Of a stretch of DNA of 36,947 bases, positions 1 through 36,947 are shown one piece after another. Every line of letters begins with the position of its first letter. The first letter of the stretch is position 1. A program made the position numbers and the translations under genes. The notes under the pieces are model-generated. The model saw only the letters and a program-made list of their open reading frames with translations. It made no database searches and was not told the origin of the DNA. Source of the DNA: Caldilineaceae bacterium (GTDB lineage: Bacteria > Chloroflexota > Anaerolineae > Caldilineales > Caldilineaceae); the NCBI GenBank assembly GCA_019455155.1, contig JACFMY010000007.1, forward strand, positions 1 through 36,947. Reading direction: 5' to 3'.

Positions 1-241
1 AGTTCTAGGAAGAATCGAGCAACCGCGGCCAGAACCGGCCTCCCTCTACTCCACAGCCAGCAAAGGGAGCCGCGCCGCTCGCCTTTGATTGTAGTCCCCC
101 TTGTACAAAACACGAAGTTCGACGCATCCGGAGCCGGGTCTTGTCACAGCCTCCCCGCGCGCTTGCCGGCTGTCCGACAGCCATCCGACAGCTCTTCTGT
201 ATGGTGTGACCAAACGATGCAGCTGGACAAGGCAGGCCAAC

Positions 242-436
242 ATGGTAAAGCGGCGAGAGACCTTCATCTTACGTGTTTGGACAGATAGCGCCGGCCAACC
301 AGGCGTACGGCCACGCGTGCGTGTTGCGGTGCAGCCGGCTGGCTCAGAGTCGATCCAGTATTTTGCCTCACTGGAACAATTGGTGCGCTTCATCGAAGAA
401 CGCTTGAGCCAACCGGGCCAGGATCCTGTCTCCTGA
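242..436 (+). CDS. small conserved-looking hypothetical protein (64 aa)
   Basis: The open frame extends upstream, but residues from the ATG at 242 (MVKRRETFILRVW) look like the real protein. It reads as a small alpha/beta fold: a basic start, a beta strand (FILRVW), a second strand (PRVRVAVQ), a short loop with SIQYF, and a C-terminal amphipathic helix (LEQLVRFIEERL). From memory, short proteins with this strand-strand-helix layout ending in a 'FxxxxxLxxFIxxxL' helix recur in Chloroflexota; I do not know a function. No strong Shine-Dalgarno sequence precedes the ATG. It lies 134 nt upstream of the secreted beta-helix gene on the same strand and could share its transcript. The upstream part of the frame looks like non-coding sequence. 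Existence is moderately sure, function unknown. Confidence 0.55.
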   Translation: MVKRRETFILRVWTDSAGQPGVRPRVRVAVQPAGSESIQYFASLEQLVRFIEERLSQPGQDPVS

Positions 437-570
437 GCCCGCTCGATCCGTGTGCATGGTGGCCGGCGCGGCCACGGCAGCTGCAAGGAGACAAAGCTGG
501 AAGGGGAACAGCCAGCCGCGGCGGCGCGGCTCATGGGAACCTTCCGCGGGTGACAGTCAAGGAGACAGAA

Positions 571-2079
571 ATGAAGAACGCAAGTCGCTATCTCATTTGG
601 ACGGTGGCCGGGACGCTGGCCGCCTTGCTCACCTTCTTTGGCGCGGCGCGGCTGTTGGCCAATCCCCAGGCGCCTGCCAGCTCGCCGGCCGTCATGAGCT
701 ACCAGGGCTATCTGGCCGATGCCAGTGGCCCCATCAGCGGTACCGTCAATCTGGAATTCCGCCTCTTCGACGCGTCGAGCGGCGGCGTCTTGCTCTGGCA
801 GGAGACCCATCTGGCGGTGCCGGTAGAGGCTGGCTACTTCACCGTCATGTTGGGGCAGGGCACGCCGCCTTCGCCATTGACGCCGGGGCTCTTTGGGGGC
901 TCCGCGCGCTATCTCGAAGTGAGCGTCGACAGCGGCCCGCCGTTCCCTCGCCAACAGCTTTCCGCTGTTCCCTATGCCTTCCAGGCTGATCAGGCGGTGC
1001 AGGCTGAGCAGGCCGCGAGCGCACCGTGGAGCGGGCTCACGGGCAAACCGTCCGGCTTGGACGACGGTGACGATGACACCCTGGGCGCGCTTGCCTGTGC
1101 GCCGGACCAGATCGCGCGCTATAACGGCGCGGCGTGGGTGTGCGTCGATCTCAGCGGCGGCTATGCCAACGTGATCACCGTGGCCAAAGAGAACGGCGAC
1201 TACACGTCGGTGGCTGCTGCCCTGGACAGCATCGTCGATGCCTCTGCTGACAATCGTTACCTGGTCTGGGTGGCGCCGGGCGTCTATTCGGAAACCCAGC
1301 TGGTGGCGATCAAGAGCTACGTCCACCTGCGCGGCGCGGGACCCAATGCCACTGTGGTTCGTTCCACACGCACAGGCGCGAGTCCGTCCCCAGACGCCGC
1401 TACCGCGCGCCTCTTCGACAACGGGCGTATCAGCGACATTAGCATTTACAACGAGGGGGTCGCAACCTATGGGATCGGTGTCTGGATGGGCAATGATGTG
1501 ACCCGGGCGACGTTCCTCGACAACGTAACCATCAAGGTCTTCGGCGCTGGCGGAGTTGGGCATTATGCTGCCTATCTCAGCGACGCTGAGCCGACCATTC
1601 GCAACAGCTGGTTGTCGGCGAGAGGCGCCTCCGGCTTTGGCACGGCCGTCAACGCTGCCGTGGGCAGCGTCAACGTATCAGGTCCCTTCCCACAGCCGCT
1701 CATCGAGAACAGCACACTATTAGGCGGAACCGACCAGGACAAGACTTGTGCGGACAACACGGGGACAGGCTTTGGTCTGCAGCTGCTAAGCACGGCGGCC
1801 GAAGTTCGCGACAGCTACATCTGTGGCGGCCACCGGGGCATTTCGGCCAGCGTCAGTGGCCTTAGCCGGATTCAGAATTCGGCAATCTCTGTCAGCGGCA
1901 CGAGCGGCGCCTTCCTCTTCGAGACCACGAACAGCGCGACTGTGCTCGTGGCAACATCGGTGGTCCAGTACCTGTCCAACAAGCACACGGGCACAGGTGG
2001 CTTGGTCTGTGTACACTCGTACCTGAGCAACTATACGGCAGCCAGTGATGGCAACAGCGTCGCAAGCGCCTGCAATTGA
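571..2079 (+). CDS. secreted right-handed beta-helix (pectin-lyase-fold-like) protein
   Basis: This 502-residue exported protein starts at the ATG at 571, which has AAGGAG eight bases upstream; an in-frame start seven codons earlier has no such site. Residues 1-30 form a signal peptide (YLIWTVAGTLAALLTFFGAARLLA). Residues about 38-145 match the module found in many large bacterial surface proteins: MSYQGYLAD, then LEFRLFDASSGG, then the closing RQQLSAVPYAFQA. A linker (WSGLTGKPSGLDDGDDD, then C..DQIARYNGAAWVC) leads to a domain opening with ITVAKENGDYTSVAAALDSI and VAPGVYSE, which is typical of right-handed parallel beta-helix folds, with repeated ISDISIYN, TIRNSWL and EVRDSYI coils. These folds often bind or cleave polysaccharide, but I see no catalytic set and call it a surface protein. 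It is followed by a small exported protein and a giant regulator. Confidence 0.8.
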   Translation: MKNASRYLIWTVAGTLAALLTFFGAARLLANPQAPASSPAVMSYQGYLADASGPISGTVNLEFRLFDASSGGVLLWQETHLAVPVEAGYFTVMLGQGTPPSPLTPGLFGGSARYLEVSVDSGPPFPRQQLSAVPYAFQADQAVQAEQAASAPWSGLTGKPSGLDDGDDDTLGALACAPDQIARYNGAAWVCVDLSGGYANVITVAKENGDYTSVAAALDSIVDASADNRYLVWVAPGVYSETQLVAIKSYVHLRGAGPNATVVRSTRTGASPSPDAATARLFDNGRISDISIYNEGVATYGIGVWMGNDVTRATFLDNVTIKVFGAGGVGHYAAYLSDAEPTIRNSWLSARGASGFGTAVNAAVGSVNVSGPFPQPLIENSTLLGGTDQDKTCADNTGTGFGLQLLSTAAEVRDSYICGGHRGISASVSGLSRIQNSAISVSGTSGAFLFETTNSATVLVATSVVQYLSNKHTGTGGLVCVHSYLSNYTAASDGNSVASACN

Positions 2080-2129
2080 TCGCATCGGTGGGGACAAGAC
2101 CATGCAGTCCGACGTAGCATGAGCGCCCC

Positions 2130-2180
2130 GGTTGCGCGCTGCCGGCCGACACGGTTCGATGTGCCGGCGGCGCGCGAACC
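2130..2180 (+). promoter_or_regulatory. strong GC hairpin between two secreted-protein genes
   Basis: GGTTGCGCGCTGCCGGC at 2130-2146 pairs with the segment 2163-2180 (one bulge, one mismatch, 16-nt loop). It has no U-tract, and the Shine-Dalgarno of the next gene starts seven bases later. It could be a partial terminator, an mRNA stabiliser or an attenuator. The pairing is seen; the role is inferred. Confidence 0.5.
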
Positions 2181-2201
2181 GGTCCCAAAGGAGTGTATCC
2201 C

Positions 2202-2522
2202 ATGTTGAGAAAACAGAAGACCGCAGCCATTGTCTGCCTGATTGTGGCAATGACGATGCTAATCGCTGGAGCGGCTTACGCTGCCGGCGTCGAGCCACCT
2301 CGCAACGGTGTCGCCGCAGCTGCCAGCCGCATGTCGAATGGCCAGTACACGCTGCGCGGGGTAGCTGGCTGGCCCGCCGCTGGCGGCAGCGGCAACGGCA
2401 GCATGACGCTCTGCTCAGGACTGGCCTGCGGGGCCGGTTCGAGCCAGGGTCCGGGCACCGACCCTGGCTCGGGCTCCGGCGACCACCAGCTCTATCTGCC
2501 CACGGTGATGTCGCAGCCGTAG
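2202..2522 (+). CDS. small exported protein with C-terminal LYLPTVM motif
   Basis: This is a 106-residue protein starting at the ATG at 2202, which has AAAGGAG eight bases upstream; the GTG at 2193 overlaps that ribosome-binding site and is less likely. Residues 1-28 are a signal peptide (KTAAIVCLIVAMTMLIAGAAYA). The mature part is low in complexity, rich in Gly, Ala and Ser, with a cysteine pair (LCSGLACGAG) and a PGTDPGSGSGD linker. It ends in HQLYLPTVMSQP. From memory, many exported Chloroflexota proteins finish with a tyrosine-leucine-proline tail of this form after a proline or glycine linker; the tail's function is not known to me. The gene probably shares a transcript with the beta-helix protein just upstream. 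No enzymatic domain is visible. Confidence 0.7.
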   Translation: MLRKQKTAAIVCLIVAMTMLIAGAAYAAGVEPPRNGVAAAASRMSNGQYTLRGVAGWPAAGGSGNGSMTLCSGLACGAGSSQGPGTDPGSGSGDHQLYLPTVMSQP

Positions 2523-2629
2523 TAGCTGTGTGCCATGTTGGCGTGGCTCGTTGCGCTGGGTGAAGGCACGGCTGTCTTTGCCCAGCGCCAGCGGCCGGCT
2601 GGCCCGCGACAGCCTCTCGTTTAGCGCCG

Positions 2630-2658
2630 TTGATCGATCCACCGCTGGTGGCTATACT
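2630..2658 (+). promoter_or_regulatory. sigma-70-like promoter of the giant regulator gene
   Basis: TTGATC at 2630-2635 and TATACT at 2653-2658 are separated by 17 bases. Transcription would start near 2665, only a few bases before the ATG at 2669, so the mRNA would be leaderless or nearly so. The potential TTG start at 2630 would then be the -35 box and not a start codon. Confidence 0.6.
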
Positions 2659-2668
2659 TAACGCCACC

Positions 2669-5600
2669 ATGCCGCCGCCACAACCGATGCAGGCAACGCT
2701 ACATATCCGCCTCCTGGGTGGTTTCCAGGCAAGTGTGGGGGAGCAGACGCTGGCCGTTCCTGCGGGCAAACTGCAGAGCCTGTTGGCCTATCTGCTCCTA
2801 CATCCGCGCGTGGACCATCCGCGTGAAATGCTGGCTGAGCTCCTCTGGCCGGAGCTCTCACCTACCCGCAAGCGCCGCAACCTCTCCGACACCCTTTACC
2901 GGCTGCGCCAGCTGATGCCAGGTGACTGGTTGTCGGCAAGCGCGACAGCGGTCGGCCTACGCGCCGTAGACATGCCTTGGGTCGATGTGTGGGCTTTTGA
3001 AGAGGCAGTGAAGGACGAGGCCGTTGAACGCCTGCGTGCGGCCCTGGATCTCTACGCGGGCGACTTGCTCCCCGAGATCTACGATGACTGGATCTGGACC
3101 CACCGGATTGCCCTGCAGGAGAAATTTGTCGACGGCACCCTGCGTATCGCTGCTCAGCTGGAGCAGCAGGGCAACCTGCAGGAAGCCCTGGCGCGCTATC
3201 TGCGTGTGTTACAGGTGGACAAGGTGCGCGAGGAGGCGCATCGAGGCCATATACGCATGCTGGCGCGGATGGGCCGGCTCACCGATGCGCTGGATGCCTA
3301 CGACCGCCTGGTCGATCTGCTGGACCAAGAGTTGGGCGTGCCGCCGGACCGGGAGACTCGGGATCTGGCCGAGCACCTCTTCCGCGAGCTGGAGCTGGCC
3401 CGACAGACAGCGGCCCTGCGCAGTGCGACGCTGTTACGCCCGCCCTTTGCCGGCCGCGCGCAAGAACGTGCGCTACTGCTTGCTGTAGTCGAACGCGCGG
3501 TGCAAGGTCAGGGTGCCATGGCCGCGGTTGGGGGGCAGGCAGGTATTGGCAAGACGCGGCTGTTGGAGGAAGTTGAGTCCGGTGCGCGCTGGCGTGGGGC
3601 CGCTGTGGTATGGGGGCGTGCCAGCGAGGAGCCCACTGCCTCACCCTTAGCCCCGCTGGCCGAGGCCCTGGCTGTGGCCCTGGCCGGGCCGCGCGCCGCG
3701 CAGATCGAAAGCCTGGTGGAACCAGCCGTGCTGGCCGCGTGCGCACCGCTCTATCCGGCGTGGCAAGATCTGGCCAGGTTGCCGGAGCTGCCCCCTGATC
3801 TGGCGCGTACGCGCTTCGTGCGGGGCGCTGGCGTGCTGCTGAGCACGCTGGGCGATATTACGCCGCTGGTCATCCTGCTAGACGATCTCCACTGGGCTGA
3901 CCCCGCACTGTGGCTTGTCCTGGACGAGCTTGCTCCGCTATGCCCCGAGAGCCGGTTGGTCATTCTCTTCTCCTTTCGCCGGCCGGAGATTGAGGAAGCG
4001 CCTGTGTGGCAGATCGTACAGCGCTGGGAGCGGGAAGGGTTGCTTGCTCTCTTCCACCTGGATGTGTTGTCCCCAACCGAAGTGAAACAACTGCTACCCT
4101 CAGAACGGAGCGAAGACAGTGAGGCCTTGTGGGCTGCCACGGGCGGCACTCCTTTCTATCTGGTGCAGGCGCTGGCTACCCAGAGCGAGGGGGCCGGCCT
4201 CCCGAGCACGGTGCAGGCGCGCGCGGCGCAACTGCCGCCGGAAGCGCGCGCTGCTCTGGAGGCAGCAGCTGTGCTGGGCCGTCGCATACCCTATCACCTG
4301 TGGGCAGCCATCGCCCAGATGCCGGCGCGCACCCTGATTGCGGCCGGTGAGCAGCTGGTCCAGAAGCTGTTGCTCACGCCGGTGGAGTCGGGCTACACTT
4401 TTGTCCATGATCTTGTGCACGAGGCCATCTATACAGCCATGCCGGCCGCACGGCGCCAAGCCCTCCACGCCCGCGCAGCCCATGTCCTGGCCATTCAGGA
4501 TGCAGCCAACGCGCGCGGACGGGCCTACCACCTGGAACGGGCTGGCCTGCTGCCCGAGGCGGGTGAACAGTACGCGGAAGTCGCCAGACAAGCCCGCGCT
4601 ATCTATGCGTTTGCCGAAGCCAAAGCGGTCCTGGACAAGGCATTGGCCTTTCTGCCCGCGGCGCCGGCGCGGCGCCATGTTCGCCTGTTGCTGGACGCTG
4701 CCCAGCTCTGCGATATCTTGGGCGATGCCGCAGGACGCCGCGACGCCCTCGAGCGCGCCGTCGCCTTGGTCGATCTGCTCCGTGAGCCGGCTTTGGAGCT
4801 GGAAGTGGCCATCCAGGCCGCCGATCTGGCAGCAAAGATCGGCGATCATGAGGTGGCGCGCCGTCATTTTCAGACCGCGCTCGAGCTGGCCACAACCCTC
4901 GACGACAGGCAACGCCGCATCGATGTCTTGTTGGCCTGGGCCGATCTCAACGCGCGGGTCGGCGATTACGCCACCGCGCACAGCCAGTTCGAAGAGGCCG
5001 CCACGTTGGCCAGCGCGCGCGGCGACGTGGTCGCGGAAGGCCGGGCGCTTGAAGGCAAGGGTTGGGTGATGGCGGGCATGGGTGTACCTGTCGACGAAGT
5101 GATCGCCACGTTGGAGACCGCACTGCGTCTACACGAGGCTGGAGAGGATCGCTTTGAGCTGGCGCGTACACGGCTCTCTCTCCTGAGCTTGATGCAGGCT
5201 GCCGGCCGGCTGGGACGCTGCCTGGAGCTCGCGGATGACGTGCTAGCCAGCCTGCACCAGGTGGGCTATCGCCGCGGCGAGGCAGCCGCACGCCAGGCGC
5301 TCGCCCTGGTCAACTGGGCGCTGGGCAACTACGCGGCCGCTGCTGAACAGGCCACTGCAGCCGCCGGGCTCTTTGCCTCCATCGATGATCGTCTGGGTGT
5401 GGCGGTGGCGCGGGGCTCGCTGGGGCTCATCGCGCGTGATGAGGGCAACCTTGAGGTAGCCCGGCAGGAGCTGGAATCGTCCCTTGCGATCGCGGAAAGA
5501 CTGGGCTCTCACGTCCACGCCGCGTTTGCCCGTCAAGACCTGGGTACGGTCCTGCTCGCCCAAGGTCACAGAGTCGCCGCGGCTGCGCACCTGGAGCAGG

Positions 5601-6265
5601 CCGTTGCTGTTTGGTCCGAGAACGGCGATGAGATGAATCGCCATCTGTGCGAGATCCGGCTGGCAGAGGCGTGGTGGGCACTGGGGAGAGAGGACGCCGC
5701 CCGCGAGGTTACAGAACGGCATTGGGCAGCCTTCACAGCGAGCGCACTCGATGGGGGAGAGCTGCTGAGCTGGTATGGCACGCTCGTCACTGTCCTGGAA
5801 CGGAGCGGGCAACGCGAACGGGCCGCGGCCGTGGCCGATGCCGCCTATCGCGAACTGCTGCGCCAGGCCGCCCTCCTGCCGCCCGCGTTACGCCCCGGCT
5901 TTCTCCGTGCGCCTGGAAACCGCGCCCTGGTGGGCGCCCATGATGCCTACCGTGGCACCCTTCGTTCGGGCGAGGTCACACTCACCTGTGTCGACGTGCC
6001 TTTAGGGCGCAAGCCCGCGCCCGCGGAGCAGAAGGCCATCACCTGGACGCTGTCAGCGCCCGAAGACGAGCTCATCACCGACCCAGCTGTGCGGCGCCAG
6101 CACATCCTAAAGCGTCTTGCGGATGAAGCTGCGGCCCAGGGCGTGGCGCCCACCGACGATGAGCTGGCCCAGGCGCTGGGCGTCAGCCGCCGTACCGTCC
6201 TGCGTGACATCCAGACCCTGGCAAATCAGAACATCCACGTGAGCACCCGGGCGCGCGGCCTCTAG
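2669..6265 (+). CDS. BTAD/AAA/TPR giant transcriptional regulator
   Basis: This is a 1198-residue cytoplasmic regulator. The N-terminal 100 residues (LHIRLLGGFQASVG, then LLAYLLLHPR, then LAELLWPE, then RRNLSDTLYRLRQ) are the OmpR-like winged helix of SARP-type regulators. Residues about 105-245 form the bacterial transcriptional activator (BTAD) helical domain. A STAND-like ATPase follows, with Walker A GGQAGIGKT (Lys near 295) and Walker B LVILLDDLHWAD. Residues about 600-1080 are helical TPR-like repeats. Unusually, the last 60 residues (DELAQALGVSRRTVLRDIQTL) form a second helix-turn-helix. Such proteins usually couple a ligand or partner signal to ATP-dependent activation; the ligand here is unknown. 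The ATG at 2669 was chosen because a promoter ends just in front of it. The neighbouring upstream secreted-protein genes are plausible targets, which is inference. Confidence 0.85.
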   Translation: MPPPQPMQATLHIRLLGGFQASVGEQTLAVPAGKLQSLLAYLLLHPRVDHPREMLAELLWPELSPTRKRRNLSDTLYRLRQLMPGDWLSASATAVGLRAVDMPWVDVWAFEEAVKDEAVERLRAALDLYAGDLLPEIYDDWIWTHRIALQEKFVDGTLRIAAQLEQQGNLQEALARYLRVLQVDKVREEAHRGHIRMLARMGRLTDALDAYDRLVDLLDQELGVPPDRETRDLAEHLFRELELARQTAALRSATLLRPPFAGRAQERALLLAVVERAVQGQGAMAAVGGQAGIGKTRLLEEVESGARWRGAAVVWGRASEEPTASPLAPLAEALAVALAGPRAAQIESLVEPAVLAACAPLYPAWQDLARLPELPPDLARTRFVRGAGVLLSTLGDITPLVILLDDLHWADPALWLVLDELAPLCPESRLVILFSFRRPEIEEAPVWQIVQRWEREGLLALFHLDVLSPTEVKQLLPSERSEDSEALWAATGGTPFYLVQALATQSEGAGLPSTVQARAAQLPPEARAALEAAAVLGRRIPYHLWAAIAQMPARTLIAAGEQLVQKLLLTPVESGYTFVHDLVHEAIYTAMPAARRQALHARAAHVLAIQDAANARGRAYHLERAGLLPEAGEQYAEVARQARAIYAFAEAKAVLDKALAFLPAAPARRHVRLLLDAAQLCDILGDAAGRRDALERAVALVDLLREPALELEVAIQAADLAAKIGDHEVARRHFQTALELATTLDDRQRRIDVLLAWADLNARVGDYATAHSQFEEAATLASARGDVVAEGRALEGKGWVMAGMGVPVDEVIATLETALRLHEAGEDRFELARTRLSLLSLMQAAGRLGRCLELADDVLASLHQVGYRRGEAAARQALALVNWALGNYAAAAEQATAAAGLFASIDDRLGVAVARGSLGLIARDEGNLEVARQELESSLAIAERLGSHVHAAFARQDLGTVLLAQGHRVAAAAHLEQAVAVWSENGDEMNRHLCEIRLAEAWWALGREDAAREVTERHWAAFTASALDGGELLSWYGTLVTVLERSGQRERAAAVADAAYRELLRQAALLPPALRPGFLRAPGNRALVGAHDAYRGTLRSGEVTLTCVDVPLGRKPAPAEQKAITWTLSAPEDELITDPAVRRQHILKRLADEAAAQGVAPTDDELAQALGVSRRTVLRDIQTLANQNIHVSTRARGL

Positions 6266-6327
6266 ACAGTGGCGACAAGATGGCTGTTCCCTGCATCCTG
6301 CCGGTATTGTCCCAATTATCGCTGCGC

Positions 6328-6357
6328 GGCGTGCCCGCGCATACCCGCAGGCACGCC
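6328..6357. terminator. hairpin between convergent genes
   Basis: GGCGTGCC (6328-6335) and GGCACGCC (6350-6357) pair perfectly around a 14-nt loop in the short gap between the converging regulator and inositol-phosphatase genes. There is no U-tract on either side, so it may be a weak bidirectional terminator or an end-protecting structure. Confidence 0.4.
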
Positions 6358-6359
6358 AG

Positions 6360-7205
6360 CTACGCGGGCAACGCCAGGCGTGTCTCGGTCAATTGGGCGC
6401 GCGCCACGCGGATGCCTTCCAGCACGGCAGCATGCAGCGCAGGCTGGCCGTTGCTGGCCACGACGTGATTGTCACCCACGTTCCACTCCCGGCCGTCATA
6501 GGTAGTGACCTGGCCGCCCGCCTCGCGTACGAGCAGCGCGCCCGGCGCCAGGTCCCAGGGGTTAACCCACGCCTCCCAATAGGCCGCGGTGACGCCGGCT
6601 GCCACATGAGCCAGATCAAGGGCAGCGGAACCCATGGCGCGTACGCCGGTGGACCGCGGCATGAAGTACGCAAACTCAGCCGCGTTGTTGTCAGCGGACT
6701 CGGCGCGATGGTAGGGAAAACCAGTGGACAGGAGGGCGTTACGCAGCCGGTTGATGTTGTTGACCTTGAGACGCCGTTCCTGGCCGTTGCCTTCACGCAC
6801 CATGGCGCCCTCGCCTGGCCGGGCGTAGTAGACCAGATCCTCGCCAATCGAGTAGGTAACGGCAAGCAGAGTGCGATCACTCTCCTGGAGAGCAATATTG
6901 ACAGCCGTATAGCCGAGGCCTCGCGCATAGTTGACGGTGCCGTCGATTGGATCAACGAGCCAGAAGTATGGGGCGTCTGGTGGTTCGTTGCTTTCTTCGC
7001 CCCAAAGGACAACCGACGGGTAGAGCCTGGCCAGGGTCTGCCGGATGAGGCTTTCGCTCGCCAGATCTGCTTCGGTCACCAGATCGATTTCGTTGGCTTT
7101 GCCGCGCACCGCGGTCAGCCCCCGGCGCCGCATGCGGCGTACCAGGTCTCCGGCTGAGCGGGCAACGCCGATCACCATTTCCACATCCTGTTGGCCAATG
7201 TGCAT
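6360..7205 (-). CDS. inositol monophosphatase family protein
   Basis: This is a 281-residue cytoplasmic Mg-dependent phosphatase of the IMPase/FBPase superfamily, slightly longer than SuhB. The metal-site motifs are complete: WGEES (Glu70, Glu71), [12 protein letters not shown] (Asp85, Asp88) and [10 protein letters not shown] (Asp218). Members hydrolyse inositol-1-phosphate or related sugar phosphates, and some act on 3'-phosphoadenosine phosphate or NADP; the sequence alone does not fix the substrate. The ATG at 7205 is preceded by GGAGAAGAGGA. It is divergent from the metallo-beta-lactamase-like gene and convergent with the giant regulator, so it probably forms its own transcription unit. 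The family assignment is firm; the substrate is open. Confidence 0.9.
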
Positions 7206-7296
7206 TCCTCTTCTCCCTCTGGATGATTGGTATTGTGGTCTCTGCTCGCGCCTGGTGCTGGCCGGCCACCCTCAAGCGCTTATGATAGCACCATTT

Positions 7297-7325
7297 TTGG
7301 AGTGGACCGGAACCTGCGGTATAGT
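7297..7325 (+). promoter_or_regulatory. candidate promoter for the metallo-beta-lactamase-like gene
   Basis: TTGGAG at 7297-7302 and TATAGT at 7320-7325 are 17 bases apart. The leader to the ATG at 7375 would be about 43 nt and carries AGGAG ten bases before the start. The -10 is good and the -35 weak. Confidence 0.45.
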
Positions 7326-7374
7326 GAATGCAAACAAATGTTCCGATCGGCTACCGTGCAGGAGCGGTGTTTCT

Positions 7375-8031
7375 ATGGACATAACGTGGTACGGCCTTTC
7401 TTGTTTCCGCATTCGCGAAGGCGGCGTGACCGTGATCTGCGATCCCTTCGACAAATTAGTCGGTCTTACCCTGCCCAAGCTCCGCGCCGATGTCGTGACC
7501 GTGAGCCATGACCGGCCGGGCCACAATGCGGTGGATCGGGTAACGGGTGAGCCCAAGATCTTGCGCGGTCCCGGTGAATATGAAGTCCAGAACGTCTTTG
7601 TGACCGGCTTGACTACCTATCATCGCCGCAACGATGAGCATATATCCGAGCGCAATGTGGCCTTCTTCTTCGAGTTCGACGGGCTGACCGTTGGCCATCT
7701 CGGCGACATTGGCGAAGTGCCTGCCCAATCGGAGATTGAAGAGCTAAACATCGGCGAAGTGGATGTGCTCATGGTGCCGGTTGGCGGTGGCGATACGCTC
7801 GACCCGACCCGCGCCGTGGAGGTAGTTGGCCTCTTTGAGCCGCGCGTGGTGATCCCCATGCACTATCGCCACGAAGGTCTCGCCAGCGAATTGGCCGGCC
7901 GGTTGGAAAGCGTCGACCGCTTTCTGAAAGAATTGGGTGTGGCCGCTCCCGATCCCGTCGATACCCTCAAGATCAGCAAGAGTGGCCTCCCTGAGGAGAC
8001 CCAGGTGGCCCTGCTCTCGCTCAACCTGTAG
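7375..8031 (+). CDS. metallo-beta-lactamase-like protein with an altered metal motif
   Basis: This is a 218-residue protein of the UlaG/YycJ-like metallo-beta-lactamase group ([13 protein letters not shown] start, [27 protein letters not shown] end). The ATG at 7375 has AGGAG upstream. In relatives the central motif reads like SHDHPDHN, supplying the HxHxDH zinc ligands. Here it is SHDRPGHN: His45 and His50 remain, but the second His is Arg47 and the Asp is Gly49. The later Asp (HLGDIG) and His (PMHYRH) are kept. It could therefore bind a single metal, be catalytically weak, or serve as a binding protein. It stands alone with its own promoter and a terminator-like hairpin. The fold is sure; catalytic activity is doubtful. 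Confidence 0.85.
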
Positions 8032-8126
8032 CTGTGAGCCGGTCATCGCACTGTTCTCCCGGCCTATATCCTGCGCCGTGGCATGACCACATCCAGTATT
8101 CAAACGGACTGTATCGCCAAACAGTG

Positions 8127-8154
8127 GGCCCGGCATGAACAATCGTGCCGGGCC
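8127..8154. terminator. terminator-like hairpin between convergent genes
   Basis: GGCCCGGCA (8127-8135) pairs perfectly with TGCCGGGCC (8146-8154) across a 10-nt loop. It is followed on the plus strand by a T-rich stretch without a clean run. It lies 95 nt after the metallo-beta-lactamase-like gene and 26 nt after the stop of the converging transglutaminase gene, so it may serve both. Confidence 0.55.
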
Positions 8155-8180
8155 TGATTCTATTCTGCGCGTGCGGCGCG

Positions 8181-10631
8181 CTACCTGCCGCTGGAGCCTG
8201 GTTCCGGCTGCAACAGGTACGGGTCGCTGGGGCGCCGCAGCAGGCGCTGCGTCAGCCGGACGCGCCATGCACGCCAGAAATGCCTCTCTAGCTGTTTCCA
8301 AACCTGCAGCAACGTAGAGTCCGTTGCATCCTCACGCTGCCGGCCAAAGCGGTAGCGGACGTACTGTTCGGTGATAACCTGAACCAGCGCGCCGGTCTCC
8401 GGCAGAGCGCGGCTCAACGCGCGCGCCTGTTCGTAGGGAGTTTCAGAGGCATCGCTGGCCACGCCCAGCCGCTGCGCCCAACGTTGCATGCGCTCGAACA
8501 GAATCTCCGGCACTGCGGTAGAGAAATTGGTTGGGCCACTGTGACGCACGCGCCAGATCAGGACACCGCCAACCGCCGCCACCACCAGGATCCCCAACAA
8601 CACCAGCCACCACGGATTTGTGACAGGATAGGGCGCCTGGCTGTCCAGCAGCTCTTCACCGGTAAAGGGCGGCGGTTGGTCTTCGGGCCGGAACTCGCTG
8701 GGCGGCGTCGGCTCGCTCTCAGCGTTGCGCGGATCCGGAGTCGGCTCGCTGTTCTGGCTGGTGACGTTCAAGGCATTGTCGTCATCGCCTTCCGGGCGAT
8801 CCAGCGGGCTTTCACCAGCTGTCGGCTCAAACTCGATCCAGCCATATTCGGGAAAGAAGACCTCGACCCAGGTGTGCGCGTCCTGTTCCGTCACGAAGTA
8901 CTTGCCCGTCTCTTCGTCAAAGATGCCCTCCGCGTAGCCGCTGGCCGTGCGCGCGGGAACACCCACACTGCGCAACATCATGGCCATGGCCGTGGCATAG
9001 TAGTCGCAATATCCCTGCTGCAGTTCAAAGAGGAAATACTCGATGGGATCGGCGTTAGACGGGGGCGCGGGAATGTCATCGTTGTATGGAATGGTGCGCA
9101 GATAACTTTCAATGGCCTTGGCCTTGGCGTAGGCGGTGGTCGTGCCCGCAGTCAGCTCCTGGGCCAGGGCTGTTACACGTGGCGAGAAGCCATCTGGACT
9201 CTGCAAATAACGGTCCAGGATCTCTGCCGGGTAGGCGGCGCCGGCATTTTCCAGATCGAAGACGGAAGCCTCCGTGGCCGCGCTGATCATGACGTAGCGG
9301 TCGCCGTGAAAGAGATCGCGATCCGCGCGCATCATGGTGAATTCGACTGGAAGGGTCTCTTCCTCCACCTGCGCCGCGGGGATGGCCGGTGCGCCGGTCT
9401 GGGGCCGCACCTGGGCCTTGATGCGTATGTCCGACTGGGCCACTTCAGGCATGCCGTAGAGCACATCGCCTACAGAGGCCAGAATCGTGACGGTCTGGCT
9501 AATGACCGTGCGCGCACGCCAGCTTGCCACGGGGACAATCTCGCCCGGTGCGTAGCTTGCTTCGCCATTGGGCGTACTCTTCCAGCTGCGGCCGTCAAAA
9601 GTATCAAAGACCACCGCGCGCCAGTAGCGCGCCTGGATGGCCTTCGCTTCGAACACGGGCGAATCGGAAACGTTGCGTGCACCGCCCAGCGAGAGGCTGT
9701 CACCGAAGCTGGGCACGATGTCAGTCGGCTGGCGATTCAGCCCCTGGTAGAGCCGCTGGACATTCTCTGCCGTGTTCTCCCACGAGGAGTTGATCGGCGT
9801 GAGCAGCCCTCGCACGTACGGATTGCGCCCCAGACCAGGCAGCAGCCAGGCCGCCGTGACTACGACAATGCTAAAGATCAGCCCGTTGCGCAAAAAGTCC
9901 CACACAATGTCCTGGTGAAAATAGATGCCCCCCTCGCGCCACCGGAGCTGGTTTTCGGCCAGGTTCGTGCGTACCAATAGCGTGAGCGCCACCAACATGA
10001 AGACGATCATAAAGCCAATGGTCGACTGGGGCGCATAGTAGGTGTTGATGAGCAGCACAACGCCCGCAGGTACGATGGCGCGCCATGTATAGCCGTAGCG
10101 GAATATCGCCCACACGCCGAGATAGGTCAGCCACCACATCAGGAAGCAGATCTCGAACATGAAGACGTAGTTGTCCGCGCTGGCCGCGCCGCTGATGGCA
10201 GCGTCCACCCAATCGAGCAGGCGGAGCAGGACCAGATAGACGCGCGCCTGCAGCTCGCTGACGCCGCTGTTCTCTAAAAACGGGGCAAGCTCCTGTTCGG
10301 ACACGGTCTGCGCCATGAGATAGAGCACCCAGGCCAGCCCGCTAAACATGCTGTGGGAAAGGGCAAAAAAGCCGTCAAAACGGCTGAAGGACATGAGCAG
10401 ACCCAACAGAAAGGCGCCAAAGGTGACAGGTACCACAATGGACAGATTATCAATATGCCCAGCCGCATCCAGGGCCGCCGCGAGCATCAGATAAAGCAAA
10501 CCTGTTAGGATCGCGGTGAACCAATGGCCGTCCTGGAAATAGACGCTGTCCAAGTAGCGGAACCGGCGGTATGCAGGTGTTTGAGTCTCTGTAGCCACAG
10601 TCGAGATCGGTGTTGGGATCGTACGTGCCAT
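8181..10631 (-). CDS. TgpA-type membrane transglutaminase-like protein (DUF3488/DUF4129)
   Basis: This is an 816-residue membrane protein. Seven hydrophobic segments cover the first ~260 residues (for example [18 protein letters not shown] and [17 protein letters not shown]). A long outside region follows, and then a transglutaminase/protease core with Cys542 ([16 protein letters not shown]), His586 ([15 protein letters not shown]) and Glu602 (IEFEPT) at the usual Asp position. A last membrane helix ([20 protein letters not shown]) leads to a cytoplasmic DUF4129-like tail ([13 protein letters not shown]). TgpA-family proteins usually sit beside MoxR ATPase and DUF58 genes; here the only partner is the 724-residue protein 99 nt upstream. 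The ATG at 10631 was chosen over an upstream TTG because it is an ATG directly before the first conserved part, although its ribosome-binding site is poor. Substrate and reaction are unknown. Confidence 0.85.
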
Positions 10632-10730
10632 ACGCTTACATTTATTGATACCTGCAAAGACGCAAAACGTCTGCAACCTCGCTTTCGTTCCCGCAGCGAG
10701 TGCTACAGAGTGGTTACAGACTTTATCTCG

Positions 10731-12905
10731 CTAAAGCAGCCGCCAAAGCAGTACGGCCAGGCCAAACAGCGCCATACCCGCGATGAGCGTGACCAGGAGC
10801 AGCCGGCCCGCACTCAGGGTTTCCACCTGGACGTCGAGTGTCTGGGGCGGGTTGGCCACCGTTCCCAGCCAGGCGCGTGCCGCGTTGCTTAGGCCGCCCG
10901 GAATGGTCAGCCCCACAAAGACCTGGCTGTCATTGGCCAGGGCACGCCACTGTTGGGCAGCATGGCGATAGTTGGCCGCACGGATGCGCGCTTCCTGAGC
11001 GGCCGGCAGCGTCGCGGTCTCTCCGTTCCCGGTGGTGATCTGGGCTTCCAGGGAATTGGCCTGCGTCTCAAGATCGCTGGCCATAATGGCCCATTGCTCA
11101 CCGGCGCTGCGCAGATCGATCGGCTGCGTCATGTGTACCTGTTCCCAGACAAGACGGCTGGCGCTCTCGATCTTGGGGCCGAGCTGGCCAAGCAACACCC
11201 GCAGCAGAACCCAATCCGCGCGCACCGGCAGCGCCTCGGCCAGGGCCACGCCCGTGGCACCTGCGGGCAGACGGATTGTCAGCCGGTAAGCCGTTGGACC
11301 ATCCTGGCCCCCTGGCAACTCCGCCAGGGATATCTCGATGGAACGAGTGGCCTCGTTTTGTCGCCAGTTGGCCGTAGTGCTCTCCAGCGCCGCCGCCGCG
11401 TCGGCCGCGCGTTCGTCGTTCACAATGATATCGGCGACCAGCTCAATGCTGCGATTGGTTACGGTCGTGGAAATGGTCCAGCGCGCAAAGAGTGATAGCC
11501 TGTCATCGGGCGGCTGGAGCGCCGGATCGGTGATAGAGGCGCCGGCCAGCGCCAGTGCCGTGTCACGATCGCCCTGCTCGAGCAACTGTACAGCCTGTTG
11601 CACAATGAGCGCGTTGCGTTCCTGGGCCAGGAAGTCGGCGCTGGCCCCGCCCGCCGGCGAGGCGGCCACCCGATCGATCAGGGCGAGTGCACCAGGAATG
11701 TCGCCACGCCGCCGCGCATCGCTCAGCAGCAGGCGCAGACCCTCTGCCTGCCAGCTCTCCAGTTCTGGACGGCGCAACTCATCAGCCATGGTCCCCTGTA
11801 ATGCCGCTCCAGCTTCGGCTGCCATGAGCTCGACGTAGATCGGGTCGGTGGTGCCGTCTGCCCGGATCGCCCGCGTACGGTAAAGGGAAGCGAGTCCTGC
11901 ATGGTAGGGCGCTACCGCGGCCGGCGCGGGGTCAGTCGCCTCCACACGGCGAATCCCCTCGGTATAGGCGGCCAGGGCCTGGCCAAAGAAGCGTTCGTCG
12001 ATCGGCGCGTTGCCTGCCTGTGCAGCCGCCACGGCCAGTCCAGCATACAGCTGGCCGAGCTCAGCATAGGCGTTAACGGCGCCACTGTTGGCTGAGCTCT
12101 GCGCCGCCTGAATGGCGGCCCAGGTGGCTGGCGCCACGAAGACAAAGCGGATGGCGTCAGGGAGCTCACCTTCGTAGAGCCACTCCATGGCGGGCGTCGT
12201 CGCTACGGCAGGGGGCGCGTATTCCCACGAATCGGGCGCCACCGTCAGCCAGCTTTCCTGGGGAAGGCCGGAGCCCGGCAGCAGATCAATGCGTGTGCTG
12301 CGCTGGCCAGACCAGGCGCGCAGCGTCGCCACAGGATAGAGCACCGACGCCAACCCGCGCGGCCCCAGGGGTTGGGTTGTATCCAGCACCATCTCCACCT
12401 GCTCGCCAGCCGGGATCGAAAAGGTTGCGCCCAGCTGATCGCCATCGGCCGATTCCAGGGTGAGCGGGACACCGTCCACACTCAGCTCGCTTTGCGGCGG
12501 CAGCGGGGCCGGCAGCCTGACCGCCACGGTCATTGCCTCGCTGCCTTCATTGCGCAGGTCGTATTCGGCGACGAGATTGAGCGTGGGCGCATCGGCGATC
12601 GTCGCGTCCACGGTGATGGTGGCGATGTGTGTATGCAGCTCGACGCTGTTGTCGACCGGTGTGACCGTGGGTAGCGTGATCGCGCTGGCGCTCTCCACCT
12701 GGCGCGGTGTGGCGCCGTACGCGCCGGGGACGGCGCCCGACACAGCCAGCACAATAGCCAGGAGCATGGAGCAGAGCATGATGGATAGCTGTCCCCAGCG
12801 CCGCGCCTCTGCGATCAGCCGGCGCCGGTGTACTGGGGCCCAAGTATCTCCACCGGCCAGCGGCCTCAAAGTTGCGTTTCTAGGGTGCTTCTGGTATTGT
12901 GACAT
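10731..12905 (-). CDS. large membrane-tethered protein of unknown function, TgpA partner
   Basis: This is a 724-residue protein I do not recognise. A short basic cytoplasmic tail precedes a signal-anchor (residues 39-65, IMLCSMLLAIVLAVSGAVPG). Residues about 85-250 look like beta-sandwich domains (VELHTHIATITVDATI, LVAEYDLRNEGSEAMTVAVRLP). Residues about 265-450 are helical and resemble TPR units (AELGQLYAGLAVAAAQAG, ERNALIVQQAVQLLEQGDRDTALALAG). A second beta region follows (ISTTVTNRSIELVADIIV) and the protein ends in a transmembrane helix (LLLVTLIAGMALFGLAVLLW). It is therefore mostly extracytoplasmic and anchored at both ends. It is read into the TgpA-type transglutaminase, 99 nt downstream, so the two probably act together at the cell surface. 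No catalytic motif is visible. Confidence 0.75.
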   Translation of the reverse strand: MSQYQKHPRNATLRPLAGGDTWAPVHRRRLIAEARRWGQLSIMLCSMLLAIVLAVSGAVPGAYGATPRQVESASAITLPTVTPVDNSVELHTHIATITVDATIADAPTLNLVAEYDLRNEGSEAMTVAVRLPAPLPPQSELSVDGVPLTLESADGDQLGATFSIPAGEQVEMVLDTTQPLGPRGLASVLYPVATLRAWSGQRSTRIDLLPGSGLPQESWLTVAPDSWEYAPPAVATTPAMEWLYEGELPDAIRFVFVAPATWAAIQAAQSSANSGAVNAYAELGQLYAGLAVAAAQAGNAPIDERFFGQALAAYTEGIRRVEATDPAPAAVAPYHAGLASLYRTRAIRADGTTDPIYVELMAAEAGAALQGTMADELRRPELESWQAEGLRLLLSDARRRGDIPGALALIDRVAASPAGGASADFLAQERNALIVQQAVQLLEQGDRDTALALAGASITDPALQPPDDRLSLFARWTISTTVTNRSIELVADIIVNDERAADAAAALESTTANWRQNEATRSIEISLAELPGGQDGPTAYRLTIRLPAGATGVALAEALPVRADWVLLRVLLGQLGPKIESASRLVWEQVHMTQPIDLRSAGEQWAIMASDLETQANSLEAQITTGNGETATLPAAQEARIRAANYRHAAQQWRALANDSQVFVGLTIPGGLSNAARAWLGTVANPPQTLDVQVETLSAGRLLLVTLIAGMALFGLAVLLWRLL

Positions 12906-13001
12906 GCACTTGTAGGACGACTAAGAATGGTTTCTCCGGCAGTGACGAGTTGCTTCATCGTCACATCGGCTACCGGTGCGTGAGGTGGCAATACAAGGCA
13001 T

Positions 13002-13304
13002 ATGGTTCGCCTATTGATGCAGTGGGATATCAAGATGGGCCGCGAACAGGATTTTTCTGAGTTTGTCGTCCGCGAATTTGCCCCTCGCCTCATGCAACTT
13101 GGCATCGAACCAAGCGAAGTTCTGTATACCATGTACGGTGAAGGGCCGCAAATGCTGACCCTGGGCGCGGTTGAGAGCCGCGAGAAGGCCGTAGAGATAC
13201 TGCAGAGCTCTGGTTGGAAGAAACTGCACGAAAAGCTACTCACCTTCGTCACCAACTACAGTCACAAGGTCGTGCCGGACAACGGCCGCAATTTCCAGTT
13301 GTAA
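13002..13304 (+). CDS. small protein, probable dimeric alpha/beta-barrel fold
   Basis: This is a 100-residue protein with the strand-helix-strand-strand-helix-strand order of dimeric alpha/beta-barrel (ferredoxin-like) proteins: VRLLMQWDIK, a helix DFSEFVVREFAPRLMQLG, SEVLYTMYG, GPQMLTLGAVES, helix REKAVEILQSSGWKKLHEKLLTF. The layout recalls NIPSNAP/ABM-type proteins, but no diagnostic residues are seen, so I give no function. The first ATG at 13002 is used; AAGG lies only three bases upstream and GAGGTGG thirteen bases upstream. It is divergent from the 724-residue membrane protein, with a 96-bp shared gap. Confidence 0.75.
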   Translation: MVRLLMQWDIKMGREQDFSEFVVREFAPRLMQLGIEPSEVLYTMYGEGPQMLTLGAVESREKAVEILQSSGWKKLHEKLLTFVTNYSHKVVPDNGRNFQL

Positions 13305-13509
13305 CCATCAGTTGTAACCACTCCTCGACGACCTCTCCACACCGGCAATCTACTTTCTGTGAGAGCACACACGATCTATTGGGCGTGTCCTGGCCGTAAC
13401 TGGGACGATATCATGACGCCGCAGCCGTCGATAACGCCCCGAAACAACCACGGTGGCGTATGACCGCTCTTTCGCCTATGGGTTGTCAGCGAACCGTAAG
13501 CGATATGCG

Positions 13510-13539
13510 TTGATTCTGCCTTTGTTAATGGCTTATAAT
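13510..13539 (+). promoter_or_regulatory. near-consensus sigma-70 promoter
   Basis: TTGATT (13510-13515) and a perfect TATAAT (13534-13539) are 18 bases apart. Transcription should begin near 13546, giving a leader of about 50 nt to the ATG at 13596. This is the best promoter in the window and supports the receiver-like gene being independently expressed. Confidence 0.7.
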
Positions 13540-13595
13540 CGACGCAGCTTTCCATTCAATTGTTTGCCTAATGACCCGCAGAGAAGCCACGAGCG

Positions 13596-14099
13596 ATGCC
13601 GAACGTACCGAATATCATGCGAACGGACCTTTCTATCCCGATTCCGGGGATACAGGGTGGGTGCCTCCAAATGGAACTACCGCGCGCCAAAGTAGCGCTC
13701 CTGCACAATGGACAACAGCCGCACGAGCAAGTGCTGCGTCTGCTTGATCGGTTTGGCGTTGAGCCGATCGAGGTCAAGTTTGCCAGTGCGGGGGAGCTCC
13801 AGGCGGATCAGTTTGCCGACTGTGACCTGATCCTCTTCGAAGCCATCGACCAGTTTGGAAATGAAAACCAGGCTGCCCTCAGCTGGATCCGCATGGGTAG
13901 CCGCGCTCCTGTTGTCTTGCTCACGTCCGGCATGAAGGCTGACCGTACTATTTCTGGGTTGCTGGCCGGCGCCGACGCCGTGATCTCACTGAGCACCTCT
14001 TGGGACGTCATTGTTGCCCACTGCCATGCGTTGGTACGCCGCTGGCGGCTACAGAAAGCATCCACACAGCAAGTGCAGATTGTACACGCCAAGCACTAG
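13596..14099 (+). CDS. degenerate receiver-like (pseudo-receiver) domain protein
   Basis: This is a single-domain CheY-like protein of up to 167 residues. The fold starts at Met26 (ATG at 13671, AGGGTGG upstream), so the true start may be 13671; the ATG at 13596 is kept because the frame is open from there. Counting from 13671, strand 1 (AKVALLHNGQ) lacks the acidic pair, strand 3 (DLILFEAID) has Glu57 where the phosphoacceptor Asp should be, the conserved Thr is present (PVVLLTS, Thr85), and the switch Lys is Leu107 (GADAVISLS). It can hardly be phosphorylated normally and may be locked in one state or act through binding. No output domain or histidine kinase is nearby. The promoter upstream is strong. 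Fold assignment is likely; function unknown. Confidence 0.75.
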   Translation: MPNVPNIMRTDLSIPIPGIQGGCLQMELPRAKVALLHNGQQPHEQVLRLLDRFGVEPIEVKFASAGELQADQFADCDLILFEAIDQFGNENQAALSWIRMGSRAPVVLLTSGMKADRTISGLLAGADAVISLSTSWDVIVAHCHALVRRWRLQKASTQQVQIVHAKH

Positions 14100-14287
14100 T
14101 GTGCCTTTATCTCCCCTGGCTGATTGAGCGCTCCCCCACACTCCTCTTTTTGATAACTGATTCCAGTTGCTCCGCAAGCCGCAACGCGGCATGATTATGC
14201 TTGCGTCTGGCTGGCTGGTCTCGCTTCGCGCCGGAAACCGAATCCTCGTTTCCTGATAAGCCTGCATTTATCACCACACTTTCAACA

Positions 14288-14304
14288 ATAAATACGCTAT
14301 TTAT
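14288..14304. promoter_or_regulatory. AT-rich palindrome, candidate operator
   Basis: ATAAATA CGC TATTTAT is a perfect 7-bp dyad with a 3-bp spacer, about 107 bp upstream of the helix-turn-helix gene. The size and symmetry suit a dimeric DNA-binding protein; autoregulation by the downstream product is a guess. Confidence 0.4.
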
Positions 14305-14355
14305 ACGATCCGTCAAAGCGGCTATGTCGGGTAGCATGTGAGAGACGGGAGCAAG

Positions 14356-14371
14356 GTTGTGGACGCACAAC
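14356..14371. promoter_or_regulatory. GTTGTG-GACG-CACAAC dyad upstream of the HTH gene
   Basis: A perfect 6-bp inverted repeat with a 4-bp spacer lies 39 bp before the ATG. It could form a leader hairpin or an operator half-site pair. Nothing else supports a function. Confidence 0.35.
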
Positions 14372-14410
14372 ATAGTCGTCGCGGCAACCGCTCATTGAAA
14401 GGAATCGAAA

Positions 14411-14869
14411 ATGGCGCTGTACACCCGGAAGCTTAAACAACACGAGCGCAGAACGATTGAGGCACATCTGAATGCCCCTGAGGAAGATCTGCCGGCCCAC
14501 CGGCTGCAGATCATTATGCTCTCTTCTGCCGGCAAACGGGTTCCCGAAATCAGCGAAGAAGTCCATCTCCACCCCATCAACGTCCGCAAGTGGATTCACC
14601 GCTTCAACGAATATGGTCTCGATGGTTTGCGCAGTGGCAAATCCCCGGGGCGGCCGCCGGTCTTTACAGACGAGCAGCGCGCAAAAATCGTGGAAATCGC
14701 AGCCACCAATCCCCGGAACTTGGGCCTTCACTATTCGCGGTGGTCTCTGCAGCGGCTGCGCCGCTACCTGATCGAACACCGCATCGTCGACCGCATCAGC
14801 GTGGAGACGATCCGACAGATCATCCAGGGACAGAATGTCTCGACCCTGCAGCAGCGAAAGCGGGGATGA
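14411..14869 (+). CDS. orphan IS630-type helix-turn-helix protein
   Basis: This is a 152-residue, all-helical DNA-binding protein. It matches the N-terminal half of IS630/Tc1-type transposases: a first homeodomain-like helix-turn-helix ([47 protein letters not shown]), the basic linker SGKSPGRPP, and a second winged-helix part ([13 protein letters not shown] ... [18 protein letters not shown] ... [11 protein letters not shown]). The DDE catalytic domain is absent and does not follow in any frame before the terminator at 14901. GAAAGGAA lies before the ATG. The intact frame, its own leader and its terminator argue for a domesticated regulator, not a dead fragment. The alternative is a recently truncated element. 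No terminal repeats are seen at its edges. Confidence 0.8.
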
Positions 14870-14900
14870 GTGCAGGTGCACCCCAGATATCGTGCAGGAT

Positions 14901-14934
14901 GAAGCGGCCCAAGCGACGGCCGCTTCTCTGTTTT
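14901..14934 (+). terminator. intrinsic terminator of the orphan HTH gene
   Basis: GAAGCGGCC (14901-14909) pairs perfectly with GGCCGCTTC (14918-14926) over an 8-nt loop, followed by TCTGTTTTG. It sits 31 nt after the stop of the helix-turn-helix gene. Confidence 0.75.
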
Positions 14935-15045
14935 GTGCGTTCTTTTGCCCGCGAGCACGATGGAGAACCACCCCTTCGTACGCAGTTGGGCGCGCGGTTT
15001 CGCTTCAACCTTAAAACATTCTAACTTTTGTGTGGTGTGCCCGTG

Positions 15046-15054
15046 TGCTATAGT
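15046..15054 (+). promoter_or_regulatory. extended -10 promoter of the DsbA-like lipoprotein gene
   Basis: TGC-TATAGT is an extended -10 element. The -35 region is weak, as extended -10 promoters allow. It would give a leader of about 65 nt to the ATG at 15126. Confidence 0.5.
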
Positions 15055-15125
15055 ACAGGCGACGCGGCTACCGCCTTGAATGGCGTTGCCTCTGGTTCCA
15101 GCATACTCAGCAAAGGTAAGTCGAA

Positions 15126-16556
15126 ATGAAACATATCCAACGCGGCCATTGGGGTCGCTCCCTGGTTGGCCTGGTGACGTTGTTCGTCATGGTAGGCATG
15201 GCCGCTTGCACGCAGCCCATTGGGTCGCTGCCCGCTGCCGTAGAGAGTGCAGCACAGACAGCTGTGGCTGCTGAGCAGGAGACTGTGGACCCTGCGGAAA
15301 CCGAGGCCACGGTTGATCAGCCCCTGGAAAGCTACAAAGATATTCCAGTTGGCTTCACGCCGGAAGGGTATCCTTTCCGCGGTGATCCCAACGCGCCGGT
15401 TACTATGATCGAATATAGCGACTTCGAATGCCCGTTCTGTATTCGCTACTTCGTGCAGACGGAGCCGGCTGTCAATGAAGGCTACGTCCGCGACGGCACT
15501 TTGCGCGTCATTTTCCGCGACTTCCCCATCGTCGAGCTCCACCCGAATGCGCCTGCGGCTCACTATGCCAGCCGCTGTGTTGCCGAACAGGGCGCGGCGC
15601 TATATTGGGGCATGCACGACAAGATCTTCCAGACCCAGTCAGAGTGGAGCAATGCCGCCGATCCGCTACCTGTCTTTGCCCGCCTGGCCGGCGATGTAGG
15701 CGCAGACATGGACGCATATGACGCCTGCATGGCGGACACGAGCGACCAGATAGCCTTTGTGGATGCTGCAATCGAGGAAGGCCGCCAGATCGGTGTGTCG
15801 GGTACGCCCAGCTTCCAGTTCGTCGACAATGCTTCCGCTGCCACCTACCTCTTGGTGGGCGCGCAGCCCTTTGAGCAATTTGCCACATACGTGGACGCTA
15901 TTGCCGCCGGCGAAGAGCCGCCTGTGGCGGAGGAATCGTCGGGCGAGGGTGAGGCGCAGATTCCCTTCTGGGCCACGGCCGAGGGCTGGGTCGCCGATCC
16001 GCAACGGCCCGGCTTCAACATGGCTGGTGACGAGTACCGGGGTAATCTGGATGCCAAGGTGACAGTCATCGAGTTCTCGGACTTCCAGTGTCCCTATTGT
16101 GAACGCCATGCCAGGGAAACACAGCCTGTGCTCGATGAGCAATTTGTCGACACGGGCCAGGTGTTGTGGGTCTTCAAGCACTTCCCATTAAATATCCACC
16201 CACAGGCGCCGGCAGCCGGGGCCGCAGCCGAATGCGCGGCCGACCAGGGCAAGTTCTGGGAGATGCATCATAAGCTCTTCGAGACTGTCGAGTCCTGGTC
16301 CATCAGTGATCCCAAGCCAGTACTTCTTGACCTGGCCGGCGAGATGGAGCTGGATACAGCCCAGTTCGAGCTCTGCCTCGATGATGCGGCCATCGCCCAG
16401 CGCGTGAGCAGCGATCTTCAGGATGGGGCGCCCTTTGTACAGGGAACGCCAACCTTCATCGTGCTCTTCAACGGCGAAGGACGGATCATCCCTGGCGCCC
16501 TGCCCGCTGAGACCTTTGTCGAGGTCCTGCAGGAGTTTGTGGCTCAGACCCAATAG
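15126..16556 (+). CDS. lipoprotein with two tandem DsbA-like thioredoxin-fold domains
   Basis: This is a 476-residue exported lipoprotein: signal peptide with lipobox GMAAC (Cys28), then an acidic, Ala/Glu-rich linker. The first DsbA-like domain runs from about 75 to 265 with CPFC (Cys102, Cys105) and the cis-proline loop SGTPSF; the second from about 290 to 475 with CPYC (Cys322, Cys325) and GTPTF. Both domains carry the same YSDFEC/FSDFQC approach to the active site, which suggests internal duplication. Family members of this type (thioredoxin_4, BdbD-like) oxidise cysteines in exported proteins or act as disulfide isomerases. A VKOR or DsbB partner that would re-oxidise it is not in the window. 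AAAGGTAAG precedes the ATG. It is monocistronic and convergent with mltG. Confidence 0.88.
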
Positions 16557-16570
16557 ACGCGGGACGCTAC

Positions 16571-16610
16571 GTAGAGCCCAGCCGCTAAGACCGCACAGGC
16601 TGGGCCCTAC
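16571..16610. terminator. bidirectional terminator-like hairpin
   Basis: GTAGAGCCCAGCC (16571-16583) and GGCTGGGCCCTAC (16598-16610) pair at 12 of 13 positions around a 14-nt loop, between the converging DsbA-like and mltG genes. There is no U-run. Confidence 0.5.
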
Positions 16611-16619
16611 CAAACAGCC

Positions 16620-16671
16620 CCTGTTCGAAACAGGCAGTGTTCGAAAACGGGCAGTGTTCGAAACAGTCTGT
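16620..16671. repeat. three tandem palindromic GTTCGAAA repeats
   Basis: GTTCGAAA occurs at 16623, 16639 and 16656, that is every 16-17 bp. The first copy lies in the dyad CCTGTT-CGA-AACAGG (16620-16634), and the third keeps part of that symmetry. The array ends 34 bp before the mltG stop and follows a hairpin. Role unknown: protein-binding array, terminator accessory, or remnant. Confidence 0.6.
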
Positions 16672-16704
16672 GTTAACGCAAGACCGTGATGGTGAGGGCC
16701 GCCG

Positions 16705-17832
16705 CTACTGACCCTGTTGGTAGCGGCGTACATTTTCCTGGTGCGCTTCGAAGGTCTCGGCAAAGACGTGGCGGCCACTCCCGTCGGGCAAGGCCACGAA
16801 GTAGAGGTAGGCATGGGGCTCGGGGTAGAGCACGGATCGGATGCTGCTGACCCCAGGCGCCGCAATGGGGCCTGGCGGCAGGCCGCCATACAGGTACGTA
16901 TTGTAGGGGCTGTCAACGCTCCCATACTCTTCCAGAAAGACGGGCGTCTTCCACCACTGGCCCGTCGCCGGCTGGTAACCCATGGCATATTGCACCGTGG
17001 GGTCCGCTTCTAGCTTGATCCCCTGCGCCAGGCGGTTGAGATAGACCGCCGCGATGGCGGGACGTTCCTCTGGCACCACAGCTTCCCGTTCCACAATGCT
17101 GGCCAACGTGACGACCTGGTGCAGATTCAGCGCCGTGACGCCGCTGGCCGCGGCTTCCTCGAACAAGGGCACCACGCGCTGCGCAAAGATGTCAAGCTGC
17201 CGCGCCAGCACGTCCGTTGCCGTGGCGCCGTCCGCCGGAATCTGGTAGGTATCGGGGAAGAGATAGCCCTCCAAGCTGGCGCCAGCTGGCAAATCCTGTA
17301 GAAACGGATAGCGGGTCGGGTCCAGGCCGGTGAGGTCTCCGTTGGCAGCCTGTATACGGTACGCGTCCGCGCCGTCCGGTGTGGCAAAGATACCCGCCTG
17401 GGCCAGGTACTCGGCCGTTTGTTCCAGCCGCCACCCTTCAGGGATCGTGAGGGTGATGGACGCGGCCTGGGCGTTTTGCAATGCCGCGACGACCTCGCGC
17501 AGCGACATGGAGGGACTGAGCACAAAGGTGCCAGCCTCCAACCGGTAATCGAGCTCATTGGCGCGCACGTAGGCCTCAAACAACGTAGCATCGCGAATGA
17601 GCCCGGCCTGTTCCAGCTGCTGGCCGATCACCCGTGCGGGCGTACCGGGCTCCACCACGAATTTAACGGGTCGCGTATCCACGCTGGCGGGCTTGTCTAC
17701 TTCTGCGGCGTTGGTGCGGAGATAGACCTCCAGCCCCGGCCCAGTCCGTGTACAGCCTGCAACCACCAGAACGAACATCAACAAAACGAATGCTGGCGCT
17801 AGCCGGCGCCAGCAAGAAGCTGGGCCGCTCAA
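16705..17832 (-). CDS. mltG: endolytic murein transglycosylase MltG
   Basis: This is a 375-residue, membrane-anchored YceG/MltG protein that cuts nascent glycan strands and releases them from the synthesis machinery. The N-terminus is a hydrophobic anchor ending in VVAGC (Cys27), which may be a lipobox. A LysM-like subdomain ([21 protein letters not shown]) is followed by the catalytic domain with [21 protein letters not shown] (Glu248 by analogy with the E. coli catalytic Glu218), [10 protein letters not shown] and [14 protein letters not shown]. The start is a TTG overlapping the TGA stop of the upstream epimerase gene (TTGA), so translation is probably coupled; the next Met (residue 19) would destroy the signal. 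The length is normal. Confidence 0.92.
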
Positions 17833-18785
17833 GAGATAGCAATGCCTTTCTTGTTGGCCGCGCGCGAGAATCGCGGGTCCAGCTCATAGAGCTTGCGCAA
17901 GCCGTCGGCCAGCGTGGTCCTGGGCTTGAATTTCAACATCTGTTTCGCCTTGGTCAAGTCTGCGACCAGGTGAGCGATGCCGCCCGACATCTCACTGTTG
18001 TAAATCACGTTGGCCTTTGCGCGCACGGTGGCGCTGATCTGTTCGATCAGCTCTGCCAGCGCCGTCTCCTGCCCGCTGCCCACATTGATGGTCTCTTGAT
18101 CGATATTGGCCGCGGTCGCGGCGCTGACCAGCGCTTCCACGACATCGTCGATATAGACAAAGTCGCGTGTCTGCTGGCCGCTGCCAAAGACCACAACGGA
18201 GCCGCGGCCGATGGTCTGCTGCATAAACTGTGGGATGACCGGAGCATGGGCCGGCGGCAAGGGCTGGCCGGGACCATAGGCGTTGAAGATCCGCAGTGCA
18301 ACCGCTTCAAAACCGCTCAGGCGGCCAATGGTGAAGAGATAGCGTTCCGCGGCCAACTTGCTTACCGCGTAGGGCACGGCAGGGTTGGGTATCATCTCTT
18401 CGCGCACAGGCTGTGTCTTTTGGTCGCCGTAGACCGTGGCGCTGCTGGTCAAGACCACACGTTTGACCCCCACATCACGGCAGGCCTCCAACAGGGCCAC
18501 TGTGCCGCCGACGTTGACGTCGTTGTACTCGCGCGGGTAGAGCACCGACGCAGGCACGCTGACAAGGGCTGCCAGGTGGTAGACCACATCCACGCCCTGC
18601 AGGAGAGACCAGAGCTTCGGTATGTCGCGCACGTCGCCGCGGTTGAAATTGATGCCGGCGGCCAGCGCAGCTGGGTCGCCGCTGCTCAAGTTGTCCAGCA
18701 CGCGGACATAGAACCCTTTTTCGTGCAGTCGATTCGATAGATGGGCGCCGATAAAGCCGGCGCCGCCAGTCACCAGGACTCGCAT
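17829..18785 (-). CDS. NAD-dependent epimerase/dehydratase (GalE-like)
   Basis: This is a 318-residue extended short-chain dehydrogenase. It has the Rossmann NAD site TGGAGFIG, the DxxD strand GDVRD, the active-site Ser in LTSSATVYG, and the YxxxK pair Tyr139 and Lys143 (YAVSK). The C-terminal half ([17 protein letters not shown]) fits UDP-sugar 4-epimerases, so a role in cell-surface sugar-nucleotide interconversion is likely; the exact sugar is not determinable. The ATG at 18785 has GGAG ten bases upstream. It overlaps mltG downstream by four bases. Pairing an epimerase with MltG suggests cell-envelope synthesis, but that is inference. Confidence 0.88.
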
Positions 18786-18892
18786 AGTAGTTGCTCCAAC
18801 TGAACGGAAGCCGTTGTTACGCTACGGCTTTGCCGGGAGGATCGATTCCGGTCGCCGCCTGGCCATGAACGGTGAGCACTGCTCCCTCTGGT

Positions 18893-19012
18893 TAGTGGTC
18901 TGTCAAGCATCAAACTTGAGTTCGGTAGTGGCGACTTTAGTCGCTGTGGACAGGTGAAGAACGAATCAATTCGTTACTACCGGATGGCTAAAGAATCACG
19001 CTTGATAGACCA

Positions 19013-19015
<3 letters not shown>
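18893..19015. mobile_element. MITE-like element with TA-type ends and nested hairpins
   Basis: The 123-bp element begins TAGTGGTCTGTCAAGC (18893-18908) and ends with the inverted copy GCTTGATAGACCACTA (19000-19015), 15 of 16 matching. If the terminal TA pairs are the target duplication, this fits IS630/Tc1-type transposition. Inside are nested stems: GGTAGT (18924-18929) with ACTACC (18976-18981), GCGACT-tt-AGTCGC (18931-18944) and AACGAAT-ca-ATTCGTT (18960-18975). No coding sequence is present. Its right end supplies the stop codon of the metallo-beta-lactamase gene at 19013-19015. Confidence 0.75.
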
Positions 19016-19951
<936 letters not shown>

Positions 19952-20000
19952 GGGATCCCTTGCAGGCGCTATGCGTGCTAGCGGGCGGGGCACAGCCGCG

Positions 20001-20453
20001 TTATGTCTCCCGCGGCGCCAGCGTCCTCAAGCCGGTCTGTAATCGTTCCAGGATAGTCTCAGGAATCCGGGCCATGCGGCCTTCCAGGTCTACACAGATA
20101 TGTTCCGTGCTGCCAGTTGCCAAGAGGACGCCGCTGGCGGCATGCGTAACCTCATACTCAAAGCGCACATGCCGGCTACGTAGCCCGCTTACCCACGCCT
20201 TTACCCGCACCGTGTCCCCAAAACGTGCGGGCGAACGGTATTCGAGCTGGAGTGCCGTCACCGCAAAATGGTGTCCACCGCCGGCTACCTCCACGTAGGG
20301 TACACCGGCGGCATCCATCCACGCCACGCGGGCCGCCTCGAACCAGACGATATAGGTGCTATGATGTACGACCCCCATGGCATCGGTCTCGGCAAAGCGG
20401 ACCGCAATATCAATTGTCACAGCAGAGAGCTGATCGCTACTCGCAGAATTCAT
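20001..20453 (-). CDS. YbgC/FcbC-type acyl-CoA thioesterase
   Basis: This is a 150-residue single hot-dog domain. The active-site segment RFAETDAMGVVHHSTYIVWFEAAR carries Asp24 at the catalytic position of 4-hydroxybenzoyl-CoA thioesterase/YbgC proteins, and the second half (LEYRSPARFGDTVRVKAWV, RFEYEVTHAASGVLLATGSTEH) fits the family. These enzymes hydrolyse short acyl-CoA or acyl-ACP thioesters in the cytoplasm. The neighbouring metallo-beta-lactamase hydrolase may act in the same small-molecule clearance pathway, which is only a guess from operon order. The start ATG lacks a strong ribosome-binding site. Family assignment is firm. Confidence 0.88.
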   Translation of the reverse strand: MNSASSDQLSAVTIDIAVRFAETDAMGVVHHSTYIVWFEAARVAWMDAAGVPYVEVAGGGHHFAVTALQLEYRSPARFGDTVRVKAWVSGLRSRHVRFEYEVTHAASGVLLATGSTEHICVDLEGRMARIPETILERLQTGLRTLAPRET

Positions 20454-20521
20454 GGTTCCAAGTTTCTACCGGACGGATCAGCTACACGCATACCGCCAGT
20501 TTCGTGCCACATCATGTCCCG

Positions 20522-20543
20522 CCGCGGCTGGCAGACCAGCCGC
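20522..20543 (-). terminator. 3' hairpin of lpdA without U-tract
   Basis: CGCGGCTGG (20522-20530) pairs perfectly with CCAGCCGCG (20535-20543) over a CAGA loop, nine bases after the lpdA stop. No T-run follows on the minus strand, so it may be an mRNA end stabiliser or a weak terminator ahead of the thioesterase gene. Confidence 0.5.
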
Positions 20544-20551
20544 GCGGTCCG

Positions 20552-21985
20552 CTACATGTGGATCGGGTGACCTTCGACCGCGTGCGCCGCTTCCATGATC
20601 ACTTCACTCAGCGTGGGGTGCGCATGGACATTGCGCGCGATCTCGGCCGGCGTGATCTCCATCATCTGGGCCAGACTCAGCTCGGGCAACAGCTCGGTAA
20701 CGCCTGTGCCTACCAGGTGGGCGCCCAGGATCTCGCCATATTTGGCGTCGGCGATAATCTTGACAAAGCCAACCTTGGCGCCAAGAGCCTGGGCCTTGCC
20801 ATTGGGCATGAACGGGAACTTGCCCACCCGGACGTCGAAGCCTTTCTCCTTGGCCTGAGCCTCGGTATAGCCGAGACTCGCCACCTGAGGCTCGCAATAG
20901 GTACAGCGCGGCATGAAGATGTAACGGTCGGCAGGAATCGGCATGGTCGCCGCGCCGGCAATGGTCTCCGCGGCCACCAGCCCCATGGCGCTGGCAACAT
21001 GTGCCAGGGCCAGCTTGCCGGTGCAATCGCCAATCGCGTAGATGTGGGGCACACTGGTGCGCATGACCTCGTCGATTTCGATGAAGCCGCGCTTGTCCAG
21101 CTTGACGCCCGCTGCATCGAGCCCAACATTCTCCGTGTTGGGCTGCACGCCGATGGCCATGAGCACCTTGTCTGCCGTCAACGTTTCGGTTTCTTCTGTC
21201 TTGAGGTTCTTTACCGTCACGGTCACGCCTTTTTTGGCGACCTCTACCTTCTCCGTGCGTGTGCTGATCAGCGTCTTGATGCCCTTCTTATTGAAGACCT
21301 TCTGGATCTCGGCCGCTACCTCGGCATCTTCCAACGGCAGCAACTGGTCCAACATCTCGACGACCGTGACCTCCGCGCCGTACGTGCTGTAGACATAGCT
21401 GAACTCCATGCCGATGGCGCCAGATCCCACCACGATGAGCTTCTTGGGTACCTCATCCAGCACAAGCGCATCACGGTACTGAATCACCTGTTTACCGTCG
21501 ATCTCCGTGCCCGGCAGGCTGCGCGCCCGCGCGCCGGTGGCGACGATGAAGTGGGCCGCGGTGATGCTCTGCTCTTTGGCCTCGGGCATGAATTCAGTCG
21601 GCGTCACTTTGACCGTGTGGTCGTCCGTGAAGACGCCATGGCCCTCGATGACATCGATCTTGTTTTTCTTCATCAAAAAGGCGACGCCACGGGTCTGGCG
21701 CGCGACGATATCCCGGCTGCGTTTGACGGCCTTGCCAAAATCCACGTGCAGGTTCTCAAAGCTGAAGCCGAAGTCGGCTGCATTGTGCAGCTCCTCAAGC
21801 ACCTCGGCGTTGTGAATGAGCGCCTTGGTGGGAATACAACCCCAGTTGAGACAGACGCCGCCCAGACTCTCACGCTCGACAATGGCCGTCTTCAGTCCCA
21901 ACTGCGCGGCGCGGATCGCGGCGACGTAGCCGCCAGGGCCACTGCCCACTACCATGACGTCATATTGATACGTTTGCTCTGCCAT
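20552..21985 (-). CDS. lpdA: dihydrolipoyl dehydrogenase (E3)
   Basis: This is a 477-residue flavoprotein that re-oxidises dihydrolipoamide on E2 and passes electrons to NAD+. It has the FAD site VVGSGPGGYVAA, the redox-active disulfide GGVCLNWGCIPTK (Cys45, Cys50), the NAD site VVGSGAIGMEFS, and the C-terminal catalytic HAHPTLSE at the dimer interface. The length is normal. The ATG at 21985 has GGGAG eight bases upstream. It follows the E2 gene by 93 nt on the same strand, so the two are the E2-E3 part of a 2-oxo acid dehydrogenase complex. The partner E1 is not in the window. Confidence 0.95.
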   Translation of the reverse strand: MAEQTYQYDVMVVGSGPGGYVAAIRAAQLGLKTAIVERESLGGVCLNWGCIPTKALIHNAEVLEELHNAADFGFSFENLHVDFGKAVKRSRDIVARQTRGVAFLMKKNKIDVIEGHGVFTDDHTVKVTPTEFMPEAKEQSITAAHFIVATGARARSLPGTEIDGKQVIQYRDALVLDEVPKKLIVVGSGAIGMEFSYVYSTYGAEVTVVEMLDQLLPLEDAEVAAEIQKVFNKKGIKTLISTRTEKVEVAKKGVTVTVKNLKTEETETLTADKVLMAIGVQPNTENVGLDAAGVKLDKRGFIEIDEVMRTSVPHIYAIGDCTGKLALAHVASAMGLVAAETIAGAATMPIPADRYIFMPRCTYCEPQVASLGYTEAQAKEKGFDVRVGKFPFMPNGKAQALGAKVGFVKIIADAKYGEILGAHLVGTGVTELLPELSLAQMMEITPAEIARNVHAHPTLSEVIMEAAHAVEGHPIHM

Positions 21986-22078
21986 GAATGATCTCCCACT
22001 CTGTGAACCCAGATGATGTGACGGATGTTCCCCAAGATCTCAACGATCCGGTCCCGCCATATCACCGCGGCTCGTCTT

Positions 22079-23344
22079 TTATTGCTCCCAATTTTCCAGT
22101 TTCTCTTTCACCACTGTCAAGAAAGCGTCTGCCTGCGCACCGTCCATAACACGATGGTCGAAGGAGAGGCTCAAATAGCACATAGGGCGGATGATAATGG
22201 CATCGTCGGCGCTGGGCAAGAGCGATGCGCGGCTGCTGCGCACCACGGGGCGCTTGGTGATGGCGCCAACCCCCAGGATCGCACTCTGGGGCTGGTTGAT
22301 AATGGGCGTGGCCACCAGGCTGCCCCCTGTGCCGTGATTGGTGATGGTGAAGGTGCCGCCCTTGACTTCGTCGGGACGGAGCTGGCCGTTGCGCGCCCGC
22401 GCGGCCAGATCATTGGTGGCACGCGCCAGACCCTGCAAATTACGCTCGTCCGCATCGCGGATTACGGGCACGATCAGACCGGTGGCGAGGGCTACGGCGA
22501 TGCCAATGTGGATGCGCTGGTGGAGAAGAATACCGTTGTCATGAAAGCTGCTGTTTGCCTCGGGTACGGCCTTGAGCGCGGCCGCGACTGCCATGACAAA
22601 GTAGGGCGTATAGGTAAGGGCAATGCCCTTTTGGGCAAACGGCTGCTTGTTCTCCTCGCGGTGGCGCACAACCGCCGTCATATCCACCTCGAAGATGGTG
22701 GTGACATGGGGGCTGACCTGCTTGCTCTTGACCATATGTTGGGCAATCGCTCGCCGTATGGCCGTCAGCGGCGCCAGCACGTCATCCTCGCCCAACTCCC
22801 CGCGCACCTCAGCCGCCACTGGCGCGCGCGTCTCAGGCGGCGCCAACGTACCTGCCTGTCGCTCCAGTACCGCCTCCACGTCCTTTTTCGTGACGCGCCC
22901 ACCCAGGCCGGTACCCTCGATGGCCGCCAGGTCCAGGTTGTGCTCGGCTGCCATGCGCGCCACCACAGGGCTGATGAAGCTGCGGCCGCCTGGCCGTTGC
23001 CGAGACGGCCGCGTGCTGTCGTCCTGGGCCGGGCGCATGGCAGCTGCTGGCTGGGGAGAGGCATCACCGGCGCCAGCCTGCGGCGTCACAGCGGACAGTG
23101 ACTCGCCTGGCGCACCAATTACGGCCAGGGTAGCGCCAGCTGCGACTGTGGCGCCTTCGGCCACCATGATTTCCAGCAGGACACCAGCTGCCGGCGCCGG
23201 CACCTCCGTGTCGATCTTGTCGGTGGTGATCTCCAGGAGAGGCTCATGCTTGGCAACGGTATCGCCCGGCGCCTTGAGCCAGCGTGCTACGGTGCCTTCG
23301 ACTACGCTTTCACCTAGCTGGGGCATTCTAACTGGAGTTGGCAT
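22079..23344 (-). CDS. 2-oxo acid dehydrogenase dihydrolipoamide acyltransferase (E2)
   Basis: This is a 421-residue core acyltransferase. One N-terminal lipoyl domain (QLGESVVEGTVARWL, TTDKIDTE; Lys43 is the lipoylation site), an Ala/Pro-rich linker, a peripheral subunit-binding domain (SPVVARMAAEHNLDLAAIEGTGLGGRVTKKDV) and the catalytic domain ending in SFDHRVMDGAQ. The acyl group (acetyl, succinyl or branched-chain) cannot be told from the motifs alone. The ATG at 23344 was chosen; a GTG five codons upstream sits directly after the upstream stop codon and overlaps the likely ribosome-binding segment AAGTGGA. It is tightly placed between the asparaginase and lpdA genes. Confidence 0.93.
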   Translation of the reverse strand: MPTPVRMPQLGESVVEGTVARWLKAPGDTVAKHEPLLEITTDKIDTEVPAPAAGVLLEIMVAEGATVAAGATLAVIGAPGESLSAVTPQAGAGDASPQPAAAMRPAQDDSTRPSRQRPGGRSFISPVVARMAAEHNLDLAAIEGTGLGGRVTKKDVEAVLERQAGTLAPPETRAPVAAEVRGELGEDDVLAPLTAIRRAIAQHMVKSKQVSPHVTTIFEVDMTAVVRHREENKQPFAQKGIALTYTPYFVMAVAAALKAVPEANSSFHDNGILLHQRIHIGIAVALATGLIVPVIRDADERNLQGLARATNDLAARARNGQLRPDEVKGGTFTITNHGTGGSLVATPIINQPQSAILGVGAITKRPVVRSSRASLLPSADDAIIIRPMCYLSLSFDHRVMDGAQADAFLTVVKEKLENWEQ

Positions 23345-23359
23345 TGGTGTCGCTTCCAC

Positions 23360-24361
23360 TTATTCTGCCTGGCCGTGGTCAAGCATAATGCGATCGACCA
23401 GCTCTGGCTCTTCCATGCTGGCCGTCATGCGGAGATAACGCTTGCCTGCCACGGTCGAAAAGCCCGCACATTCGCCGCGCGGGGTCATGGCCACAATATT
23501 CATGTATTGGCCCGCGCCGGCGTCCAGATCCATGAGATCGCGCAGCGCCTCATACCCGGCCTCGGTGAGCGACATGCCCATCTTCAGATAGAGCACCAGG
23601 CTGCGCGCGGTGGAGACGCGGATGGCCAGCTCGCCCATACCGGTGCATGCGACGGCGCCGTACCGGTTGTCGCAGTAGTTGCCGGCGCCGATCAGGGGGC
23701 TGTCGCCGACGCGGCCAGGGTATTTCCAACCCAGACCGCTGGTACTGACGGCAGAAGCCAGGTCGCCGTAACGATCCAGCGCAATGAAGTTCACTGTGCC
23801 GTGCGTGTCGACCCGCGGTTCCTTAGTGACCGCGCTATCGACCGCCCGATTGGCATTGTCCTGCAGATTGAGTGGCCGGGTGAGCAGCCGCGCCACCTGG
23901 CGCAGGTTCCCGTGCGGGGCGGGCTCCACCCCCCGCTCAGCAAAGCGCGCCTGCCAGCGCTGCATGGTCTCGCCGGTATGCTGGTCCTGAGGCACCTCAC
24001 CCGTCTCCGCGGCCAGCCGTTCGGCGCCCCGCGCCACCAGCAGCACGTGCGGCGTCTCCTCCATCACTTTGCGTGCCAGGGTGATGGCCCGCCCATAGCC
24101 CTGCACACCGGCCACCGCGCCTGCCCGCAGCGTGCGCCCTTCCATGATACTGGCATCGAGCTCCACCTCACCCAACACATTGGGGAGCCCGCCGTAGCCG
24201 ACGCTCTGGTCGGAAGGGTCGTCCTCGACGATGCGACAGGCCAGCTCAACGGCGTCGAGCGCGGTGCCGCCCTGGCGCAGCAGCTCCATGGCCGCGACCA
24301 TGCCATGACGCCCATTCTCGCTAGCGACCATGGTGGGGATGAACGAAGCAACTGTATTCAC
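23360..24361 (-). CDS. isoaspartyl peptidase/L-asparaginase family (Ntn hydrolase)
   Basis: This is a 333-residue type 2 asparaginase/glycosylasparaginase-like proenzyme. Thr189 in DTHGTVNFIALD is the expected autocleavage site and nucleophile; supporting motifs are WKYPGRVGDSPLIGAGNYCDN (beta subunit) and ACTGMGELAIR. These enzymes cut after activating themselves, releasing aspartate from asparagine, isoaspartyl dipeptides or N-acetylglucosaminyl-asparagine. No signal peptide is seen, so cytoplasmic action is likely. The start is GTG with GGAAA upstream; an ATG ten codons in is possible but has no ribosome-binding site. It lies directly upstream of the E2 gene, an association I cannot explain functionally. 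Confidence 0.9.
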   Translation of the reverse strand: MNTVASFIPTMVASENGRHGMVAAMELLRQGGTALDAVELACRIVEDDPSDQSVGYGGLPNVLGEVELDASIMEGRTLRAGAVAGVQGYGRAITLARKVMEETPHVLLVARGAERLAAETGEVPQDQHTGETMQRWQARFAERGVEPAPHGNLRQVARLLTRPLNLQDNANRAVDSAVTKEPRVDTHGTVNFIALDRYGDLASAVSTSGLGWKYPGRVGDSPLIGAGNYCDNRYGAVACTGMGELAIRVSTARSLVLYLKMGMSLTEAGYEALRDLMDLDAGAGQYMNIVAMTPRGECAGFSTVAGKRYLRMTASMEEPELVDRIMLDHGQAE

Positions 24362-24459
24362 GCGTAGGATTTCCGTTCTGAATGAGATGGGTGATCGGCG
24401 CGCTGCCGCCTATTGTTGCACAGCCGCGCGTTCCTGTCCGTAGGGCCGCATGCCCCTGC

Positions 24460-24738
24460 TCACGCTTCGATCTCAGCGCCGTCCAAATAGCGCTCGATCG
24501 CTTGCTGGATGGTCGCCTCCAGGGCGGCCCAATCCACGTCGGGTCGTTTATTGACCGTCACAAAATCCTGCACCATGAAGACGTTGTAGACGCCGTCAAG
24601 GGCAAAGATGGCCGCGGCCAGCGGGTGGGCGGCGGCCGCCTCGACGCTGGGAAAGCTCAGCGCTTTGGTAAAATACGCCGCCGGCAGGATAAACTTGCGT
24701 GCATTGGGATTGGGCGTCTGTTGTGCCTGGATTGACAT
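24460..24738 (-). CDS. Nfu/NifU N-terminal-domain protein without the C-terminal CxxC domain
   Basis: This is a 92-residue protein comprising only the Nfu N-terminal domain: QTPNPNARKFILP at the start, HPLAAAIFALDGVYNVFMVQDFVTVNK in the middle and DWAALEATIQQAIERYL at the end. In full-length Nfu proteins this domain precedes a cysteine-bearing scaffold that carries iron-sulfur clusters; here no cysteine is present, so it cannot hold a cluster alone and may act as a partner-binding domain. It starts at an ATG only six bases after a TATACT -10 box, so its transcript should be leaderless. It may head an operon with the asparaginase, E2 and E3 genes (98-nt gap to the next gene). Confidence 0.85.
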   Translation of the reverse strand: MSIQAQQTPNPNARKFILPAAYFTKALSFPSVEAAAAHPLAAAIFALDGVYNVFMVQDFVTVNKRPDVDWAALEATIQQAIERYLDGAEIEA

Positions 24739-24744
24739 GGGCGT

Positions 24745-24753
24745 AGTATATCA
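24745..24753 (-). promoter_or_regulatory. extended -10 promoter giving a leaderless transcript
   Basis: On the minus strand TGA-TATACT is an extended -10 element, and only six bases separate it from the ATG at 24738. Transcription would start at or within the start codon. Confidence 0.6.
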
Positions 24754-24803
24754 AACTCAGACCATTTTATAGAATGTAAGCCATATAGGAAGGCACTGTG
24801 CAC

Positions 24804-25673
24804 ATGGAACGCGACGCATTGCAGGAAGCCATTCTCGCTCTCTATCACAGGGAACATGCTGAACTGGGCGAACGAGGCACGCTGGATCTGCTGGACCGGG
24901 CGCGGCAGTGGGATCTGTCAGGGGTGCTGCGTGACGGCGGCGTCATTGTCTTTCCCCATGCCGGCGTAGCCGACTGCGGCCACCAGATCGCGGCGGCTGT
25001 GCACGCCTGCCTGGACTCGGGCGCGGACCGGGTGATCGTCATCAGTGTGTTGCACGCGTTTACGGATGAGATGCAGGATGCACGCGTCCGGGTTGCCGCG
25101 GGCGAGCCGCCTAGCCGGTTTCGCCATTGGGGCATCCAAGGGACGGGGTTGGCGCGGGGCAACGAATGGCGCAGCGACCATGCGCTTATCAGTTTTCGCC
25201 ACTTCTGGCAGGCGGAAACCAGGCGCCGCGGCATCAAAGGACCTGAAGTGATAGAGAGGTACCCGTATCTGGCTGGTGGCAAGCCCGGGGAACTGCCCGG
25301 CATCGAGGAGATTGCGCGCCTCGCCGAAGAGGCCGTGGTCGTCTCAACTGCCGACCCGTTCCATCACGGCATCGGCTACGGCGACGCGGCGGAGGAAGCC
25401 TATTGGCCGGACGAGCAAGGATTGGCCCATGCACGCCAGCGCATTGAAGAGGGGATCGCGTTGCTGGCGCGCGGCGACTATTGGGGATATAACCAGCACT
25501 GTGTAGACGCCAAGAGCGATGCACGCGACGCTGGCCAGCTCTTTCGCTACGTGCGCGGGCCCATACAGGGCCGGATCCTAGACCTGACCTACACCGACTC
25601 CACCCTACTGTACCATTCCCCGGCACCTACCTGGGTGGCGGGGGCGTTGATCGAGTGGCAGCTGGCGCAGTGA
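24804..25673 (+). CDS. MEMO1-family-like protein (extradiol dioxygenase fold)
   Basis: This is a 289-residue protein resembling the MEMO1/AmmeMemoRadiSam B fold: VIVFPHAGVADCGHQIAAAV (PHAG loop with a metal-type His), DRVIVISVLHAF, NEWRSDHALISFRHFW (DH pair) and VVSTADPFHHGIGYG near the end where MEMO proteins have the CHWG segment. The His residues are kept but the Cys ligand of animal MEMO1 is not evident. The family binds copper or iron and acts in redox or in unknown dioxygenase-like reactions. The ATG at 24804 is preferred because AGGAAGG lies ten bases upstream; a GTG at 24798 is too close to it. The gene is divergent from the Nfu-like gene and converges with the serine hydrolase gene, 27 nt away. 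Confidence 0.6.
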   Translation: MERDALQEAILALYHREHAELGERGTLDLLDRARQWDLSGVLRDGGVIVFPHAGVADCGHQIAAAVHACLDSGADRVIVISVLHAFTDEMQDARVRVAAGEPPSRFRHWGIQGTGLARGNEWRSDHALISFRHFWQAETRRRGIKGPEVIERYPYLAGGKPGELPGIEEIARLAEEAVVVSTADPFHHGIGYGDAAEEAYWPDEQGLAHARQRIEEGIALLARGDYWGYNQHCVDAKSDARDAGQLFRYVRGPIQGRILDLTYTDSTLLYHSPAPTWVAGALIEWQLAQ

Positions 25674-25700
25674 TTAGGCGCCCGCCCGCAGCCTGTGGAG

Positions 25701-28061
25701 CTATTCGCCTTGGGTGAAGGTGTATTGCACCGCGCCTTCGCCCAATACAACCACCGGATTCCCCGCGCCATCCACTTGGAGCTTGTAGATCGCGCCCTGT
25801 AGCGGCGGATCCATCTCGATGTAGCCCTCTAGCTCGCCCTGATCGTCGAGCTTGGGGCGCAGCTCCGTGCGAAATTCGCCCGCCTCCAGCAGGAACGTAT
25901 CGTCTGCAACTTTGAGCACGATATCGCCCAGGGCAGGATTCTGGAACCGGCCCAGGTGGGATTCAACTGCGGCGGTGTCTACACGTTCCTGGATCTGCGC
26001 GCGCAGATCAACCAGCTGCTCCTCTACCTGTTCGAGATAGAAGTCCAGGCTGCGAGCCGTTTCCGGCTCCTGGCTGAAGACGAGCTCCAACAGCCGGCCG
26101 GCTACCCCTTCATTGAAGAGGTTGCTGGCCCTGGCGTTGGTGAGCACGACGATGCCCAAATCCACGTCGGGCAGAAAAACGAAGCCCGAGGTGAAGCCCA
26201 CGGTATTGCCGCCGTGCGAGATGACCCGGATCCCCTTGTAATCGCTCACCAGCCAGCCCAGCCCATAGGCGGCATCGGCGCTTACCGCGATCTGTGGTTT
26301 CCACGTCTCCGCCAGATTCTCGGCAGAGATTACGCGCGCACCGCCGGGGGCCACACCTTCGTTGATCTCGGTGATCAGATATTTGGCCATGTCTTCCAGG
26401 GTAGACCAGTGGACGCCAGCCGGCGCCACGGGAATGAGCATCTCCTCCAGCGCGATGCCGGCCGGCTCGTAGGTGTTGAAGAGCGTCTGGGTATGGGGGA
26501 TGGCAAACTGGTTGCGCTCGCGTACCTCGGCAAAGGAAAGGGTTGTGTGCTCCATGCCAATGGGGTCGAGCACACGTTCCTGCAACGCCTCTGCATAACC
26601 CCTCTCCAGATCGTCTGGCGCCAGACCAGCCGCAACCCCCGCAATGTAGCCCGCCGTGGCCACCATCTGGTTGCTGTATTGGAAGGCTTCGCCAAAATCA
26701 GTAAAGAACTCGAAGTCGGCCAGCGAGGCGACAATATCCGCGGCAGTCAGCGTGCTGGCGTTGAACAGCAGCTCGAGATCGCGGCGCGGCACGCCAGTAC
26801 AGGCACAGACCAGATTGCGCATGGTGATCGTGGCGGAGAGATCGGGGTCCTTGACCTTGAAGTCAGGGTACAGCTCTATGGCCGGCGTGTCCCAGCTCAT
26901 GAGGCCGTCGTCCACCAGCGTGCCCATGAGCATCGTTGTCAGGCTCTTGCCGGTCGATCCGATCATGACATGCGTATCCGGCGCCATGGGCACCCCCGCG
27001 GCCGGGTCCGCCATGCCAAATCCCTTGGCATAGATGAGCTGGTCCCCTTCCACGATGCCTACCGCCGCGCCAGGAATACCAAACTTCTCCATGTAGGTGG
27101 TGATGAACTCCTCCAGCGCCTCGATCACCGTGGCCGTCACCGGCAACGGCTGGGTTCCGCTCAGGTCCGTCTTCTCGATCGCCAGGATCTTGAAGCCAGA
27201 CCCGATGATTGTCAGCTGCGCGTTGCGCCTCTGCAGACCTGCCAGCTCGGCATCCACAAGGATCACGTAGACGACGCCGTCCTTCAACTGGCCAATTCCC
27301 TGCGCGATCCGGTTGACCGTGCCCGTGTCGTAGACGTGGACAAGTGTCTGTTCGACACTTTCTTGCGAAGGGGGCTCGACCGTGTCCTCGATACCCAGGT
27401 CAAAGGTCGGGTCGACCAGTTTCCAGCCCTCGGCCAGCGCTTGCTCAATGTCCGTGCCTTCCAGGGCAAGCGCATAGACCTTGATGCTCTCTTCGGGATC
27501 GGTAACGAGCACGTAGCCCTCATGTTCAAGGGCTGTCCAGTTGGTCGGCACCGGCAAGGAGAAACGGCCGGCGGGGTCTGTGTAGGTCACGCCCTTGCCA
27601 GGCGTTGTCGCTTCCGTCTCCCCAGCGGCCGCGGCCAGCGTAAACTCGCCGTCATAGCCCGATTGCGAGAAGGCGCCGGTGATGACGCCGTTGCTGATCT
27701 CGCCGTCAAAGATGGCAAGCTGGGGTCCGGCCAGCATTTCGAAGTGGATCGACGGCGGATCGACGCGAATATCGTGCAGCGGAACGCCCGCAGCCCCTTG
27801 CTGGGGAACATCGATGGTGCCCGTGTAGCCGGTCTCTTCCGCTTCCAGGTTGACCACAATCTCCAGCGTCAACCCAGCCACAGAGAGTGAACCAGTGTAG
27901 CGACCGGCAACATCGGGCGTCGCTAGAGCCGGCTCTTCAGCCGCTGCGGGCGTCGCGGGCGCTGTTGCTTGCTCGGCCAGCGGCCGGACCGGTTGGCAGG
28001 CAGTGACTGACAGCGCCAGCGTCCCGGCCGCAATCCAGCGCAACATTGTTGGGAAACACAT
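25701..28061 (-). CDS. beta-lactamase-class serine hydrolase lipoprotein
   Basis: This is a 786-residue exported lipoprotein with lipobox SVTAC (Cys22). The ATG at 28061 has AGAGGA about nine bases upstream. Residues about 52-145 form a beta-rich accessory domain (GRYTGSLSVAGLTLEIVVNL, GTIDVPQQGAAGVPLHDI) seen in front of other bacterial serine hydrolases. Residues about 158-300 resemble a PsbP-like or DUF-type domain (YTDPAGRFSLPVPTNWTA). The catalytic domain runs from about 312 to 670 with SxxK (Ser369, Lys372 in GSTGKS), YSN (Tyr462) and HGGN (His616), as in class C-type beta-lactamases and DD-peptidases. A beta-rich C-terminal part follows. Relatives include esterases and peptidases, so the substrate is open. 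It ends 27 nt from the converging MEMO-like gene. Confidence 0.9.
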   Translation of the reverse strand: MCFPTMLRWIAAGTLALSVTACQPVRPLAEQATAPATPAAAEEPALATPDVAGRYTGSLSVAGLTLEIVVNLEAEETGYTGTIDVPQQGAAGVPLHDIRVDPPSIHFEMLAGPQLAIFDGEISNGVITGAFSQSGYDGEFTLAAAAGETEATTPGKGVTYTDPAGRFSLPVPTNWTALEHEGYVLVTDPEESIKVYALALEGTDIEQALAEGWKLVDPTFDLGIEDTVEPPSQESVEQTLVHVYDTGTVNRIAQGIGQLKDGVVYVILVDAELAGLQRRNAQLTIIGSGFKILAIEKTDLSGTQPLPVTATVIEALEEFITTYMEKFGIPGAAVGIVEGDQLIYAKGFGMADPAAGVPMAPDTHVMIGSTGKSLTTMLMGTLVDDGLMSWDTPAIELYPDFKVKDPDLSATITMRNLVCACTGVPRRDLELLFNASTLTAADIVASLADFEFFTDFGEAFQYSNQMVATAGYIAGVAAGLAPDDLERGYAEALQERVLDPIGMEHTTLSFAEVRERNQFAIPHTQTLFNTYEPAGIALEEMLIPVAPAGVHWSTLEDMAKYLITEINEGVAPGGARVISAENLAETWKPQIAVSADAAYGLGWLVSDYKGIRVISHGGNTVGFTSGFVFLPDVDLGIVVLTNARASNLFNEGVAGRLLELVFSQEPETARSLDFYLEQVEEQLVDLRAQIQERVDTAAVESHLGRFQNPALGDIVLKVADDTFLLEAGEFRTELRPKLDDQGELEGYIEMDPPLQGAIYKLQVDGAGNPVVVLGEGAVQYTFTQGE

Positions 28062-28087
28062 GATGATGTCCTCTTCCTGCTTCAACC

Positions 28088-30148
28088 TCAGGCTGCAGCG
28101 CCCGTGCTATGGCGCACGTCTTCCTTTGCCTCCACGCCAGGCGCCAGCCGTTCCGCCACGATCTCCGCCACATCCTTGACACGCATGCCCCCACCGGCCT
28201 GTTTCGCGGCATCGGTGAGCATGGTCAGACAGAAGGGGCAGCCGACCGCGATGGTGCTGGCGCCGGTGGCAGCTGCTTCCGCGTAGCGTGTGGTGTTGAC
28301 GGCCGCGCTGCCGTGCTCCTCCTCTTTCCACATCTGCGCACCGCCAGCGCCGCAGCAGAAGGAGTGAGCCCCGCGTCGCGGCATCTCCACGAGAAAGGCG
28401 TCGGTAGCCAGCAGCGCCTCGCGCGGGGCATCGACAATGCCGTTGTGACGGCCCAGGTAACAGGGGTCATGGAAAGTCACCATATCGATATCGCCCGCCC
28501 GTTCAACACTGATCTTCTTGTCGGCCACCAGTTCGGTGAGCAGCTGCGTGTGGTGAATCACTTCATAGTTGCCCCCGTACTGTCCATATTCTTTGCCCAG
28601 CGTGTGCAGACAGTGAGGGCAGGTGGTGACGATCCGTTTTGGCGCAATTTCGATGAGCGTCTCAATGTTGCCCTGGGCAAGCTCGTAGAACAACGCCTCA
28701 TTGCCCGACCGGCGAGCCGCGTCACCTGTGCAGCGTTCGAGCTCGCCCAGCACCGCGAAGTTGACGCCAGCGGCGTTGAGCACTGTGGCCAGAGCCTTGG
28801 CCGTTTCCTGCGCCCGGGGGTCATACGATGGGGCACAGCCGACCCACCAGAGAAGCTCAAAGTCGGGATTCTCTTCTACCGTGGGCACGTTGAGGCCTTG
28901 GGCCCAGTTCATGCGATCGCGGGCGCTGATGTTCCACGGATTGCCGTTGCGCTCCATGCCGCGATAGGCCTGCTTGAGCTCGTTGGGAAAGCTGTTTTCC
29001 ATGAGCACCTGGTGGCGGCGCATGTACAGGATGTCGAACATGGGCTCGTTCCCCACCGGACAGATCTCCACGCACGCACCACAGGCCGTACAGGCCCAAA
29101 CGGCTGACTCGGAGATGGCAAAGTCCATCAGCGCTACACCTGAATCTTCACCGCGGGCCAAGGTAGCCAGGTTCTGGTTGAGATAGTAACGCTTGTTGAC
29201 TTCCAGCGCCGAGGGAGACAGCTCCTTGCCAGTCAGGTACGCGGGGCAAACATCCTGGCAGCGATTGCACATGATGCAGGCATAGGCGTCCATCAGGTGC
29301 GTCCACGGCAGCTTCTCGACCTTGTCGACGCCGAACTCCTCGATGGATTCATCCTCGAAATCGACAGGCTCCAGCGCGCCCAGCGAGGTGCGCTTGGGCT
29401 TGGTCAGAAAGTTGAAGCCCGACACAATCAGATGAATGTGCTTTGTATAGGGGAAGTAGGGCAGGAAAGCTAGAATCAAACCAATGGCCAGCCACCAGCC
29501 CAGGTGCTCGCCGACGACGCGGGCTGGCTCGGCCCAGCTTGCCCACAGGGTGCTGACGGCCGTGCTGAAGGGCTGCCACGCATCCCCGCCGTGGAGCGAT
29601 ACCTTGAAGCTGTTGCCCACCAGCCTGAATCCGACATGGAAAAGGATAAAGAGCGCGACGATGAGGGAATCCCGGCGGATCGCGCCTTCCTTTACGCTGT
29701 CGACCAGCTTGATGTTGTCCCGGTAACTGAGCGCGCGGTCGTCGTAGACAAAGCGGCGCTGGATGAAGTAGACGATGCCTACCAACACGCTCACGGTGGC
29801 CAGGTCCGCCAGGAAACGGTAGAGATCACCGATCACCCCCTCACCCATGAAGGTCAAGGGGAAGAACGCTTCGAGTATGTCACCCAGGTTTACCAAAAAA
29901 TAGAAGATGAAGCCCAGGGACACCATGATGTGGAAGAGGCTGCTCCATGGCCGCGTCTTCCAGATGGGCCGGGTGGTCACCCAGGTGGTGGCCGCATTCC
30001 ATAGTTGGCGGCCCACTTCCTGCAGCGAAGGCTTCCTCCCTTCGCCGCGCATAATGGTCCTGTAGACCCGGTAAAAACCAATGACGGAGAAATATAAGGA
30101 GGCTGCAACCGCAGCAATGAACAGTATCTTTTCAATGAGGGTTAACAT
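28088..30148 (-). CDS. EtfD-like membrane (Fe-S) heterodisulfide reductase-family protein
   Basis: This is a 686-residue fusion. Five membrane helices (for example LFIAAVAASLYFSVIGFY and LFHIMVSLGFIFYFLVNLG) form a NarI-like haem-binding domain to about residue 260. Two [4Fe-4S] motifs follow (CIMCNRCQDVCP and CTACGACVEICP), then two CCG domains: the first with VGCAPSYD, ERCTGDAARRSGN and TTCPHCLHTL, the second with DPCYLGRHN, FCCGAGGAQMW and VGCPFCLTML. This is the layout of EtfD, which passes electrons from ETF (fatty acid oxidation) to menaquinone. No etfAB genes are adjacent. Its first CCG motif reads CTG, so that cluster may be altered. The ATG has AAAGGG upstream, with a good promoter about 125 nt before it. 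Confidence 0.9.
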   Translation of the reverse strand: MLTLIEKILFIAAVAASLYFSVIGFYRVYRTIMRGEGRKPSLQEVGRQLWNAATTWVTTRPIWKTRPWSSLFHIMVSLGFIFYFLVNLGDILEAFFPLTFMGEGVIGDLYRFLADLATVSVLVGIVYFIQRRFVYDDRALSYRDNIKLVDSVKEGAIRRDSLIVALFILFHVGFRLVGNSFKVSLHGGDAWQPFSTAVSTLWASWAEPARVVGEHLGWWLAIGLILAFLPYFPYTKHIHLIVSGFNFLTKPKRTSLGALEPVDFEDESIEEFGVDKVEKLPWTHLMDAYACIMCNRCQDVCPAYLTGKELSPSALEVNKRYYLNQNLATLARGEDSGVALMDFAISESAVWACTACGACVEICPVGNEPMFDILYMRRHQVLMENSFPNELKQAYRGMERNGNPWNISARDRMNWAQGLNVPTVEENPDFELLWWVGCAPSYDPRAQETAKALATVLNAAGVNFAVLGELERCTGDAARRSGNEALFYELAQGNIETLIEIAPKRIVTTCPHCLHTLGKEYGQYGGNYEVIHHTQLLTELVADKKISVERAGDIDMVTFHDPCYLGRHNGIVDAPREALLATDAFLVEMPRRGAHSFCCGAGGAQMWKEEEHGSAAVNTTRYAEAAATGASTIAVGCPFCLTMLTDAAKQAGGGMRVKDVAEIVAERLAPGVEAKEDVRHSTGAAA

Positions 30149-30273
30149 AGGAGCCCTTTCTGAACGGACGCTGGGGGTGTGTGGGTTGCTGCGACGGTTA
30201 TCGCGCTTGACCGTTTCGACGCGGTTGTGACCAGGTTGGAGATCCGAAAGCTACGCAATGGCGCTGCACCTCC

Positions 30274-30302
30274 ATCATACGGTCACTGACTTCTGTCTGC
30301 AA
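30274..30302 (-). promoter_or_regulatory. candidate promoter of the EtfD-like gene
   Basis: On the minus strand TTGCAG (30297-30302) is 17 bases from TATGAT (30274-30279), a 5/6 -10 match. The start would lie near 30267. Confidence 0.5.
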
Positions 30303-30464
30303 GTGGGCTGTGGAACCAATGCGGTGGGACGTTTGTCACGCCCGCGTGGCGTTCGCTGCACTGGCTCCAGCCGCGCTGGTCGCAGGCGCGGTGACAGCCG
30401 GGCCTACTCGTCGTGGGGATACCATACTCTAAAACAGCCGGCGCCGGCTGGCGCTGCCCCGTGG

Positions 30465-30508
30465 AAAAATGGGCGGCTCACCCGCCGCCAGGTGGCACAG
30501 GTGAGCCG
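30465..30508 (-). terminator. intrinsic terminator of the arsenic operon
   Basis: On the minus strand CGGCTCACC and GGTGAGCCG (9-bp perfect stem, 17-nt loop) are followed by CCC and five T residues. It sits 26 nt past the stop of the single-domain arsenate reductase. Confidence 0.75.
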
Positions 30509-30534
30509 TCGCTCGATTAGGTCCGTGGAGGAAA

Positions 30535-30999
30535 TTATGCAGAGGTACGATCTGCGGGCGCCGGGCTCGTGGCCCCATCCAACTCCTGTAGCCAGGCGAG
30601 GATCTTCTGCTCAATTTGGTTGCGTACCGTGCGGAATGTCTCCAGTTTCTCCGCGTCGCTGCCTTCGTATGCTGCGGGATCGTCGAACGGCCAATGCATC
30701 CGCTTGCTGATGCCGGGAAAGGTCGACGGGCAGTTGCGGTCAGCTGCTGAACATACCGTGATCAGGTAGGCGAAGTTCATCTTCCCCATATACTCGCGAA
30801 TGTCTTTGGAGTAGTGCCGGCTGGTGTCGATGCCCAGCTCCTCGAGCACGCGTATAGTGTACGGGTTCACCCCCTTGGCCTCGATCCCGCAGCTGTATAC
30901 GTCAAACCGGTCATCGCCGTGTTTGCGCAACAGCGCTTCCGCCATCTGGCTGCGCGCCGAGTTGGCGCTGCACAAGAATAACACCTTGGGTTTGGGCAT
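30535..30999 (-). CDS. arsC: arsenate reductase (LMW-PTP type, thioredoxin-coupled)
   Basis: This is a 154-residue reductase of the S. aureus ArsC type. It has the phosphate-binding loop [19 protein letters not shown] (Cys10, Arg16) and the relay cysteines Cys83 and Cys90 (TVCSAADRNCP). Cys10 attacks arsenate, and the intramolecular disulfide passes through the two others to thioredoxin. The spacing is one residue off the S. aureus numbering, so it should be active. AAGGAG lies nine bases before the ATG. It is the last gene of a minus-strand arsenic module, after the ArsR-ArsC fusion and the aquaporin, giving the module two reductases. Confidence 0.93.
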   Translation of the reverse strand: MPKPKVLFLCSANSARSQMAEALLRKHGDDRFDVYSCGIEAKGVNPYTIRVLEELGIDTSRHYSKDIREYMGKMNFAYLITVCSAADRNCPSTFPGISKRMHWPFDDPAAYEGSDAEKLETFRTVRNQIEQKILAWLQELDGATSPAPADRTSA

Positions 31000-31031
31000 C
31001 GCGATATTCTCCTTGAGATCCTCTTATCATT

Positions 31032-31061
31032 TCTATACCTAATCTAGATCCGACAAGACAA
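31032..31061 (-). promoter_or_regulatory. weak candidate internal promoter before arsC
   Basis: On the minus strand TTGTCT (31056-31061) lies 18 bases from TATAGA (31032-31037), matching 4/6 at each box. It could allow arsC to be expressed without the upstream genes. Confidence 0.35.
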
Positions 31062-31079
31062 GCATGGCCTGCGCTGGAG

Positions 31080-31802
31080 TCAGTCTCCTGCCTGCGTCTG
31101 GGTGACGCCGGTTTCGCTGTGGCTGATGGCTGGCGCCGGCTCACTGACGGGCACGCGCACCCATTGATAGATGAGCGCGCCGAGCGCGGCCCCTGCCAGC
31201 GGGCCCACCCAGTAAATCCAGTGATGGTCCCAGATACCGGCAACCAACGCCGGGCCCAACGAACGGGCCGGGTTCATGGATGCGCCGCTGATGGGGCCCG
31301 CCCACAGGGCATTGGCGCCCACAGTAAAGCCAATGGCCAGCGCAGCCAGCTGGCCGACGGCACGCGTGTCCGTGGCCACAGCCGTGATGACAAACATGAG
31401 GGCCGCGGTCAACAAGGTCTCGAGCAACAGTGACTGCAAGGGGTCACCGGCGGGCTTGGTCGCCCCCAGATTGGCCGCCGGCCCAAAGAGCGCCCACAAT
31501 GTCAACGCGCCCCCCGTCGCGCCGAGCAGCTGGCCGCCAAGGTAGGCCGGCGTCTCGCGCCAGGGAAAGTGACGCGTCAGGGCAAAGGCTATGGTAACCG
31601 CCGGGTTCAAATGGGCGCCGGAGAGATGGCCCGTGGCTGCAACCATGACTACGATGACCAGGCCAAAGGTCAGCGCCACGCCGACATGTCCCAACGCGCC
31701 GGTCTGGGTATTGACGATGATGGCGCCACAGCCGGCCGCTACCAGGGCATAGGTGCCCATCAGCTCGGCTGCACTGCGGCGTAACAGCGAGGGTTGCTGC
31801 AT
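31080..31802 (-). CDS. MIP/aquaporin channel in an arsenic module (AqpS-like)
   Basis: This is a 240-residue channel of the major intrinsic protein family with six membrane helices and both half-helix motifs: SGAHLNPAVT and SGASMNPARSLGP (the Arg lies at the selectivity filter). Within an ars module such channels export arsenite, as first described for AqpS of Sinorhizobium meliloti; the substrate here is inferred from its neighbours. The ATG at 31802 has AAGGAG six bases upstream; the GTG at 31817 overlaps that ribosome-binding site. It follows the ArsR-ArsC fusion by 21 nt, so the two are surely co-transcribed. An ArsB or Acr3 pump is absent from the window. Confidence 0.9.
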   Translation of the reverse strand: MQQPSLLRRSAAELMGTYALVAAGCGAIIVNTQTGALGHVGVALTFGLVIVVMVAATGHLSGAHLNPAVTIAFALTRHFPWRETPAYLGGQLLGATGGALTLWALFGPAANLGATKPAGDPLQSLLLETLLTAALMFVITAVATDTRAVGQLAALAIGFTVGANALWAGPISGASMNPARSLGPALVAGIWDHHWIYWVGPLAGAALGALIYQWVRVPVSEPAPAISHSETGVTQTQAGD

Positions 31803-31823
31803 GAATCGCTCCTTCACCGGTAA

Positions 31824-32618
31824 TCAGGTTATTGTTAGATCGATGCTTGCCGCGTGCCTACGCCCCCGGCGATCGAGCACGGGCAGGAAATGGCGCAGCC
31901 GCGTCGACAGCTGGCGCGCCGTTTCCTTGAATGCCTGCTGTTGCTCCTCTCCGCTGTCCTGCACCTCCACTGGATCGGGAATGCTCCAGTGGATCTGCGC
32001 CGGATCGCCGGGAAAGACTGGACACTCTTCGCGCACCCGATCACAGACAGTAATGATGTACGTGAAGTGTTGGCCGCGAAACTCGTCCAGGTGTTTGGAA
32101 CGTTGGCCGCTGATATCAATGCCTGTGGCGGCCAGGGTCGAGATGGCTAGTGGGTGCACGCGTCCGGGCCTGGTGCCGGCGCTGAATACCTCCACCCGCG
32201 GTCCACCCAACTGGCGCAACAACGCTTCGGCCATCTGGCTGCGCGCGCTGTTGTGCGTACAGAGAAAGAGCACACGGGCCACGGCCGGCATGGCTGCGGC
32301 CTGCGCTGCTGGCGCGGCGGGTCCCAACAGCGGATGCAGCCGGGCGCCGCTCTCCTGAAAGAGCGCTTGTAACCGGTCCAGGTCCAGGCTGTAATAGACG
32401 TCCCGCCCATCAGCGCTGCTGCGCCGTTCGTTGACCAGTGCATGGCGTCGCAACACACCCAGGTGGTAGGAGATCAGGTTCATGGGGCGCCCGACCAGCT
32501 CGACCAGCTCCTGGACGCGGCAATCTGTGTAGGCCAGCGCACTGAGCAGTTGCCAGCGCACGTCATGGGCCAGCACTTTCAGGAATTCCGGCGGTGTCGA
32601 GGCTGCGATTGTGCTCAT
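31824..32618 (-). CDS. ArsR-ArsC fusion: winged-helix repressor plus arsenate reductase
   Basis: This is a 264-residue fusion. Residues 10-100 form an ArsR-type winged helix ([41 protein letters not shown]); after an Ala-rich linker (AAPAAQAAA), residues 112-255 are a LMW-PTP-type arsenate reductase ([18 protein letters not shown]: Cys120, Arg126; relay Cys192 and Cys199 in CDRVREECP). The repressor lacks the usual CVCDL metal-binding pair; only Cys33 is present (TDCRVQEL). The sensor may therefore use Cys33 with the reductase cysteines. There is no ribosome-binding site before the ATG. A candidate operator and -10 lie 30-62 nt upstream. It probably represses itself and the two genes behind it. 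Confidence 0.9.
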
Positions 32619-32647
32619 GGTGAGAGATGAATAAGAGAAGACGGATT

Positions 32648-32680
32648 AGTATAGAGAAAATTGATTCAAAATGGATTGAA
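32648..32680 (-). promoter_or_regulatory. ars promoter and candidate ArsR operator
   Basis: The minus-strand -10 TATACT (32648-32653) lies beside two overlapping dyads: TTGATTCAA (32661-32669) and TTCAA-6-TTGAA (32665-32680). The 6-bp-spaced inverted repeat is the size of SmtB/ArsR-family operators. The -35 box is weak, as expected of a repressed promoter. Operator function is inferred. Confidence 0.55.
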
Positions 32681-32768
32681 CTAAAGCAAGTCTATCCGCA
32701 GTGGGTGCCGGATGTCAAATCGAGGATGAGGCTGGGAGGGTTAATTGGGGTGTTTTGTGGAGGCAGGG

Positions 32769-32844
32769 CGCGCGCCTTCCTGGAAGCTACCGGGCGCCGC
32801 GTATTCGACGAGACGGCGCCTGACAGCTTCCAGAAAGGTGCGCG
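32769..32844 (-). repeat. long imperfect hairpin after mrp
   Basis: Segments 32769-32788 and 32825-32844 are a 20-bp inverted repeat with 18 matches; the 36-nt loop contains a further GGCGCC stem (32793-32798 with 32815-32820). It begins five bases after the mrp stop, with no U-tract. It may be a factor-type terminator or an mRNA 3' stabiliser that also insulates the ars promoter. Confidence 0.6.
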
Positions 32845-32849
32845 TGGGC

Positions 32850-33908
32850 TCAGATAATCTTTAGCTGGGGTTCGGGCCCTACAGCCATAACGCTGATCTT
32901 GGCGGCGACGATACGGGCCAGGTTCCGCAGCTCTTTGGCGGTATCGCTCTCTGGGGCCAGAATGACAATCGGTTCGCCGCTATCCCCGCCAGTGCGCACC
33001 CGCGCGTCGAGTGGTATGCGCGCCAGGAAGTCAACGCGCAGCTTTTTGGCCGCGTCCTGGCCGCCTCCTGTGCCAAAAATCTCGCCCGACATATTCTCGA
33101 CGACGCCGATGATGGGCACTTCCATCCGCTCGAACGCCTTCCCCCCACGCAGCGCGTCGCTGACGCTCACCGCCTGCGGGCTGGTGACGATGATGCCGCC
33201 CGTCAGGGGCACGCTTTGCGCCAGGCTTAGCTGGGCGTCGCCGGTACCAGGCGGCAGATCGACGATGAGATAATCCAGGTCGCGCCAGCGCACGTCGGTA
33301 AAGAGCTGCTGGATGGCCTTGTGCAGCATGGGACCGCGCCAGACGACCGCCTCGCCCTCGGGCATCAGGAAGCCCATGCTAATGACCTGGACGCCATACC
33401 GTTCGAGCGGCACCATCTTGTTGTTATCGACGCGCGGCCTCCCGGTGAGGCCAAACATCATGGGAATGTTGGGGCCGTAGATATCGGCGTCGAGCACACC
33501 CACCTTGGCGCCATCCAGGGCCAGGCTGACTGCCATATTGGTGCTGATGGTGCTCTTACCCACGCCGCCCTTGCCGCTGGCTACGGCAATGATGTTTTTT
33601 ACGGGGATGTTGAGCTTGCCAATGATGCGGTGGTCGGTGCGCACATCGGCTGTGAAACGCACATTGACCGCGGTGACGCCGGGGATGGCCTGTACCGCCG
33701 CGGCCGCCTCGCGCTCGATCTGCCCGCGCAGCGGGCAGGCTGGTGTTGTCAAGACGATATTGAAATCGACCGCACCGCTGTCGATATTGATATCACGGAT
33801 CATGTTCAGCGTAACCAGGTCCTTGTGGAGCTCTGGTTCTTGGACCGTGCTGAGCGCCTTCAGCACGGCTTCCGGTGATAGTTGACTGCTGTTGCCTGCA
33901 CCAGACAT
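32850..33908 (-). CDS. Mrp/NBP35-family iron-sulfur ATPase without CxxC
   Basis: This is a 352-residue ATPase with an N-terminal MIP18/DUF59 domain ([32 protein letters not shown]) and a ParA/Mrp P-loop domain: [13 protein letters not shown] (deviant Walker A), [14 protein letters not shown], and [18 protein letters not shown]. The family carries and delivers [4Fe-4S] clusters through two cysteines after the ENMS motif (ENMS..CPHC). Here the sequence is [15 protein letters not shown], with no cysteines, so the classical cluster site is missing. A cysteine in the DUF59 domain remains. GGGAG lies upstream of the ATG. It follows the amine-oxidase gene by 162 nt on the same strand, with a GC hairpin between. 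Confidence 0.9.
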
Positions 33909-33974
33909 ATGATCTCTCTCCCTGAAACGGCAGGTCGCCTCTGTGACCTGCGCACGGCTCTATGAATCTGTGCG

Positions 33975-33997
33975 CCGCCGCGCTCCAGGCGCGGCGG
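33975..33997. repeat. GC hairpin between the amine oxidase and mrp genes
   Basis: CCGCCGCGC (33975-33983) pairs perfectly with GCGCGGCGG (33989-33997) over a 5-nt loop. There is no U-tract on the minus strand. It may reduce read-through from the amine oxidase gene into mrp. Confidence 0.45.
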
Positions 33998-34070
33998 GTC
34001 GATTGTCGATATGCTGTCTATCTATTACCTTAGCGAAAGATGCGCCCGCGCAATGGAACTTAAGTACCAA

Positions 34071-35483
34071 TCAACCTTGCGGGATTGCGGACGTGGGTTG
34101 CGTCGCCGCGCCCGTAGCCTCCGGCACACGACCGGCCGTGGCATCTTCGATAATGAGCCCGGCTACCTTGCGCCCCAGCTCCACAGCGTAATTGGTGCCC
34201 CGGTCCCACGGATAGACCTGGCTCATGGAGGCGAAGTAGAGCCCCGGCAGCGGTGTGCGCAGATCCGGGATCAGATCCAGGTAACCGACCGGGGGGACGG
34301 GCTGCGCGTAGCGCGCGCGGTGAACCCAGGCGCCCGTGATCCACTCCGGCCGGAATGCCGGGTTGAACTTGCGCAGATGTGGCGCAAACTCCGCCAACAG
34401 TTCCTCCGTTGAGAGGGAAAAGTAGCGATGGTCGGGCGGAAGATAGTCGCCCAGATAAAGAAGATGGTCGCCCCCGTAGTAACGTGGGTCGATCATGTTC
34501 GTATGCTCTACCAGTGCGAGAAAGGGGATTCCTTCTCGTTTGGGTAGGCTAATCCAGTACATGTCCTCAGTCAGCTTGCGGTCCAGCGCCACGGTCAACA
34601 CCACGGCGCCCATGCTCTTGAGCTGCGCGAGCTGTCCCAGGTATGCGGCCGGCAGGTCGGGCGCCAACCGTTGCATCAACGTGGGGCTGGTCGTGCTCAG
34701 GACCACGTCGTAGTTTTCAGCTGGCTGGCCGGCAACCTCAACCGTGTAACCACCACCTGGTACGGGCCGGATCGCCTGGACCAGCGCCTTGGTACGGATC
34801 GTCGCGCCCTGGCCGCGTACCACGTCGCCAAGGTGAACCACAAAGGCCTGGAAGCCGCCATCAAAATAGGCCAGTTTCGGCGTGCGGGCATATACTCGCG
34901 CCCAAAACCAGGCCAGATTGACTTCTTTGTAGTAGTCGCCAAATTTGCCCTGGAGCTGAAACTCCCACGCTGCTTCATAGGCGCGCGAGCCCATCCACCT
35001 ACGTAGCCACCGGTCAGCCAATTGTTTGTCGAAAGCCCGCCACGGCTTGCGCGGGTGGTAGCGCAAATAGCCGATGACCATACCCATTCTTAGGCGATCC
35101 CAAAAGGGGATGAGGGGGAAACTCAACACCCGCGTCACACTGTCCAGCGGATAGTTCTTACCCTGGGTATGGATGGCTGTGGTGGGGTGGTAGGTTTTGA
35201 GCGCAGAGCGGAAATCGATCTCGTCCAGCAGCGCCAGCATGGCGCGATCGGAGAGAAACAGGTGGTGATAGTAGTGTTCGAGGTGCCACTCCCAGGTAGG
35301 CCGGCCCTTGAAGCCAGCGGCCAGGCCACCCAGATAGTCTGCTCCTTCCAAGATCGTGACGTCAAAGGCGTGGCTATGCGCCGCGCGGGTCAGGTCGTAG
35401 GCTGCCGTAAGGCCGGCGACGCCTCCGCCAACGATCGCGACGCGCAGCCGGCGGGCAGATGATTGGTGCGTTTCTGTCATCAT
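34071..35483 (-). CDS. FAD-dependent amine oxidase/desaturase-like protein
   Basis: This is a 470-residue flavoprotein of the NAD(P)/FAD-dependent amine oxidase superfamily. It has the N-terminal dinucleotide motif VAIVGGGVAGLTAAYDL and the second FAD-binding segment LEGADYLGGLAAGF; a closing GLYFASMSQVYPWDRGTNYAVELGRKVA fits the C-terminal FAD contact. The middle (WHLEHYYHHLFLSD, DGGFQAFVVHLGDVV) resembles UDP-galactopyranose mutase-like and protoporphyrinogen oxidase-like relatives. I cannot name the substrate. The first two codons are both ATG. No ribosome-binding site is apparent; a 7-bp dyad (35510-35516 with 35529-35535) lies upstream. It is followed by mrp. Confidence 0.85.
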   Translation of the reverse strand: MMTETHQSSARRLRVAIVGGGVAGLTAAYDLTRAAHSHAFDVTILEGADYLGGLAAGFKGRPTWEWHLEHYYHHLFLSDRAMLALLDEIDFRSALKTYHPTTAIHTQGKNYPLDSVTRVLSFPLIPFWDRLRMGMVIGYLRYHPRKPWRAFDKQLADRWLRRWMGSRAYEAAWEFQLQGKFGDYYKEVNLAWFWARVYARTPKLAYFDGGFQAFVVHLGDVVRGQGATIRTKALVQAIRPVPGGGYTVEVAGQPAENYDVVLSTTSPTLMQRLAPDLPAAYLGQLAQLKSMGAVVLTVALDRKLTEDMYWISLPKREGIPFLALVEHTNMIDPRYYGGDHLLYLGDYLPPDHRYFSLSTEELLAEFAPHLRKFNPAFRPEWITGAWVHRARYAQPVPPVGYLDLIPDLRTPLPGLYFASMSQVYPWDRGTNYAVELGRKVAGLIIEDATAGRVPEATGAATQPTSAIPQG

Positions 35484-35577
35484 GTGCAGATAGTCGTTGG
35501 CGGCAGGGGCACAGACACGTGACCGTGGGTCTGTGAGGCCTGGCCGTGGGTGTCACTGCCCGTCCCCATACGGCGAG

Positions 35578-35604
35578 AAAAAACCAGCGCCGGCCAGCGC
35601 TGGT
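35578..35604 (-). terminator. intrinsic terminator of the four-cysteine protein gene
   Basis: On the minus strand ACCAGCGC and GCGCTGGT form a perfect 8-bp stem with a 6-nt loop, followed by six T residues. It lies 26 nt after the stop codon of the 122-residue gene. This is the clearest intrinsic terminator in the window. Confidence 0.85.
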
Positions 35605-35630
35605 CTACCATGCGTAACGGGCTGGCTCGC

Positions 35631-35999
35631 CTAGGCCAGGGACAGCTCGCCGGGGCGAATGCCATGCTGAAGATGCGTGCTCAGCTCTTGCTTGGCCCTA
35701 TTGTATAGGGCAATCAGCTCCTGGTCCGTGCCTTTGAAGGACTGTACAGTCTGGGTAGCGCAGAGGAAACAGCCACGTAGGAATTTGTAGTTGTTGCTGT
35801 TACACTTCAGGCAGCCATCCAGCTCGATCATCATGAGCACAAACGCCAGGCTATCAGGATGTGTTTCGGGCAGCGCGGCCACGCGATCAACCAGGGCCCG
35901 CCATTCTTCCCCGCGCAGATCGCGCAGGCTCGGAATCAAATGGGCCGGAAAAAGCAATTCTGCCTTTGTGTGGACGCCATATTCACTAATCTCTGACAT
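35631..35999 (-). CDS. small protein with paired CxxC motifs
   Basis: This is a 122-residue, mostly helical cytoplasmic protein I do not recognise. It carries CLKC (Cys63, Cys66) and CFLC (Cys77, Cys80), ten residues apart, in GCLKCNSNNYKFLRGCFLC. Four cysteines so placed could bind zinc or an iron-sulfur cluster, or be redox active; the helical context after DSLAFVLMMIELDG recalls AhpD/carboxymuconolactone decarboxylase-like proteins, but the match is only visual. GGAGGG lies nine bases before the ATG. It has its own intrinsic terminator and so is probably expressed alone. Confidence 0.7.
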   Translation of the reverse strand: MSEISEYGVHTKAELLFPAHLIPSLRDLRGEEWRALVDRVAALPETHPDSLAFVLMMIELDGCLKCNSNNYKFLRGCFLCATQTVQSFKGTDQELIALYNRAKQELSTHLQHGIRPGELSLA

Positions 36000-36140
36000 A
36001 TAGTCAATCCCTCCAGGTAACTCTCATCACATGCGGTATGCGAGCAGGCCACGCCGGCTTGATCCAACCTATCGTCGTTGCCCAGTCCTTGCCAGTCCTG
36101 GTACCGCTTATCCATCAAAATCGACCTGCAGTACCCGTGC

Positions 36141-36836
36141 TCAGTCCAGCGTTAAGCTAGCTCCGACGGCCAGGACCGTACAGTCGATGCCGGTTTCGCG
36201 ACGCAGCTGTCTGCAAAAACTGTCGGCATCCGTCTCGATCACGGGGAACGTATTGTAGTGGCAGGCCAGCACATGCTTGGCTTTTACCCATTGCGCGGCA
36301 ATCAGTGCATCTGCGGGGCCCATGGTGTAGTTGTCGCCAATGGGCAGGATGGCCAGGTCAACGCCCCCTACATCTCCAATGAGCTTCATATCATAGGTCA
36401 GCGCAGTGTCGCCGGCAATATAGACGTCGTGGCCGTCGTTGAAGTTGATCAGGAAGCCATGGGGATTCCCGCCATAGGCACCGTCGGGCAACATGCTGCT
36501 GTGGTGGGCAATGGTGAACTTCACGCGACCAAAGGGAAAGGAATAGGCGCCGCCGTGGTTCATTGCGTGCGTGTTGCTGATCCCCTGGTTACCCAACCAG
36601 GTGGCGATCTCGAAATTGCAGATCACCTGTGCGCCTGTGCGCCTGGCTATCTCCACCGCGTCAGCCACATGGTCGCCATGGCCGTGAGTCAACAACATGA
36701 AGTCGGCCTCTATCTCGGCAGCAGTACGCGGGGCGACGGGGTTGTTGGGCTTGAGGAAAGGATCCACGATAAGCCTGGTGCCGTCGGCATCGATCGTAAA
36801 GGTGCTGTGTCCAAGCCAGGTGAATGTTAACGCCAT
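36141..36836 (-). CDS. UPF0173 metal-dependent hydrolase
   Basis: This is a 231-residue metallo-beta-lactamase-fold protein of the UPF0173 family: FTWLGHSTF at the start, the zinc motif LLTHGHGDHVADAVEIA, and a third-ligand region IAGDTALTYDMKLIG; the ending VLACHYNTFPVI supplies the last His. All metal ligands are present. The substrate of the family is unknown. The ATG at 36836 has GAGGAG eight bases upstream; a GTG two codons earlier is less likely. It is the last gene in the window, with no clear terminator. Confidence 0.92.
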   Translation of the reverse strand: MALTFTWLGHSTFTIDADGTRLIVDPFLKPNNPVAPRTAAEIEADFMLLTHGHGDHVADAVEIARRTGAQVICNFEIATWLGNQGISNTHAMNHGGAYSFPFGRVKFTIAHHSSMLPDGAYGGNPHGFLINFNDGHDVYIAGDTALTYDMKLIGDVGGVDLAILPIGDNYTMGPADALIAAQWVKAKHVLACHYNTFPVIETDADSFCRQLRRETGIDCTVLAVGASLTLD

Positions 36837-36947
36837 GAACACTTCTCCTCTCTACTGTACTTGTGTAGCTGCTGTACACCGGGTGTTGCCATCTGATCGC
36901 TGCTCCTGCCGCGTGCCATTGCCCTTTCTTAGATAACAGAAGCCAGA

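Follow-up and report, generated by a model that had tools for sequence, protein, structure and literature searches.

An IS630-type MITE with a REP-doublet core at the stop codon of an MBL-fold hydrolase gene in a Caldilineaceae genome

A 123-bp MITE with IS630-type ends supplies the TAG stop codon of an MBL-fold hydrolase gene in a Caldilineaceae bacterium. The element lies in a window of 36,947 nucleotides, the whole stretch of contig JACFMY010000007.1 that was analysed, and is best read as IS630 ends placed around a REP doublet. We hold with high confidence that the observations as a whole are best explained by a MITE that was moved in trans by an IS630-family transposase into the native stop codon of the hydrolase, with the protein left unchanged. 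The family to which the element belongs is a new IS630/Tc1-mariner-type MITE family in an uncultured Anaerolineae genome. The features of the window are collected in Table 1.

Table 1. Position, strand and supporting details of the features in and around the element.
Feature	Position	Strand	Details
MITE (non-autonomous IS630-type element), one TA per tip included	18893..19015	+	28 full-length aligned copies from the same genome, 93% mean column identity
Left terminal inverted repeat, TAGTGGTCTGTCAAGC	18893..18908	+	Arm continues with lower identity as far as 18920; ends shared with IS630 elements L276/L285, L286, L287, L299
Right terminal inverted repeat, TAGTGGTCTATCAAGC on the minus strand	19000..19015	-	
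Core, two inverted GTAG-tagged hairpins (REP doublet / BIME-like)	18925..18980	+	GTAG 18925-18928, CTAC 18977-18980
Hairpin 1, GCGACT-TT-AGTCGC	18931..18944		
Hairpin 2, AACGAAT-CA-ATTCGTT	18960..18975		
TAG stop codon of the hydrolase, made by the element tip	19013..19015	-	CTA on the plus strand, TAG on the minus strand
MBL-fold hydrolase gene (GloB-like), middle of a conserved thioesterase-hydrolase-epimerase set	19013..19993	-	PF00753; synteny
NAD-dependent epimerase gene, downstream of the element	17829..18785	-	PF01370; next after the hydrolase in element-free relatives
Thioesterase gene, upstream of the hydrolase	20001..20453	-	PF13279; synteny

Structure of the element and its copies

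An earlier note on this DNA had described a non-coding element with 16-bp inverted ends, TA at each tip and nested hairpins, and all of these features are present in the sequence of the window. The terminal 16 bp match in inverted orientation at 15 of 16 positions, and the arms extend to 28 nt at 79%. Small hairpins are nested in a 21-nt inverted repeat, which is itself enclosed by the terminal repeats. The single-strand fold of the element reaches -31 kcal/mol, compared with -17.4 ± 2.6 kcal/mol for shuffled sequences (z = -5.2; none of 200 shuffles was as good). The element has no coding capacity, and only two ORFs of at least 60 aa touch it, namely that of the hydrolase, whose end coincides with the tip of the element, and an overlapping second one at 18988-19581, which is located on the hydrolase strand and mostly within the hydrolase gene.

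A conserved structured RNA was considered and rejected. Covariation is near zero on the predicted fold, and compensatory change is confined to hairpin 2, where one pair changes from A-T to C-G in five copies. An Rfam search with the element gave no match, and a consensus scan detected no intrinsic terminator within it.

The genome that carries the element is a draft assembly of 6.85 Mb in 780 contigs, with an estimated contamination of 5.3%. A BLAST search of this genome gave 73 matches to the element, and a covariance model gave 113 at E ≤ 0.1, a figure well above chance that includes both-strand duplicates of the near-palindrome. Grouping of the two sets of matches yields about 65 insertion sites, of which 28 retain both TA ends intact; the ends of the other 37 are degraded or cut by contig ends. 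The search for further copies proposed in the earlier note thus has a clear outcome, and its identification of the element as a MITE is borne out by this number of sites together with the inverted ends and the lack of a gene.

Full copies were absent from 60 relatives, in which the core alone was found, and no copies were detected in the plasmid, phage and viral collections searched. The exact 14-base end occurs 35 times in the own genome and at most once in any other of the 396 genomes of the class Anaerolineae (own genome included).

Tandem arrangements are also seen in the own genome. MITE-derived units of 107 bp form an array at C506:1669-1997 (L160), and core-only arrays with a 72-base spacing are located on C182 (L246), at C382:7490-7691 (L159) and on C291; those on C291 and C382 adjoin MITE ends. 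On C557 and C694, tandem copies of the element have one CTAG in common, as would result if the first copy created the CTAG into which the next one inserted.

Terminal repeats and the source of the transposase

The ends of the element place it with IS630. When the DDE part of the transposase of one IS630 element, L276, was used to search 85,000 species, 26 loci were obtained, one of which (L285) is the same contig as L276. Among the other 25 transposase relatives, three carry both ends with no more than 2/14 mismatches to the element's TAGTGGTCTGTCAA, and four do so within three mismatches. With 300 shuffled ends as a control, the mean numbers were 0.000 at ≤2/14 and 0.003 at ≤3/14. The three matching loci (L286, L287 and L299), which were found by transposase homology, come from an Anaerolineae, a Planctomycetota and Dictyobacter aurantiacus. 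Ends shared with IS630 elements that were recognised by their transposase identify the element as an IS630-type MITE, and the IS630/Tc1-type ends proposed in the earlier note are thereby confirmed. Most well-defined ends among the IS630 relatives have C before the TA and G after it.

The L276 element (L276:376-1514) was found by its end sequence, unlike the three loci above. It is a 1.14-kb IS630 with CTAG flanks, and its ends also match those of the MITE. Its transposase is split in two frames, with HTH_32 in the first and both DDE_3 (PF13358, 5.5e-22) and NF033545 (101 bits) in the second; the TAG stop of this transposase lies in the right end of its own element. A 0.7-kb element at L275:227-952 looks like an internal-deletion derivative, plausibly a step towards a MITE. 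In other genomes the 14-base end has eight single matches, five of which look like element ends in context. These five are the elements in L276 and L275, two short ones of MITE-like appearance in L269 and L272, and a match in L270 that is one-sided.

Neither the IS630 catalytic domain (DDE_3) nor a full IS630 transposase was found in the own draft genome of 780 contigs, although a MITE relic need not have such a partner beside it in the genome. An active IS630 with the same ends, which the earlier note had advised looking for, is thus absent from this assembly, and such ends were found in other genomes. We therefore infer the source of the transposase from other genomes. The best IS630-like match in the own genome is a protein of 152 aa encoded at 14411-14869 on the plus strand. 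It has just an HTH domain of IS630-like type and no catalytic domain, and shares 34% identity over 91 residues with the HTH part of an IS630 bearing these ends. This orphan DNA-binding protein had been put forward as a partner of the element, a role that finds no support. It is rejected as the transposase on account of the missing catalytic domain and of the lack of element ends beside its gene; among the matches listed, the contig carries no element end other than the two at 18893-19015. We read the protein as a putative remnant or domesticated DNA-binding protein.

Insertion into the native stop codon of the hydrolase

The last triplet of the element is indeed the stop codon of the hydrolase, as had been noticed from the sequence alone. 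From this it had been suggested that the insertion truncated or rewrote the C-terminus, and such a reading has in its favour that the stop codon is literally within the element and that the tail looks disordered. However, several element-free orthologues share a common C-terminal motif and stop at the same column (..DSSANESADRGDMVR, compared with ..DSSSTNRSTDPGDWRR in the window), and reconstruction of the empty site gives CGC TAA, which places an in-frame stop at this same codon. The orthologue alignment, which shows what the earlier note had named as grounds for refutation, leads us to reject a truncated hydrolase, and we give almost no credence to a rewritten C-terminus. The unstructured character of the last ~30 residues is real, but it is native, with the tails of the orthologues being likewise rich in Ser and Asp.

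Since the orthologues share both the C-terminus and the stop position, the element can be taken to have entered the native stop codon and to have restored a TAG. As judged from the aligned sequences, the insertion changed TAA to TAG at most and left the predicted protein unchanged; the original stop codon would have been TAA.

The gene order of thioesterase, hydrolase and epimerase is kept in relatives. In eight of them, which lack the element, the hydrolase stop and the epimerase start are separated by 14-123 bp. The separation in the window is 227 bp, or ~104 bp without the element. The best NCBIfam match of the hydrolase is hydroxyacylglutathione hydrolase, under the cut-off. In most orthologues the alignment begins only at residue 14-15 of the hydrolase ORF as listed (19951-19993, minus strand), and for this reason the ATG at residue 15 is probably the true start, in place of the GTG at 19993.

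Target site and stop codons across the genome

The reconstructed empty site has the form C[TA]G in 22 of 28 intact copies, compared with 2.9% of background TA dinucleotides (p = 7e-29); background TA and CTAG rates were taken from 228 kb of contigs of the same genome. Duplication of TA by the IS630 family is described in PMC2170065, and CTAG is a published target of IS630 (Tenzen and Ohtsubo 1991, cited in PMC2170065). The left and right tetramers of the present copies agree slightly more often than shuffled pairs (43 vs 40.1, p = 0.02), and the duplication may comprise the 4 bp CTAG instead of TA. In that case the stop codon would be duplicated rather than split, with the same outcome.

A 4-bp duplication and a YTAR target would also be expected of an IS5-family MITE of the MITEPsy1 kind. 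MITEPsy1 is a 100-bp MITE that inserts at CTAG or YTAA and duplicates these sites (PMC3189936). Most tetramers of the present element fit YTAR, and the copies on C512 (CTAC/CTAC) and C96 (GTAG/GTAG) have the matching non-CTAG tetramers that a 4-bp duplication gives. Against this, the tetramers do not match in several copies, including the one at 18893-19015 (TTAG/CTAG), and matching ends are found on IS630 elements that encode DDE_3 transposases, whereas MITEPsy1 has IS5-type ends (GGAAGGTCTG..) unrelated to those studied here. We consider an IS5 affiliation highly improbable and retain the assignment to IS630.

The position of the copies relative to genes was determined with a purpose-written gene finder trained on the own genome, again with a background of 228 kb. 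Of the 65 sites, 21 coincide with the TA of a stop codon and 35 are intergenic; the remaining 9 lie within genes, and some of these have degraded ends. Random TA dinucleotides fall in stop codons in 1.8% of cases and inside genes in 79%; the corresponding values for CTAG are 12% and 69%. Insertion into stop codons is thus ~18 times as frequent as for random TA. In a direct count on the actual sequences, a predicted gene takes its stop codon from the element at 30 of the 65 sites. Nine of these are additional to the 21 and less certain, as the empty site is hard to reconstruct where an end has degraded, and an insertion within a gene would have the same appearance. One copy (L218; C515:3905-4026) provides a TAG stop at either end and so terminates two convergent genes.

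The 21 stop-codon sites, the 18-fold rate and the 30 donated stops would all be understandable if the element actively sought stop codons or gene 3′ ends beyond its preference for CTAG. Outside coding sequence, however, the share of stop codons is 37.5% for insertions (21/56) and 38% for CTAG sites (21/55; Fisher p = 1), and the excess of convergent pairs over the CTAG background is small (16/49 vs 9/55, raw counts). Active targeting of stop codons was rejected in the absence of any excess over non-coding CTAG, and we regard it as unlikely. The equal shares indicate that the choice of CTAG and the loss of gene-breaking insertions suffice.

The mechanism that we favour is as follows. An IS630-family (Tc1/mariner-like DDE) transposase would act in trans on the TAGTGGTCTGTCAA ends and, presumably by cut and paste, would insert the element at the TA of CTAG-like sites. 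At the hydrolase this TA would have belonged to the original stop. The element starts with a G that adjoins the duplicated TA, so that the interrupted codon would be completed as TAG and the protein would remain unchanged. Insertions into CTAG inside genes would be lost by selection, and since more than one third of non-coding CTAG sites are stop codons, a large share of the surviving copies would end a gene. The element offers a clear and quantified example of how target choice and tip letters together make insertion into a stop codon harmless, since the TAG within CTAG is formed anew by the tip. This explains the harmless build-up of such elements at gene ends and predicts the same for other elements that target CTAG.

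Relation to known elements

RUP, Correia/NEMIS and Nezha are MITEs of the IS630/Tc1-mariner family. The element resembles them in being short and non-coding, with IS-family terminal inverted repeats, TA tips and tens of copies; it differs in its core, a GTAG REP doublet, and in that no autonomous partner was found in the own genome. This likening draws in part on the list given in PMC3733652. IS630 of Shigella sonnei likewise prefers TA in CTAG (Tenzen and Ohtsubo 1991, as cited in PMC2170065), but it is an autonomous IS of 1.2 kb, in contrast to the present element, which has no gene.

GTAG REPs, or BIMEs, are reported to occur in Chloroflexi and often to give a TAG stop to flanking ORFs (PMC3733652). 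Like the core described here, they have GTAG at each hairpin foot, form an inverted pair and lie mostly outside genes. In the present case, however, the TAG comes from the IS630-type end and not from the GTAG tag, and the pair is inside a DDE-type MITE instead of being free. The contribution of stop codons by repeats is therefore already known; the quantified CTAG reason for it in an IS630-type element is new.

The GTAG core

The core consists of two inverted hairpins, each with GTAG at its 5′ foot, and GTAG at the foot of a hairpin is the mark of REP sequences. The motif GTAGTRGCGACTTNAGTCGC is present in 45 of 396 genomes of the class (the own genome and 44 others), up to 115 times in one of them, and a reversed-motif control had zero occurrences in the 396 genomes. 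Other genomes of the same family do not contain GTAGTRGCGACTTNAGTCGC. The GTAG pair also occurs free, as a 56-bp unit, in several genomes (L032, L033, L037, L041). In another Anaerolineae genome (G048), it is enclosed in a different inverted-repeat element with AGCGTGTCTGAAAA ends, which has at least six dispersed copies with differing outer flanks (L046:94-159, L049, L052, L054, L057 and L058; at about 1501-1566 in most).

The doublet may have been captured once, or REPs may enter MITEs repeatedly. We tentatively entertain the idea, though we lean against it, that the GTAG pair travels as a cassette in DDE-type MITEs unrelated to one another, so that REP doublets and MITEs may combine repeatedly. 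If so, the hairpins may be of use to the combined element, for instance by shielding or terminating the transcripts of preceding genes. A REP doublet carried by a DDE-type MITE connects two kinds of bacterial repeat that are as a rule considered separately.

The own genome contains a RAYT-like gene (PF01797) at C363:798-1124 (L148:798-1124), which is the sole RAYT-like gene found. The repeats beside it contain the palindrome GTAGGGCAGGTATGGTACCTGCC and represent a second type of GTAG repeat that differs from the core of the element.
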